This document shows, in pieces, positions 1 through 64,000 of a stretch of DNA of 64,000 nucleotides. Position 1 is the first letter of the stretch, and every line of letters begins with the position of its first letter. This DNA is from an archaeon. Its GTDB lineage: Archaea; Thermoproteota; Nitrososphaeria; Conexivisphaerales; UBA164. Position numbers and translations under genes: made by a program. The stretch covers positions 56,942 to 120,941 of the forward strand of contig JAJYTP010000002.1 of NCBI GenBank assembly GCA_021792955.1, in the 5' to 3' direction. The notes below the pieces were generated by a model. That model ran no database searches. It was not told the origin of the DNA and saw nothing but the letters and a program-made list of their open reading frames with translations.

Positions 1-2
1 AG

Positions 3-1310
3 GAATATACGCTTGTGATATCAGATAACGGCTCAGGTATTCCCAATGAAAAGATACCTCTGGCACTGGGAAAGGTCTTCTTCGGAAGCAAGTTCAAGCT
101 TAAACAATCCAGGGGGATGTTCGGCATGGGTGGGACCATGAGCATGCTCTATGCCCAGATAACCACCAACAAGCCCATAACCATAACCAGTTCCGTTGAT
201 GGGAAGACTTATCACCGCTACAGGATGATTATAGATATAGAAAAGAACCAGCCCACGGTTCTGGACTACTCCTCAGGCGACTCCAAGGGGTGGAGGGGAA
301 CGAGGATCGAATTGAACCTGATGGGGGACTATCTAAGGTCTGCATCCAGGATAGTTGAATATTTTAACAAGATAGCCTTGGTTACGCCATATGCCGAGAT
401 AGCGTTCCTGGATCCTATGGATCGGCTTTTCGTATATGCAAAGGGGACTGACCAAATGCCGACTCCTCCGACCGAGGTACTCCCTCATCCTCTGGGGGTG
501 GATGTAGAGGGACTTCGTAGGGCAATAAGGAGCTGGAAGGGTGGAGGGATAAGGAGTTTCCTTATCAAGAACTTTCACAGGGTGGGCCCCGGCATAGCTG
601 ATAAGTTCCTTGAATATGTAATGATAGATCCGACAAGGGATCCCAGAACGCTTTCAAGCGAAGAAATGGCCTCCTTAACGAATTCCCTTCAGACGTTCGG
701 CAAGTTCCTCCCGCCGGATGGCAGGTGCCTTTCTCCGCTTGGCAGGGAGATACTCCTTACCGGAATAAACAAAGAATTGAACCCCGAGTTTGCGGATGTA
801 GCCATAAGGGCGCCTGCGGCTTACGGGGGATTTCCATTTGTGGTTGAAGTAGGGCTGGCATATGGTGGGCAGATCAAGAGCGATAAATTATTGCTCTTCA
901 GGTTTGCAAACAGGATACCGTTGCTCTATGATGAGGGAAGCGATATAGCTTGGAAGGTGCTTATGGAGGATATTGACTGGAACCACTATAAGGTGCCCAT
1001 GGAGTCGCCCCTTGTAATAATCACTCATATATGCTCAACAAAGATTCCGTATAAGACTGTAGGAAAGGAATATATCTCGGACAGGCCAGAAATAGAAAGG
1101 GAGCTTAAGAACGCCATTAAAGAGGTACTGAGGGGGCTCTCACTGTACCTTGGAAAAAAGAGCAGCATGGAAAACATACAGCGAAAGTATAACATATACG
1201 CCAAATATCTCCCTCTGATCGCGCAATTTTCTACATCCCTGGCAGATAGAAAGAGGAAGCCCAATATCCAGCTGCTTCTGGGAGAAGGATCTTTGGATAT
1301 TTTTACGTAA
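3..1310 (+). CDS. top6B: DNA topoisomerase VI subunit B (5' end cut by window edge)
   Basis: Open frame continues upstream of the called start; GHKL ATPase motifs SDNGSGIP and RGMFGMGGTMS; followed by Top6A. Confidence 0.95.
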   Translation, partial: EYTLVISDNGSGIPNEKIPLALGKVFFGSKFKLKQSRGMFGMGGTMSMLYAQITTNKPITITSSVDGKTYHRYRMIIDIEKNQPTVLDYSSGDSKGWRGTRIELNLMGDYLRSASRIVEYFNKIALVTPYAEIAFLDPMDRLFVYAKGTDQMPTPPTEVLPHPLGVDVEGLRRAIRSWKGGGIRSFLIKNFHRVGPGIADKFLEYVMIDPTRDPRTLSSEEMASLTNSLQTFGKFLPPDGRCLSPLGREILLTGINKELNPEFADVAIRAPAAYGGFPFVVEVGLAYGGQIKSDKLLLFRFANRIPLLYDEGSDIAWKVLMEDIDWNHYKVPMESPLVIITHICSTKIPYKTVGKEYISDRPEIERELKNAIKEVLRGLSLYLGKKSSMENIQRKYNIYAKYLPLIAQFSTSLADRKRKPNIQLLLGEGSLDIFT

Positions 1311-1432
1311 GGGTGAATGATATCATATTTTCCGAAGCAGCGGATGAATTTGCGGGCAGAATAAGGGCCAGATTGCCGTCCTGAAGGTTCACGGGCATTA
1401 ACCTTTTTATAATCGCAAGGAGCAGGCCCCCC

Positions 1433-2509
1433 ATGAAAGGAGCAGACCGAAAATCCATCGTCAAGGATCAACTACACGAGATGGGGGTTAGGATATATGA
1501 TCTGCTTGATAGCGGTAAATATCCGGATATCGAGATGCCCAGCCGCTCCGTAAAGAACATAGAATATGACTCGAAGCTCAGGCAGTATGTGCTGGGGCCC
1601 ACAAGTGTAAAAAGGAACGCGAAAAACATTAAACACATAAGGCCATTTACCCAGTTGGTCTGGTTAGCGTCGTTCAGCAAGGAGCTTCTTTCTAACAGGA
1701 AGACATCCACTCTCAGGGATATATTTTATTCGGCGCAGGCGTACAACATAGACTTCGAAGATCAGAATGAATCAGACGAAGTAATTACCGAGCTCGAGTC
1801 CATACTTGGAAAAGCCAGAGAGGATTTTAACGTCTATCCAGAAGAGCGCAGCGCCATATTTGGGGATCTGACCATCGAGTACACTGTCCCCGGTTATGAA
1901 GGTAAACGGCTTGATTTGACATCCCACCCGGACGGCGTCATGATAGGACCGGCCCTGACAACCGCTGCGTTCGCACAGACAAACGCCGAAATGGTTTTGG
2001 TCATAGAAAAGGGGGCATTATTCACAAGGTTCGTAGAAGAAAAGGTCTACAAGAAATACAACGCGATATTAATAGATACGGTGGGTCAACCTCCGCGCAG
2101 CACCCGTTATATGATAAGGAGGCTCCATGAAGAATTAGGATTACCGGTATACGTGTTCACGGACGCGGACCCATGGGGAATGCACATAGCAATGGTGATA
2201 ATATCAGGTTCCGCCAACGCCGCGCATTTAAGGGAGTTGACTACGCCGGACGCCAAATGGGCCGGCGTCTGGGCTTCAGATATAAATAAGTATAAACTGC
2301 CTCATGACCCTCTCACGGAACTGGACGTAAAAAGGCTGTTCGAGTTGAAAAGCGACCCGCGTTATGGGGAAAAGCTGTGGAAGGATGAAATGGCCACCTT
2401 TTTGAAGTATAAAAAAAAGGCTGAACAGGAGGCCTTTGCCAGATACGGATTAACTTATATAGTTGATAAATACCTACCCGATAAGCTTAAATTATTAAAG
2501 GAGCAATGA
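1433..2509 (+). CDS. top6A: DNA topoisomerase VI subunit A (Spo11-like)
   Basis: TOPRIM motif VFTDADPWGMHIA, IDTVGQPPRSTRYMIRRL; adjacent to Top6B. Confidence 0.95.
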   Translation: MKGADRKSIVKDQLHEMGVRIYDLLDSGKYPDIEMPSRSVKNIEYDSKLRQYVLGPTSVKRNAKNIKHIRPFTQLVWLASFSKELLSNRKTSTLRDIFYSAQAYNIDFEDQNESDEVITELESILGKAREDFNVYPEERSAIFGDLTIEYTVPGYEGKRLDLTSHPDGVMIGPALTTAAFAQTNAEMVLVIEKGALFTRFVEEKVYKKYNAILIDTVGQPPRSTRYMIRRLHEELGLPVYVFTDADPWGMHIAMVIISGSANAAHLRELTTPDAKWAGVWASDINKYKLPHDPLTELDVKRLFELKSDPRYGEKLWKDEMATFLKYKKKAEQEAFARYGLTYIVDKYLPDKLKLLKEQ

Positions 2510-2512
2510 AAC

Positions 2513-2764
2513 ATGAGTTTTGAAAAGATTAAGGGTCCAACAGCTAAGGTCATCGGGATCATAGCGGTAATAATAGGGGCGTTGATAGTCTATTATGGTT
2601 ATTTATCATTAAAGAGCGTGAACTTGATACTAGTGGGTATGTACTACATGGCTGGGGCCCTTGTTATACTGGCCGGCGTGGTAGTGTTAATAGTTAAGAT
2701 AGATGGCCACTCGGCTGAAGGGTCAACCGGCGCTTCAGGCACGGAGAAGAAGGGTAAGCCCTAA
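2513..2764 (+). CDS. Small two-TM membrane protein, unknown function
   Basis: Two hydrophobic helices; starts 3 nt after top6A stop, likely co-transcribed. Confidence 0.6.
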   Translation: MSFEKIKGPTAKVIGIIAVIIGALIVYYGYLSLKSVNLILVGMYYMAGALVILAGVVVLIVKIDGHSAEGSTGASGTEKKGKP

Positions 2765-3048
2765 AGGTAGAGAAGAAGGGTAAGGCCTAAAATGTACATC
2801 ACAAACCAGCCCAGAATGAAAATTCCGATCCCATGATAGGACCCCTTTTTCATGGTCGCTACCTTCAGAAAGCTATTTGATCGGACCATTATGAAAGACG
2901 CCGCGTAGGCGATAACCGGCATGATAAACGCCAAGTAAGATGACATATGGGCATAAATTACAAAAGCGCTTCCGATTCCTGCTGCTATGGCTAGGATGGA
3001 CCTTAATAGGTATAGCTTATTTAGCTGTTTGGTCTTTGCTTCTTCCAT
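2761..3048 (-). CDS. Small ~3-TM membrane protein, possibly EMC6/Rab5IF-like
   Basis: ORF 2761..3090; MEEAKTKQLNK start at 3048 considered more likely. Three hydrophobic segments and C-terminal KGSYHGIGIFILGWFVMYILGLTLLLYL resembling archaeal EMC6-like proteins by eye only. Confidence 0.45.
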   Translation of the reverse strand: MEEAKTKQLNKLYLLRSILAIAAGIGSAFVIYAHMSSYLAFIMPVIAYAASFIMVRSNSFLKVATMKKGSYHGIGIFILGWFVMYILGLTLLLYL

Positions 3049-4897
3049 GGATTTTTTATCTGACTTGGAACTCTTTTTTTTAGCAGACAAGCTTAACGTA
3101 CTACTAGCTGGTTCGTACGTTAATAATATTTACGGCTTGGGTGAAGACAGGTTTTTACTGGTGACCAGGGGGATGAAGCCCATAGCGGTCAACATAGACC
3201 TGAGGTTGGGTATCTGGACTTCGAGCGAAGTTCAGGTTGAAAGGGTAACCAGTGAACAGACGACAGCCATGAGGAAATTGATAACTGGAAGGCGGATAGA
3301 CAGCGTGACATCCCCAAAAGGGGAACGCATAGTTATGTTCGATCTATTTAGGAGCAAGCTCGTCCTGGAGCTCTTTGGCAAGGGAAATATGTTGGTCCTT
3401 GATGACGCTTCCGTGATACAGTTCGCGCTAAGGGAGGAGATATACAGGGACAGGTCGCTGATCAGGGGTAAAACATATTCTCTGCCACCCTCAAGGGGCA
3501 GGCCGCTCCTTGACATAACGTCGATGCCGCCGGATTTTGAAGCCAACGTTCCGGTGGCCAAGTACCTTGGAACCAGCATTTCGACACCCCGAAAGTTCAT
3601 AGACGAGCTGCTCTATAGGCTGTCGATCGACCCCGTCAGGCCGGCCAGTTCCCTCACAGACGAAGAAAGGCGGAATATAATAGCGGAAGCTATAGAAATG
3701 ACGGAGGAGGTCCGGCGGTCTGATACGATATATATTTACAGGGACGATTTACATAGACCCTCTGCGCTCTCCTTTATCAGGCTTAATCATCTTGGCGAAG
3801 GGGAAATGATTAATGGGGTACTCCATGGCCTGGAAACGGTATTTTCAGGCCTCTCGGTGGGGGAGGAGGCTAGAGAGGAGGGACATCGTAGAGCTGAAAT
3901 AGAAGCTCAAAGGAAGGCCCTGTCGATTCACCTTGAAAAGGGGCGAACGCTTCGTGAATTGGCGAGTGCAATGATGGCCGGCGAAACGTCAAAGGTGGCG
4001 GATATAGCCAGCAAGGCCGGCTATATGATAGATGGAGGAAAGCTATCCATTGACAACATTGTAGTAAATCTTGAGAACACGTCGAGCGCCGCTTCGAGGA
4101 TATACGACTTGGCAAAGGACGTTGAAGCTGGTTCTCATAAGCTTGAAGCGGCCATAAATAGGCTGGAGAGTTCGATGCCGGTTACGAAGAAGGCTAAGGT
4201 TAAGGTCCTCAGGGCTAAGAAGTGGTACGAAAGCTTCAGGTGGTTTTATACGTCTGACGGATTGTTTATCATAGGCGGAAGGGATGCCAGCGGCAATATC
4301 ACGCTGCTCAAGAAGAGGCTCGAGGCTGGTGACCTTGTATTCCACGCTGATGTTCCGGGCTCGCCATTCTTTATACTAAGGGGTAAACCTTCAGAAATAT
4401 CAAAGATTGAAGTAGCGACAGCAACTATTTCATTCAGCAGGGCTTGGAGGGAAGGACTCCTCGCTGGTGATGTTTATTATGTGGACGCGGCCCAGGTCAG
4501 TAACACCGCGCCATCGGGCCAGTTTCTGGCTCACGGTAGTGCTATGATCTATGGTAAAAAGGAGTTCATAAAGGGGCTCAAGTTGGATCTGGGGGTTGGA
4601 GCCTTTGATGATGACGGGACTATGAAAGCCTACTGTTCACCTATAACCAGCGCTGATAGGTATTGCGATTACTACGTGGAAATAGTGCCGGGCAGGCTTT
4701 CGCAGGCGACCGTTGCTAAGAAGGTCTATCACATGTTGGTTGAAAACTATCATGACAGCACCCCCTCCATTGAGGATATCCAACGCTGCCTGCCTGCCGG
4801 CAACTCCGATATCCTGGGCTTGAGAAGAGGTAGACACACAGGGGGTAATGGTCAAGTAGGGGAACGCCATACGCCCGTTGATCTACGTAATGCATAG
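3047..4897 (+). CDS. rqcH: RqcH/NFACT (Rqc2 homolog) ribosome quality-control protein
   Basis: NFACT-N start (MDFLSDLELFFLADKLNVLLAGSYVNNIY), coiled coil, NFACT-R-like VYYVDAAQVSNTAPSGQFLAHGSAMIYGKKEFI. Confidence 0.85.
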   Translation: MDFLSDLELFFLADKLNVLLAGSYVNNIYGLGEDRFLLVTRGMKPIAVNIDLRLGIWTSSEVQVERVTSEQTTAMRKLITGRRIDSVTSPKGERIVMFDLFRSKLVLELFGKGNMLVLDDASVIQFALREEIYRDRSLIRGKTYSLPPSRGRPLLDITSMPPDFEANVPVAKYLGTSISTPRKFIDELLYRLSIDPVRPASSLTDEERRNIIAEAIEMTEEVRRSDTIYIYRDDLHRPSALSFIRLNHLGEGEMINGVLHGLETVFSGLSVGEEAREEGHRRAEIEAQRKALSIHLEKGRTLRELASAMMAGETSKVADIASKAGYMIDGGKLSIDNIVVNLENTSSAASRIYDLAKDVEAGSHKLEAAINRLESSMPVTKKAKVKVLRAKKWYESFRWFYTSDGLFIIGGRDASGNITLLKKRLEAGDLVFHADVPGSPFFILRGKPSEISKIEVATATISFSRAWREGLLAGDVYYVDAAQVSNTAPSGQFLAHGSAMIYGKKEFIKGLKLDLGVGAFDDDGTMKAYCSPITSADRYCDYYVEIVPGRLSQATVAKKVYHMLVENYHDSTPSIEDIQRCLPAGNSDILGLRRGRHTGGNGQVGERHTPVDLRNA

Positions 4898-4908
4898 GGT
4901 GGCTACAG

Positions 4909-5586
4909 GTGAATTCGATATTCCAAGAGGAGATAACGGCGTGCAACAGGTGCTCAAGGCTGGTCAAATATAGAACGCAGGTGCCACCAGCAAAGAGGTT
5001 CGAGCATTATAACTACTGGAGGAAACCGGTGGCAGGTTTCGGTGATCCGCAGGCAAAGCTGCTCATAGTTGGCTTGGCGCCATCGGCTCATGGGGGGAAC
5101 AGGACGGGCAGGGTTTTTACAGGTGATGAGTCCGGTCGCTTCCTGTTTTCAGCCCTTTACAGGGCCGGGCTTTCCAGTTCGCCGTCCTCTGAGGAAAGGG
5201 GTGATGGAATGACCTTACATGGTGTATATATTACCGCGATAGTCAAGTGCGCTCCGCCTGCAAACAAACCACTAACTATTGAAGCAGAAACATGTATCGA
5301 CAATTTTTTTCGCCGGGAGCTCGATGCGCTCAAGCCGAAGGCCATACTCGCCCTAGGCGGGTTTGCGTACATGTGGACCATTAAGGCCCTTGCAAAGAAT
5401 GGCGTTGACACGTCATCAGCAGGCCGGTTTGGCCATGGGGAGGCTTACAGGGTTGGCGATGACGGCCCATGGATCATCTGCTCATACCATCCATCACCTC
5501 AAAATACCTATACGGGTACCCTTACGGCCGAAATGTTTCTATTGACGCTTTTGAAGGCGTATGAACTTTCGGTTAATGTCGGGTGA
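4909..5586 (+). CDS. Uracil-DNA glycosylase, Fe-S type, family 5 (UDGb)-like
   Basis: CNRCSRL, GLAPSAHGGNRTGRVFTGDESGRFL, SYHPSPQNT motifs. Confidence 0.88.
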   Translation: MNSIFQEEITACNRCSRLVKYRTQVPPAKRFEHYNYWRKPVAGFGDPQAKLLIVGLAPSAHGGNRTGRVFTGDESGRFLFSALYRAGLSSSPSSEERGDGMTLHGVYITAIVKCAPPANKPLTIEAETCIDNFFRRELDALKPKAILALGGFAYMWTIKALAKNGVDTSSAGRFGHGEAYRVGDDGPWIICSYHPSPQNTYTGTLTAEMFLLTLLKAYELSVNVG

Positions 5587-5705
5587 TAAAGGAGTACAGC
5601 GGATCGGAAGGAACCGTGCGGGGCCAGTGAACGCCTTGCTTTAAATCGAGACGCAATACTCCTGAAAAGATGAAGGTCGCATGCTTTCGATTGTGCTGTT
5701 AAAAG

Positions 5706-6419
5706 TCAGTCGTTCTCCAGTTCGAGAGTACCCTTTAGATTCCTGATCCCTCCAAGCAGCTTTCCATCTAGCATGTACGCATTAAAATCTATCAAGCGTC
5801 TTTCAAAGAAGGGGATCTTCATTCGGGGGTTTCTGAGCCCCATCCCAGGAATGAACTGATTGAATGGTGGGATCAAAATGAAAGATGGCAGCTTCCCCGT
5901 GTCTTGGATAAGCCACACGGGATATTTTGAACTTCCATATCTGATAAATAGGTGCAAGTGCGCCATGATTATACAGTCCGAAGTGGCTACTGCCTTGCTG
6001 GGTCTCGCATGGCCGTGCAATATGCCATAGCTTCTTCCTTGGCTTTTTAGGACAGTGCCGCTCGGAGAGAAGACAGTTACGTAGCTAGGCAGGATTCTTT
6101 CAATAGATCCGTCATGGTTCCCTTTAACCAGGTTTACTTTGAACGATGCGTTTATTTCCTCCAGTAGTTCCAACAGCTCAGATATCTCTTCGGAGCCGGG
6201 GAACGTTATGGTGTTCTTGAGATCGCCAAGAATGTATAGCTCGGAGGCGTTGGAGGATGATGATAAAAGCCTGATGTAGTTTTTATAAGTTCTCGTAAGC
6301 GGGGGGATATGTATGCCCCTCCTCATCGCCTCAAACTCGTATCCGATATGGAGGTCCCCTATGACCAAGTATTTTTTATCGATTTCAAGCGCAGGGATAT
6401 CATCAACCAGCCTGATCAA
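5706..6419 (-). CDS. Calcineurin-like metallophosphoesterase
   Basis: GDLHIGYE, GDLKN, VKGNHDGS, LHGHARP motifs. Confidence 0.85.
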   Translation of the reverse strand: MIRLVDDIPALEIDKKYLVIGDLHIGYEFEAMRRGIHIPPLTRTYKNYIRLLSSSSNASELYILGDLKNTITFPGSEEISELLELLEEINASFKVNLVKGNHDGSIERILPSYVTVFSPSGTVLKSQGRSYGILHGHARPSKAVATSDCIIMAHLHLFIRYGSSKYPVWLIQDTGKLPSFILIPPFNQFIPGMGLRNPRMKIPFFERRLIDFNAYMLDGKLLGGIRNLKGTLELEND

Positions 6420-6434
6420 GGGCGGTCGGCTACT

Positions 6435-7172
6435 TTATCTGGATATATCAGTTGATGGAGGGGGTGACGCTGGCTTAAAAAGTGGAATCACTTCGTTAAA
6501 CGCATATTTTACGATATCCTCCTGTGTTCCCTGCGAAAAGATCGTTATTACGCTATTTCTGGTTAACCCTATAATTTGGTTGGCAGATCTGACCTTCACT
6601 ACTATATACCAGAGCAGGCCGTGTGTTTGATATTCCTTGAAGAGTTCAGTATCTGACAATCCTTCTCCATATAATGCTAATACATTTACACTGGGGATAT
6701 CCACTTGGTCAAAGAACGCCACCCTGGTTTCTTCGAGGCTCCTTCTATAGTATTCTAGAAAAGCCTCCGGGTCAATCCTTGCTTCAACTATGGTTCCTGG
6801 CTTCATGAATAAAATCTTACTCAATGTATTGGCTATTTCGTTTGCAATTCTCTTTTTGGCTAAAATTAACAGGAAAGTCTGGTCAACCAGCGACCTGATA
6901 AAGAAAGGTATCTTTGAAGTTGAAACAGCAGGCTTCCTGCCTTCCTTGAGGCCAAGGTAAACTATGTTATCCCTATAAAAGTCCCCTATGAGCGTTCCAT
7001 CCTTTATCTCCCTCACCTCGATCTCCGTCTTTAGGCTAAGGCCAGCCTCTGTATCCTCTGTCGAGTTCCGAAACCCCTGTAGCTTTTCTCCGAACATTTC
7101 TAGAGGATCATCAGAAAGGACCTTGAACAGCTTACCGGCTATCATTTTCAAGGGGCTAAAGGTTATGCTCAT
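6435..7172 (-). CDS. Conserved hypothetical protein
   Basis: Long ORF ending 15 nt upstream of the phosphoesterase start; no recognised motif. Confidence 0.6.
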   Translation of the reverse strand: MSITFSPLKMIAGKLFKVLSDDPLEMFGEKLQGFRNSTEDTEAGLSLKTEIEVREIKDGTLIGDFYRDNIVYLGLKEGRKPAVSTSKIPFFIRSLVDQTFLLILAKKRIANEIANTLSKILFMKPGTIVEARIDPEAFLEYYRRSLEETRVAFFDQVDIPSVNVLALYGEGLSDTELFKEYQTHGLLWYIVVKVRSANQIIGLTRNSVITIFSQGTQEDIVKYAFNEVIPLFKPASPPPSTDISR

Positions 7173-7259
7173 TAAAAACCTTTACTGGCCAAACGGCCTA
7201 TCTTGGCTAATCTATCAAATTAGGCGATGTTTAATTCGATCGTATAGGGTAAACTTTTC

Positions 7260-7854
7260 ATGAGGAGGAAAATTGTGGCTATTGGCGTTATAGCACTGGC
7301 AAATATGTACGGGCTAATCTCCGCCAGCCCTTTCCTTTTTAAAGCGAGCTTTGATGCGAGTTCGCTGTATCCATTAAATGAGCGCAAATTTGAACGCGAA
7401 TCAGACAATTTTTGTACCCTCGGTACTCCCGGCCGATATATTGACGATGATCTATAACGATTCATTATCGATGCCACTGGAATTTAATTTGAACGGTATG
7501 AGTGTACAAAGCGTAAACGATACGTACTTCGGAGAGTACTAGAACACAGGGAACGTTACACTAAGTGTTTATCTCCTGGATAACTATACAAATCCCGTCG
7601 TCTATTATTCAAGCCTGGCTAAGCCTGTAAGCGGTATATTAGATATCCTTTTATTGATAGTTGCAGGTATAGCCCTCCTTATAGGAGGGGCTGTAACAGC
7701 AGTCATATGGTTGTTGATGAGAAGGAGCCGTCCCTCAGTTAAAGAATACAACGGTTTCAATAGTAGCAAATATCTCCGTAATTCCAAGGTTTTAAGTGAA
7801 GGCTCCGCAAAAACATCTTGGGTAACTATTTTTGTCATAATTCCCAATTTTTGA
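7260..7854 (+). pseudogene. Disrupted secreted/membrane-anchored protein
   Basis: N-terminal signal peptide MRRKIVAIGVIALANMYGLISA in one frame, then a frame change near 7375 to SANLNANQTIFVPSVLPADILTMIYNDSLSMPLEF..., then in-frame TAG at ~7540 before NTGNVTLSVYLLDNYTNPVVYYSSLAKPVSG plus a C-terminal TM and RRSR tail. Confidence 0.75.
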
Positions 7855-8119
7855 CATAAAGTGGCCCCCAATCAGCAAATTACCCGAACATAATTTTATT
7901 GTCCTTGTTCGCCGTTAAATATAATTAACGAAGCTTGATAGGAATATGGATTAGCTGGTGGGCGACGATTCAGGGGTTAGCCCAGTCAACGATCACTCAC
8001 AGGCAAGGTGCTGCACAAAAAGATATACTGATCCATGGATGTGATGTAAAATCTGCGCATTAAGGGCCTCTGGAGGATGTACGCAAACCTTTTTATCAAC
8101 CAGCTTATAAAAAAAGGCC

Positions 8120-8872
8120 ATGGCGGAGCTAGATGGAAAGGTTTTATTCATAACTGGCGCATCTTCGGGCATAGGGTCGGCGGCTGCAAAAGTGGCTTTC
8201 AGGGAGGGCGCACTGCTGGCTTTAAACTACCATGAACATGAGGGAGGAATAAAAGAGCTGCTTGAAGGCCGTGATGGGGAAGCGAGGGTCCTTTCGGTTA
8301 AGGGTGATGTGACAAGAAGTGATAACGTTAGGGCAATGGTAGGATCGGTTATCAAAAAATTCGGTAAGATCGACGTTCTCATCAACAACGCAGGGGGTTT
8401 GCCTGAAAGGAGGCCTTTCCTCCAAACCGATACGGAATATTGGGATAAGCTCCTAAGCATTAACCTCAGGTCGGCATATATCGTAACAAGGGAAATTCTT
8501 CCCGGTATGGTTCAAAGGGGAGGTGGTGTCATCATAAACATATCATCAATCGCTGCGGTGGCGGGGGGAGGTATGGGGGCTTCGGCATATGCAACAGCAA
8601 AGGGGGGATTGGCTACCTTCTCTAGGGCGCTTGCAAAGGAATTTGGAACTAAGGGGATCAGGGCCATATCGGTTTTGCCAGGACTGATAGATACTCCATT
8701 TCATGAAAAGGCAGGCACAAAGGACCTAAATGAATGGGCAAAGAGGTCGGTCATGCTCGGCAGGGTTGGAAGGGCCGAGGAGGTTGGCGAGTTAATCTCC
8801 TTTTTGTCAAGCGACAGGGCCAGTTATATTACCGGTGTAAGTATTCAGATTGATGGCGGCTGGGCATATTGA
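8120..8872 (+). CDS. Short-chain dehydrogenase/reductase (SDR)
   Basis: TGASSGIG, NNAGG, YATAKGG (YxxxK), C-terminal SYITGVSIQIDGGW. Confidence 0.92.
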   Translation: MAELDGKVLFITGASSGIGSAAAKVAFREGALLALNYHEHEGGIKELLEGRDGEARVLSVKGDVTRSDNVRAMVGSVIKKFGKIDVLINNAGGLPERRPFLQTDTEYWDKLLSINLRSAYIVTREILPGMVQRGGGVIINISSIAAVAGGGMGASAYATAKGGLATFSRALAKEFGTKGIRAISVLPGLIDTPFHEKAGTKDLNEWAKRSVMLGRVGRAEEVGELISFLSSDRASYITGVSIQIDGGWAY

Positions 8873-8885
8873 GCGTATGACGCCA

Positions 8886-9245
8886 TTAACCATACACAGG
8901 AAGGTCCATAGGTGATGATTTAGTCCCCTTGCTCTTAATTATTTTCCTTTCAAAATAAACTAGAAGGGATATTGTAACCACTTCAAGTAAAAATATAACG
9001 TAAAGGAAATAGTTTCCTAGAAATATAATGCCTGCTAGCAAATATATTAATGAAATGCCATTTAAAAAATAGGACGCCATACGAGGGCCAAGGTCCAATA
9101 GATGAAGGGTTCCAATGGCCAATATGAAAATGAAAAAGGCCAAGCTTAGATAAGGAGAGGCCAACCCAATGGAAAGGATGAACATGATGAGGTAAGCTAC
9201 AGAAATTACAATATGAAACGTCCCGATAAGGAGGTTGGATTTCAT
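8886..9245 (-). CDS. Multi-TM membrane protein, unknown
   Basis: Four hydrophobic segments; ORF only. Confidence 0.5.
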   Translation of the reverse strand: MKSNLLIGTFHIVISVAYLIMFILSIGLASPYLSLAFFIFILAIGTLHLLDLGPRMASYFLNGISLIYLLAGIIFLGNYFLYVIFLLEVVTISLLVYFERKIIKSKGTKSSPMDLPVYG

Positions 9246-9354
9246 TTGCGAATAAAGCCTTGGGCGGTTCCATTTAACTATTTCTAAAAAATTGATTTAA
9301 TGAAGTGTTTAATAATGAATATTTCTTACACCAAGTTCCCATGTAGCCGACGAA

Positions 9355-9425
9355 CCTCATGAGGGATACTGGCATGAAGCTCACGAGCTTTAGCGTGAGA
9401 GGATGCCACATGGTAAAACTTTACC
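9355..9425. repeat. Three consecutive inverted repeats resembling an IS200/IS605-type right end
   Basis: CCTCATGAGG (9355-9364); TGGCAT-gaag-CTCACG-agctttag-CGTGAG-agg-ATGCCA (9370-9408); GGTAAA-ac-TTTACC (9412-9425). Confidence 0.55.
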
Positions 9426-9487
9426 GGAAGAAGTAGATAATTCAATATGTCGAAAGGTTTAAAGGGATCGATTGTGCATTTAAATAA

Positions 9488-10042
9488 ATGGTTAAGCTGG
9501 AATATGAGGACTCCTTCGTCAAAGCCGCTGGCATGCTGGGAGGAGAGGAATATGTACGCGTCGCTCGAGCCCTTCTTAATAATGTAGACGCCACCGATGA
9601 GGAAATAGCTAGCGCTACGGGTCTTAAAATAAATATAGTGAGGAGAGTGCTTTATGCGCTCTTTGAAAGGTCACTTATAATAGGTATAAGGTTTAAGGAC
9701 CCTAAAAAGGGCTGGTACGTATATAGATGGAAGGCGCAATCTGATGCAGTGGATACATTCCTGATGCGGGAGAGGAGAACCGTGCTTCAGAAGCTGACCG
9801 AAAGGCTGGAATATGAAAAATCAAACAGTTTTTATTATTGCGGCACACCTACCTGCAAGAAGAGAACGTTTGAAGAATCAATGATGGACCTCTTTAAGTG
9901 TCCAGAGTGCGGTAATACGCTTACACCATACGATAACTCAGAATTGATCAAGGCGATCGAGTGGAAGATAAATCAGATAAACGAAGAAATGGAACAGAAA
10001 AAAAGGGAGACGGAGAAGCCGATAGCGCCAAAGGAAAAGTAA
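9488..10042 (+). CDS. tfe: Transcription factor E (TFE-alpha)
   Basis: N-terminal winged helix followed by zinc ribbon CGTPTC...CPECG, typical TFIIE-alpha-like archaeal protein. Confidence 0.9.
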   Translation: MVKLEYEDSFVKAAGMLGGEEYVRVARALLNNVDATDEEIASATGLKINIVRRVLYALFERSLIIGIRFKDPKKGWYVYRWKAQSDAVDTFLMRERRTVLQKLTERLEYEKSNSFYYCGTPTCKKRTFEESMMDLFKCPECGNTLTPYDNSELIKAIEWKINQINEEMEQKKRETEKPIAPKEK

Positions 10043-10066
10043 CATCCCCATTGCTGGGCGCTAAAA

Positions 10067-11440
10067 TTAGCTTTCCTTCCCTACTCTCGCAGCTATTATG
10101 ACCGAATCCCAAACAGGCGAAAATGGTGGCGCATAAGGAATTCCAGAGAAAAAGAGATCGTTTAGGTTGAATTTAGCCTGAATGGCCACGCTCAATGCGC
10201 TGATCCTCCCCCATGCTCCACGCCCGAGCGCCTGAGCCCCCACAATGGCCTTTGATTCAGCTAGGTATACCAATTTGATTTTTATTTCACTTCCACCCGG
10301 ATAGTATCCTGCCATATTTTCCCCTTCAATGGTAACCGATCGTACGTTCATGCCTGCGGCCCTGGCGGCCTTTTCAGTAAGCCCTACACCACCTATCTCC
10401 ATATCATAGAACTTGGTTATAGAGGAGCCCACTGTTCCAGGGAAAGCCAAATCCCCACCCGTAGCATTCGTTCCAGCTACATATCCCTCCTTATTGGCCT
10501 CGGGCGCGAGCGGGACATATACCGGTCCCCCGGTTATCATGCTCCTGATTTCCACGTTATCCCCAGCAGCGAATATGGATGGATCTGAAGTGAGCATGTG
10601 ATCATCAACGGCTATCGCCTTTGTGCTTCCAAGCTTAAGGCCCGCCGTACGAGCAAGGTCGGTATTGGGCTTAACTCCCATGGAAAGGATCACGCCGTCA
10701 AAAGATGCTCGCCCGCCATCGGTTTCAACTATTACGCTGGGACGATCTTTTTCCCCGTATATGCCCTTTACAGCTAACCCCTTCTCTATCTTTACCCCTT
10801 TATTAATTACCGCCTTTTCAACCAGAGCCGCTGTATCAGTATCCATATTTGGCATGATCTGGGGCATGGCCTCCATTATAGTGACCTTCTTGCCTATGGC
10901 GCTAAGGCCTTCAGCCATTTCAATGCCTATATATCCGCCTCCCACTATTCCTATGTTTTTGGAATCAGCCAACCGTTTCTTGATGGTTATGGCATCCTCG
11001 ATATATCTAACGGTAAATACCTGCTCGGCTTCCAGCCATTTCTTTTCAGGTATAAATGGCGATGCACCGGTAGCAAGGACGAGCATGTCATAGTTTAGTG
11101 TAATTTCCTTATCATTAGTAATAGCCCTAATGGATTTGGCGCCAGCATCAATGCCAAGCACCTTGGACTTGACGTACACATCTATCCTCCTGTTCTTCTT
11201 GAAGAATTCAGGGGTATAGGTAACCAGGTCCTCCGCTTCGTTCACCAACCCCTGTATAAAATAAGGTATGCCGCACGGGCCATAGGATACATAGCCGGAT
11301 TCTTCAAATACTTTTATCGAAGAATCAGGATCGCGTTTCCTTATCCTTGAAGCTGCGCTCATGCCTGCGGCTCCCCCCCCTATAACGACATATGATTTCA
11401 TGTAGGGTACAGCCTTTGCGGGCTTAAAATACTTTATCAA
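10067..11440 (-). CDS. FAD-dependent NAD(P)H oxidase / CoA-disulfide reductase
   Basis: GGGAAGMSAA Rossmann, GPCGIPYFI (single-Cys active site), second Rossmann GGGYIGIEMAE, SNTDLA/AAGDN motifs. Confidence 0.88.
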   Translation of the reverse strand: MIKYFKPAKAVPYMKSYVVIGGGAAGMSAASRIRKRDPDSSIKVFEESGYVSYGPCGIPYFIQGLVNEAEDLVTYTPEFFKKNRRIDVYVKSKVLGIDAGAKSIRAITNDKEITLNYDMLVLATGASPFIPEKKWLEAEQVFTVRYIEDAITIKKRLADSKNIGIVGGGYIGIEMAEGLSAIGKKVTIMEAMPQIMPNMDTDTAALVEKAVINKGVKIEKGLAVKGIYGEKDRPSVIVETDGGRASFDGVILSMGVKPNTDLARTAGLKLGSTKAIAVDDHMLTSDPSIFAAGDNVEIRSMITGGPVYVPLAPEANKEGYVAGTNATGGDLAFPGTVGSSITKFYDMEIGGVGLTEKAARAAGMNVRSVTIEGENMAGYYPGGSEIKIKLVYLAESKAIVGAQALGRGAWGRISALSVAIQAKFNLNDLFFSGIPYAPPFSPVWDSVIIAARVGKES

Positions 11441-11542
11441 TAGGCGTCTTGGCTGTGGGAAGCGTTTCCGGAGTAAAATATTTCATTAACTGGGGGATGT
11501 TCGGATAGATAGAGTTAAAAATGTCATAATGGTAGAAGGCTC

Positions 11543-14500
11543 ATGTCGGCTCCTATCGCTTTTCTCACTCAGAAGATAAGTGAACAGTCAAAGGAGATAA
11601 CGGATCTTAAGGGAGGCTTCCTGTTAGGAGCTGGCTATGATGGAGACAAGAAGTTGGCCTACCTTAAATTCTTGGATACTGTTTCACAGTCCATCTGTTA
11701 TTATTATGATAATTCAGGCCATAGGCCCTATTGTTATAGCAAAAAGACGCCATCTGAGCTTCAGCAACTATTAAAGAGGCCGGATGTAATTGCCATAAGG
11801 AAGGAAGAGAAACTCGAACCTATAAGTGACCAGAAGATCGAGGTATCAAAGATAATCACTTCAGACCCGTTAGCCATTGGCGGTTCACCCAACAGTCTAA
11901 GGAATATCGAGGACTGCTATGAAGCCGATATCAAATATTATGAAAATTACCTCTATGATCTGGGGCTCATTGCCTGTACATATTATGACCTAGAAAAGGG
12001 CGTCATAAGTAAGTCAACGATCAGCTACACGGAGGATATGTCATCCGTGTTGCAGGGGGTGATAGGCTCTCAGGACGCGTCTATGGCCAAGTACACGAGA
12101 GACTGGGCATTCATCCTTGCCCAACCGTTCCCCTATATAAAAAGGGCCGCGATAGACATCGAAGTATTTGCTGAAGCCGAAAATAGATTGCCGGACCCCG
12201 AAAAGGCAGAACAGCCCATTATAAGCATCTCCGTTGTGGGAAATGATGGCCAGCGAAAGGCCTTCGTACTTAGGAGGACGGATGTGGAACCCGGTGATGA
12301 CAAGCTGCCGGAAGGGGCAGATCTAATTTACTATGATGATGAACTCCAGCTGCTGCTCGACTTCTTCAAAAAGATGCTTGAATATCCGGTAATAGTGACA
12401 TTCAACGGTGACGGCTTTGATCTTCCATACCTGTACCATCGAGCGCAGAATCTGAATGTGCCTAAGGAAGCTATTCCGATCAGCATCGGTAAGGAGGTCG
12501 CATCCCTTAAACATGGAATACATGTTGACCTGTATAAAACATTCATAAATAGATCGATTCAGGGTTACGCCTTTTCTAACAAGTATTCTGAGCATACTCT
12601 TGACGCCATTAGCCAGGCCATCCTAGGCGAAGGAAAGGAACCGGTTGTAGACAGCATAAATACCATGACGACTACCAAGCTAGCCGTATACAATTTGCAG
12701 GATTCAAACATAACCTTGGGGCTGACCACTTTCAATGATGATCTATTGTTCAAGCTCCTAATGACCATATCAAGGGTCGCTAAGATGCCGATCGAAGATA
12801 CATCCAGGCTAAGCGTTTCCAATTGGATCAGGAGCATGCTTATCTTCGAGCACAGAGCTAGGAAAGCGCTGGTGCCCAAGAGGGAGGAAATAGCCGCCAA
12901 AGGTAATGCTGGCTCCACGGCGATAATCAAAGGCAAGAAATATCAGGGAGGATTCGTTGTAGAGCCGAAACCCGGCGTTCACTTCCAAGTAGTAGTTCTG
13001 GACTTTGCCTCCCTGTATCCTAGCATCATTAAGGTCTATAACCTAAGTTATGAAACTGTAAAGTGCCCACACCCAGAGTGCAGGGATAACATACTTCCTA
13101 ATACAAATCTATGGGTCTGCAAAATAAACAAGGGTATGATTTCCCTCCTGATAGGCTCCTTGAGAGATATAAGGGTGAACTATTTTAAATCCCTTGCAAG
13201 GATAGCCGTAAACAAGGAACAAAAGCAATTTTACAACGTTATATCCCAATCACTAAAGGTTATACTCAATGCGTCATATGGGGTGATGGGGTTCGAAAGC
13301 TTCCCCTTCTACAGTTTGCCGGTAGCAGATTCGACTACTGCATTGGGGAGATATTCCATTCAGAGCGCTATAACAAAGGCTCAGGAACTGGGGAGTGAGG
13401 TGATATACGGCGATAGCATAGCCGGTGACTCAATTGTGGTAGTAGCAACTGAAGGCGAGCAATCCGGTGTTTTACCCTCGCCAGCTGTTGAACGAAAGAT
13501 GAAGGTTGAGGACCTGTTTAAGAGGGTCGATATAACCGGTGACGGGGGGAAGGAGTATTATCTGCCCGAGCATCTCTTTGTAGAATCACTGGATCAAAAT
13601 AAAATGGTGACGTTTGCGAAGGTCGTCAGTATAATGCGTCACCGAACCGCTAAAGACATGTACAGAATACGGGTGGATGGGCATAACATAGACGTTACAG
13701 AGGATCATTCGCTCATTTCGCTTTCGGAATCCGACAGTCCGCAATTTTCACCTATCAGACCACTGGATATCAAGAAAGGAACGCTGCTTGTAACGAGATC
13801 GAACACGACGAACGAAGTTAACGCTGGCAGTGGAACAAAGATCAGTATCTTATCGGCAGGCTATCATTTGGCGCACGCGTCAAGCATCGAGAAGCTGGCT
13901 GGCTATCAAGGCTACGTCTATGATCTGGAAGTGGAAGGTAATCACCGTTTCTTCGCGAACTCCGTGTTAGTCCATAATACTGATAGCCTCTTTCTAAAAA
14001 ATGCTTCCTCTATGCAAATCAAGGAAATCGAAAGATGGGCCAAGGAAAAGCTCGAAATAGATCTGGAGATAGACAAAAGGTACCGGTTTGTGGCGTTCAG
14101 TCAGAGGAAAAAGAACTATTTGGGTGTTTATGAAGATGGTTCCGTAGAGGTAAAGGGACTTTCCGGGAAGAAATCACATACTCCGGAATACATCAAAGAG
14201 GCCTTCTATAGCGTACTGGATACGCTTGGTAAGGTCAAGACGGAGGGTGATTTTGTTGAAGCAAAGGAAGAAATAAGGAAGAAGATACGTGAAGCATATT
14301 TGATGATAAATGAAAGGAAGGTGCCACTTGAAAAGTTAGCCTTTAAGGTCATGCTCAACAAGCCCGTTGACAAGTATACAGTAAGCACGCCGCAGCATGT
14401 CAAGGCGGCTCAACTGCTCATAGAAAATGGCAGTGAAATCAAGGCAGGCGATGTCATTTCATATATAAAGACTGTGACCCCGTCTGGAGTAAAGCCGCTA

Positions 14501-14641
14501 TCCCTGACAAAGAAGGAAGATATAGATACCGGCAAATACATCGAGTTCCTTGAGAGCACGTTCGAACAGCTGCTGGATGCTTTAGGGTACAACTTCGATC
14601 AGATAATAGGTTCATCTAGAATCGAAGATTTTTTTGGCTAA
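11543..14641 (+). CDS. polB: Family B DNA polymerase containing an in-frame mini-intein
   Basis: Exo I AIDIEVF, motif A DFASLYPSI, motif B KVILNASYGVMGF, motif C YGD/TDS split by intein. Confidence 0.95.
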   Translation: MSAPIAFLTQKISEQSKEITDLKGGFLLGAGYDGDKKLAYLKFLDTVSQSICYYYDNSGHRPYCYSKKTPSELQQLLKRPDVIAIRKEEKLEPISDQKIEVSKIITSDPLAIGGSPNSLRNIEDCYEADIKYYENYLYDLGLIACTYYDLEKGVISKSTISYTEDMSSVLQGVIGSQDASMAKYTRDWAFILAQPFPYIKRAAIDIEVFAEAENRLPDPEKAEQPIISISVVGNDGQRKAFVLRRTDVEPGDDKLPEGADLIYYDDELQLLLDFFKKMLEYPVIVTFNGDGFDLPYLYHRAQNLNVPKEAIPISIGKEVASLKHGIHVDLYKTFINRSIQGYAFSNKYSEHTLDAISQAILGEGKEPVVDSINTMTTTKLAVYNLQDSNITLGLTTFNDDLLFKLLMTISRVAKMPIEDTSRLSVSNWIRSMLIFEHRARKALVPKREEIAAKGNAGSTAIIKGKKYQGGFVVEPKPGVHFQVVVLDFASLYPSIIKVYNLSYETVKCPHPECRDNILPNTNLWVCKINKGMISLLIGSLRDIRVNYFKSLARIAVNKEQKQFYNVISQSLKVILNASYGVMGFESFPFYSLPVADSTTALGRYSIQSAITKAQELGSEVIYGDSIAGDSIVVVATEGEQSGVLPSPAVERKMKVEDLFKRVDITGDGGKEYYLPEHLFVESLDQNKMVTFAKVVSIMRHRTAKDMYRIRVDGHNIDVTEDHSLISLSESDSPQFSPIRPLDIKKGTLLVTRSNTTNEVNAGSGTKISILSAGYHLAHASSIEKLAGYQGYVYDLEVEGNHRFFANSVLVHNTDSLFLKNASSMQIKEIERWAKEKLEIDLEIDKRYRFVAFSQRKKNYLGVYEDGSVEVKGLSGKKSHTPEYIKEAFYSVLDTLGKVKTEGDFVEAKEEIRKKIREAYLMINERKVPLEKLAFKVMLNKPVDKYTVSTPQHVKAAQLLIENGSEIKAGDVISYIKTVTPSGVKPLSLTKKEDIDTGKYIEFLESTFEQLLDALGYNFDQIIGSSRIEDFFG
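13415..13978 (+). other. Mini-intein (188 aa) in PolB motif C, no evident homing endonuclease
   Basis: Begins SIAGDSIVVV after YGD, block B-like GHNIDVTEDHSLIS (TxxH), block F/G VYDLEVEGNHRFFANSVLVHN followed by TDSLF. Confidence 0.93.
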
Positions 14642-14701
14642 TTTCAAGCTCTTCTTTAAAAGTATATAAAGTATATTATATAAAAGGTAAAATCGATCTA
14701 A

Positions 14702-15151
14702 ATGAAGGTTAGAAGTCCCGAATTTAGGGATCAAGGATCAATTCCTATAGAACTCACCTGCGATGGAAAGGATGTATCTCCGCGACTTGAGTGGGACGCT
14801 GTACCTGGAGCCAAGAGCTATGCCTTGATAATGGAGGACCCTGACGCTCCCAACGGCACGTTCACCCACTGGGTTATCTATGCCATACATAACACGTTCT
14901 TACCTAAGGGGGTACCGGCGGCCGATAAATCGGAATATGGCTTTCAGGGAATAAACGACTTTGGAAAGATAGGATATGGGGGGCCCTGTCCCCCAAAGCC
15001 TCACCCAGCGCACAGGTATTATTTTTATGTATATGCTATCAGTGAGGATATAGAGTTTACACCGAAAACAACGGCCGTGTTACTGCGGAGTAAGATAAGG
15101 GGAAAGACCATAGATAGCGGAGTAATTATGGCCAAGTATAAACGCATATAA
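14702..15151 (+). CDS. PEBP / YbhB-YbcL family protein
   Basis: IPIELTCDGKDVSPRLEW, LIMEDPDAPNGTFTHWVIY, GYGGPCPPKPHPAHRYYF. Confidence 0.93.
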   Translation: MKVRSPEFRDQGSIPIELTCDGKDVSPRLEWDAVPGAKSYALIMEDPDAPNGTFTHWVIYAIHNTFLPKGVPAADKSEYGFQGINDFGKIGYGGPCPPKPHPAHRYYFYVYAISEDIEFTPKTTAVLLRSKIRGKTIDSGVIMAKYKRI

Positions 15152-15295
15152 ACGCAAATAATGCGCTGTAAAAGAGCATTCCAGGGCATTAAATCATGAG
15201 TTATTTATCTATCTATCTTAAAAACGCCACTTAGCAAATCTGCGAATTACGGCTCAGATTTAAAAAACATTTTTATATGGTCAAATCAAATCAGC

Positions 15296-15766
15296 TTGAG
15301 AATGATAAACGAAGTTATAGTTGAGAAAAGCAGTGCAGAGGAACTCCTGTATGATTTGAGCAAGAGACTAAAGTCAAATAAGGTCGTTGGTATGGCCAGG
15401 TTGCCTGAGCCAAGAGCCGATCAAGAGTATAGAGATGTAATCAAAAAGATTTACACCTTAACCGGCAGCGTAGAGCCTATAGTCATGCTCGAAGGCGATG
15501 ACGGTCAGAAGTATGTTTACACATTCCTCATTACATCCAATCTTGAAAAGGGAAAGGAGATAGTGGAATCCAGCGCGGTCGTCAGCGGGAAGTTAATTAC
15601 GATCAGGGGGGATGGCACTGAAGTACGGTCTTACAGTCCTCTTAAGATTTCAGGTGGGAGGGAATTGTTCAAGAGAATTGAAACTATTGCCAACGATTAT
15701 GAGGCTGCATACAGTGACCTATTTATAAGGAAATCTAAGAAGATAGATCCATATTATTGGTTATGA
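15296..15766 (+). CDS. Conserved hypothetical protein
   Basis: ORF with upstream AT-rich promoter-like stretch. Confidence 0.55.
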   Translation: MRMINEVIVEKSSAEELLYDLSKRLKSNKVVGMARLPEPRADQEYRDVIKKIYTLTGSVEPIVMLEGDDGQKYVYTFLITSNLEKGKEIVESSAVVSGKLITIRGDGTEVRSYSPLKISGGRELFKRIETIANDYEAAYSDLFIRKSKKIDPYYWL

Positions 15767-15788
15767 GAAAAGGATGTAGATAATTAAA

Positions 15789-16130
15789 TCATATTTTATT
15801 AGATCTGACATCTGATACAAGTTCGCTATTTTTTTGCTTTATTATAACGGCAGCTATTTCGTTTGGATTAAGCCCTGACTTTCCGTTTATGGCCTTTATG
15901 GTCGAGTCTATTATGTTATACGCGTAGTCGCCTGCAGGGAATTCGTCCTTCTCATCCATATAATAGTGGATACCTATTGCATTATACAAGGGGTGAACTA
16001 CATAGATCATTTTATCAAGCTTGTAGAAAACAAGAACCATACCACGGCCAGCGCCACTGGTGATTGCTGCAAGATCCTTTATGAGGTCTTCCAGAGAAAA
16101 GAATTGAGCGTAATACTTCTCTATTGCCAT
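15789..16130 (-). CDS. Hypothetical protein
   Basis: ORF; no recognised motif. Confidence 0.5.
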   Translation of the reverse strand: MAIEKYYAQFFSLEDLIKDLAAITSGAGRGMVLVFYKLDKMIYVVHPLYNAIGIHYYMDEKDEFPAGDYAYNIIDSTIKAINGKSGLNPNEIAAVIIKQKNSELVSDVRSNKI

Positions 16131-16192
16131 AGCTCCCCATTAAGATTGGAAATAGAAATAGTTAGCGGCTGATTTGGAAGGATCGTTAAGCT

Positions 16193-16447
16193 TCAAACAG
16201 CTGGTATCAGTCTGCAATTGGGCGGACATGGTGTCTTTGAAACTGGAAGAACCTTTAATTCGCCACTTTTTATATCAAATTCAGCACCATGAAATGGGCA
16301 CCTAATTCTACCATCAACTATCAGAAATCCCTCTGACGTAATCACCCTACCCTTATGGGGACAGTAATCAAGATAGGAATAGGTTTGGCCATCAACCTTG
16401 ATCCTAAATGATGGGCCGATCGTTGATAAAAATCGTTCGATTTCCAT
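16193..16447 (-). CDS. Rieske-type [2Fe-2S] ferredoxin
   Basis: CPHKG and CPFHGAEFD (CxH...CxxH). Confidence 0.9.
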   Translation of the reverse strand: MEIERFLSTIGPSFRIKVDGQTYSYLDYCPHKGRVITSEGFLIVDGRIRCPFHGAEFDIKSGELKVLPVSKTPCPPNCRLIPAV

Positions 16448-16500
16448 TTAACCAATACCTCTTGATAAAGACTTGTTACGATCCCTTTTAAGCCTTATAT

Positions 16501-17097
16501 TTATACTAATTTTGGCATCTTCAGTCTCATGTCGGTTGTATGCGCAAATCCGAACGAGTGTAAATAATGCGTAAAGGCCTTCTTTATGTTAGTATCTGGC
16601 TCCGGGTTCTTCTCGTAAAAGAACCCTTCCATGAGCTTGGCTGCATGATATCTGAAACTTTCTGAGTCCTTTACTACAAAAGTTATTATCCGCGGTTTCA
16701 ATCCAAACAATGAAGTGCTGGAATATTTTCTGCCTTCCATGCCCACGCCCGTGCTTATCTTAATTAATTCTAACTCGGGATGAGACCTTCGAATTTTGCG
16801 TTCCAGATGGGGTGAGGTCACTTTAGTAAAGCCATTTATATCTATTAGCTCCATGGCCCTCTGGAATTCCATTTCCTTATAATTCATCAATCCATATTTA
16901 CTTTTTAATTCCCTTATCATCCTGTAAATCGTTGAAAAGCCCCTTTTGGTCATGCTTGATATGCCTTCCACTGAATACCCCTTTTTATACAGTTTAATCA
17001 CCTGCTCAAATGTATTATAATCGTGCAGGTAGAATGGTTTATTCCTTTTATAAATGGAATTAAGATTATTCCATATAATTTTTATATCATCAGCCAT
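16501..17097 (-). CDS. HTH-containing hypothetical protein
   Basis: N-terminal HTH-like segment (GYSVEGISSMTKRGFSTIYRMIRELKSKYG). Confidence 0.5.
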   Translation of the reverse strand: MADDIKIIWNNLNSIYKRNKPFYLHDYNTFEQVIKLYKKGYSVEGISSMTKRGFSTIYRMIRELKSKYGLMNYKEMEFQRAMELIDINGFTKVTSPHLERKIRRSHPELELIKISTGVGMEGRKYSSTSLFGLKPRIITFVVKDSESFRYHAAKLMEGFFYEKNPEPDTNIKKAFTHYLHSFGFAHTTDMRLKMPKLV

Positions 17098-17161
17098 AAC
17101 AAATTATCTACTTGAAGAATATTTAAATATATCTCCAATTTTTATTGTAAATTACAGAGTA

Positions 17162-18388
17162 TCACAAGTTGCGCTTGTCTATATATCCAGATTTATCAGT
17201 TTTGAACGCCCATATATTTTTTCTTAAAATCACTGCGCTTAGGGCCATTAGGGATGCCAGTGACAGAAATCCCATGTATAGATAAATAAGGGGTAGAAAG
17301 GCGAGATTTCCCTTTAGTTCACCCTTTAACTTGATCATCGAGCCTAGGCTCGTCATCTGGATAATAACGAAATACCCAAATAGATATCCAGCAAAGAGTA
17401 CGATCCTGAACACCCCGTATGTCCACAAATATATGGCTATGGGTGTAAGTGAAACCGTCACGAGAAGCAGTATGGAATACAAGGGCATCAGAAGGAATAG
17501 AAGAGCGTCCATTGCAGATACCATACCCGTCTTCTTGAACAGATCCAAGTGATTTCTTACCAGCTGCAGATATCCACCATACCATCTTATCCTTTGCCTG
17601 AAGAAAGTTGTGACCTTTGCTGGCACTTCTATCCAAACGAAGGAATCCAAATACGATGACTTGACCTTATGCTTAATAAGCTTAAGCCATAGATCCACAT
17701 CCTCAGTTGCACTGTTGCTAAATCCTCCTATATCAAGCAATAATTCCCGATCCACAAAGGAGTTGTAACCGGCTATCGGAACCGATAACCCTAGCTTGTT
17801 ACGTCCACAGTTCAAGGCCCTTGAAGTAAGAGATTCAAACGTAGAAAGCTTTGATAGCCACGATTCGCCTACGTTTATCACTTTATAGTACCCGGTCATT
17901 GCCTTCTTACCACTCAAGTACTCCTGCGCGGCTGCCATCAGATAATTTTCGCAGGGGACGCTGTCGGCATCCAGTAACGCCACAAGTTTTCCAGTGCAAT
18001 ACTTTAACCCAACATTTAATGCGCCGGGCTTCCTGTTATAATTCTTCTCCATTTTAACAACCCGGAGCCTTTCATCCTTCTCCGCGAAGGAATTAACTAT
18101 GGCAAGGGAGTTGTCTGTGGAATCATCAAGTACGAGGACCATTTCGATTAGGTCGGCTGGGTAATTGAGATGGTTGATGGACTGTATCAGCCTCCCGATG
18201 GTGTTTTCTTCATTCTTCACAGCCACTAGGATAGAAATCTTTGGAAGTCCACTGAATGGGAATTTATAGGCTTGCTTATTATTCTTGGACATCGCATTTC
18301 CTCCAACTAACATGAACAGGCCCCAGTATGATGCTAGGAATATCACTATGCCATTGAAAAGCCAAGTAAGGTCTGCCCCGATTATCAA
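17162..18388 (-). CDS. Membrane glycosyltransferase family 2, processive-type signature
   Basis: ILVAVKNEENTIGRLIQSI, LLDADSVP, ATEDVDLWLKL, QRIRWYGG and TM segments. Confidence 0.88.
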   Translation of the reverse strand: MIIGADLTWLFNGIVIFLASYWGLFMLVGGNAMSKNNKQAYKFPFSGLPKISILVAVKNEENTIGRLIQSINHLNYPADLIEMVLVLDDSTDNSLAIVNSFAEKDERLRVVKMEKNYNRKPGALNVGLKYCTGKLVALLDADSVPCENYLMAAAQEYLSGKKAMTGYYKVINVGESWLSKLSTFESLTSRALNCGRNKLGLSVPIAGYNSFVDRELLLDIGGFSNSATEDVDLWLKLIKHKVKSSYLDSFVWIEVPAKVTTFFRQRIRWYGGYLQLVRNHLDLFKKTGMVSAMDALLFLLMPLYSILLLVTVSLTPIAIYLWTYGVFRIVLFAGYLFGYFVIIQMTSLGSMIKLKGELKGNLAFLPLIYLYMGFLSLASLMALSAVILRKNIWAFKTDKSGYIDKRNL

Positions 18389-18544
18389 TATACGCGCGTA
18401 AGAAATAAACCGGTATTATATATAATTTTCCAAAAATTGGAAATTTAATGCTCTGTAAGACCAGAACAATTATTACATCCCCTTATGTAATAATCGAGGT
18501 GATAGGCAACGGCTATCAAAAACAGGGAATTATACCTTAAGGAT

Positions 18545-18883
18545 GGAGACATTTCACTTTTAAAAGAAGAATAAGTCTACGTGAAGAGGTACGGAGCTGT
18601 AGCAAGGGTGCTGTCCTACAGCGAAATACTTAGGATCTCTAGGGGACAGGCAGCCAAGATGATATGTCTGCTTGGGCAGGAGGCAGATGCAGAGGATGGC
18701 GAAGCGCTTTAGATATGATGGAATAGTTGATCTCAGGTTCAAGTCCACCAGGCCTTACATTTTTCCCAACAGGACGCCTCTGTGATAAAAACCATGGTGG
18801 TGAAGGTGAGGAAGGTGACGAGCTTAGGTGCTGACCAGATATCGAGGATAGTCAACAACTTCTCTTTAACGAAAAGTATATGA
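18545..18883 (+). pseudogene. Degenerate IS481-like transposase N-terminal fragment
   Basis: Broken frames read RYGAVARVL...RGQAAKMICLLGQ, KRFRYDGIVDLRFKSTRPYIFPNRTPL, VIKTMVVKVRKVTSLGADQIS, matching in order the usual HTH / RxxGxxGLxDRSxRPHxSPxxTP / LRxxxxxGxxxI layout. Confidence 0.6.
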
Positions 18884-18905
18884 ACCTTTAGAAGGTAGAT
18901 AATAT

Positions 18906-19331
18906 GTGTCCTCGGATTCAAATTCAGGTACTATAAAGATCAGGGTTAGGAACGGCGAAAATGAGTTTGAAATAGATGCCAAAAAGGTGGATCTTCAAGA
19001 CGCGTTTAAGACCGCAAGTGATATATTCCAGCTGATTGGGAAAACACCTACTGTCGTTAGCCCCACGATTGAATCCAGTTTCGATACACCAATCCAGATA
19101 GATTCAAAGGCGTCGCTTCCAAACATAGTGGTAAAGCTTCTTGGGAGCGAATGGGGAAGCAAGCCCAGAAGGCTAAAGGAAATCAAAGAGCAACTTGAGC
19201 AGATGGGTATGATATATCCAAAACAGTCAATCGCCGTATCCCTTTTACGTCTTGCTAAGGAAGGTGAAATAAGGAGATTTAAGGGAGATGAGGGTGATTA
19301 CCTTTACGTAGGCGCGCGTAAGGGCAACTGA
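18906..19331 (+). CDS. Hypothetical protein, N-terminal beta-rich domain plus C-terminal winged-helix-like region
   Basis: IKIRVRNGENEFEIDAKKVDLQDAFKTASDIFQ; C-terminal QSIAVSLLRLAKEGEIRRFKG. Confidence 0.6.
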   Translation: MSSDSNSGTIKIRVRNGENEFEIDAKKVDLQDAFKTASDIFQLIGKTPTVVSPTIESSFDTPIQIDSKASLPNIVVKLLGSEWGSKPRRLKEIKEQLEQMGMIYPKQSIAVSLLRLAKEGEIRRFKGDEGDYLYVGARKGN

Positions 19332-19574
19332 GATTACTGAAAAGATGTTGGGGGGTTTCGTTATAAGCTGAACTCTGATGCCTTAACTGAGAAAATATAC
19401 GCGGGCTTCCTTCAACGACGGTTACGGCGTTCAAATGTCATTTATGATAATAATATATTGAGCCGGTCGCGTCCGATTTCATACCTGTGAAAATACACCC
19501 GGCGAAGCAACGTACTGATGTCTGTCATGTACCGCTAAATCATGAAACAACTTCCCTGCAGGTTTATGAGCCAG

Positions 19575-19610
19575 CAAGGGTGATGCCTTTATAAAAGACT
19601 CGCACCCTTG
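19575..19610. promoter_or_regulatory. Inverted repeat flanking a TATA-like box
   Basis: CAAGGGTG-atgcctttataaaagactcg-CACCCTTG, upstream of the wHTH ORF at 19678. Confidence 0.35.
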
Positions 19611-19677
19611 AACGTAAGAGAATATGCCGGTAAAACTATAATATGGGGATAATATATAGCAATAGCGTTAGATTGAC

Positions 19678-20175
19678 ATGAGCGAAGAACCATTGAACGT
19701 AGAAATTCGCATGGGGGATTTACACGCAACTTTTTCAGGGAAGCCAAGCGATGTTTATGAAACTGTTGATCGATTCCTTTCTCAAAACATATCTGAAATC
19801 GGTTTCGCGAGACAGATATACCTTAATTACAGCCTTAAAGAACTGGTTGAAATGTTCACGGGATTTGTGAAAATAACCGAGGAAGGCCCGCGGGTAATAT
19901 CTGAAAGGCCCTTAAGCTTAAAGTTGAAGATAAGCCTTCAACTTATAGCGTGTAAGATTGCGTTTATGCTCAATCGCATCCAGAGGGCTGGATACTCTGT
20001 ACAGGAGTTGGAGGAGTCCATGGCGACCAACGCAAAATCCATCAGTTCTAGGCTTAGTGAATTGGTCAAGGAAGGGTATGTAATGAGAAGCAACGACGAA
20101 AAGGGAAGTTCATATTATGTAACCACTGCCGGCATTAAGTGGGTCTTCGACACTCTGCACAGCGCGCTAAAATGA
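19678..20175 (+). CDS. Hypothetical protein, N-terminal beta-rich domain plus C-terminal winged helix
   Basis: NVEIRMGDLHATFSGKPSDVYETVDRFLSQ; SISSRLSELVKEGYVMRSNDEKGSSYYVT. Confidence 0.6.
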   Translation: MSEEPLNVEIRMGDLHATFSGKPSDVYETVDRFLSQNISEIGFARQIYLNYSLKELVEMFTGFVKITEEGPRVISERPLSLKLKISLQLIACKIAFMLNRIQRAGYSVQELEESMATNAKSISSRLSELVKEGYVMRSNDEKGSSYYVTTAGIKWVFDTLHSALK

Positions 20176-20258
20176 CAGGTCCATCTTTCTAATACATCAA
20201 ATATTAGCCAACCTATCCTTAAAGCGCTTTATGAACCACTTGGTTAACAAGGACCCAC

Positions 20259-20534
20259 TTACTTATGTCTCATTTTAGTGAAATCCTTGTTTCTAGAAAG
20301 AAATGTGCTTCTAAGCCGTCTCAGCTCCTGCACGCACTGCATGAATTCTCCTTCGTTATAATATTGCCTTGCAGCATCCAAAGACCCAGGCTTTGAATCT
20401 GGTTGCGCAGCAACCTCGACATTATTGTCCAGCTTGACTTCTAGGATTAGCGTTTCAAGTTTCACAAAGAACCCATATGAATCGTTCTTCATCGTTCCCA
20501 GCTCTTCAAACAGGTCAAGTATATGGCCCTTCAT
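20259..20534 (-). CDS. Hypothetical protein
   Basis: ORF only. Confidence 0.45.
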   Translation of the reverse strand: MKGHILDLFEELGTMKNDSYGFFVKLETLILEVKLDNNVEVAAQPDSKPGSLDAARQYYNEGEFMQCVQELRRLRSTFLSRNKDFTKMRHK

Positions 20535-20664
20535 AATGAACAGTAGCCTTCTGAATATTAAAGGATTTTCTTTAATATATAATATATGTGATCAATAGGC
20601 TTTGGCTACTTGCCACTAGTTAAATATTTAAGAGCGTATATTTGCCCCCTTACTAGGGATACTA

Positions 20665-20871
20665 TTGAATCGCATAAGGAAGATTTCCACCGAACTGTTG
20701 GTAAAATATCCGACTAAATTTACAGAGAGCTTTGATTCAAATAAGCTAGCTCTCAATGAGCTTGCCGATATAACTTCGAAGAACCTGAGAAATGAGCTTG
20801 CGGGGTATATAACTAAAAAGATTAAGATGTCTCGGAGAGTTATAGAGGAATCACAAGATGGACAGGAGTAA
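20665..20871 (+). CDS. rps17e: Ribosomal protein eS17 (S17e)
   Basis: RKISTELLVKYPTKFTESFDSNKLALNELADITSKNLRNELAGYITKKIK matches the S17e pattern. Confidence 0.9.
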   Translation: MNRIRKISTELLVKYPTKFTESFDSNKLALNELADITSKNLRNELAGYITKKIKMSRRVIEESQDGQE

Positions 20872-21706
20872 TGTTCTGGACGCGGATGGTTTTAAGATAA
20901 ACTTAATGCTGATGCCGCTTAAGAACATCAGAATTCATGAAGAGGTGCTTCCCAACTATCTTTCCGATCTGACCGAATCTATAAGACAAAGCGGAGTGCA
21001 GCTAGATCCTATAATTGCAGATATTAAGACAGGAATCGCGCTAGATGGTATGCATCGGATAGAGTCAATCAGAAAACTGGAGTGTAAAAGGATAATGGTT
21101 GCAGGGGTTGACTACTCCGATCCCCGTATAACGCTAAAGAGGTGGCTTCGTTCTGTAAAACTTCCCGCAGGGATATTTGATGAATTACGGTATAATTTAC
21201 AATTAACCAGGGCTAGTAGCATGGAAGAAGCGAGGTCGTTAGTCGATTCAGGGGCATCACCGATAGCCGTACTAAGCGAGGAGGAATCGTTTATTACATC
21301 TATAAAGGCACAAGGGCTTGAATATTTTAAACTGGTAAGAAGGTTTGACGCGTTGACCCACGGTCTAACTATTTCTTCAATACTCGATATAAATCTAAAG
21401 GAATATATTGATGGGGGTTACAAGGTCCTTTATGTTCCCACTCCTAAAAAGGATGATGTTATATTTTCCGGCATGAGTGGAACGCTATTTCCCCCGAAGT
21501 CCACACGTCATTTGATACCGCTCAGGCCGGTTAACGTTATGTGCCCGCTCGACCTGCTTAAAGGAAGGCTTGCGGACCATGAAGCTGAAGAAAGATTTAA
21601 CGAACTGCTTTCAACCAAATCGCGGTCTGAGCTACCGCCCGGTTCAGAATACAAGGGCAGGACCTACGAGGAGCGATTGACGGTATTTAACGATAGGCAA
21701 AGCTAA
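20858..21706 (+). CDS. ParB-like protein, candidate SerK-type ADP-dependent serine kinase
   Basis: LPNYLSDLTESIRQSGVQLDPIIADIKTGIALDGMHRIESIRKL; ParB-fold with substrate-type DGMHR; overlaps rps17e stop. Confidence 0.6.
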   Translation: MDRSNVLDADGFKINLMLMPLKNIRIHEEVLPNYLSDLTESIRQSGVQLDPIIADIKTGIALDGMHRIESIRKLECKRIMVAGVDYSDPRITLKRWLRSVKLPAGIFDELRYNLQLTRASSMEEARSLVDSGASPIAVLSEEESFITSIKAQGLEYFKLVRRFDALTHGLTISSILDINLKEYIDGGYKVLYVPTPKKDDVIFSGMSGTLFPPKSTRHLIPLRPVNVMCPLDLLKGRLADHEAEERFNELLSTKSRSELPPGSEYKGRTYEERLTVFNDRQS

Positions 21707-21707
21707 A

Positions 21708-22340
21708 TTGAAAATAAAGCTTCTAGGCAGCCTTTCCTACAAGGGCCGGACAAGGTTCAATGTAAGGACACAGGGCCCCATCACGCTTAAGGCCCTATTA
21801 AAAAGGATACAGAATGGGGAACTGACCCCGGGAAACCCTAATCTGATCGTCTTCATAAATGGCGTCGAATTCCACATGCTGGGCGGTTATGATGCCCTTG
21901 TCAGCGTATCGGATGAGGTAACAATACTCCCAGCAGCTCACGGCGGCTCTGGCTTCAGCGTCCGAATATTTGATGATGACGCGTATATCATAGCCCAAAA
22001 GGGCGTCATAAGTGTCAGGTGCAGTCGCAGTTGCCTCCGGTATATGGGTCTCGTCTATTTTACGGCTTTGCAGACCTGGCACGCTCTTGCGAACGACGAA
22101 CTGATAGCCAAGAAGCCTGAAGTGGACTTCCTAATGAGGTTGTCACGCCAAAGGAGAATATCATTGGCCATAAAAAGATGCGGAGCTGAGGGCAAGCCGA
22201 ATAATGATGTAGTAACTGTGAGCTTCGGAGAGTATGACAAGATTGATCTGATGACGTCGTCCAAGAACATTGAAATCTCACCTGAAACCGATGAAGATAC
22301 GCTTATAATGAGTGAAGAAAGCGCGTTAACTACCATCTAG
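21708..22340 (+). CDS. Urm1/MoaD/SAMP-like ubiquitin-fold domain fused to Cgi121-like KEOPS subunit
   Basis: N-terminus MKIKLLG...DEVTILPAAHGG is ubiquitin-fold sulfur-carrier/modifier-like; C-terminus YMGLVYFTALQTWHALANDELIAKKPEVDFLMRLSRQRRISLAIKRCGAEG is Cgi121-like. Confidence 0.65.
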   Translation: MKIKLLGSLSYKGRTRFNVRTQGPITLKALLKRIQNGELTPGNPNLIVFINGVEFHMLGGYDALVSVSDEVTILPAAHGGSGFSVRIFDDDAYIIAQKGVISVRCSRSCLRYMGLVYFTALQTWHALANDELIAKKPEVDFLMRLSRQRRISLAIKRCGAEGKPNNDVVTVSFGEYDKIDLMTSSKNIEISPETDEDTLIMSEESALTTI

Positions 22341-22371
22341 GTAAATTCTTATTTATCGGTTTACCGATGGT

Positions 22372-22650
22372 ATGTCGGTTATGGACAAAAAATACGATGT
22401 TCAAGTAAAGACAAAGGATAAGGCTGCGCGGATACCCAAGGAGGTCATATCGAAGGCCAAGATGGGTCTAAGCGGGAAGATGATAGCAGCAATGAAAAAG
22501 GAGATCGTAGATTGTCCATTGGTCAAGGAAGAGGTTCCATTCCTGTACTGCTTTACCTGCCCATCATATATACGGAGGGTAAAGGGCGTAGTGCACTGCG
22601 CTGCTATCAAGGGCCCATATGGTAGCATGGGAGCAGAGGCCACAGCTTAG
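22372..22650 (+). CDS. Small cysteine-containing protein, unknown
   Basis: Conserved-looking CPLVKEEVPFLYCFTCPSYIRRVKGVVHC; possible metal site. Confidence 0.55.
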   Translation: MSVMDKKYDVQVKTKDKAARIPKEVISKAKMGLSGKMIAAMKKEIVDCPLVKEEVPFLYCFTCPSYIRRVKGVVHCAAIKGPYGSMGAEATA

Positions 22651-22771
22651 AATATACAACTTACCGCAGTATTTGTATTAAACAGTTCAGTGTATTTCGA
22701 TAATAACAAATAGTTATGGATCTTTGCCTGATTTAAACAAAGCTTAAAAAGGCTTTAATTAACGCCTGTTC

Positions 22772-23755
22772 ATGAGCATAAAACTTCTGAACATGGAGCA
22801 AGTCGGTTCCTTGATCGACATGGATGAAGTTATTGAAGTCACAAAAAGGGTTCTAATTGAGAAGGCTAGGGAACAGACACAAATGCCTCCCAAGGTCTAT
22901 GTCTTCTTCGCGGCTTATAAGGGGGACTTCAGGGTCATGCCCGCGTATATTCCTATGGAAGAGGCAGCCGGGGTTAAGATAGTGAATGTACACCCAGATA
23001 ACCCCAAGCACAACCTCCCCACGGTAATGGCTACGATAGTTTTGCTTGACCCGAAGACCGGAGAGCCTATTTCCATCATGGACGGCACGCTGCTAACCAG
23101 CATAAGAACTGGTGCTGCAGGCGCCGTGGCCGCAGAACGCCTGGCGAGAAAGGATGTGCGCAAGGTAGCTTTCATAGGTGGTGGAACTCAGGCAAAACAG
23201 CAGCTGTTAGGGCTTTTGAGCGTCTACGGGAATCGGTTTTCAGCCAAAGTTTATGATCCTTCAAGCGAGGCTATCAAGAGGTTGATAAGTTTAGCGAAGG
23301 GGAAGGGGGTTGATTTATCTGAGGAGAGCAACGTCAGGAGCTGCATCAGGGATGCCGATATAATTGTTACAACTACTCCATCGACTAAGCCAGTAGTTGA
23401 GGATGGGTGGGTTCAGGAGGGCGTCCACATAAACGCAATGGGAGCCGACGCGCCTGGTAAAGAGGAGCTGGATCCGAAGTTGCTAAAAAGGTCAAAAATA
23501 TTCGTAGATGATATCGAACAGGCTACACATTCCGGTGAGATCAATGTGCCAATATCAAAGGGGTTGATGGACAGGCACGATATAGCAGGGGAGCTCGGTG
23601 AAGTACTGGATGGAAGGGTTAAGGGTAGACAGAGTGATAAAGATATAACGGTTTTCGATTCAACCGGACTGGCGATTCAGGATATAGCGGTAGCCCATCT
23701 TGCGTATGAGAGCGCCGTTAAGAAGGGAGTCGGCTCACTGATCAACTTAATCTAG
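22772..23755 (+). CDS. Ornithine cyclodeaminase / mu-crystallin family (alanine dehydrogenase-like)
   Basis: GTLLTSIRTGAAGAVAAERLARKDVRKVAFIGGGTQAKQQL, GADAPGKEELD. Confidence 0.92.
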   Translation: MSIKLLNMEQVGSLIDMDEVIEVTKRVLIEKAREQTQMPPKVYVFFAAYKGDFRVMPAYIPMEEAAGVKIVNVHPDNPKHNLPTVMATIVLLDPKTGEPISIMDGTLLTSIRTGAAGAVAAERLARKDVRKVAFIGGGTQAKQQLLGLLSVYGNRFSAKVYDPSSEAIKRLISLAKGKGVDLSEESNVRSCIRDADIIVTTTPSTKPVVEDGWVQEGVHINAMGADAPGKEELDPKLLKRSKIFVDDIEQATHSGEINVPISKGLMDRHDIAGELGEVLDGRVKGRQSDKDITVFDSTGLAIQDIAVAHLAYESAVKKGVGSLINLI

Positions 23756-26531
23756 CCCCTTCAACCACTATAGCTGGCCTTAGAGGAAGCGCTAATCTAG
23801 CCCTTTCTGTATGTGATGGCGACGCCTTTGATTCCGCCAATATATGTATCTTAGCTCCTGTCTCCTTCTCGATATATTCGGAGGCCGATCTGTAAATAAG
23901 GAGTTCATCGATAGCGCCCTTCTTTATGGTCATGCCCTGAAGGGGTGTCATTTCCCTGGATAGCTTATATATGCGCTGTAGCATTTTCTTGTCAATGTTC
24001 TGAACTAGCTTCTCTCCATTAATGATTTTCATCAGCAGGTCCTGTTTTTCCACTTCGGCAGTATATATGAAGAAGGACGGATCTGTAACCCTTACAACCT
24101 TCCTTATCTCCCTTATGTCATCCGTCAATCTCTTAACTAGCTCAACCCTGAAGTCCGCCTCTTCGATAAAAGCCATATCTGACGGCCAACCTCTGTCAAG
24201 CACGCTGCCAGAATTTCCGAGCCTCTCATTCATCTCTTCCGAAATAAATGGAATGAACGGCTCCAATACCTTAACCCAGCCGTCGAGGAACTTGAGTATT
24301 GTATATCTATTAGGATCAACCTTCATATGCAGATAATCTCGAAGGTGATTATTAAGGTCAAAGAAGGCTATTTGCATGGCGGACCTCGTGCTCATAGATT
24401 CTATTAATTCCCCTATCCTTGTGGCGCCAGTTATTAACCTGTTTATAAGCCAATCATCCATATAATCATTAGCCAGACGCGGATCCTCCTTTTCCCCTTT
24501 AGAGGCGGCATAGATGTCAATAAGCTCAAGTAGTTTATTTAGCCTTTCCTTAAGGTTTTTCGCGTCTTCATCTCGCCAGTTAGCATCATCCATGTTTTCA
24601 GCGCTCATCAATAGGGTTGCCCTTACAGCGTCAGCGCCAAATTGAGCTATAGCGTTGTTTATGGTTAGAACGTTGCCGCGTGATTTTGACATCTTTAGGC
24701 CCTCCTTCTTAAGCATGCCATTAACAGAAATGCGGCGTGGCCATTTGCTTTCATCGAAAAGCGCTACATGATGAAAGATGAAAAACGTGAGATGATTGGG
24801 TACAAGCTCCTTAGCCGAGTTCCTCATATCAACCGGATACCAATACAGGAACTCCTTCCTCATGGATTCAAGAAGGTCTTCACCGATTCCAACCTGCGCT
24901 GTTACCTTGGCTACATCCCCTTCTCCATATAATATATAGTCAAAGAAGGAAGGTGTCATCAATTCAGGATCAATAGCTTGTAGCAGGTGCGAAAATGTGT
25001 AGTAAGCCATATATACAGTTGAGTCGCTTAGAGTTTCGATTACCCACTTTTTATCCCATGGAAGGGGTGTTCCCAATCCGCTTGTCCTTGCGCAGGGGTA
25101 GTCATTGAGCCATGAAATAACTTCATTGAACCATGGCCTCGCACTTTCAGGCATGATTTCCATACTTGAAAGGCATCGCCTGACATTATCCTTCCATTCC
25201 GTGTCTGAATATCTGAAGAACCACTGGTCAGATAGCACCTTAACAGTGCATCTCGCAGTGCACCTGCAAATCACGGGTTCTGCTAGGTCAAACATGGAAG
25301 CGCCTAAGCCATCCTCCTTAAGTTTCCTGATTATAGCGGCCCTAGCATCAGGGACGCTCATTCCAGCAAATTCTCCACAATTGCTTTTCATTCTTCCATC
25401 CCGGAACTCCTTGGAATATATCTCCTTGGTGGCCTCCTTAGCTCCTTCATCCAACTGCCCCCTAAGTTTCATCCTCTTAATCACATCAAGCGCCGGCAGG
25501 TTACCGTAGCCTTTCACCTCTATTATCGATATCGGCTCGATGGCGCCCTCCTTAAGATCCAGTAGGGCAAGCATATCGAATGGAGCGTGCGCGGGAACGC
25601 TGAATACGACCGCAGTTCCTAAACTGGGATCTATGAAATCTGCCTTTAGGATAGGAACCTCTGCGGACTTGATAGGCACTATACATTTCCTGCCTATCAA
25701 CTCTGAACCCTTAAATCGCCTTTTTATTGTGACATTAAAGAGCTGGTTCTCCAATTTGATTATCGCTTCAGCCCCTACTATCCAAATCCTTCCGTTTACT
25801 TCAGCCTCTACATATTCAGCATCCGGGGATATCCAGATATTAGTAGTGCCGTAGAGGGTCTCTGGCCTCAGGGTCGAAGCCACCAAAAACTTCTCTTCGT
25901 CAGCCAGCTTAAACAGAATTAGTGAAAATTCTTGGGCAAAAACACCTTCACCGGTCAATCGGTCATGGTCCCCAACTGGGCTTTTGTCCCTAGGACACCA
26001 GACCACCGGGTGCGTTCCCTTGTTTATGTAACCTTTCTCTTTAAGGGCAAGGAATTGCCATTCCACGAACTTGCTAAACCGTGGGTCGTCGGAAGTTGTA
26101 TGAAACTCCCTTCGCCAGTCAATAGATATTCCCAAAGATATTAGGGCGTCACGGTTCCTTTCAGTATAATACCTAGCCATAAAAAGCGGATCTTTGAATT
26201 TAGCCAGCGTTTCTTCATCAACGCCGTCAATATCCCTGAACTCCTTTATCATGGACTCATCGCCCTTAGCCAGCCTTGATACCGCTGACGTGATCGATTG
26301 GCCGGTCCACTGCCATCCCTGAGGAAACAGGACGTTGAACCCCTTCATCCTTTTATATCTTGCATAGACATCCAGTTTAATGACGGTAAAGGCATGCCCT
26401 AGGTGAAGGGGGCCGTTCATATATGGTATAGGGAAGGTCACTAATACCTTCCTTCTGTTATAATCGACCTCCGGCTCGAACATGTGCCGTGACCGCCAGA
26501 GGTCTATCCACCTTTTCTCCGTCATTACCAA
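23742..26531 (-). CDS. leuS: Leucyl-tRNA synthetase
   Basis: FPIPYMNGPLHLGHAFT (HIGH-type), KMSKSRGN (KMSKS), CP1 editing domain. Confidence 0.95.
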   Translation of the reverse strand: MVMTEKRWIDLWRSRHMFEPEVDYNRRKVLVTFPIPYMNGPLHLGHAFTVIKLDVYARYKRMKGFNVLFPQGWQWTGQSITSAVSRLAKGDESMIKEFRDIDGVDEETLAKFKDPLFMARYYTERNRDALISLGISIDWRREFHTTSDDPRFSKFVEWQFLALKEKGYINKGTHPVVWCPRDKSPVGDHDRLTGEGVFAQEFSLILFKLADEEKFLVASTLRPETLYGTTNIWISPDAEYVEAEVNGRIWIVGAEAIIKLENQLFNVTIKRRFKGSELIGRKCIVPIKSAEVPILKADFIDPSLGTAVVFSVPAHAPFDMLALLDLKEGAIEPISIIEVKGYGNLPALDVIKRMKLRGQLDEGAKEATKEIYSKEFRDGRMKSNCGEFAGMSVPDARAAIIRKLKEDGLGASMFDLAEPVICRCTARCTVKVLSDQWFFRYSDTEWKDNVRRCLSSMEIMPESARPWFNEVISWLNDYPCARTSGLGTPLPWDKKWVIETLSDSTVYMAYYTFSHLLQAIDPELMTPSFFDYILYGEGDVAKVTAQVGIGEDLLESMRKEFLYWYPVDMRNSAKELVPNHLTFFIFHHVALFDESKWPRRISVNGMLKKEGLKMSKSRGNVLTINNAIAQFGADAVRATLLMSAENMDDANWRDEDAKNLKERLNKLLELIDIYAASKGEKEDPRLANDYMDDWLINRLITGATRIGELIESMSTRSAMQIAFFDLNNHLRDYLHMKVDPNRYTILKFLDGWVKVLEPFIPFISEEMNERLGNSGSVLDRGWPSDMAFIEEADFRVELVKRLTDDIREIRKVVRVTDPSFFIYTAEVEKQDLLMKIINGEKLVQNIDKKMLQRIYKLSREMTPLQGMTIKKGAIDELLIYRSASEYIEKETGAKIHILAESKASPSHTERARLALPLRPAIVVEGARLS

Positions 26532-26685
26532 AGAATCAAATGCTGATCTTATAAGCTCTTAGTTTCCACTGGAATAGAGTCTCGATATGGGCCTTTGTTG
26601 ATTATATGGTCATGGGCACCAAAAAATTAGCGGACTAAGATGAACCAGAAGTATCAGGCATCGCATGCGCGATTGCTCTAATAGA

Positions 26686-26759
26686 AGCCCCGGGCGAGGT
26701 TTGAACTCGCGGCCCACAGCTTACAAGGCTATTGCTCTACCAGGCTGAGCTACCGGGGC
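26686..26759 (-). tRNA. tRNA-Thr(TGT)
   Basis: Minus strand GCCCCGG TAGCTCAGCCTGGTAGAGC ... CTTGTAA anticodon loop ... GTTCAAACC T arm ... CCGGGGC; complete cloverleaf. Confidence 0.95.
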
Positions 26760-27092
26760 ATTTTTAACAAGGCTTTCATCAACTAGATATTTAAATATTT
26801 GATTGAACTCTTCATCATGTAAAACGAACAGCTCATATGATTTATCTTCCATAGCCCTTTTTACGGCTTGTATATGTACACATTCTCCGATTGACCCTTT
26901 TATCACTCCATTATAATGGCTATAACAGGTACAGCTATTGCCGGTGACTAGGTAATCGGACCCTTTTCCTACAACCACCATGAGATTATTGCCGGATGGG
27001 GAGAATAAGAGCTTTTTTACAGATTGTTCGTATTGCCTGTGATTATGTTTCAACGGTACCCACCTTAAAGGCGGAGATGGGGAACTCCTCAT
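26721..27092 (-). CDS. SWIM zinc-finger protein; 3' end runs into tRNA-Thr
   Basis: CTCYSHYNGVIKGSIGECVH (CxC...CxH); last residues APVAQPGRAIAL encoded by the tRNA gene. Confidence 0.65.
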   Translation of the reverse strand: MRSSPSPPLRWVPLKHNHRQYEQSVKKLLFSPSGNNLMVVVGKGSDYLVTGNSCTCYSHYNGVIKGSIGECVHIQAVKRAMEDKSYELFVLHDEEFNQIFKYLVDESLVKNAPVAQPGRAIAL

Positions 27093-27495
27093 TTATTATG
27101 AAATATAAACCATCTCCCGCAATTTCATATTTCCTGAAAAATCTATCTGATCCCTTGCCGAAGGAAATCAGCTTCTTCTCGACGCCCTTGTGCTCAGACT
27201 TGATAATGCCGCCTAGGGGTATACACCGGCCTTTAACTTTTGCAAGTACGGAGGAAGAGCATACCTTTTTCATTATCTTTGTATCGGCATAACAGACCAC
27301 CGTCCCATCAGGCTTGATGAGCGTCGATGTCCTGGCTATAGATTCATCGTTCTCCTCCTGCCTTAGCACTATGACCTTAATCTCTTCATTAAAGAAAGCT
27401 GATAGAAGTAGCTGGTTTGTGCCATCGTTGAACAATATCATCCTTTCCACGGGTTCCAGAGTTTTTGCCCCAGATCTATTTCCTGTGGGAATCAT
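27043..27495 (-). CDS. Chorismate lyase-like (UbiC/DUF98) protein
   Basis: LEPVERMILFNDGTNQLLLSAFFNEEIKVIVLRQEE and IPLGGIIKSE resemble archaeal chorismate pyruvate-lyase family. Confidence 0.6.
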   Translation of the reverse strand: MIPTGNRSGAKTLEPVERMILFNDGTNQLLLSAFFNEEIKVIVLRQEENDESIARTSTLIKPDGTVVCYADTKIMKKVCSSSVLAKVKGRCIPLGGIIKSEHKGVEKKLISFGKGSDRFFRKYEIAGDGLYFIINEEFPISAFKVGTVET

Positions 27496-28115
27496 AGAAG
27501 ATGCACCGTTGCGTCGTATATAAAAAGTCCTACATCCAGTACTCCAGGCAGGCCCCTCAGGTCGTAATATGCTTGCCTTGCGTCCTTGTATGACACATCG
27601 AATAAAAAGTTTCCATTTTCACTGACCAATGGATAACCCTTTTCATTGGTTCTTAAAGTAGCATGCATACCCTTCTTTTCAATCAACTTTTTTAAAATAT
27701 ACATCGAAAATGGAAGGAATTCCACAGGAAGGGGAAGTGACAGATCCTTTACCATCCTTTCCTTTTTGATAAATACATGGACGTTATCAGAAGCCTCCCA
27801 AAGGACTCGCTCTCTACCAAGCGCGCCTCCGCCCCCCTTGATGATCATACCACCTTCGGTTAACTGATCAGCTCCATCCACGACTATGTCCAGTCGATCG
27901 AGTTCACTTGGAGATAGCATAATAAAACCCGCTGATGAGGCTGCTATGGCTATCTGAGTAGAGCTTGGGATACCCATAATGGTTATGCCATCCATCCTTG
28001 CTTGGAATCCTAACTCCTCAGCTACCATCTTAGCTGCGGAACCACTTCCAAGCCCAACCGTGATATCCCTCCTGCCTCTAAGGGCCTGTTTTACAAAGTT
28101 CTTAATCTCTTCCAC
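27492..28115 (-). CDS. rpiA: Ribose-5-phosphate isomerase A
   Basis: VGLGSGSAAKMV, VDGADQLTEGGMIIKGGGGALGRE. Confidence 0.95.
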   Translation of the reverse strand: MEEIKNFVKQALRGRRDITVGLGSGSAAKMVAEELGFQARMDGITIMGIPSSTQIAIAASSAGFIMLSPSELDRLDIVVDGADQLTEGGMIIKGGGGALGRERVLWEASDNVHVFIKKERMVKDLSLPLPVEFLPFSMYILKKLIEKKGMHATLRTNEKGYPLVSENGNFLFDVSYKDARQAYYDLRGLPGVLDVGLFIYDATVHLL

Positions 28116-28266
28116 GAATGTCGTTTGCTGTATATCGTTAAAAACTTTCTTGAATCGTGTTACTCAAGACTATGATAGTGTGGAACGTACACATACATAA
28201 GTCAAAGGTTGTAACCTACAATCAGTTTGAGTGCGGTTCACAGGTTAAGGGCTGGTTTTATCATAA

Positions 28267-28497
28267 TTACGAGTTATCATTACTTCCAGTTACCTGCTGC
28301 GTATCCTTCTTGTTTGCCGCCATATAGTCTTCTGCATCAATTTCTACATACACAGACCCTTTATAACCGCACTTTTCACAATAATAATATTCTGGGGTCA
28401 TCCATCCGCTCATAGATGAAGTTTGGCCAAGCTTTCCCCCACATTTTGGACATACCTTAACGGTAGGCTCTAATGGGTCTTTCCAATGGAATTTCAT
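28267..28497 (-). CDS. Small zinc-ribbon protein
   Basis: CPKCGGKLG...YYYCEKCGYKG. Confidence 0.75.
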   Translation of the reverse strand: MKFHWKDPLEPTVKVCPKCGGKLGQTSSMSGWMTPEYYYCEKCGYKGSVYVEIDAEDYMAANKKDTQQVTGSNDNS

Positions 28498-28802
28498 TGC
28501 ATTATAATACTGTCCTGCTTGAACCCCAGGCCTACAAGATACTCCGTTATCTTATCACGGTGATCTCCTTGTAACATGATTTGACCATCCTTCACTGATC
28601 CACCGCACGCCAATTTTTTCTTCAATGTTTTAGTTATATCGTCAATATCCAGATGCTTCGAATCGCCTATCTCAAGCAATGTAATAGGCTTGTTAAATCT
28701 CCTCCTTTCTAGCCTCACTATTATCCTTGAACTCTCCCTATCAAGTTCGTCACAGACGCACAGTTCCTTTGGAAGTCCGCACCTTTCACAAATTTCCCCC
28801 AT
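28494..28802 (-). CDS. Translation initiation factor aIF1 (SUI1)
   Basis: ICERCGLPKELCVC zinc ribbon plus SUI1 core LKKKLACGGSVKDGQIMLQGDHRDKI. Confidence 0.93.
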   Translation of the reverse strand: MGEICERCGLPKELCVCDELDRESSRIIVRLERRRFNKPITLLEIGDSKHLDIDDITKTLKKKLACGGSVKDGQIMLQGDHRDKITEYLVGLGFKQDSIIMQ

Positions 28803-29004
28803 TAAGTTCTCTACGAGGACTAGTTATGATGGTGTATTTAAATATATCCTAGTAAGCGATTGTTTCGCTAAAAGCAGTTAGAAATAGTCCCGAAAGGCTA
28901 AGCCTGATCTGGCATCTTTAAGATACACTCAGCACGATTTGATCCAAGGGCTATCATTGCGCCGAAAGGGTTAAAAGACCGTTTAATTTCATTTCCTAAA
29001 GGTA

Positions 29005-30267
29005 TTGATACCGGTTTTCGAGTTTTTTTTGCTGGCCAGCCTGATAATATTTATTGGGTTCTTCGGCAACATATTTTTCAGGAAGACCGGGTTCCCCGAA
29101 GTCCTCTTTCTCATAGCGGTAGGGATAATAATAGGGCCGCTGTTCAAGATCATACCGACATCAATAGCTTACAGCATTTTACCCTATTTCAGCGACTTGA
29201 CTTTAGCTATGATCCTCTTTAATATAGGAATTCAGCTAGATCTTCGAAGCCTGTTTCAGGAAGGTATCAGGGCCATAGGAAGGACTGTCCTATATGTTTC
29301 CATAAGTGTGATAGTCATATTTTTCATATTTAGCCATATATTTAACTGGGGAACCTATTCCTCTCTTCTGTTAGCCGTGATCATTGGTGGGGAAACCACT
29401 ACAGTGGTGGTGCCGGAGCTGGTACGAAGCCTGGCCGACAAAAGGCTCTTCACCAACCTCACCATCGAGTCGGTGCTAAATAGCGTCATACTGATAGTTT
29501 TATTCTTCGTCTTCCTCAATGGTTTCCTGAACTCTACGCCGATCAGCCTTGCGGGAGCGACGGATCTCGTTGGGTCCTTTTTTTCTCAGTTCTCAATAGG
29601 GATAGTAGTCGGATTGATTGCCGCCATAGTGTGGGTAAAGTTCTTACAGTTGGTAGGCGTTGAAAACTATTTCTATATAGCTACAATAGGTTATGTGCTT
29701 CTGATATACGAGTTTGTGGAGCAGATAGGCGGAAGCGCCATACTCGCGGTGCTAACGATGGCGATAACCATGGTCAATCTCAGATTTATAAGCGACCCGC
29801 TTTCAATATATCTGGATATACCGAAGAGCGCCAAACAATATATTATAGACTTTCAAGGGGAAATATCATTCTTCCTAAAGACCTTCTTCTTCCTTTTCTT
29901 GGGCATGGTGCTATCCGTGTCCTCTTTTAGCAGCCCCTTAACATATTTACTGGCTGGCATAGTTATCGTTGTACTGGCCCTTTCTAGGTTAACGGCAATA
30001 CAGCTGGTTAACAGGGATAAAAGTGCAGAAGATAGGAAGCTAATATTTTACATGATGGCGCAGGGTTTAACCCCAGCCGTGCTAGCTACCACCCTGCTGC
30101 TCTATCCGGTCCCTCATAGGGAGGGAATAGTCCTCATTACTACACTTGTGATAATAATCACTAATATAATAACGACCATCGGATCCGTCAGGTTTAAGCA
30201 GGGATGGAACAATTTGAATTTTAACTCTAAGAAAAATTTGAACAAGGCCGAACCTGATAATTCATAA
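29005..30267 (+). CDS. Cation:proton antiporter (CPA family)
   Basis: 12+ hydrophobic segments; FPEVLFLIAVGIIIGPLF, GGETTTVVVPELV. Confidence 0.88.
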   Translation: MIPVFEFFLLASLIIFIGFFGNIFFRKTGFPEVLFLIAVGIIIGPLFKIIPTSIAYSILPYFSDLTLAMILFNIGIQLDLRSLFQEGIRAIGRTVLYVSISVIVIFFIFSHIFNWGTYSSLLLAVIIGGETTTVVVPELVRSLADKRLFTNLTIESVLNSVILIVLFFVFLNGFLNSTPISLAGATDLVGSFFSQFSIGIVVGLIAAIVWVKFLQLVGVENYFYIATIGYVLLIYEFVEQIGGSAILAVLTMAITMVNLRFISDPLSIYLDIPKSAKQYIIDFQGEISFFLKTFFFLFLGMVLSVSSFSSPLTYLLAGIVIVVLALSRLTAIQLVNRDKSAEDRKLIFYMMAQGLTPAVLATTLLLYPVPHREGIVLITTLVIIITNIITTIGSVRFKQGWNNLNFNSKKNLNKAEPDNS

Positions 30268-30426
30268 ACTACAGAATCAAAAACCTCCTTTTCCACACAT
30301 GATATAAAAACCTTATACCTAATTGAAACCATATAAGCATAAACGAGCTCATTAATGTTGGCTGCTCATGGTCAAATCGTTCTCTGTTTATAGTCGGAAT
30401 ATAATGTGCCCTATGTCGGAAGAAGG

Positions 30427-30501
30427 CGGGCCCGGTGGGATTTGAACCCACGGCTTCCGGCTTCGCAGGCCAGCGCCCTATCCATCCTAGGCCACGGGCC
30501 C
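30427..30501 (-). tRNA. tRNA-Arg(GCG)
   Basis: Minus strand GGGCCCG TGGCCTAGGATGGATAGGGC ... CTGGC CTGCGAA GCCGG ... GGGTTCAAATCCC ... CGGGCCC. Confidence 0.95.
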
Positions 30502-30760
30502 ATCCTTTAAATGGCGTTCAAAGCCATATTTAAATGGAATGCGAGGCAAAGCTTTGAGCAGCCGTGCTAGAGGGCTGGATGATTTAGAAACGTCCAATAA
30601 GGAGGAAATGTGGTCAGGCCGTAATGGCGTCATTAGAGGGGGTGGTGTTGCAACACTGCTAGGAGCGCCGGTCGCCCTAATTATTGCATTATCACTTGTA
30701 CTAAACATCCAACTAGCTTCTCCTATAGCTGGTCGGTTGAGTCTAATTTAACAAAATGCT

Positions 30761-30822
30761 ATGCCCTTCAAAGGGCATGTTAAAAAGGACCGCTGCAATT
30801 CCGGTTAAAAACTACCGGAATT
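30761..30822. repeat. Two adjacent perfect hairpins
   Basis: ATGCCCTT-CA-AAGGGCAT (30761-30778) and AATTCCGGT-taaaaact-ACCGGAATT (30797-30822). Confidence 0.6.
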
Positions 30823-31026
30823 ATGTCAAGAGTATATATTACCTGAAGGATCACCATAGTTATTGATCCAAATCCTTCTGCTCACAAACCTACTGAATGG
30901 CTACCCATAGATCTCCTCTTTCGGCTTAAAAAATAAACAAGCGTAACGGCTGTTGTTTAACGGCCATTATCGGGAAATATTTATAGGAACAATAAGGGCT
31001 CGTCTTCAATGGGGTAGTTTGATATA

Positions 31027-31851
31027 TTGCGTAAAATAATCGACGCGCATATCCATCTGTCTGAACGAAAAAATGATATATTGATCCCTTACGCTAGAAT
31101 TAACGGTTTGGAGTATACCCTGGAAGAGTTATTGCGCCTTATGGAACAACAGGGAGTAGCCAAGGGGCTCCTGCTTAGCCCTCCCCTCCAGAGCGGTGTG
31201 CCTTTACCAAATGAAGAAGTTATTGATCTTTGCAGGAAATCTAATCTGAAGCTCCTGCCGATCTTGACAGCTGAGCCTGAAACCGGGGCAATAAGGGCGG
31301 CGATAAAGCTTGCACAAGAAAACCGGGAAAACATCAGGGGGTTCAAGATAAGGCTTGGATATGTTAACGCCTACGCGACGGACCCGATCTTCGACAAGCT
31401 CTACGACTTCGCCGAGGTCGAGCACCTGCCTGTGCTCTTCCATACAGGTGACACGGCCACTAGTAACGGAAGCCTGAGCCATTCGCATCCGCTCACGTTG
31501 GATGCCCTGGCTAATAAAAGAGAGGCATTAACCATCGTCCTGTGCCACTTTGGCAATCCGTGGTTTCAGGACGCCGCCGAGCTTATTTACAAGCACCAGA
31601 ACGTCTTCGCTGACATATCAGGCCTTATAACCGGAGTAGGTAGATATCCAGAGAAATATATGGGCTGGGTTACCGAAAGGATCAACGAAGCCATTTACTA
31701 CGCCGGTGGAACTGATAAGGTGATCTTCGGAACGGACTATCCAGTTAGCAGGTATTCTGATGTCCTTCAATTGGTAGAAAGGTTGGACATAAGCGAGGAG
31801 GACAGGGAGAATATCCTATGGCGAAACGCGAGCGAGGTGTTCAGGCTTTGA
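31027..31851 (+). CDS. Amidohydrolase-2 / TatD-like metal hydrolase
   Basis: IDAHIHLSE, VLFHTGD, VLCHFG, VIFGTDYPVSRY. Confidence 0.9.
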   Translation: MRKIIDAHIHLSERKNDILIPYARINGLEYTLEELLRLMEQQGVAKGLLLSPPLQSGVPLPNEEVIDLCRKSNLKLLPILTAEPETGAIRAAIKLAQENRENIRGFKIRLGYVNAYATDPIFDKLYDFAEVEHLPVLFHTGDTATSNGSLSHSHPLTLDALANKREALTIVLCHFGNPWFQDAAELIYKHQNVFADISGLITGVGRYPEKYMGWVTERINEAIYYAGGTDKVIFGTDYPVSRYSDVLQLVERLDISEEDRENILWRNASEVFRL

Positions 31852-32339
31852 TACAAGACAGCGGCCTCTTGGTGGTTGACTATCCTCCCGAGAAGAGGAA
31901 GGCGCTAGAGGGGTTGCTCGAAGAGAGCTTTGAAGGTTGGTATCTCAGACATTCAAAAAGGACTATCCGGAATATTGAAACTGTAAAGGCGGCCCTGAGG
32001 TCAGGAGCACCGGTGGGCTTGACCATGCTTAGGAAGCTGTATGAGCGCTATGGCTACGTCTTCTACATAGCGGTTGCGATGGGGGAACGGAAAAAGGGGG
32101 TGGGCGGAAGGCTTTTGGATGAAGCGCTGGCGCATTTTGGGAGGCTTGGAATGATAGGCGTGTACGCGAGCGTGGAGGAGGACAACGAAGCTTCAAGGAA
32201 GCTGTTTCAGTCTAGGAAGTTCGTCCGCATCGGCTTCGGGGATGAATCAAGGAAACATGGTTTATTCAAAGCTTTAATGATGTATAGAGCCATGCGCGTC
32301 GTGCCAGGAGAGATTTTGCTGTACAGGGACCTTGGCTAG
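31818..32339 (+). CDS. GNAT family N-acetyltransferase
   Basis: GYVFYIAVAMGERKKGVGGRLLDEALAHF, VEEDNEASRKLFQSRKFVRIGF. Confidence 0.8.
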   Translation: MAKRERGVQALIQDSGLLVVDYPPEKRKALEGLLEESFEGWYLRHSKRTIRNIETVKAALRSGAPVGLTMLRKLYERYGYVFYIAVAMGERKKGVGGRLLDEALAHFGRLGMIGVYASVEEDNEASRKLFQSRKFVRIGFGDESRKHGLFKALMMYRAMRVVPGEILLYRDLG

Positions 32340-32550
32340 TCAGCCACTTCACACCATGGGCTTCCGGTATTCATGGTAAGCTTAATCCAGAAGTTAATCC
32401 GCCGCCTTCAGGGCCCCATCTACGATCGGATATTATCAAAAATCAATTATGGCTGAATAGAACTGTGTATAAATGCCTGATCTGTTTGACTCTAATTTGC
32501 ACAGTGTTAAGTGGGCGTGTCAGGATTTCAATTTTTATAAAAAATGGGGG

Positions 32551-32973
32551 TTAAATAACCCCGAGGAATCCGATTAGGTGGTCTAGAGATATGGCTCCCG
32601 GGCCCAGCAGTACTAATGTCACCGATAACAACAGATATAGCACATCCATTTCATAACTGGGTTTCCCGGTGGATATATAAGGGGATTTCATCTTCATCCT
32701 TTTCATTATTATATTCGACACCATAAATATGGCAAAGAATATAGCCACTATTCGTGCAAGAAGACCAAAAATGAGCGTTATTCCGCCGAAAAATTCGAGG
32801 ATAGTTGCTAGCACGGCGGTCCATGCGGGTATGCCCATGTTATTCATCCATTGTCCTGCCTGTTTTGCTCTATCCTTTAATTTTGGATAACCGTGAAGGA
32901 TAAACGTCCCGCCCAGTACCAGACGATATAGTAGGAGCCACACTGTTATGAATACGCTGTAGTTCATATTCAC
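32551..32973 (-). CDS. DoxX family membrane protein
   Basis: RLVLGGTFILHGYPKL, LEFFGGITLIFGLLARIVAIFF. Confidence 0.88.
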   Translation of the reverse strand: MNMNYSVFITVWLLLYRLVLGGTFILHGYPKLKDRAKQAGQWMNNMGIPAWTAVLATILEFFGGITLIFGLLARIVAIFFAIFMVSNIIMKRMKMKSPYISTGKPSYEMDVLYLLLSVTLVLLGPGAISLDHLIGFLGVI

Positions 32974-33215
32974 CGTTCAAATCTATAAGTATACTATATA
33001 AACTTAGTAGTAATTTTGTACTGCATCCAAAAAACCCTAAGACTTTGGGAAAACGGTAAAACTTCGACGTTTAGTAAAAAATACAACCGTTCCCCAAATA
33101 GCGGCCGCCATTGAACAGAAGAGGTATAAAAAAGGTCTCCGCTAGCTGGGCGGCAAAGCTGCGAAAAGGGAATAGCTGTAAAGGAGCGCTCACTGGTTTT
33201 AGTAATTAAAGGGCA

Positions 33216-33539
33216 TCATTTCCACTTGTTCATCCATTCAGCTACCTGTTTGATTATCAGTTTTAGATCATTTCCTTTTTCAGTTAGATAATATTCAACA
33301 AGGGGGGGTGAATCGGCCGAAACTATCCTCTTTATTATTTCCTCCTTTTCTAGTTCCAATAATCGTTCGGATAGGCTCGTTGAACATATGCCGCCTATCC
33401 TTCTTTTGAGCTCATTGAACCTGGATGGTTTAATCATGTCCAGCGAATAAATCAGGGGGATGGTCCAGGTATGAATCATTTTATCCCATTCCAGTAACAC
33501 ATGGTTGCACTGATCATCATTTGTAACTTGATCGCCCAA
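33216..33539 (-). CDS. HxlR-family transcriptional regulator
   Basis: FNELKRRIGGICSTSLSERLLELEKEEIIKR...VEYYLTEKG. Confidence 0.9.
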   Translation of the reverse strand: MGDQVTNDDQCNHVLLEWDKMIHTWTIPLIYSLDMIKPSRFNELKRRIGGICSTSLSERLLELEKEEIIKRIVSADSPPLVEYYLTEKGNDLKLIIKQVAEWMNKWK

Positions 33540-33693
33540 GACAGTTCAACAAAATGCTTTCCCTCTAATAAATTTTTATCGTAAATCTAGATCATTCAGC
33601 GGCATTCACGTAATGAGCTGTCATCGCTTTTCGACTCATTTTACCCTTAATCATGATCAATTACTGCTGGCGGGCTGTCGATCATGCCATCTT

Positions 33694-34443
33694 CTAAAGA
33701 AGGTTTACGGCAAACCCTAGGATGAAGCCTATGAAGACTCCGGCGTAGGCAATGCCCAGCATGGTTTTATCTGGGTCAATCAGCAGGTTCCTCAGCATAG
33801 GTAATATGACATATAGCATAGTTCCAATTGCCAACCCAAAGAACACAAGGTCAAATACGGTGGAATTATAATAATACCCAAGCGCTCCTCCTATTATCGT
33901 GGGAAAACCCCCTAAGAACAGCGCTCCAGCCATAACTCCCATTCGCCCTTCCGTAGACCCCAGAAAGGGTGAGGCGATGGGAAAGCCTTCAGTAAAGTTC
34001 TGAAAAATAAATCCGATCAGTACAACCAGGGCTATGCCGGTCAGGCCAATGGTCGAGTCAACAGAGCCAAATAGCAGGCCTTCAGTCAAATTTTGAAAAG
34101 CGATCCCGAGCGCGATTATCAGTGCCAATTGAATCTGGGATAGCCGCCCCTTTCTCCGGTGGCCCACAGCAAACAGTATAAAAAATCCAACGGCTGTTGA
34201 AACTCCGAATATAAGGTCGTAATAAGGCGAAGAACCATATCCATAGAGCGTCCCGTTATAGAGCACCTGTGCCGCATCCAGAAAGACATCCGATATCAGG
34301 AAGATCAATATGCCTATAGCGATCGCATTTAGAAATTTTGTTTTAGTATGCGCCAAATTCTTTTTCATGATAATAGGCATTGAAAGGTAAATGGAAAGCC
34401 CCATTATCGCGGAGAGAAGCAGTGTATCTGTGAAGCTAACCAA
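33694..34443 (-). CDS. ZIP family metal transporter
   Basis: IALGIAFQNLTEGLLFGS and GFIFQNFTEGFPIASP, eight hydrophobic segments. Confidence 0.85.
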   Translation of the reverse strand: MVSFTDTLLLSAIMGLSIYLSMPIIMKKNLAHTKTKFLNAIAIGILIFLISDVFLDAAQVLYNGTLYGYGSSPYYDLIFGVSTAVGFFILFAVGHRRKGRLSQIQLALIIALGIAFQNLTEGLLFGSVDSTIGLTGIALVVLIGFIFQNFTEGFPIASPFLGSTEGRMGVMAGALFLGGFPTIIGGALGYYYNSTVFDLVFFGLAIGTMLYVILPMLRNLLIDPDKTMLGIAYAGVFIGFILGFAVNLL

Positions 34444-34705
34444 TACATATCCGCACCAATGTCTGTTGAATTATAACACCGTTATAAGCATTTATCATTT
34501 TCCGGTCAGAAGATGATTTGAAGTAATACAGGTCTTATGAATAAACTCTACAGGTTATTGCCATCAAGGCTTAAATCGTTGATTGGATTGGTAGGCCCTC
34601 TGCCGGAGTACAGGCGGTTCATCCTTGTCTGGTAATCATCTAATTGTGTGCCCTTAGCTGGGTTATGCCGTGGTTAAAGGAAAAAAGGCAGGTCTAGTGC
34701 TGCCT

Positions 34706-36070
34706 TTAACCGCCTAGCTTAAGCACGTCAACCTGCTCCTTTACTCCCTTTAGCCTAGCCCAGTAGTCACCTACCATTCTTAGCACTTTCTGGTTCACCT
34801 GCTCGTAACTGACCTTTGTGGGCACCCTGTCCCTTAATAATAGTTCACCATTAACCACTACATCGCTGACGTCATCGCCATCTATTGAATTTACCAAGTG
34901 GCCGTAGACTGAGGAAACGGTGATCGGAGTTGGAAGCAACTGCGGTTTTATTATCACTATATCGGCCCGCTTCCCTACTTCCAGTGACCCAAGGTCCTTT
35001 TCAAGATGATATGCCTTTGCCGCGTTTATCGTAGCCATCTCTAGGGCCTGCATTATCGAGATCTTCCTAGGGTCGAGCATGTTTACCTTGTGAAGAAGGA
35101 AAACCCCCCTCAGGTTCTCGAATACATCAAATATATATCCATCATTTCCTAGGCTTACGTTTATACCTTCATCCAACATATGAGGCACGGCGGGCACCCC
35201 CACCGCGTTAAGCATGTTACTTAAGGGATTATGTGCCACATTAGTCCCTGTCTTCTTGATTATCTGTAACTCGTCCTCATTTATGTTGACGGCATGCGCT
35301 ACAACCGTCATGTTCCCCAACGCCCCGAGGTCATGGAGCCTTTCAAATGTCCTCTTACCATACCTTTCCATGCTGTGATAGAGGTCCCATCTTCCTTCAG
35401 CCGTATGAATGGTTGTGGTCGCCTTCAGCGATCCCGCCTTTTCAATGGCGTATTTGATCAACTCATCACTTACGGTGAAGGGTGCGTGCAAACTTATCAT
35501 CCCCATTATCCTATCACCATTCTCCTTCTTGATGAACCGCACATCTTCTTCGACCCCTCTATATCCCTCTTCATGGCTCCTTCTTTGCGTTGCTTCAAAG
35601 GCAAGTACCCCCCTGATTCCCACCTCGTCAACCCCCTTCTTGATATCGTCCAGGACTCCTTCTATTGCGTTCGGGCCAGAAAAGGTGTCAGCGAACAGGG
35701 TGGTCCCGCTCCTCATAAGCTCCATGCTTGCCGTAAGGGCGCTTATGTATGCGTCCTGATGGTTCATGGCCTGGTCCATTGGCCACCATATACGCTGCAG
35801 GTTCTGGGTGAAGTCGGTCGGAGCTGGAAGGTTTAGATTAGCTCCCCTCAGGAGGATGCCGTAAAGGTGCGTATGGGAGCATATGAAGCCGGGCGTGATG
35901 ATCCCACCCTTGGCATCAATAACTTCGCTCGCTCCTTCGCCCCCTATACTTCTTTCATCCCCTACCTTAATTATCCTCTCTCCCTCCACCAGCACTCCGC
36001 CCTTGAACACTGACCTCTCCTTATCCATGGTCACTACTATCCCGTTCTTAATCAGCAACGATTTGGCCAT
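34706..36070 (-). CDS. Amidohydrolase, SsnA/nucleobase deaminase-like
   Basis: PGFICSHTHLYG, TIHTAEG, VAHAVNI, SLGNDGYIFD. Confidence 0.85.
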   Translation of the reverse strand: MAKSLLIKNGIVVTMDKERSVFKGGVLVEGERIIKVGDERSIGGEGASEVIDAKGGIITPGFICSHTHLYGILLRGANLNLPAPTDFTQNLQRIWWPMDQAMNHQDAYISALTASMELMRSGTTLFADTFSGPNAIEGVLDDIKKGVDEVGIRGVLAFEATQRRSHEEGYRGVEEDVRFIKKENGDRIMGMISLHAPFTVSDELIKYAIEKAGSLKATTTIHTAEGRWDLYHSMERYGKRTFERLHDLGALGNMTVVAHAVNINEDELQIIKKTGTNVAHNPLSNMLNAVGVPAVPHMLDEGINVSLGNDGYIFDVFENLRGVFLLHKVNMLDPRKISIMQALEMATINAAKAYHLEKDLGSLEVGKRADIVIIKPQLLPTPITVSSVYGHLVNSIDGDDVSDVVVNGELLLRDRVPTKVSYEQVNQKVLRMVGDYWARLKGVKEQVDVLKLGG

Positions 36071-36102
36071 GGTGGAACTACTAAAGGTAGTATTTATTAA
36101 AT

Positions 36103-36720
36103 TTAATCACGATAAGCGGTCGTGGTCCCCTTCCATCTGCTGAACAATTCATTGGGAAGATCCAATTCGTCCATCATCCTTCCCACCATGAATTTTACGA
36201 TGTCATCTATGGATTTTGGCCTGCTGTAGAACCCTGGAGACGCCGGCATAACTATAGCTCCAGCCTGTGCAACCCTGAGCATCGCCTCTATGTGGATGAC
36301 GCTTAGCGGCGTTTCACGTATCAGAAGCAGTAACCTTTTCCTTTCTTTCAGCTGAACCATGGCCGCCCTTGTTATAAGGTTCGACTCGTAAGCAGTTGCT
36401 ATTGAAGATAGCGTTTTAACGCTGCAGGGGGCTATCACCATTGCGTCATACCGTGCGGAGCCGCTTGCCATAGGGGCGGTCATATCATCCTCGGTATAGT
36501 TGTAATCTGCGAGCCTTTGGAGCTGCTGGGGTTTGAGATCAGTTTCCTGCTTCATTGTGACCTTTGAGCCCTCGCTCAATATCAGGCTGATCTCAACCTT
36601 CGCATCTCTAAGAGCGGAGAGGAGTCCGACACCGTACTGGATGCCGCTAGCCCCAGTTATTGCAACTATTGCTTTCATGCATATTAATGACGACGTTAGG
36701 ATATTAAGTTTTACTGACAT
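36103..36720 (-). CDS. ubiX: UbiX-like flavin prenyltransferase
   Basis: AITGASGIQYGVGLL, MVIAPCSVKTLSSIA, RLLLLIRETPLSVIHIEAML; start likely at MKAIVAITG. Confidence 0.93.
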   Translation of the reverse strand: MSVKLNILTSSLICMKAIVAITGASGIQYGVGLLSALRDAKVEISLILSEGSKVTMKQETDLKPQQLQRLADYNYTEDDMTAPMASGSARYDAMVIAPCSVKTLSSIATAYESNLITRAAMVQLKERKRLLLLIRETPLSVIHIEAMLRVAQAGAIVMPASPGFYSRPKSIDDIVKFMVGRMMDELDLPNELFSRWKGTTTAYRD

Positions 36721-36763
36721 AACTTCGTAAAAGCTTAATAATATAAAATCAGAGATGGTATAA

Positions 36764-37387
36764 ATGCGAAAGACAGCACTCGCTATTTTTATGATACTGA
36801 TGGTGGTTGCAGCGTCCCTTGGATACTACTATGTGTATATCTACGAACCAGGGAGCAGGCTGTATCAGAGGACGCTATTTTACAAATATGTCGTTAACGA
36901 CAGCTTCGACGGTAACCCGGTGAACTATACGGAGTTCGCTACCTATCAACTTCTGGGTGTGAATGGCGGTGTGATGCACATGTTGGCTGAGGAGGAGCTT
37001 GAAACCTATATGGCGGTGATAAATGCTACTACGGGCAGAATGGTAGGTGCGTACTACAACGGCCCGCCTTATTATAATCTTTCCTTCGGCTCAAACTTTT
37101 ACGAGCCTATGGTCCTATTCGACAGGGATTTAAAGGTGGGTTCGCAGGTCCCTCTCCTGAATTATAACTTTACCACAGTATCGACGACAGGCAGTACCGA
37201 AGTGCTATTGTATCGTAATGATTCGACCAATTCCAGCGGCGCCTCGATTGATCAGCTATTCGTCTATACATATTCAAGGAGCACAGGATATATGCTTAAT
37301 GGAACAACCATCTACACCTACTCTAGCCCGACGAGCCATTCCACTATCTACGTTCAGGTCTTGCTAATTTCTGCAACTAGTAGATAG
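36764..37387 (+). CDS. Secreted/anchored hypothetical protein
   Basis: N-terminal signal anchor; Asn/Thr/Ser-rich, multiple N-x-S/T sequons. Confidence 0.55.
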   Translation: MRKTALAIFMILMVVAASLGYYYVYIYEPGSRLYQRTLFYKYVVNDSFDGNPVNYTEFATYQLLGVNGGVMHMLAEEELETYMAVINATTGRMVGAYYNGPPYYNLSFGSNFYEPMVLFDRDLKVGSQVPLLNYNFTTVSTTGSTEVLLYRNDSTNSSGASIDQLFVYTYSRSTGYMLNGTTIYTYSSPTSHSTIYVQVLLISATSR

Positions 37388-37452
37388 GAGGAAGACCTTA
37401 CGTGGTAGTAGATAAGGGAATAATTAATTAAGAAGATGAAGTCAGGTAATGC

Positions 37453-37974
37453 ATGAATATAATAGTGGGAAGCGATAACCCTGTTAAAATTAATGCTTGC
37501 ACTGAAGCATTCAGAAAGGCGTTTAGGGGGCATACGGTGGATGTTATGGGAATTGGCGTAGAAAGTGGCGTGCCGGCCCAGCCTTCAAATGATGAAATGT
37601 TTGAAGGGGCTAGGAACAGGGCCGCTAGGGCAATGGCTCTAACAAGCGCTGATTATTCGGTAGGCATAGAAGGTGGGACCCTAACGGCGGGTCGCCATTT
37701 ATTCGTAACAGCTGTCATCTGTATACTGGACTCCAAGGGCAGGGAGGGATACGGGCTCAGCGGCGGGTTTCTGATCCCGCCTAGCGTTGCAGGGATGTTA
37801 AAGAGCATGGAGCTCGGGGATGCCGTGGATATTTTTTCCAATCAGCATGATACAAAAAGGAAAGGTGGAGCAGTAGGGCTATTCACCGGTGGTCTGATAG
37901 ACAGAAAGGGCCTTTATGAGCACGGGATTACACTGGCCCTGGCTAGGTTTCTGTCCGCTGGTATATGGAATTAG
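37453..37974 (+). CDS. Inosine/xanthosine triphosphatase (YjjX-like)
   Basis: VGSDNPVKINACTEAF, GVPAQPSNDEMFEGARNRA, VGIEGG. Confidence 0.93.
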   Translation: MNIIVGSDNPVKINACTEAFRKAFRGHTVDVMGIGVESGVPAQPSNDEMFEGARNRAARAMALTSADYSVGIEGGTLTAGRHLFVTAVICILDSKGREGYGLSGGFLIPPSVAGMLKSMELGDAVDIFSNQHDTKRKGGAVGLFTGGLIDRKGLYEHGITLALARFLSAGIWN

Positions 37975-37975
37975 T

Positions 37976-39196
37976 TTATCTTCGTAAAGTAAGGTGACCT
38001 TGGCTTACTACATAATCCGGTTCTACCTGAAAGGTGAGTGCTTCCATCACCGATTTTGCCGGCAAGAGGACAAGGTTGGCAGTATTACCCTCCTTGAGCC
38101 CGAAGTCGTTTACTCCGATGATCCTAGCCGGACTTGTAGTTACCATATCATATATCCTGTCTACCCCTTCATAGTCCATTCTCCATAGCAGGTGGCTGGC
38201 GAGGAACGCTACTTCTGTCATTTTACATCTTCCATAGGGATAGTAAGCATCGCTGCAGTCATCCTGCCCTATGGCTATATCTACACCATAGCGCGCTAGC
38301 TTCTCAACTGGTATGTGCAGCGGGCCTGTATGCGGATCAGTAACTAAGCCCATCCCCGCCGTCCTGATCTTCTGGGCCACCTCCCTCAGCCTTGAGTCGT
38401 CATATAACTGTAGTGCCCTTGCATGACAGGCTTCAACCTTCCCATCTAGGCCCGCCCGATGAGCCATTTCAGCTAGCATTTCAACGGTGTGCAATTCCTT
38501 GTTAGCCGCATCGTCCACCAGCATTGCAACTGGCTTATTATATTCAACAGCTAAATTGATCATCTTCTGTATATGCGCTCTCTGGTCCTCCTCGGTCCGT
38601 TCTATCCAGGGTATTCCACCTACTACATCAGCCCCTTTATCTAGCGCCTTTCTGACCAGCTCCTCGGCACCAGGCTCCATTATAACGCCGTCCTGAGGAA
38701 ATGCTACTACCTGAATTGAGATTTCCGACTTGAGCTGTTCCCTGAGCTCGCATAATGCATCTATAGCCATTAGCTTCGCCTTGGTATCTACGTCCGCAAA
38801 GGCCCGTATATGGGAAACTCCATATTTCTTTGCAAGCATCAGGTACCTGCTGGCCCTTTCCTTTATGCTTTCGACCGTATATGAGGCCTTGACCTTTGAT
38901 GCCGTCATTATCGCATCCTTGGCGCTTGAGTTATCCATCCTGTGGTATGCCCTTACCGCCGTATCCCCAGCGATGTCCCATGTACCCACTTTATCAAGAT
39001 GTACGTGCGCTATAACGTATGATTCTGTCACAAGCCTTCCCTTAGCGTCTATCTCTATCTGTGCCTTTTGGGTTTCACCGGCCTCTTTAATGGATATTAT
39101 TTTGCCGTTCTGGATGTATATGGAGTAGAGTTCGTCCTTTCCCCTGAGCCTTGCCCCCTTAATGAATATGTCATCCATACCATCCATGTACAGCAT
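37976..39196 (-). CDS. Cytosine deaminase-like amidohydrolase
   Basis: HVHLDK, GIPWIERTEEDQRAHI, IGQDDCSDAYYPYGRCKM. Confidence 0.87.
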   Translation of the reverse strand: MLYMDGMDDIFIKGARLRGKDELYSIYIQNGKIISIKEAGETQKAQIEIDAKGRLVTESYVIAHVHLDKVGTWDIAGDTAVRAYHRMDNSSAKDAIMTASKVKASYTVESIKERASRYLMLAKKYGVSHIRAFADVDTKAKLMAIDALCELREQLKSEISIQVVAFPQDGVIMEPGAEELVRKALDKGADVVGGIPWIERTEEDQRAHIQKMINLAVEYNKPVAMLVDDAANKELHTVEMLAEMAHRAGLDGKVEACHARALQLYDDSRLREVAQKIRTAGMGLVTDPHTGPLHIPVEKLARYGVDIAIGQDDCSDAYYPYGRCKMTEVAFLASHLLWRMDYEGVDRIYDMVTTSPARIIGVNDFGLKEGNTANLVLLPAKSVMEALTFQVEPDYVVSQGHLTLRR

Positions 39197-39305
39197 CTAA
39201 ATATTAATGTTACTTGCCTGGGCCTTTGATATAAGATGGCAGTAATTTACGGCTTCTCCCAAAGTCCACAACATCTTGATAAACATAGCTAGTTTTAAAT
39301 AGCCT

Positions 39306-40202
39306 TTGTACGCAATTCCTTCCCGTATGTATCCTCCTTCTTTTGATTATGCCGCGCCAGACGATTTGGACGAAGCTCTAAAGCTACTTGAACTTCATAA
39401 TGAAGATGCGAAGATCATGACAGGCGGAGTGGGGCTTATAAATGCGATGAAACATCACGTAATCAAGCCGGGGTTTCTCATCGATATCTCCCGTATAAGG
39501 GAACTGGGCTTGATTGGCGATCACGGCGGTTATCTTTCAATCGGTGCAGCCGTAAAGGTGGCCGAACTTCAGCGATCGGATCTGGTAAAAAGAAACTATA
39601 CCGCCCTCTCAGAGGCCGCAGGAGCCATAGCGGACCCGCTTCTTCGGAACATGATAAGCGTAGGTGGCAATGTATGCACCGGAAATCCTGACGATGACCT
39701 CCCCCCAGTTTTTCTCTCGATGGACGCCCAGTACATTTTGGCCGGAAGGAACGGCCGCAGGGTCATTGACGCTGATGGCTTCTACCTTGGTCATATGTCA
39801 ACTGCCATAAGGCCAGGAGAAATTCTGGTAGAGGTACGAGTGCCAAGGCAGACGGAGCGGTCAGGTAGCGCTTATATTAAAAGAGAGTTAAGGCAGAACG
39901 ACCATCTGGTTGCTGGTGTAGCCGCATCTATATCGTTGGAGGAGGATGGAAGGTATAAGCGGCTAGCCTTTGGGCTGTCCGGATCAGGAAACACATCCAT
40001 ACATGCTAGGCTACCAAAGTTTACAGGAAGCCGACCTGTTGATGTGCCAGTTGGTGATATAGCCAAGATGGTCGTTGAAGAAGCTTCACCGTTGTCCGAC
40101 AGGCAAGGCTCAGCTAGCTACAAGAGGAAAGTTATCTTGGTGCTTGCCAGGGAAGCCCTTACTCTAGCCCTACAAAGGGCTGAACAGGGGGGGCAGAAAT
40201 GA
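39306..40202 (+). CDS. Molybdenum hydroxylase, FAD-binding (medium) subunit
   Basis: [32 protein letters not shown]. Confidence 0.92.
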
Positions 40203-40672
40203 AGATTAGCGTTAATTTTAATGGAAGGAACGTCGATGCAGACGTGGAGCCAAGAAAACTTCTGGTGGATTTCATAAGGGATGACCTTCACCTTACTGGA
40301 ACCCATGTCGGTTGCGACACATCGAGCTGTGGAGCTTGTACCATTCTCCTGGATGGCGTGGCAGTGAAGTCCTGCACCATGTTTGCGGTGCAGGCCAATA
40401 ACAGAAATATAACAACCATTGAGGGGTTATCGAAAGGAGATGAGCTTCATAGGCTACAGAGCGCCTTCATTGAAGAGGGCGGCCTTCAATGTGGGTATTG
40501 TACGCCGGGGATGATAATGACATCAGCATGGCTGTTATCAAATAACGCTGCTCCTACGGAGAAGGAAATACGCAATGGTATATCAGGAAACCTCTGCAGG
40601 TGCACAGGATACGACTCGATCATTCGCTCAATACAGAAGGCTTCATCGGATAGGAGAGGGGGTCGTAAGTGA
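40199..40672 (+). CDS. Molybdenum hydroxylase, [2Fe-2S] (small) subunit
   Basis: [42 protein letters not shown]. Confidence 0.96.
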
Positions 40673-42714
40673 ACATGGAAGCTACTGAAAGGTTTGTAAG
40701 GGGACAGGGAAGGTATGTCGGCGATATCGAGCTGCCCGGTATGCTACATCTTGCAATAATAAGGAGTAAATACGCTAGGGCTAGGTTGCTCAGGGTAGAA
40801 GGGGGAATAAGCGGCCGTGACCTGAGCGCTGTGATACCCGATGTGGGCGAGGGGGCGAGAGGCGAAAGCTGGAAGATAAAGCAGCCAGTGTTCGCTACAG
40901 GGCAGGTGAACTACCTAGGACAGCCGGTGGCTGCGGTTTATGCGGATAACAGATACCTAGCGGAGGACCTTATGGATTCGGTGGACGTATCATATGAGCC
41001 GATGCAGCCGGTGCTTGATGAGCAGGAAGCCATGACCGCAGAGCCTATTCATCCCGGACTGAATAGTAATGTGGCTACGGACCAATTTATAGGAAAGGAC
41101 TTTGAAGCGAAGGACGCCGAAGTCGTGTTGGATGACGCTTTTAAGATAGGCAGGATAGCGACGGACCCGATAGAGACTAGAGGCATACTGGTCAATTATG
41201 ATGGCTCCAGATTGAACGTATGGGTATCCACCCAAGCAATGTTCAGCATAAGGAATGGGTTGTGTGCTACCCTGGGTTTACCAATTACGAGCGTCAGGGT
41301 CATGCAGGCAGACACCGGAGGCGCATTTGGATCAAAGAGCGCCATGTATCCCGAATATGCCATAGCCGCCTTTGTTTCAATGAAGACCCACAGACCAGTA
41401 AAGTGGCTGGAGTCCAGAAAAGAGCATCTGACAGCCTCCAGGCCGGGCAGAGGGGTCAGCGGCAGCATGAAGCTCTTTGCCAAGAGGGACGGAACGGTGA
41501 TCGGGCTTAAAGGGGAAATAATAGTCAATGGAGGCGCCTACCTTGACGGCCTCGCAAGGTTCTCACCGATGTTCATAGGGATGCAATTGACCGGCCCATA
41601 CGCCATAAGGAACGGCTATGTCAGGGCTATTTCTGTAGTCACCAACACTCCACCCCTGGGGCCTTACAGGGGAGCCGGCAGGCCCGAAGCCGCATTCTTC
41701 AGGGAAAGGATGATGGATTTGTTGGCCGATGAGCTGAAGCTGGACCCAGCGGAGATAAGGATAAAGAACGCTACGGATCAGGTGTTTACCAACCCATTTG
41801 GAATGAGGATAATTGGAAGCCGCCAGTTTATGACAGAGGCATTTGATAGTTTGGAGTACTACAGGTTGGCCCGGGAGCCAAATGGAAGAAGAGGCGTCGG
41901 CATTTCATGTTTCGTACTTGTTCCAGCCTTGATGGAAGGTGAAAGCTGCAAATTAAAGGTGGATAATGGCAGGATTAAAGCCTGGCTAGGTGGGAATTCT
42001 CACGGCCAGGCCCATGAGGTTTTCGTCAGAAAGCTGATCGGTTCAACACTGGATGTTCCAACTGGCGTTGTAGATGTTCAGCCAGGCGATACGGATATGA
42101 TAACATCTGGGGTGGGAGTCTGGGGAAGCCGCTCAGCTATAGTCGCTGGATATGCCACAGTCCTTGCTTCACAAATGCTGAAGGAGAAGGTCGTAAAAAC
42201 CAAGGGCCTCTATACGCCTGAATATCTTCTGGCGGGCAACTATGAAGCAGAAGTGTTGAATGAGAAGTTCGATGATCCAAGTCTCAATTCATTTGGAGCA
42301 AACTTGGTGACGGTTGAGGTGGATGAGCTGGGAGAGGTTACGGTTGAGGAGTGCAGGTCATACTATGACGTAGGGAATGCGCTAAATAGGGAAATGGTAA
42401 AAGGGCAGATAGCAGGCGGTATGGCGCAGGGGATATCCTCAGTGCTCTATGAGGGTTTGATTTTTGCAAAAGATGGGACCCTCCTGACGGATTCGATAGC
42501 CAGCGCTGGGGTGCCTCCTGCAAGGGAGCTCCCGCACTTTGTAACCGGCATAACCGAGCATCCATCGAGTCTGCCACATGGGGCTAAGGGGGTGGGAGAA
42601 GCCCCCACCATAGGGGTGCCACCGGCCCTAGTGAGGGCAATAGAGAAAGCCACAGGAGTCAGAATACGTAATATTCCACTACATCCCGAAGTCCTCATAG
42701 GACCCGAGAAGTAA
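40669..42714 (+). CDS. Molybdenum hydroxylase, Mo-binding (large) subunit
   Basis: [44 protein letters not shown]. Confidence 0.95.
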
Positions 42715-43092
42715 AACAGTTCGGGGCGTATCAAAATATGTTAATATTGGGCCGGAGTGCCTTTTAAACTTCAGTCGAAATCAGTTTATATGACCTTATG
42801 GCTTAAGCTATTCCCAACTCCCTTTGGCTATCATTAGCACCAATTGTTTAGAAGTACTCCATAAATCGCGCCATTTTGGAGGTTAGTTGCCGCTCACCCT
42901 ACCCCCTTCACTATAGCAGGTTAACGAAGGGTAAATGGGATATCCTTCTGGTGGCCTCAGGCGCGGTATCCTTTCCAGGGATAATTGTTGTTCTAGGGCC
43001 TGTCAAGCGGGCATGTCACTTATGTTTGAGTTAATGATAAAATAAATTTGATAGCCGGTTATATAATTATATTAGCCTTTAAAGTGTAGAAA

Positions 43093-44274
43093 ATGAGTCT
43101 AGCTTTAGTGTTATCGTTCAGCCCTACATTGGTTCTTAACAAGAATTTCCCATATGAAAGGGCAGATCGCATAATTAGCGAAGCGAACCTTGTGGACAGG
43201 TACTTTGATGCCAAGCTGACCAAGGATATTTTTCTGAACTATTCCAAGAACGTCTATTCACAGATCCTGACCAAGGCGGTGGAGCTGAAGGAGTCATCCA
43301 TAAAATCCGCCGTGCCGTTTAAGATCAGCATAGCCCCGACCGGGGTCTTTTTCGAACTTGCAAAATATGATAATACGATTTTGACTCTACTAAAAAAACT
43401 TCAGTCGATAGATGCGGTGGAGTTCATAGGTACTACCTTCTACAGTACGATGGCCCCTCTGGCCCCTAACACCATTGATGAAGTAGAGGAACAGGTCAGG
43501 AACCATATTGAACTCTTAGAAGGTTCATTCAAATACAGGCCAACTATCCTGGTTCTACCACATATGCTTTATAATGATAGGCTTGCCAAGGTCGCACAGA
43601 AGCTTTCATTTAAAGCGGTGTTGACGGAGGAGGTAGGGGAGCTTAGCGACCATCGTTACTCCTTTGTGCCATCCGGCATGGAGAATATGAAGGTGCTGAT
43701 TAGGAATTATGAGCTGAGCCAGGCGCTATATGAAGGTAAGCTTGAGGCTCTCCTGGCCGAAAATAATAACGGTATAGCCTTCCTAGAAGCAGAAAGGCTT
43801 GGTAGAAGGGGGCCTAACTACGTTAGCCTCCTTTTGGAATCAGCATATAGGTCCGGAAAGGAGATGATCGGCCTGAGCCGGCTACTTGATGATACTGAAA
43901 ATGGGGTACTTACTGTTCCAGAACAGCTTACCGTTATCGACAGGGCCTATGGATCCGGTTCGTCATCTGTCATGAAGAACAAATTTCAGCGCGCTTCCAT
44001 GGACAGGCTATACTACCTCAAACAGTACCTATATGAGCTGGGAGACCAGAGGAATATAGCGATCTGGAGATTGCTTCAACAGGATGAAAATCTGATAGAA
44101 ATGGATCACCATATTGATGGTAAGGTTTCAAATTTCGTTGATGGCGATGACGCAAAGCTAGCCTTCTGGTCCATATATTCCGATTTCGAAGGTAAAGTGG
44201 CTTCGAAAGTGCAGGCCGGCAGGCGTACGAAGCAGATGGTTACTGGAAGGTATGGGGCTCAGAAGCCGGGTTGA
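43093..44274 (+). CDS. Glycoside hydrolase family 57-like protein
   Basis: ISIAPTGVFFELA, VEFIGTTFYSTMAPL, GH57 layout. Confidence 0.75.
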   Translation: MSLALVLSFSPTLVLNKNFPYERADRIISEANLVDRYFDAKLTKDIFLNYSKNVYSQILTKAVELKESSIKSAVPFKISIAPTGVFFELAKYDNTILTLLKKLQSIDAVEFIGTTFYSTMAPLAPNTIDEVEEQVRNHIELLEGSFKYRPTILVLPHMLYNDRLAKVAQKLSFKAVLTEEVGELSDHRYSFVPSGMENMKVLIRNYELSQALYEGKLEALLAENNNGIAFLEAERLGRRGPNYVSLLLESAYRSGKEMIGLSRLLDDTENGVLTVPEQLTVIDRAYGSGSSSVMKNKFQRASMDRLYYLKQYLYELGDQRNIAIWRLLQQDENLIEMDHHIDGKVSNFVDGDDAKLAFWSIYSDFEGKVASKVQAGRRTKQMVTGRYGAQKPG

Positions 44275-44325
44275 ACTTTACCAACTCTCTACCCCCTATC
44301 ATCCAAAGGGTTTAGACAGTACGCT

Positions 44326-45696
44326 TTAGGATTGATTTCGTAAGGCTTCCCTGACCAACTTCACCCCTTCCTTGGCTATACGCTGTGCCTCCTTTCTCTT
44401 TATTCCCTGAGCGAAGACCCTTATGAGCGGCTCGGTTCCAGAAGGCCGAATTAATAGCCATGAGCGGTTTCCATACATGGCCTTTATACCGTCCGTTAGG
44501 TCAAGCGATATAGCCTTCAATCCATTTTTTACGAACTTCATGGCAGCCACCTTCTGTTCATCAATCACTCGCACGGCCATCTTAAGCAAATAGTAGTTCG
44601 GAACCCCCTGCCTCATACTTACAAGGGTTTCCTTTTCGGTCAGCTTCAACATTTTTAGAGTTGAAAGGACGGAATCGCCGTACATCAGGATGTCAGGCCA
44701 TATGTATTTCCCAGATTCTTCAACCGCAAATAGGCTGGTGGGAATCTCCCTTATCGCTTCTACGAGTGCTGGTGGACCCACCTTAGTCCGGACCAGGCGG
44801 CCGCCGTTAGCAGAAACTATATCCTCTACGGCGTCGGAAGTGTTGATGGTTGTAATTATGGTATTATCCCTTCCGCTTGGGCTGGATCGTAGCGCATCCC
44901 TTGCAAACAGAGCCCCTGCTACATCGCCCCAGATCAGCCCGCCTTCTTCATCGAAGAAAATAGCCCGGTCACCATCAGCATCGGTAGCTATTCCTATTCC
45001 GCCTCTATGGTGCTTTATGTAATCTGATGTTCCCTTAAGGTGTGCCGGTATAGGGCTGGGTAGCCTGTTTGGAAACCTGCCATCCGGGGATACATTGAGT
45101 ATCTCATGGTTCAGGCCAAGCTCTTCAAATGCCGCTTTGGCAAATGGACCAGAGGCCCCGTTACCAGCATCAAATATCACTTTTCTGGCCCCGTTAAATT
45201 CTAACCTTGGAACCTTCCGCCTAAGCTCCTTTGTATATTCTTCTGCTACATCAGGGATAGTTTCCTCACTTTCAATGCTCCTCCAACTGCTGAGCCTTGC
45301 CCTTTCCTTAAAGTAATTATCCTCTACTCTGGACGCGTCTGCTGTAGTGAGTTCTCCTCCATCCTTCAGAAAGAAGAGTAGGCCACATATCTGGGCTGGT
45401 GTATGGCTACCGGTCACCGCCACAGTCGCATCCGCCTTAAGCTTCCTCATTAACCAAAGCCCGACAGGGGTGGGAGCCATTCCTAGGTTATAGACGTGTA
45501 CACCGGAGGACAGAAGGACCGAATTAACCGCCTTAAGCAGCGGCTCGGACTGCGCTCTTGGGTCTTTCAGGACAACGGCCGAAGAAACTCCCTTAAATGT
45601 ATACAAAAAGGCATCCGTGAGCCTGACCGCTACTGTCGGGCTTAGTGTGGAATTGATGTACCCGCGTACACCAGATGTTCCAAACAGGTGTTCCAT
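44326..45696 (-). CDS. Phosphoglucosamine mutase / phosphomannomutase
   Basis: FGTSGVRG, active-site VTGSHTPAQICG, DADGDRA, RPSGTEPLIRVF. Confidence 0.92.
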   Translation of the reverse strand: MEHLFGTSGVRGYINSTLSPTVAVRLTDAFLYTFKGVSSAVVLKDPRAQSEPLLKAVNSVLLSSGVHVYNLGMAPTPVGLWLMRKLKADATVAVTGSHTPAQICGLLFFLKDGGELTTADASRVEDNYFKERARLSSWRSIESEETIPDVAEEYTKELRRKVPRLEFNGARKVIFDAGNGASGPFAKAAFEELGLNHEILNVSPDGRFPNRLPSPIPAHLKGTSDYIKHHRGGIGIATDADGDRAIFFDEEGGLIWGDVAGALFARDALRSSPSGRDNTIITTINTSDAVEDIVSANGGRLVRTKVGPPALVEAIREIPTSLFAVEESGKYIWPDILMYGDSVLSTLKMLKLTEKETLVSMRQGVPNYYLLKMAVRVIDEQKVAAMKFVKNGLKAISLDLTDGIKAMYGNRSWLLIRPSGTEPLIRVFAQGIKRKEAQRIAKEGVKLVREALRNQS

Positions 45697-45771
45697 ACAT
45701 AACCATCGGCCGACATTCTTATAAATGGGAGGCCTGAAGGTATGTCAAGGAGGAAAAATAGTTGAACACTG

Positions 45772-46986
45772 GTGATCTACTTTATCCATCCACTGAATAC
45801 TTACGTGCTTAAGTTCGGTGGTTCTGTCCTTATCGATTCGAATAGTTCGACCAACGCATCGTCCCTTGTAAAAAAACTCGTAGATAGGGGAGACAGTATC
45901 GTAGTAGTGGTATCCGCGCTGAAGGGGGAAACTGACAGGCTACTGCAGAGCATAAGCGGCATAAGCAATGATAAGGAGGACACGGCGGAGGTAATAGCAA
46001 TGGGGGAGAGGACCAGCGCCAGGCTGATGGCCGCAGCGCTCAAGAAAGCCAATATCTCAGCCGTTCTGGTCGATCCTAAGGGGGAAAATTGGCCCATATT
46101 CACATATGGGGATTTCCTTGACGCGGACATCGATATGGATAAAACAAAAAAGGCGGTCGAAGAACGTATAAAACCTCTCCTGTTAAAGGGGATGGTACCC
46201 GTAGTCTGTGGTTTTATGGGGTTGAACGGCGATGGCCGTATTCAGACCCTTGGGAGGGGCGGAAGCGATACCAGCGCTGTGGTGTTAGGTTCATGTCTTG
46301 GAGCAAGGGAAGTGGTGCTCCTGAAGGATGTAGGGGCAGCACTTACTGCTGACCCTAAGAAGACCAACGGTACGAGAACAATAGACACATTAGATGCTTC
46401 GGAGGCGCTTGCCCTTTCGATGGGTGGCTCAAAGCTTATACACGCAAAGGCATTTAGATATCTTAAAGGGACAAACCTGCGCATAACGAGCATCGAGCTT
46501 GGCCTTGAGGGCGGTACCCTTATAGATGGACAGACGTCGGTAAACCTGACGGCACTGGATAGAGACATAAGCATGGTAACTTTGGTCACGCGCAGGGCCA
46601 CCATGGACCTCGTTAATTCTATAGGCAAGATACTGAAGGAAGCCGGGGCGGAGCTGCTGGGTATGACGCTCGGCGGCAGGTCTCTCCTGCTATATCTAAA
46701 GGGAGGCAGTAATGTGGTGGATAGTCTTCATTCGAAGCTCGTAAACGGTGAAGAGGTCAAGGCGATCAGCGAAATAAACAACCTGGCTGAAATAACGGTC
46801 AGGTCCGATTTCCTGGAGAGAGCCCCGGGTTATATAAGCGATATCACGGCGCCGCTGTCTGCAAATGAAATAAACATCTATGGAATATCCACCATTTCTA
46901 ACAGCATCAAGCTCTATATCCTTGCAAAGGACCTGCATAACGCGCTAAACCTTATAAAAAAGGAATTGGAGGATAGGGAACTATGA
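45772..46986 (+). CDS. Aspartate kinase
   Basis: VLKFGGSVL, TLGRGGSDTSAV, ACT-like C-terminus. Confidence 0.93.
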   Translation: MIYFIHPLNTYVLKFGGSVLIDSNSSTNASSLVKKLVDRGDSIVVVVSALKGETDRLLQSISGISNDKEDTAEVIAMGERTSARLMAAALKKANISAVLVDPKGENWPIFTYGDFLDADIDMDKTKKAVEERIKPLLLKGMVPVVCGFMGLNGDGRIQTLGRGGSDTSAVVLGSCLGAREVVLLKDVGAALTADPKKTNGTRTIDTLDASEALALSMGGSKLIHAKAFRYLKGTNLRITSIELGLEGGTLIDGQTSVNLTALDRDISMVTLVTRRATMDLVNSIGKILKEAGAELLGMTLGGRSLLLYLKGGSNVVDSLHSKLVNGEEVKAISEINNLAEITVRSDFLERAPGYISDITAPLSANEINIYGISTISNSIKLYILAKDLHNALNLIKKELEDREL

Positions 46987-48044
46987 GGAACGAACTAAAG
47001 CTGGGCATATTGGGAGCGACGGGGATGGTAGGGCAACAGTACATAAAATTGCTTGCCGATCATCCGTGGTTCAAGGTGTCTCGAATAGTAGGAAAGAAGT
47101 CGGCTGGCATGCCGTTTAAGGAGGCGGCAGAATGGGTTGGGGAGTACGATCCCCCGGCATCCATAATGGATATGAAGGTAGATGGCGCAAATCCTGAATC
47201 GGAGGGCGCTGACCTATTTGTGAGTTGCCTTCCCACGGATGGGGCAAAGGAACTGGAGCCGCTTTATGCTAGGCTATACCCCACATTCAGCGACGCAAGC
47301 GCCTACAGGATGGAGGATGACGTACCTCTGATAATACCTGAGGTCAATGCTGAACAGGGAAGGCTTGTTGAAAGGCAGAAAAAGAGCCGCAACTGGAAGG
47401 GCTTCCTGGTTACGGGGCCCAACTGCACCAGCATCGGGCTTAACATGACCCTCAAGCCCCTTGATGATGAATTCAAGATAAGGAAGGTAATAGTTTCAAC
47501 CATGCAGGCGGTCAGCGGCGCTGGCTATCCTGGCGTACCAAGCCTTTCCATCATAGATAACGTCATCCCTTACATAAAAGATGAGGAGGATAAGGTTGCC
47601 ATTGAATCAAACAAGATATTGGGCAAGTTTGTAGGTGGTAGAGTGGAACCGGCCGGTCTGGCTGTCTCCGCCATGTGCCACAGGGTTGCTACGATAGACG
47701 GGCACATGGAGAGCGTATATATTGAAACGGAAAAGCCCGTAAGCGTTAAGGATGCGTCCCAGGCGCTGCGTGATTTCACCGGACTACCGCAATCGCTCAA
47801 GCTTCCGACGGCGCCTGAAAGGCCAATAATAGTAAGGGAGGAACCCGACAGGCCTCAGGTCAGGAAGGATAAGAACGCTGGCACAGTCCCCGGCATGAGC
47901 ACCGTGGTCGGTAGGATAAGGCCTGGACTTGACAACCACTCATTGAAGTACACACTGCTCAGCCATAACACTATAAGGGGGGCGGCCGGAAATACAATAC
48001 TTACAGCAGAGCTCTTCTACAAACAAGGGTGGATGAACCTTTGA
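46983..48044 (+). CDS. asd: Aspartate-semialdehyde dehydrogenase
   Basis: LGATGMVGQQYI, VTGPNCTSIGLNMTL, MQAVSGAGYPG. Confidence 0.95.
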   Translation: MRNELKLGILGATGMVGQQYIKLLADHPWFKVSRIVGKKSAGMPFKEAAEWVGEYDPPASIMDMKVDGANPESEGADLFVSCLPTDGAKELEPLYARLYPTFSDASAYRMEDDVPLIIPEVNAEQGRLVERQKKSRNWKGFLVTGPNCTSIGLNMTLKPLDDEFKIRKVIVSTMQAVSGAGYPGVPSLSIIDNVIPYIKDEEDKVAIESNKILGKFVGGRVEPAGLAVSAMCHRVATIDGHMESVYIETEKPVSVKDASQALRDFTGLPQSLKLPTAPERPIIVREEPDRPQVRKDKNAGTVPGMSTVVGRIRPGLDNHSLKYTLLSHNTIRGAAGNTILTAELFYKQGWMNL

Positions 48045-48826
48045 CCGACGGGAAGCGCCAGAGGCTATCACGCCTCTTAAAGGATGGTAGGATGCTTTGC
48101 GTCCCAATGGATCACGGGATGAGCGATGGCCCGATCCAGGGGTTGGAGGATATCAACGCTATAGTCAGGTCGGTGGAGGAGGGAGGGGCCAGTTCAGTGA
48201 TACTGCACAAGGGCATGATTAAATCCCTTAACTTCAGCCCCCGGCTCGGCTTGATAATGCATGTCTCGGGAAGCACATCCAGAGGCCCGGCCCCCTTTTA
48301 TAAAGTTGATGTATCTGGCGTAAGGGAGGCCATCCTGCTAGGGGCGGACGCCGTGTCATTTCATATGAATGTGGGTGCCAATTCGGAGAGCGATATGATG
48401 AGATCCCTTGGTGCGCTGGCCGACGAAGCGGACAGATGGGGGTATCCATTAATAGCCATGATGTACGTCCGTGGTGAAAGGGTAAAGGACCAGTTCGACC
48501 CTGAACTTACGGCCCTGGCGGTCAGGCTGGGTGCCGAGCTGGGAGCAGATCTAGTCAAGACGACGTACACGGGTAACATAGACAGCTTTGCGAAGGTAGT
48601 CAAGGGTTCACCCGTACCGGTTGTGATAGCCGGTGGTCCGAAGGTAAGTTCAAGGAGGGAGCTTTTACAGATGGCTAAGGACGCATTAGACGCTGGCGCC
48701 ATCGGTGTAACATTCGGGCGTAACGTATTTCAGGATAGCGATCCGAAGAAGGTCGTAAAGGCCCTATCCAGCATAATATTTAATGATGCGGATGTAGAAA
48801 GCGCCCTGAAGGAGTTCGATCATTGA
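48029..48826 (+). CDS. 2-amino-3,7-dideoxy-D-threo-hept-6-ulosonate synthase (ADTH synthase, AroA')
   Basis: DeoC/FBA-type VPMDHGMSDGPIQGLEDI, VKTTYTG, VIAGGPKV; GTG start overlapping asd. Confidence 0.92.
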   Translation: MDEPLTDGKRQRLSRLLKDGRMLCVPMDHGMSDGPIQGLEDINAIVRSVEEGGASSVILHKGMIKSLNFSPRLGLIMHVSGSTSRGPAPFYKVDVSGVREAILLGADAVSFHMNVGANSESDMMRSLGALADEADRWGYPLIAMMYVRGERVKDQFDPELTALAVRLGAELGADLVKTTYTGNIDSFAKVVKGSPVPVVIAGGPKVSSRRELLQMAKDALDAGAIGVTFGRNVFQDSDPKKVVKALSSIIFNDADVESALKEFDH

Positions 48827-49836
48827 AACAGGTAATAGTAAAGCTGCCTAACGATCAGGCAGCGGCAAGGCCGCTGATCCAGGCCGCAAACTCTTACGGC
48901 GTGTCGTCATTCGTGAGTGAAGGCCATCATGACGTTGGGTCCGGAACGCTCTACGCTGAAAGCTCCTTCCGAATTGCTACAATAACCACCCAGCAGGACA
49001 TTCTGGACATAAGCGAAGCTAATACAGGAAATAAGGGAAATGAAAAAGGAGATAAAGGCCTTAACATTCTGATCCGGACGGCGGACTGGAGAGTCATCCC
49101 GCTGGAAAACCTAATCTCACGCGTACAGGGTAAGGGTGTTCACGTATTCGCCGAAGCCAGGGATAAGGCCGACGCGGTCATGCTCAGTGGCGTATTGGAG
49201 GAGGGGGTGGAGGGCGTAATCATCGAGCCTCATGACGCCGAAGAGCTATTTGAGTATTTGGACGCGATGGGGCTGGGCAGATACAAAATAGACCTGGTCC
49301 CAGCTACGGTTACATCTATAGAAGTAGTGGGCCTTGGAGAAAGGAGCTGTATAGATACCGCCAACCTGCTCCACCAGGGCGAGGGCATGCTGCTGGGTTC
49401 CTTCAGTTCCTTCTTCTTTTTGATCCATGCCGAGGTGGCAGCTACGAGCTTTACAAGCCCAAGGCCTTTCCGCGTAAATGCTGGGGGTATTCATAACTAT
49501 ATAATGCTCCCAGATGGTAGGACCAAATATCTTTCTGAAGTAACGGCGGGGGATCACGTGCTTGTTGTATCAGCGGAGGGAGAAGGCAGGAGGGCCATCG
49601 TGGGTAGGTCAAAGATCGAGAGGCGGCCGCTGGCGTTGATCAGGGCTTCCACGGAACACCTCTCCGGATCCGTTATACTGCAGTACGCTGAAACCATTTC
49701 ACTGCTCGACGCGGATAAAAAACCGATTCCAGTCACCTCACTCAAGGGAGGTGATACCGTGCTCATCCATCCTGTAGTTGGGCCGAAGGGTAGGCACTTT
49801 GGCGTAGCTATAGATGAAACTATAATAGAAAAATGA
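48823..49836 (+). CDS. 3-dehydroquinate synthase II (AroB')
   Basis: VVGLGERSCIDTANLLHQGEGMLLGSFSSFFFLIHAE, FRVNAGGIHNYIMLPDGRTKYLSEV. Confidence 0.95.
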   Translation: MKQVIVKLPNDQAAARPLIQAANSYGVSSFVSEGHHDVGSGTLYAESSFRIATITTQQDILDISEANTGNKGNEKGDKGLNILIRTADWRVIPLENLISRVQGKGVHVFAEARDKADAVMLSGVLEEGVEGVIIEPHDAEELFEYLDAMGLGRYKIDLVPATVTSIEVVGLGERSCIDTANLLHQGEGMLLGSFSSFFFLIHAEVAATSFTSPRPFRVNAGGIHNYIMLPDGRTKYLSEVTAGDHVLVVSAEGEGRRAIVGRSKIERRPLALIRASTEHLSGSVILQYAETISLLDADKKPIPVTSLKGGDTVLIHPVVGPKGRHFGVAIDETIIEK

Positions 49837-50519
49837 AGTTCGCCATAGTAGTCAGCATAAGGGGCAGGAGCCTTGCTGAAATGGTGACCAAGGCTATGAA
49901 GGTAACCGATGACGTCATGTTTGAGTTCAGGCTTGATTCAATTTCGGAAGAATATTCGAAGGATATAGGGAACGCGCGGTTACCGGAGAGCATGTCTCGA
50001 AGGTCTATATTGACCTATAGAGTCCCCAATGAGGGAGGGCTGAGCCGTGCCTATAGCGTCGACAGGCTGATCCAGCTCATCAGGTCCTGTTCGACTGAGC
50101 CACCTGCGTTCATGGACGTCGAATCTTCATCCATTGACGATAATCTTGTAGCTGCGGAATTAAAACGGTACAGCGGAAGGCTCATCATATCCAGCCATCT
50201 TGTTGACGGCGGAACTTCGGTTGAAGGGCTGTTTAAGCACTGGCTAAGGTGGAAGGGAACAGCCCATTATATTAAGGTCATAAACATGCCTGCCACTCTT
50301 CATGAAGCTCTTCTAAGCCTCGAGCTTTATGGGCGTGTTGACCCCCTCAGATTGATATCGTTTTCTGCGGGAAAACGGTGGAGTTTCACCAGATTTACAT
50401 CTGTATTTCTTGGTTCGCCCCTATTTTACTCCTGCCTGCCGGGGGAGCCGCTGGCCGACGGTCAACCGACCGTACAGGAGGCCGTTAAATTCAAGAAGGC
50501 AATAGAGGATGGAGCATAA
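49833..50519 (+). CDS. aroD: 3-dehydroquinate dehydratase, type I
   Basis: FEFRLDSI, LTYRVPNEGG, LIISSHL, YIKVINM. Confidence 0.85.
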   Translation: MKFAIVVSIRGRSLAEMVTKAMKVTDDVMFEFRLDSISEEYSKDIGNARLPESMSRRSILTYRVPNEGGLSRAYSVDRLIQLIRSCSTEPPAFMDVESSSIDDNLVAAELKRYSGRLIISSHLVDGGTSVEGLFKHWLRWKGTAHYIKVINMPATLHEALLSLELYGRVDPLRLISFSAGKRWSFTRFTSVFLGSPLFYSCLPGEPLADGQPTVQEAVKFKKAIEDGA

Positions 50520-51294
50520 ACTTTACGGGATACTCGGGCATCCGATTTCGGGATCGCTTTCACCAATAATTCAGAACATCGTGCTTGAGCGGCTGGGCGC
50601 TAGGTATGTACCATTTGATGTTGAACCTGATGATTTTGATACGGCGGTGGCCGGGTTAAGGGTGTTGAGCGATGGATTCAACGTGACAATTCCTTACAAG
50701 CGAACAATAGTAAGGCATATTGATGAATTATTTGGATTTGCACGGGATATCAAGGTCGTCAACACGGTAAGGGTAAAGGCGGGCCGCCTGGAGGGTTTTA
50801 ACACCGATGTTACTGCGCTTATATCGCTTTTGAAGGAAAGGGGTCTGAAGATGGCTGGATTGAGTTGCCTTATAGTAGGGGCTGGCGGTGCAGCAAGGGC
50901 TGCCGTAGCAGCCCTTAGGGAGTTGGGGTGCAAAGATTACGGCGTATTTAACAGGACGCCACAGAACACCGAGGAGCTTATCGGGGTCATCAGGGAAGGT
51001 GGTAGCAGTGCTGAAGAGGTACTGCCCAATGGGGATGTTCACAAATGGAATATACTGGTAAATGCGACGCCTATGGGGATGTATGGCGACGATTCCATCC
51101 TAATGAAAATACATAAGGCGGGCCACTTTAGCTTGGTCATAGATTTCGCTTACAAGAGGGGTTCCACGCGCCTAGCAAATGAGGCCGGCGTCGCTATAAG
51201 CGGTCTAGACCTGCTTATTGAGCAGGCAGCCCAATCAATCAAGATCTGGACTGGTTTGGATCCCGACAGAAGGGCTATGAGGGGTGGCATTTGA
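50509..51294 (+). CDS. aroE: Shikimate dehydrogenase
   Basis: GILGHPISGSLSPIIQN, FNVTIPYKRTI, LIVGAGGAARAAVAAL. Confidence 0.95.
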   Translation: MEHKLYGILGHPISGSLSPIIQNIVLERLGARYVPFDVEPDDFDTAVAGLRVLSDGFNVTIPYKRTIVRHIDELFGFARDIKVVNTVRVKAGRLEGFNTDVTALISLLKERGLKMAGLSCLIVGAGGAARAAVAALRELGCKDYGVFNRTPQNTEELIGVIREGGSSAEEVLPNGDVHKWNILVNATPMGMYGDDSILMKIHKAGHFSLVIDFAYKRGSTRLANEAGVAISGLDLLIEQAAQSIKIWTGLDPDRRAMRGGI

Positions 51295-52142
51295 GCGTAA
51301 CCGTCAGATCCAGCGGTGCAATTTCCCTTCTGAACGCTATCCCGTCAGGCGTTGGTTCTGCCATGGGAGTTGAACTTCCAATTGAAGTCACCGTCAAGGA
51401 AAGGGGGAGCCCAGGTCTGATGGGCGATAAAACAGACGGCCTTATCGAAACTACATGGCAGCTCCTGAAAGGTAGGCTCAAGCGCAAATCAGGCATCGAA
51501 TACAGCATAAGATCACAGGTTCCAGCATCAAGGGGGTTGAAGAGCTCAAGCGGATTGACCATCGCTTTCATAGCAGCCGTATCCAAGCTTTTTGATATGA
51601 ACTTCACGGACGAGGAGATGGTGAAGGTCAGCGCAAACGCCTCCATAGCTGCCGGCGTCTCCGTTACAGGCTCGTACGACGATGCCTATGCGGCCCTTCT
51701 AGGGGGCATCGTGCTCGCCGATAGCCGGAGTGGGCAGTTGATAAGGAGGACCATGCCGCCGAACGGTATAGAAGTCCTGATAGCTTATAATGAACGTGTC
51801 AAGCCCATTGTGGACCCCTCAAGATATCGCGACCTACGGGATGAGTCGATGGTCATATGGAACCTCATACTACATGGAGGGTTTGATGTCCCTATCGTCC
51901 TTAATGGCCTTATGGTTTCTGCTATATGTGGATATGACTCTAAACCGCTTATTAATGGGCTGGCACATGGGGCTCTGAGTTGCGGTGTATCGGGCACTGG
52001 TCCATCGATCTTTTTCATAGCAAAGGATGGAGACGGACATCGGCTGGAATCTATCCTTAGGAGGACATCTTTAAGGGGCTGGAGTATGGTTCTGGTAAAG
52101 CCCAGGGTCAACAGGATTTCGGTGAGTTGTATTGGCCTTTAA
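51291..52142 (+). CDS. Archaeal shikimate kinase (GHMP family)
   Basis: QVPASRGLKSSSGLTIAF, GSYDDAYAALLGG; position in operon. Confidence 0.93.
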   Translation: MSVTVRSSGAISLLNAIPSGVGSAMGVELPIEVTVKERGSPGLMGDKTDGLIETTWQLLKGRLKRKSGIEYSIRSQVPASRGLKSSSGLTIAFIAAVSKLFDMNFTDEEMVKVSANASIAAGVSVTGSYDDAYAALLGGIVLADSRSGQLIRRTMPPNGIEVLIAYNERVKPIVDPSRYRDLRDESMVIWNLILHGGFDVPIVLNGLMVSAICGYDSKPLINGLAHGALSCGVSGTGPSIFFIAKDGDGHRLESILRRTSLRGWSMVLVKPRVNRISVSCIGL

Positions 52143-53421
52143 GTTGAAATATGGCTGGAAGGAGGGGGCTGCATTGGTACCGCCACCCAGCAAGAGTTAT
52201 GCCCAGCGAGCCCTAATCGTGGCATCCCTCGCCGAAGGCAGAAGCCATTTAAATATAAGTGAGGTTGAAGCGGAGGACATATCTATAATGGTGTCAGCCC
52301 TGAAGGAATTCGGCGTTCAGATAGAGGTTGGCCATGAGGAAACTGTCATAGACGGTGGTCATCCTAGGGCACCCGCGCAGCCGGTTAACTGCGGCCTATC
52401 CGGGGCTACCATCAGATTCTTAACTTCATTTTCAACTTTAGTCCCCAATGGCTCAGTGCTCCTCACCGGCGAACCCGACCTTCTGAGAAGGCCCATAGGT
52501 CCTCTCATTGATGCTATAACTGAACTTGGAGGAAGCGCCGAGTCTCTGAGGGTTAGTGGTTTTCCTCCAGTAAGGGTAAAGGGGGGTGGATTGAAGGGTG
52601 GGTTTGCCGTTGTCGAAAGCTCATCCTCCTCGCAGTTCATCAGTTCCCTTTTGATGGTTTCGCCCTTAGCTAAAGAAAGCGTACAGCTCGAGGCTAAGGG
52701 CCTGGTATCTAGTCCCTATGTTGAAATGACAATCAGTACTATGAAGGATTTCGGTGTAATGGTCAGAAGCGAGGGGATGACCTTCAGCGTGCATGGTGGA
52801 GGGTATAATTGCTCCGATTTTGACGTTCCAGCTGACATGTCGGCCGCCTCCTTCTTCATGTGCATGGCCGTGCTCAGGAATAGCGCCATCAAGATAGGTC
52901 ATGTCAACCTTGCTCGGCCGCAGGCTGATTCCAAAATAGTGGATATTTTAAGGCTACTTGGGGTCACGGTGACAGTGGACGGAGATAGCATACAGGTCAG
53001 GATGAGGGACGGGGAGCTTCGTAGCGATGTTGAAATAGACCTGAAGGATTCTCCAGACATATTTCCTCCTCTAGCTACGCTAGGTCTCCTGATCCCCATT
53101 ACATTCAGAGGGATAGCACATACCAGGCTAAAGGAAAGCGACAGAATAAGGGCCATGGGGACAGAGCTAACTAGGCTGGGGGCGAACGTCCTGGCCTTTG
53201 ATGATGGAGTACGTATTGTACCACCGAAAGATCTAAAACGCGGCGTAAGGTTAAATGGGTGGAACGATCACAGGGTCGTAATGGCGTTAAGTATTGCTGA
53301 TGCAGCGCTGGAGCTGGACTGTACTATTGAAGGTAGGGATGCGGTGCGGAAGTCCTATCCGGGCTTCTTCAGGGATCTAGGGCTTATGGGCATCGAGGTT
53401 GAAAACGAGCATGTCCGATAA
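52132..53421 (+). CDS. aroA: EPSP synthase
   Basis: PPSKSYAQRALI, GLSGATIRFL, LKESDRIRAMGTEL, DHRVVMALS. Confidence 0.96.
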   Translation: MAFKLKYGWKEGAALVPPPSKSYAQRALIVASLAEGRSHLNISEVEAEDISIMVSALKEFGVQIEVGHEETVIDGGHPRAPAQPVNCGLSGATIRFLTSFSTLVPNGSVLLTGEPDLLRRPIGPLIDAITELGGSAESLRVSGFPPVRVKGGGLKGGFAVVESSSSSQFISSLLMVSPLAKESVQLEAKGLVSSPYVEMTISTMKDFGVMVRSEGMTFSVHGGGYNCSDFDVPADMSAASFFMCMAVLRNSAIKIGHVNLARPQADSKIVDILRLLGVTVTVDGDSIQVRMRDGELRSDVEIDLKDSPDIFPPLATLGLLIPITFRGIAHTRLKESDRIRAMGTELTRLGANVLAFDDGVRIVPPKDLKRGVRLNGWNDHRVVMALSIADAALELDCTIEGRDAVRKSYPGFFRDLGLMGIEVENEHVR

Positions 53422-54517
53422 TAGCTTTGGCCAGGCGCTTCGTATGACGTCCTTTGGTGAAAGCCATGGGAAGGCTGTAGGGGTGGTCATTGAGGGCCTG
53501 CCTGCTGGCTTGGTAGTCGACCAGGAAAAGATACAGATATGGCTGGACAGAAGGAGGCCCGGTCAATCGAAGTTGGCCAGCAATAGAAAGGAGTCAGATA
53601 TTATAAATCTGTTGTCGGGTGTATACAAAGATAGGACGACCGGGGCACCGCTTACGGTAGTAGTTCAAAACGAAGATGTCATGCCAGAGTTCTATAATGA
53701 TATAGAGGCCGGCTGGGCTAGGCCTGGCCATGCCGACTACCCTGCATTTGTGAAATATGGCGGTTATAACGACCCCCGGGGAGGGGGCAGGTTTTCGGCA
53801 CGTATAACGGTTGGCTTCGTAATAGCTGGGGCTATATCGCATTCGCTGATCAAGGAAAGCCTTGGTATAGATGTTGTAGCATATGTAAAACGGATAGGGG
53901 CAGTTGAGGCGAGGGGCCTGAGCTTTGAGGAGGCCTTAAATAGATATGATTATTCGATGAGATGCCCTGAGGCTGAAGCAAATGAAAGGATGGAGCAGGA
54001 GGTCTCCTCGGCTAAAAAGGATGGTGATAGCGTTGGCGGGATAATCGAGTGCCTTACGACGCCGGTTCAGCCGGGGCTCGGACAGCCAGTCTTTTCATCG
54101 CTTGATTCGGAACTGGCCAAGGGGCTGTTCTCCATACCTGCTGTCAAGGCCGTAGAATTTGGCGCCGGCTTTCAGGCCTCAGGCTGGCGGGGTTCCCGTA
54201 ACAACGACATTTATGAAATAAGAAATGATGCCATAAGGACTAGGACAAACAATAGCGGAGGCATAATTGGGGGGCTCACTATAGGGGAGCCCCTGGTGAT
54301 CAGGGTCGGGTTCAAGCCAACTTCTTCCATATATCTGCCTCAGCAAACGGTTAACTTTAAGGAGATGAAGGAAGGAACGCTCAGCCTTAAAGGAAGGCAT
54401 GACCCATGTGTGGTGCCGAGGGCGGTACCTATAGTGGAATCCATCGTTAGCTTTACGCTTGCTGATATGGCCATTCGTGGCGGTATGATAAGGCAGGTTC
54501 TGAGGAAGGACAGGTGA
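53399..54517 (+). CDS. aroC: Chorismate synthase
   Basis: SFGESHGKAVGVVIEGLPAG, RPGHADYPAFVKYGGYNDPRGGGRFSAR, GRHDPCVVPRAVPI. Confidence 0.97.
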   Translation: MKTSMSDNSFGQALRMTSFGESHGKAVGVVIEGLPAGLVVDQEKIQIWLDRRRPGQSKLASNRKESDIINLLSGVYKDRTTGAPLTVVVQNEDVMPEFYNDIEAGWARPGHADYPAFVKYGGYNDPRGGGRFSARITVGFVIAGAISHSLIKESLGIDVVAYVKRIGAVEARGLSFEEALNRYDYSMRCPEAEANERMEQEVSSAKKDGDSVGGIIECLTTPVQPGLGQPVFSSLDSELAKGLFSIPAVKAVEFGAGFQASGWRGSRNNDIYEIRNDAIRTRTNNSGGIIGGLTIGEPLVIRVGFKPTSSIYLPQQTVNFKEMKEGTLSLKGRHDPCVVPRAVPIVESIVSFTLADMAIRGGMIRQVLRKDR

Positions 54518-55830
54518 TCCCGATGCAGGAGGAGCTTAGAAAGGAGGCGTGGGAAGAGCTCAGGAAAATGATGCTGTCCATTAAAAGAAGAAGGGAGATA
54601 TCTAAGAAGATAGGGCACGATAAGCTGCTGAACGGTGCGCCAACCGAGGATCCTGCGAGGGAGTCCGAGTTGAGAAGATGGGTGAGGTCAGAATTCGGTG
54701 AAGATAAAATTTACGGCATCGTATTGAACACGATTCTGAGGGATTCCCTAGAGCTTCAGGGATACAGGCCGCGCCCTGCAGTTCAGAGCGCTCTGGTAGA
54801 TTCTACTGGTAAAAAAAACATATTTGCCAACATAGGTGAACCTCACTTTGAAGATGCTGACCAGAAGATTATTACCCTTGACATTAATAAAGTGCCCATA
54901 GATAGGTATTCCAGCCCTGGGGGTAGTTATGATGTTAAACAGGGGCTCGCAGAATTCATGTCCGGCCTCCTGGGCTATAACGTTTCACCGGATGAAGTCA
55001 TGTTCACGGAGGGGGGGCGGTTCGGCATCTACTCCGCGCTGCTCGCTACTTCAAGGGGGAAGTCCACAGCCTTCTTCGATCCATCGTGGCCAGCTTTCGA
55101 GGAACTTGCATGGGAAGCTAATGCAAGGCCATATAAATTCGCGCTAACGGACGGGACGTGGGAGATTAAGCTACCACCGGTAATCGGCGATATCGACGGC
55201 TCAATAATACTGAACTCCCCGAGTAATCCTACGGGCCGGATTATGAGCACCGAGGATCTGCGTTCTCTAAGGGAATCGATGTCCAGTCGCGCTTACCTTG
55301 TAGATGATGAATCCTATAGGGACCTGGTATTTGGGGAGAAGAAGGTTATATATCCAGGTGAAATTGGATTTGAGCGCTTTGTATGTATCTACAGCTTCTC
55401 AAAGGGGTTCGGCCTTCCTGGGCTCCGGATAGGGGTAGCCGTGGGGGATAGGGCGTTGATAAGCGAAATGGAGCGCATACAGCAGAAGCTACTTACGTCG
55501 CCTCCAGTATATGACCAGGCACTTGCAATGGAGTTGATTAAACACAGGGAGGTTCTAGAGGCTCACAGAATTGAATCGCAGAAGAAGATGGAATTGACAT
55601 ACCGGGCAATATCAGACAACAAAAGATATGAATTCAGCAGGCCCGATGGCGGACTCTACTTCTTCATACGGGACAGGATGAACGCCACCCCTTGGGTTTC
55701 ACTTATGAGAAACGGCCTTGCCACGGCGCCGGGCACATCCTTCGGCAATTATCCAAACTATTTCCGCTTCACCTTTCTATTAAAAATGGTCGACCTCAAT
55801 GAAGCTCTGTCAATCCTGAAGCGCTTATAA
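54514..55830 (+). CDS. Chorismate mutase-class I aminotransferase fusion
   Basis: First ~85 aa AroQ-like (LRKMMLSIKRRREISKKIGHDKLLNGAPTEDPARESEL...LQGYRP); remainder PLP aminotransferase (NSPSNPTGRI, YSFSKGFGLPGLRIG). Confidence 0.85.
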   Translation: MIPMQEELRKEAWEELRKMMLSIKRRREISKKIGHDKLLNGAPTEDPARESELRRWVRSEFGEDKIYGIVLNTILRDSLELQGYRPRPAVQSALVDSTGKKNIFANIGEPHFEDADQKIITLDINKVPIDRYSSPGGSYDVKQGLAEFMSGLLGYNVSPDEVMFTEGGRFGIYSALLATSRGKSTAFFDPSWPAFEELAWEANARPYKFALTDGTWEIKLPPVIGDIDGSIILNSPSNPTGRIMSTEDLRSLRESMSSRAYLVDDESYRDLVFGEKKVIYPGEIGFERFVCIYSFSKGFGLPGLRIGVAVGDRALISEMERIQQKLLTSPPVYDQALAMELIKHREVLEAHRIESQKKMELTYRAISDNKRYEFSRPDGGLYFFIRDRMNATPWVSLMRNGLATAPGTSFGNYPNYFRFTFLLKMVDLNEALSILKRL

Positions 55831-55880
55831 AAGCGCATAATATTTATAAGGTATAGATTTTTATTGATAGAGCGATAAAA

Positions 55881-56306
55881 ATGGTTCGAGAAGTTCCTTT
55901 TAAGTCAAAGCCCATAGATGCCGACTTCCTCAAAAAGCCCGATGAGTACCCAGTGACCGGGAAACATCTGGAACATGAGATTAGAGCTGAGGGAAAGACA
56001 CGACAGGACGCTGAGGGGAAGCCATACCCTACAAAGTTGGGCATTCACGGCAAGTCAGTGGCTGTAGACTTCGACAGCTGTATCGCTGATGGCGCCTGCA
56101 TGGATGTATGCCCCGTCAACGTGTTTGAGTGGTTGCTTAATCCAGGCAAGTCTGGAACAGGAAACGATAAATGGCCGCTGTCCGCCGATGAAACAACGAA
56201 GTATATGACCGATAAAGCGGATCCGACAAGGGAAAGCGATTGCATATTCTGCATGGCATGTGAAACTGCATGCCCGGTTACCGCGATCAAGGTAACTCCA
56301 CCATAG
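55881..56306 (+). CDS. Archaeal zinc-type ferredoxin
   Basis: [38 protein letters not shown], His-containing N-extension. Confidence 0.93.
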
Positions 56307-56434
56307 ATCTTTTTACAAATAAATTACAATAATATACACGCATTGGCCTATGGCGTGAATTTCAAATTTTTATATCCTGATAATTTTTATGTGATTCATA
56401 ATATCAGTGCAAGTAGTACGGCCCGTTAAATTTT

Positions 56435-57226
56435 TTAGGTGTATATTTCAGTTCCTTTTCCTCTTTCTTCCTTGGGTGATTCTTCCCTTTGTATGTTTGC
56501 TTCAATCGTTTCAGCTCCCTTGATCAATTCTGAGACATCTATGCTGAGCCCGTAATATCTTCCGATAAGGTTTACGGCCTCAGCCGCAGCCCTTGGATCC
56601 AACCTTTCAGGGGAGGCGTACACCAGCAGGGCAGCAGCCGGGAAATTCATTATTTCGAAATAATTCAGGAGCACAGCTACCGGGCCAACTATTATATGGT
56701 CATCCTCTAGGACTTCGGCTGATAACAGCTCATCGCGTGGCTCAAAGGCCCTCGTTTTAACTATCCTATACGAAGAGTCATCCCTTTTAAGGTTAACGTC
56801 CAGCCCTCCTATAAGAAGCACCTCCTTGACGCCCTTCTCGATCAGCAGCCTTCCTAGTTCCTTGTAAAATTCCACTTCATGTTCCTTCTGTACAGGTACC
56901 TCAACCTTCAGTGCGCTTATATCGTCCTTGGTAAATATTTCATAGGGAGTGCTTATCGATTTTCCAATTACGGTCGATACGGGCGCAGCTAAGTCGGAGT
57001 CCAGGTACGCCAGCCTATTCATTCCTGCTTCCTTGATGATGTGCTTAATGCTCCAGTAACCGGCGGCACCTATCCCGTGAAAGCCTGCTATTAGGCTCTT
57101 TCCCCTGAAATCAGCTTCTTCTGGATAAAACCTTATATATACCATGATTGGAGGATGGTCTGTTTTAGGTAATCTAAAAACATAGCGGTAGAAGTATATT
57201 GAAAGTAAAAGTTTTGGGCGCTGCAA
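56435..57226 (-). CDS. PAC2 / proteasome assembly chaperone-like family
   Basis: LIAGFHGIGAAGYWSIKHII, LLIGGLDV, ALLVYASPERLDPRAAAEAV. Confidence 0.8.
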   Translation of the reverse strand: MQRPKLLLSIYFYRYVFRLPKTDHPPIMVYIRFYPEEADFRGKSLIAGFHGIGAAGYWSIKHIIKEAGMNRLAYLDSDLAAPVSTVIGKSISTPYEIFTKDDISALKVEVPVQKEHEVEFYKELGRLLIEKGVKEVLLIGGLDVNLKRDDSSYRIVKTRAFEPRDELLSAEVLEDDHIIVGPVAVLLNYFEIMNFPAAALLVYASPERLDPRAAAEAVNLIGRYYGLSIDVSELIKGAETIEANIQREESPKEERGKGTEIYT

Positions 57227-58455
57227 AAAAGGTTGGCTGTTCCGGTTTCCTGCTCACTTCGAACGGTCAGTCGCTGTTGCTCGATTACGGTATTGAAACG
57301 AACAGGGAGATGATATATCCACTGCACGTTAGGCCGAAGGAGATCTCTGCGCTCCTCACCACACATTCACATCTTGATCATATAGGCGCAGAGCCTCTGC
57401 TTTACATAGATAAGGACATAAAGCACTACGCTACAAAGCCAACAATCCAGGTATCCGAGGTTCTGTTGAACGATCTACTGAAGATAAGTGGGTCAAAGCT
57501 ACCATTCACCCAGTCAGAGGTCAGAAGCCTGATTGACAACAGCAATGCCGTAAGGTATAATGAACCGTTTAAGGTTGGAGACTTTCGTGTCACATTTTTG
57601 GATGCTGGCCACATCCCAGGAAGCGCAATGATATATATAGAAGATGGAGATAAGAAGGTGCTCTATACGGGGGACATGAACCATTTGGATACGAGGCTGG
57701 TCCGCCCTGCGGTCAAGGAGATCAGCGGTGATCTGGATCTGGTGATCACGGAGAGCACGTACGCGCATGGTGACCATAAGGACAGGCTTGATGAAGAAAG
57801 GAAATTCATTGAGTACTCGAGGGAAATAGTTGAGGGGGGAGGGACGCTCCTCGTTCCTGCCTTTGCCGTTAGCAGGGCCCAGGAAATAGCTGAAATTTAC
57901 CATGAACACGAATTCAATGATGAAATTTACATGGATGGCATGGCCCTGAAGATCAATGAAATCTACCTTAATAATCCGGATTTTATCAGGGATCCTGAAA
58001 TACTCAGGAGTTCCCTTTCAAAGATTACATTTATCAGGGATTGGAGGGATAGGAGGAAGATAGTCAGGCGTAAGGCTTCAATAATTTCACCAGCAGGCAT
58101 GCTCTCAGGCGGCGCTTCGACATTCTACAACGAACGCATAAGCGGAGATGATAAAAATGGGATAGCCATAGTATCATATCAGGTAGAAGGGACGCCTGGC
58201 AGGGAGATGCTGGACAATAGGATGATCTGGATAAGGGGAAGGCGCGCTAAGATCAAGGCTAGGCTTGAACAGTTCGAATTCTCTTCTCATTCCGGTCGGA
58301 CTCAATTATTGGACTTCTTTAAGGGCATAAGTGGATCCCCTCGTGTACTGACGATACATGGTGAGCCGGAAAGCTGTACGGGCTTAGCCAACGACCTCAA
58401 CGGCATGGGCATGAAGGCGGTGGCGCCTTCCTTGGGTGATGAAGTTGAAATCTAG
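57199..58455 (+). CDS. Metallo-beta-lactamase / beta-CASP ribonuclease
   Basis: THSHLDHIG, AGHIPGSAM, YTGDMN, SSHSGRTQL. Confidence 0.93.
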   Translation: MKVKVLGAAKKVGCSGFLLTSNGQSLLLDYGIETNREMIYPLHVRPKEISALLTTHSHLDHIGAEPLLYIDKDIKHYATKPTIQVSEVLLNDLLKISGSKLPFTQSEVRSLIDNSNAVRYNEPFKVGDFRVTFLDAGHIPGSAMIYIEDGDKKVLYTGDMNHLDTRLVRPAVKEISGDLDLVITESTYAHGDHKDRLDEERKFIEYSREIVEGGGTLLVPAFAVSRAQEIAEIYHEHEFNDEIYMDGMALKINEIYLNNPDFIRDPEILRSSLSKITFIRDWRDRRKIVRRKASIISPAGMLSGGASTFYNERISGDDKNGIAIVSYQVEGTPGREMLDNRMIWIRGRRAKIKARLEQFEFSSHSGRTQLLDFFKGISGSPRVLTIHGEPESCTGLANDLNGMGMKAVAPSLGDEVEI

Positions 58456-58975
58456 TAAAGCCAAAACAATATCGGTAGGGGCGCTCGGTGACTATCTGAT
58501 AGTCAACATGAAAGCATTCGATGCTGCCTCGGCGCTGTACAACCTTACTGCTGTGGCCGTAAGCACAAGCACGCCTATTCCTACTGATGCGTATAACTCC
58601 ATGCGTAGACAGTATGATGGAGGACGAATCCTCGGTGCACTAGCGGGAAAGAGGGCCGGAAAGGCCGATTATCAACTATTTGTTACGGATGTAGATATAT
58701 ATTCGGAAAGGTCAAAATTCGTGTTCGGTGTAGCCGATCCAAAGAGCAGGATAGCCGTAATTTCCGTGCGCAGGCTATCCTCCGACAACGCCTCGAGGAC
58801 CCTTGAAAGGACGATGAAGGAGGCGGCTCACGAGATAGGCCATCTGGTTGGGCTGGGCCACTGCTTGAACAGCACCTGCTTGATGAGTTTCGCGCCGGAC
58901 GTGTTTGCAGTGGACAGGAAGCTTCCCATGCTGTGCCCAGATTGTTTAGCCATACTTAGTAACAGACCCGATTGA
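58436..58975 (+). CDS. amzA: Archaemetzincin (zinc metalloprotease)
   Basis: HEIGHLVGLGHCLNSTCLMSF and CPDC. Confidence 0.95.
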   Translation: MMKLKSSKAKTISVGALGDYLIVNMKAFDAASALYNLTAVAVSTSTPIPTDAYNSMRRQYDGGRILGALAGKRAGKADYQLFVTDVDIYSERSKFVFGVADPKSRIAVISVRRLSSDNASRTLERTMKEAAHEIGHLVGLGHCLNSTCLMSFAPDVFAVDRKLPMLCPDCLAILSNRPD

Positions 58976-59134
58976 TCGCTGATAACCATGGGTATACAGA
59001 TTTGATACAATATAGTCTAACGCCGCTCAAGTGGGTAGATAATAAGGTGGTAATAACTGTACAGAGATGTTAACGTCGAAGAAATGGTTAATAGTTTTGT
59101 AAATATAGGTTATGGAGTCGTATCGTGATTAAAA

Positions 59135-59758
59135 ATGTTTGAAATTCTAACCGTTGAAGATATCGTCAGGATACCGCCGAGCAGCCTTGGGGGGGATTTC
59201 TATAAGGTCGCCATGGATACCATTAAGGCAAAGTATGAAAGCACCGTATCCAATGACCTGGGTTATATAATTCGAATACTGGATATAGATATTGAAAAAA
59301 TGGGAAAAATACTGCATGGGGATGGCGGGACCTACCATAGGGCAGTTTTCAATGCTATGAGCTTCTATCCGGAGCTGGGTGAGGTGGTCGATGGTGAAGT
59401 CGTGGAGATAACTGATTTCGGGGCGTTCATTAAGATAGGGCCCGTTGACGCGCTTCTCCATATAAGCCAAGTGATGGATGATTACATAAACGTAGATCTT
59501 AAAGGAGGCATGATCGTTGGCCAGGCAAAAAGAAGGCAACTGAAGGTTGGTTCAAGGGTTCGCGCAAAGATAATAGCTATTAGCATGGGCAAGGGTACCA
59601 GCCTAGGTAAGATCGGCGTTACGTGCAGGCAGCCATATCTTGGCGCTCATGAATGGATAGAGGAGGACTTGAAGAAGGCAGCTTCGCCTAGCGTTCAGGA
59701 AAAGCCTCAGGCGCCCACTAAGAGCGATGCCCCCAAGGGTGAGAAGACTAAGAAATGA
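59135..59758 (+). CDS. rpoE1: DNA-directed RNA polymerase subunit E' (Rpo7)
   Basis: N-terminal RNP domain and S1 domain (GEVVEITDFGAFIKIGPVDALLHISQV). Confidence 0.95.
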   Translation: MFEILTVEDIVRIPPSSLGGDFYKVAMDTIKAKYESTVSNDLGYIIRILDIDIEKMGKILHGDGGTYHRAVFNAMSFYPELGEVVDGEVVEITDFGAFIKIGPVDALLHISQVMDDYINVDLKGGMIVGQAKRRQLKVGSRVRAKIIAISMGKGTSLGKIGVTCRQPYLGAHEWIEEDLKKAASPSVQEKPQAPTKSDAPKGEKTKK

Positions 59759-59943
59759 CTGAAGAAAGGGCCTGTAGAAAATGCCGGACCCTGACTAGGG
59801 AGGATGTATGCCCTACCTGTGGATCCAGCGACCTGAGCCCTAACTGGTCAGGCATGGTCATAATATTGGATGTTGAAAAATCCGACGTCGCGAAGGCCAT
59901 GGGTGTTACAAAGCCTGGAAGATACGCGCTGAACATTTTATAA
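59755..59943 (+). CDS. spt4: RNA polymerase subunit E'' / Spt4
   Basis: ACRKCRTLTREDVCPTCGSSDLSPNWSGMVIILD. Confidence 0.95.
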   Translation: MTEERACRKCRTLTREDVCPTCGSSDLSPNWSGMVIILDVEKSDVAKAMGVTKPGRYALNIL

Positions 59944-60060
59944 TGCTACCTTAATTTTGCGCCTTTAGTTCATGTATAAAATCTGGTCTGATAAATAGAA
60001 CTATATCCGTCTGAATTGAACTATGGAACATATAACCTTTAATAAAGGCTTGAAAAGGTA

Positions 60061-60570
60061 TTGCGCATGTCCTATAAAATTAATGAAGGCCTCAGGATTG
60101 AACTCAAGGAGCCCCTCGGCAAGCTTATACCCAATAATGAAATAAATCAAAGCTTTTTTACCGAACTTAAGAATGAAAGGATAATCACTGTTGGGGACAG
60201 GACAACTGAAGTGATCTCCAGTGCCGGTGTCGACATAATGTTGGAAATAGTGGATGGACGGGAAAGGAGGGTTTCCAGAAACCCCCCTGAGAGCCATTTG
60301 CATAGACAACTTACAATAACGAATCCCCCTGGTGAAATAACCGCTCAGGCAGTGGACGCTATAAGAAAATGTCTGAAGGATGGACAAAGGGTTAGGATAT
60401 ATGTGGATGGAGAGGAGGACCTGTTAACCCTTCCTTCGATATACTATTCTGATCCAGGGGGGCTAGTGCTTTACGGACAGCCAGGCGAGGGGATGGTCCT
60501 GGTTCGGGTTGATAATCGCACAAAGGAAAAAGCCCAAAGGATTATGAATGAAATGGGCATCAGTTTATAG
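60061..60570 (+). CDS. GTP-dependent dephospho-CoA kinase (DUF359)
   Basis: GDRTTEVI, NPPGEIT, VDGEEDLLTLP, YGQPGEGMVLV. Confidence 0.93.
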   Translation: MRMSYKINEGLRIELKEPLGKLIPNNEINQSFFTELKNERIITVGDRTTEVISSAGVDIMLEIVDGRERRVSRNPPESHLHRQLTITNPPGEITAQAVDAIRKCLKDGQRVRIYVDGEEDLLTLPSIYYSDPGGLVLYGQPGEGMVLVRVDNRTKEKAQRIMNEMGISL

Positions 60571-60700
60571 CTCCTCTTCATTATAACTCGATAGTTCCCC
60601 TAGGGTGTAAATTCGGTTAACTGGGTAATTTTTAACAGCAATTTCCGTTAAACCGGAAAAAGGTTTATAACGTCCTAAACTACATATTTATCGATTATAG

Positions 60701-61345
60701 TTGTATCTGGGAGAACAAGAGCTTCAAGCAAAGCGACGAATACTATCGGTGCTTCTGGACGAAAGTAGGAAGTCAGTAGAAGCTACAAGGGAGCTTTCTG
60801 AGATGTATTCAAAGCTGGCTGGAACAAACATAGAAAGTTATAGGGTTGGCATCGCACAGGCATCTGCCGATCTAAAGGGTAGCCGAAGAGCGCTTACCCG
60901 CAATATTGCCGAAATGGGCACGATGTTACTGAATAAGGAAGATATAATGAGGGTGGCCTATCAATTTGAGGAGCTGGTGGACACCGTGGAAGGGGCTTCC
61001 TTCAGGCTTGCTCAGCTGGACATGAAGTTCATTCATAAGATAGGTGTGGACAGGGACATAGGAGAGCTTTTGGAAATGCTGGTTGACATAGTTTCCAGGA
61101 TCAATGAAATAGTCAGGATGCTGCAGATCAATCCGGAGAAGACATCAGACCTTTTACCTCCAATTGAGGATATCGAGAAGAAGATTGATAATAGGTACAG
61201 GCAGGTCGTAGTTCAAATGTTAAATACTTCCACCGATTATAAAAACCTGATAATAACCAAGGACCTCGTAGAGAGGATAGACGAACTTTCAGATATATCA
61301 CTGAAGATTTCCGATTCACTGATAATAGTATCCATAGGGATCTAG
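60701..61345 (+). CDS. PhoU-like/DUF47 helical protein
   Basis: Helical repeats (DIMRVAYQFEELVDTVEGASFRL). Confidence 0.65.
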   Translation: MYLGEQELQAKRRILSVLLDESRKSVEATRELSEMYSKLAGTNIESYRVGIAQASADLKGSRRALTRNIAEMGTMLLNKEDIMRVAYQFEELVDTVEGASFRLAQLDMKFIHKIGVDRDIGELLEMLVDIVSRINEIVRMLQINPEKTSDLLPPIEDIEKKIDNRYRQVVVQMLNTSTDYKNLIITKDLVERIDELSDISLKISDSLIIVSIGI

Positions 61346-61882
61346 ATGGTCTATTCCGCTGAATATCTACAAAGCAGGCTTATCGTGTGGGATAGGGGAG
61401 AAGCTAGGGAGCTTTATTCCAACGGATTCTTTGGAAAGCCGCTGGGGATAGCCAAGCCCAAAGGGGCAGATTTCGATAAGCCGCTCGTGCTGGACCTCAT
61501 CGAAGGATACTACTTGGCTGAAAGGGGCAAGCTAATTGTCTATAACGGTGATAGGAAGCTACCACTGGCTGAACTTGAGAAGGAGTGTAAGTCACAGCAT
61601 ACAAACTTCGAAATCAAGTACAAGGTATACAGGGGACTGAGGGATGGGGGATTCGTTGTCCTGCCTGGGGTTAAGTTTGGCTGCGATTTTGCCGTATATA
61701 AGAGTGGCCCCGGCATTGAGCACGCCCCATACATAATTCAGGTGGTCAGCCCAAACTCAAACGTAGATTCAACTTACCTTGTCCTTTCTGGCAGGTTAGC
61801 TACCACAGTCAGGAAGAACTTCATAATAGCAATATCGTATGACAGCCCAAAACTGTTAGGCTTTGAATGGTGGAGACCGTAG
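61346..61882 (+). CDS. endA: tRNA-splicing endonuclease
   Basis: YKVYRGLRDGGFVVLPGVKFGCDFAVYKSGPGIEHAPYIIQVV...RLATTVRKNFIIA with Tyr/His/Lys triad candidates. Confidence 0.93.
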   Translation: MVYSAEYLQSRLIVWDRGEARELYSNGFFGKPLGIAKPKGADFDKPLVLDLIEGYYLAERGKLIVYNGDRKLPLAELEKECKSQHTNFEIKYKVYRGLRDGGFVVLPGVKFGCDFAVYKSGPGIEHAPYIIQVVSPNSNVDSTYLVLSGRLATTVRKNFIIAISYDSPKLLGFEWWRP

Positions 61883-61959
61883 GGGCTGAGCTGCTATGTT
61901 GCTGGTGCTAAAATCCCCCGACACCTAAATCTTAAATAGCAATTGATATAATATATTGC

Positions 61960-63186
61960 GTGAACGACCAGTACTTAACCATTGACGATGTAAGTACGAA
62001 TGGAAAGGCTGTACTTCTGAGGGCCGATCTTAATACGCCCGTGGACGGCGACGGTAAATTGATCGAACGGCTAAAGCTCGAAGAGGCCGTAGTATCTATA
62101 AATGATTTCAAGGACGCCAAGCTCGTCGTAATTTCGCATCAGGGGAGGGTTGGCAGGGATGACTTCATAGAATTAAGGCAACACGCCGGCGTGCTGTCGG
62201 AGCTATTACAGAGGGAGGTCAAGTTTGTGCCGGACGTTATGGGCCCTACCGCTATCCAATCTATAAAGGATATGAAAGACGGCGAAGTCCTGATGCTTGA
62301 TAACCTTAGGCTTATGGCTGAGGAGAACACAGAAATAGATATGGTACAGGCGGCTAATTCCCATATGGTAAAGCGACTGGCCGGCCTTTTCGACCTCTTC
62401 GTTTTGGATGCCTTTCCGACAGCTCACAGGTCTCATCCATCTATAGTCGGGTTTCCCTACTTTTTACCTACGGTAGCTGGCCGACTTATAATTAAGGAGT
62501 TAAAGGCCCTTAACATGATCTCAATGGTTGAAAAGGGCCCATATACCACCATGCTTGGTGGCGCCAAAATTAACGACAGGCTGGAATCCATCATATCTCT
62601 GATCAGGAACCACAAGGCGGACAAGGTGCTCCTAAGTGGCACCATCGGACTTAGCTTTTTGAAGGCGGCGGGAAGAATTGATGGATACGATGATTTGTTC
62701 GATAACTCAACTATAGGTGCTTGCGCAGCCCTTCTTGAAGAGTTCGGGGACCTTTTAGAATTACCAGTAGATCTAGCTTATGAGGATAATGGTGAGAGAA
62801 AGGAGGTGCCGGTAACCGAACTTCCGCGTGGGGTCAGCGTCTTGGATATAGGCTCCAGCACCGTTGACAGGTTTTCAAAGATAATAAGGTCCAGCGGCAC
62901 CGTATTCGTCAGTGGCACCCCGGGCGTCTTTGAACGGAAGAACTTCGATGTGGGGACCAGGGAGATACTTATGGCGGTTGCAAAGAGCGCAGGCACCACA
63001 ATAGTCAGTGGCGGTCATACCTCTACTGCGGTTAAGAAGCTGAACATTCCAAACTGGATAGATTACATTAGCACCTCTGGAGGGGCGCTTATACAGTACC
63101 TTTCAGGGAAGCCCCTTCCTCTGTTCGAGGCCCTCAAATATTCTGCACAACGCGTTAAAGATGGCGGTTACAGCCTATCGCGGTGA
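61960..63186 (+). CDS. pgk: Phosphoglycerate kinase
   Basis: LLRADLNTPVD, TMLGGAKINDRL, VSGGHTSTAVKK. Confidence 0.95.
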   Translation: MNDQYLTIDDVSTNGKAVLLRADLNTPVDGDGKLIERLKLEEAVVSINDFKDAKLVVISHQGRVGRDDFIELRQHAGVLSELLQREVKFVPDVMGPTAIQSIKDMKDGEVLMLDNLRLMAEENTEIDMVQAANSHMVKRLAGLFDLFVLDAFPTAHRSHPSIVGFPYFLPTVAGRLIIKELKALNMISMVEKGPYTTMLGGAKINDRLESIISLIRNHKADKVLLSGTIGLSFLKAAGRIDGYDDLFDNSTIGACAALLEEFGDLLELPVDLAYEDNGERKEVPVTELPRGVSVLDIGSSTVDRFSKIIRSSGTVFVSGTPGVFERKNFDVGTREILMAVAKSAGTTIVSGGHTSTAVKKLNIPNWIDYISTSGGALIQYLSGKPLPLFEALKYSAQRVKDGGYSLSR

Positions 63187-63192
63187 GGGCCG

Positions 63193-63897
63193 TCATCTAG
63201 AAGTGGTATCGATATTCAACCCCTGGATAAATTCATTGACGATTGCTGGTGCATCGGAAGAGACCATCGGTTGACCGTGCCCGGGCAAAAGCACCCTGAA
63301 ATCAAGCCCTATCAGTTTCCTGAGCGATGCCCTGGAAAGGTTAGGGTCATAGCTGAACATGCTTGGCGATTCCCTTAACTCCTTTCCGTTATATCTCAAA
63401 GCATCACCTACAAAGAGCACCTTCCTTTTTTCGTCATGCAGTGCAATGCTTCCGGGTGTGTGGCCGGGAAGGTGAATGACCTTCAACTGACCTACTAGAT
63501 CACCGTCGCTGAGGTTCAGGTCGGGCTTGACAGGTTTTGGCCTCATGAAGGGTGAGGATAACCTGAATAGAAGTCCCATGGCCCCTCTCGGATATGGATA
63601 TGCCTTAATGCCGCTTAAATAATCGGCATCATCTCCGTGGATCGCTATATTTGCTCCTGTCATTTCCTTCAGCCACCGGACCCCTCTGGTGTGGTCTACG
63701 TGGCAGTGTGTTATTACAATAAGCTTAACGCCCTTGACATCTGTTTTCAATTCTCTCTCTATATATTTGATTATGAGCATCGGTTTAGGCGAAATGGTTC
63801 CATCGACAATGGTCATAGCGCCATCATCATCAATTGAAATGTAGCTATTGGCATTGGTACCATCCACCAGATGCACACCTGGTACTATCTCACCCAT
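63193..63897 (-). CDS. Metallo-beta-lactamase fold hydrolase (glyoxalase II-like)
   Basis: THCHVDHTRGV, LPGHTPGSI, FVGDAL, PGHGQP. Confidence 0.92.
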   Translation of the reverse strand: MGEIVPGVHLVDGTNANSYISIDDDGAMTIVDGTISPKPMLIIKYIERELKTDVKGVKLIVITHCHVDHTRGVRWLKEMTGANIAIHGDDADYLSGIKAYPYPRGAMGLLFRLSSPFMRPKPVKPDLNLSDGDLVGQLKVIHLPGHTPGSIALHDEKRKVLFVGDALRYNGKELRESPSMFSYDPNLSRASLRKLIGLDFRVLLPGHGQPMVSSDAPAIVNEFIQGLNIDTTSR

Positions 63898-64000
63898 GGC
63901 TTCTGTTTAATAACCATAACTATAAACATATCACATTACATATTAAATTTCGTCTGCCAGTACCGGGGCAGGCTGTCCCCCTTGCCTTTGAGCTGCATCA

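Follow-up and report, generated by a model that had tools for sequence, protein, structure and literature searches.

An archaeal Urm1-type ubiquitin-like domain fused to a Cgi121-like KEOPS subunit, with a conserved internal HGG motif

The gene cluster and the two domains of the fusion protein

The window analysed here, a stretch of 64,000 nucleotides of archaeal DNA, carries a gene cluster that opens with ribosomal protein eS17 (S17e) and includes a gene encoding a ubiquitin-like (Ubl) domain joined in frame to a Cgi121-like domain (Table 1). The sequence-only reading had placed this gene in a tight operon with S17e; the link stands, direct adjacency does not, as a SerK/SbnI-like gene lies in between. 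That gene overlaps S17e by 14 nt and stops 1 nt ahead of the fusion gene, the TTG start of which sits one base past this stop. Its match to the SerK/SbnI-like (free serine kinase/ParB-like) family is far under the family cut-off. The product of the small downstream gene shows a possible Cys motif, and its position does not imply membership of the Ubl-Cgi121 system.

The S17e-Ubl(-Cgi121) neighbourhood recurs across the class. S17e is immediately upstream of the Ubl(-Cgi121) gene in the fetched loci of families f7, f10 and f2, contig ends excepted, while a SerK-like gene also stands between S17e and the Ubl gene in families f4 and f11.

Table 1. Genes of the cluster and parts of the fusion protein, in window coordinates
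Feature	Position	Strand	Remarks
eS17 (S17e) ribosomal protein gene, at the head of the cluster	20665-20871	+	Pfam E 7.8e-12
SerK/SbnI-like gene	20858-21706	+	NCBIfam SerK E 2.8e-16, 59 of 380 bits
Ubl-Cgi121 fusion gene	21708-22340	+	210 aa; TTG start 21708, stop 22338-22340
Urm1-type ubiquitin-like domain, residues 1-80, ending in HGG (78-80)	21708..21947	+	NCBIfam Urm1_like; Foldseek to Urm1/MoaD; HGG invariant
Internal HGG motif, residues 78-80, presumed processing/activation site	21939..21947	+	Invariant columns; pLDDT <50 at 78-81
Residues 81-100: rapidly evolving linker leading into the Cgi121 part	21948..22007	+	dN/dS 1.1 (few sites)
Cgi121-like domain, residues 101-210	22008..22337	+	NF011465; PDB profile matches; Foldseek; conserved CCA-contact positions
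Small gene, 92 aa, conserved in the genus	22372-22650	+	No Pfam/NCBIfam match; same place in G006 and G007

Both domain assignments of the sequence-only reading, a Urm1-like beta-grasp in residues 1-80 followed by a Cgi121-like domain, are borne out by independent lines of evidence. Residues 35-80 match the NCBIfam model Urm1_like (NF053661, E 7e-4) and residues 121-179 the Cgi121 model (NF011465, E 8.9e-9; 35.5 bits, slightly below the 40-bit cut-off), and Pfam gives weak CGI-121 and Urm1 matches. Taken as a single sequence, the protein thus stays under threshold with each NCBIfam model, yet the matches are specific; both models are matched by 32/32 fused homologues (best E 8.7e-47 and 6.7e-8). 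A family profile compared with the PDB finds the Cgi121 proteins PF0523 (E 3e-9) and MjCgi121 (3e-8) together with several Urm1/SAMP chains.

The AlphaFold2 model (mean pLDDT 80, pTM 0.55) contains two confident domains, between which pLDDT falls below 50 at residues 78-81, spanning the HGG. The confident core of the Cgi121-like domain covers residues ~100-180, and its C-terminal helix is of low confidence. With this predicted structure, the top Foldseek matches are exclusively Cgi121 folds (best 1zd0, 4xah, 8up5 and 3enh) and Urm1/MoaD folds (best 2k9x, 1jwb and 1wgk; beta-grasp also 4wwm), so that both expected folds were recovered.

Cgi121 binds the tRNA CCA end for the KEOPS complex (PMC7718258). 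The window protein resembles the archaeal Cgi121 proteins MJ0187 and PF0523 in fold and in three of the five CCA-contact positions compared: K56, I72 and G80 of MjCgi121 are conserved as K135, I151 and G159. It differs from them in its N-terminal Ubl and in two substitutions, Gln71 to Arg150 and Met60 to Val139.

A profile search of the window's genome, which is 73% complete, found no second Cgi121; the only further Pfam match, at C2:19624 (E 0.02), is an ACT-domain protein. Other Ubls of the MoaD/ThiS type are present, as two further ThiS-type genes (C12 and C18). Separate translation of Cgi121 from a usual start codon inside the window gene is ruled out, since the two genus g1 sequences checked contain no in-frame ATG, GTG or TTG from HGG80 to residue 113. 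In the related fusion of G010, GTG/TTG codons at 100-104 could provide such a start.

Fused and split relatives and the invariant HGG motif

Fused and separate forms of the pair occur side by side in the window's own family, f1. The genes are fused in g1 (the window and two other genomes) and g4 (G010), and split in g2 (five genomes) and in G009 of g3, where the gene pair overlaps by 4 nt. Across the class, the fused form is verified in f7, f10 (g37) and f2 and the split form in f4, f5, f9, f11 and f12; the Ubl and Cgi121 genes of split relatives mostly overlap or abut. A 48-row tree requires four changes between the fused and split states, at least three of them forced by well-supported branches; the tree is unrooted and counts gains and losses of the fusion alike. 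All 24 f7 proteins in it are fused. One f2 genome, G011, has a pair of similar Ubl-Cgi121 fusions, each on its own contig (L112, L113); they are either paralogues or a strain mixture (4% contamination).

Overlapping separate genes in relatives mean that a single indel could mimic a fusion, and an assembly or sequencing artefact has to be considered for this reason. This explanation carries practically no probability and is already refuted: the same frame is conserved across the three g1 genomes, at dS ~0.28 and under purifying selection, which excludes an assembly frameshift, the fusion recurs in other families, and a Ubl-Cgi121 fusion has been in print since 2010. The fusion in the window is genuine.

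The internal, Urm1-like HGG pointed out from the sequence is conserved throughout. It is present in 68/68 relatives examined (52 fused, 16 split), with no loss of the GG in orthologues; the fusion itself is not universal. In all 52 fused proteins the motif lies at the domain junction, internal to the encoded chain. An alignment of 32 fused sequences has nine invariant columns among 199 well-filled ones, three of which are H78-G79-G80 (chance for three given columns ~6e-5, a figure that ignores kinship and so overstates the significance). Between the window gene and an 87%-identical relative, dN/dS is 0.16 in the Ubl, ~1.1 in linker residues 81-100, where sites are few, and 0.19 in the Cgi121 part. 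Among the split Ubls, 7/16 end exactly at the HGG and 9/16 carry 2-4 extra residues, which suggests that trimming is needed there too. The junction of the window protein reads Gly-Gly-Ser.

Partner enzymes and genomes without a detectable E1

The genome of the window encodes the partners expected of a Urm1/SAMP-type protein. It has one ThiF/E1 (C21:22469, E 4e-60), probably the cognate E1 of the Ubl, an NcsA-type thiolase (C2:75957) and two Prok-JAB/JAMM proteins (C16 and C21) with an intact HxHPx5-6SxxD motif. In sister genera of family f1, the E1 gene adjoins Ubl-Cgi121 and shares an operon with the split genes: Ubl, Cgi121, E1 and endonuclease III are consecutive in g2, g3 and g4. In the window's genome the E1-endonuclease III pair lies apart, at C21. 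A histidine-phosphatase (PGAM-like) gene precedes Ubl-Cgi121-E1-Nth in g2 and g4 (L020, L021, L022, L023 and L027), with another PGAM-like gene close by on the opposite strand. Elsewhere, the E1 of G022 (f7; L155:577-1899) and a relative in G050 carry an N-terminal ThiS-like Ubl joined at an internal AGG-S, and add a second fused Ubl with a diglycine inside the chain.

JAMM proteins occur in 239/251 genomes of the class, and the presence of JAMM is weak evidence because it is nearly universal. All 12 genomes without JAMM come from lineages with no verified fusion; by hand count JAMM is absent from 12/64 genomes in these lineages and 0/187 in the others, a difference that is confounded with ancestry, given that the losses cluster by family and that only g37 is verified as fused in f10. 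The co-occurrence of JAMM and the fusion is likewise weak evidence.

Family f7, which from its gene content and the 2010 description appears to be Nitrosopumilaceae-like, provides a natural comparison. No E1 was detectable with Pfam and an f7 E1 query in 19 f7 genomes that carry the fusion, ten of them at least 96% complete. Single metagenome-assembled genomes may miss an E1 gene; ten near-complete ones hardly would. The 19 are mostly small and near-complete (among them G042, G067, G077, G083, G097, G104, G109, G126, G161 and G228); G117 was dropped from the set, as it has part of an E1 gene at the end of a contig. Mapped on the fusion-protein tree, E1 presence changes eight times, with at least three changes forced. 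These streamlined genomes appear to have lost E1 repeatedly; they retain the fusion, always with its HGG, as well as JAMM (19/19) and the tRNA thiolase NcsA (18/19). In these lineages at least, the HGG is retained for something independent of a recognisable ThiF-type E1, and the simplest carrier model meets its strongest counter-evidence in the E1-less genomes. One conjecture, which we consider rather unlikely, extends this to the motif in general: its job would need no canonical E1, and the Ubl would be either a KEOPS-tethered element or the substrate of a so far unrecognised charging enzyme, and would connect t6A synthesis with thiolation or with protein turnover.

Proposed processing, alternatives and relation to known fusions

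The fusion type itself has been known since 2010; the window protein adds an example from another family of the class. By the account of Makarova & Koonin 2010 (PMC2948915), a Ubl-Cgi121 fusion next to ribosomal protein S17 occurs in Thaumarchaea and was conserved in every thaumarchaeal genome available at the time. The window protein shares the two domains and the S17 link. It differs in having split relatives in its own family, in a shorter Cgi121 part (~110-125 residues versus 150-170) and in the SerK-like gene that separates it from S17e. The literature searched yielded no experimental study of a Ubl-Cgi121 fusion. New here are the universality of the HGG in the 68 fused or split relatives beside a fast-changing linker; the two fused and two split genera of f1, with a trait that changed at least three times; the f1 operon of E1 with split genes and the short extensions after the HGG in 9/16 split Ubls; the two JAMM proteases, E1 and NcsA of one genome; and the 19 Nitrosopumilaceae-like genomes that retain HGG and JAMM without a detectable E1.

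The interpretation we put forward, with about even confidence, is that the protein is made as a precursor and that a cut after Gly80 sets free Cgi121 and a carrier of the Urm1 type. The precursor would consist of a beta-grasp sulfur carrier/modifier (residues 1-80, ending in -HGG) in frame with the KEOPS subunit, and a JAMM metalloprotease would most likely make the cut. The freed -HGG protein might then be activated by a UbaA-type E1 and supply sulfur to NcsA-type tRNA thiolation, be conjugated to proteins, or both. The freed Cgi121 would join Bud32-Kae1-Pcc1 and hold the tRNA CCA end for t6A synthesis. Through the fusion, the carrier, which serves wobble-base thiolation, and the subunit, which serves modification of position 37, would be produced in a fixed 1:1 ratio.

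Several observations point to such a precursor: the HGG is invariant, next to a variable linker and within a flexible link; the separate genes of split relatives overlap or abut and share an operon with E1 in f1; E1, NcsA and two intact-motif JAMM proteins are encoded in the genome; and the 12 JAMM-less genomes all fall in lineages without a verified fusion. Precedents for cleavage also exist. In M. tuberculosis MoaX, a MoaD-like domain with an internal GG followed by MoaE, the cut between Gly82 and Ser83 is required for activity (PMC4326299), and a Deinococcus MoaD-MoaE fusion is cut by DRJAMM (PMC8832034). Like MoaX, the window protein begins with a beta-grasp sulfur carrier, has an internal GG with a Ser next to it, and continues into a working partner; unlike in MoaX, the partner is a KEOPS subunit and not MoaE of molybdopterin synthase, and cleavage, established for MoaX, is predicted here. 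Urm1/SAMP proteins offer a parallel in their beta-grasp fold, in the HGG that forms the tail of eukaryotic Urm1, and in the E1 and NcsA of the genome, with E1 in the operon in sister genera; the window HGG, however, is internal to the encoded chain and would be terminal only after a cut. Against the precursor stand the 19 E1-less fusion genomes that keep the HGG, the fact that the precedents concern MoaD-MoaE and not Cgi121, and the 73% completeness of the window's genome.

The same E1-less genomes, with their retained HGG, NcsA and JAMM, speak for a protein that stays whole, in which the Ubl is a fixed extra KEOPS domain to which a partner (tRNA, ribosome, proteasome, JAMM or NcsA) would dock, with the HGG as part of the docking surface. 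The stability of the fusion throughout the f7 proteins of the tree fits this explanation, and coordinated KEOPS/Ubl function is also proposed in the account of Makarova and Koonin (PMC2948915). A purely internal docking motif leaves unexplained why split relatives keep the HGG at, or within a few residues of, a free C terminus, and AlphaFold2 predicts a disordered tail; an uncut protein is a tentative alternative.

Another possibility, which seems improbable, is that the linear fusion mimics a permanently Ubl-modified KEOPS subunit, with removal of the tag by JAMM switching KEOPS activity or stability. Regulation of KEOPS by SAMPylation was suggested in the same account (PMC2948915), and linear SAMP fusions are cut by JAMM proteins (PMC8832034), but the split lineages make the two proteins unlinked.

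The fusion is now testable, as the family combines an invariant cleavage-like motif, close relatives that encode the two proteins separately, and genomes in nature that either have or lack E1. It bears on the coupling of tRNA thiolation with t6A synthesis and on the origin of ubiquitin-like precursors in archaea.
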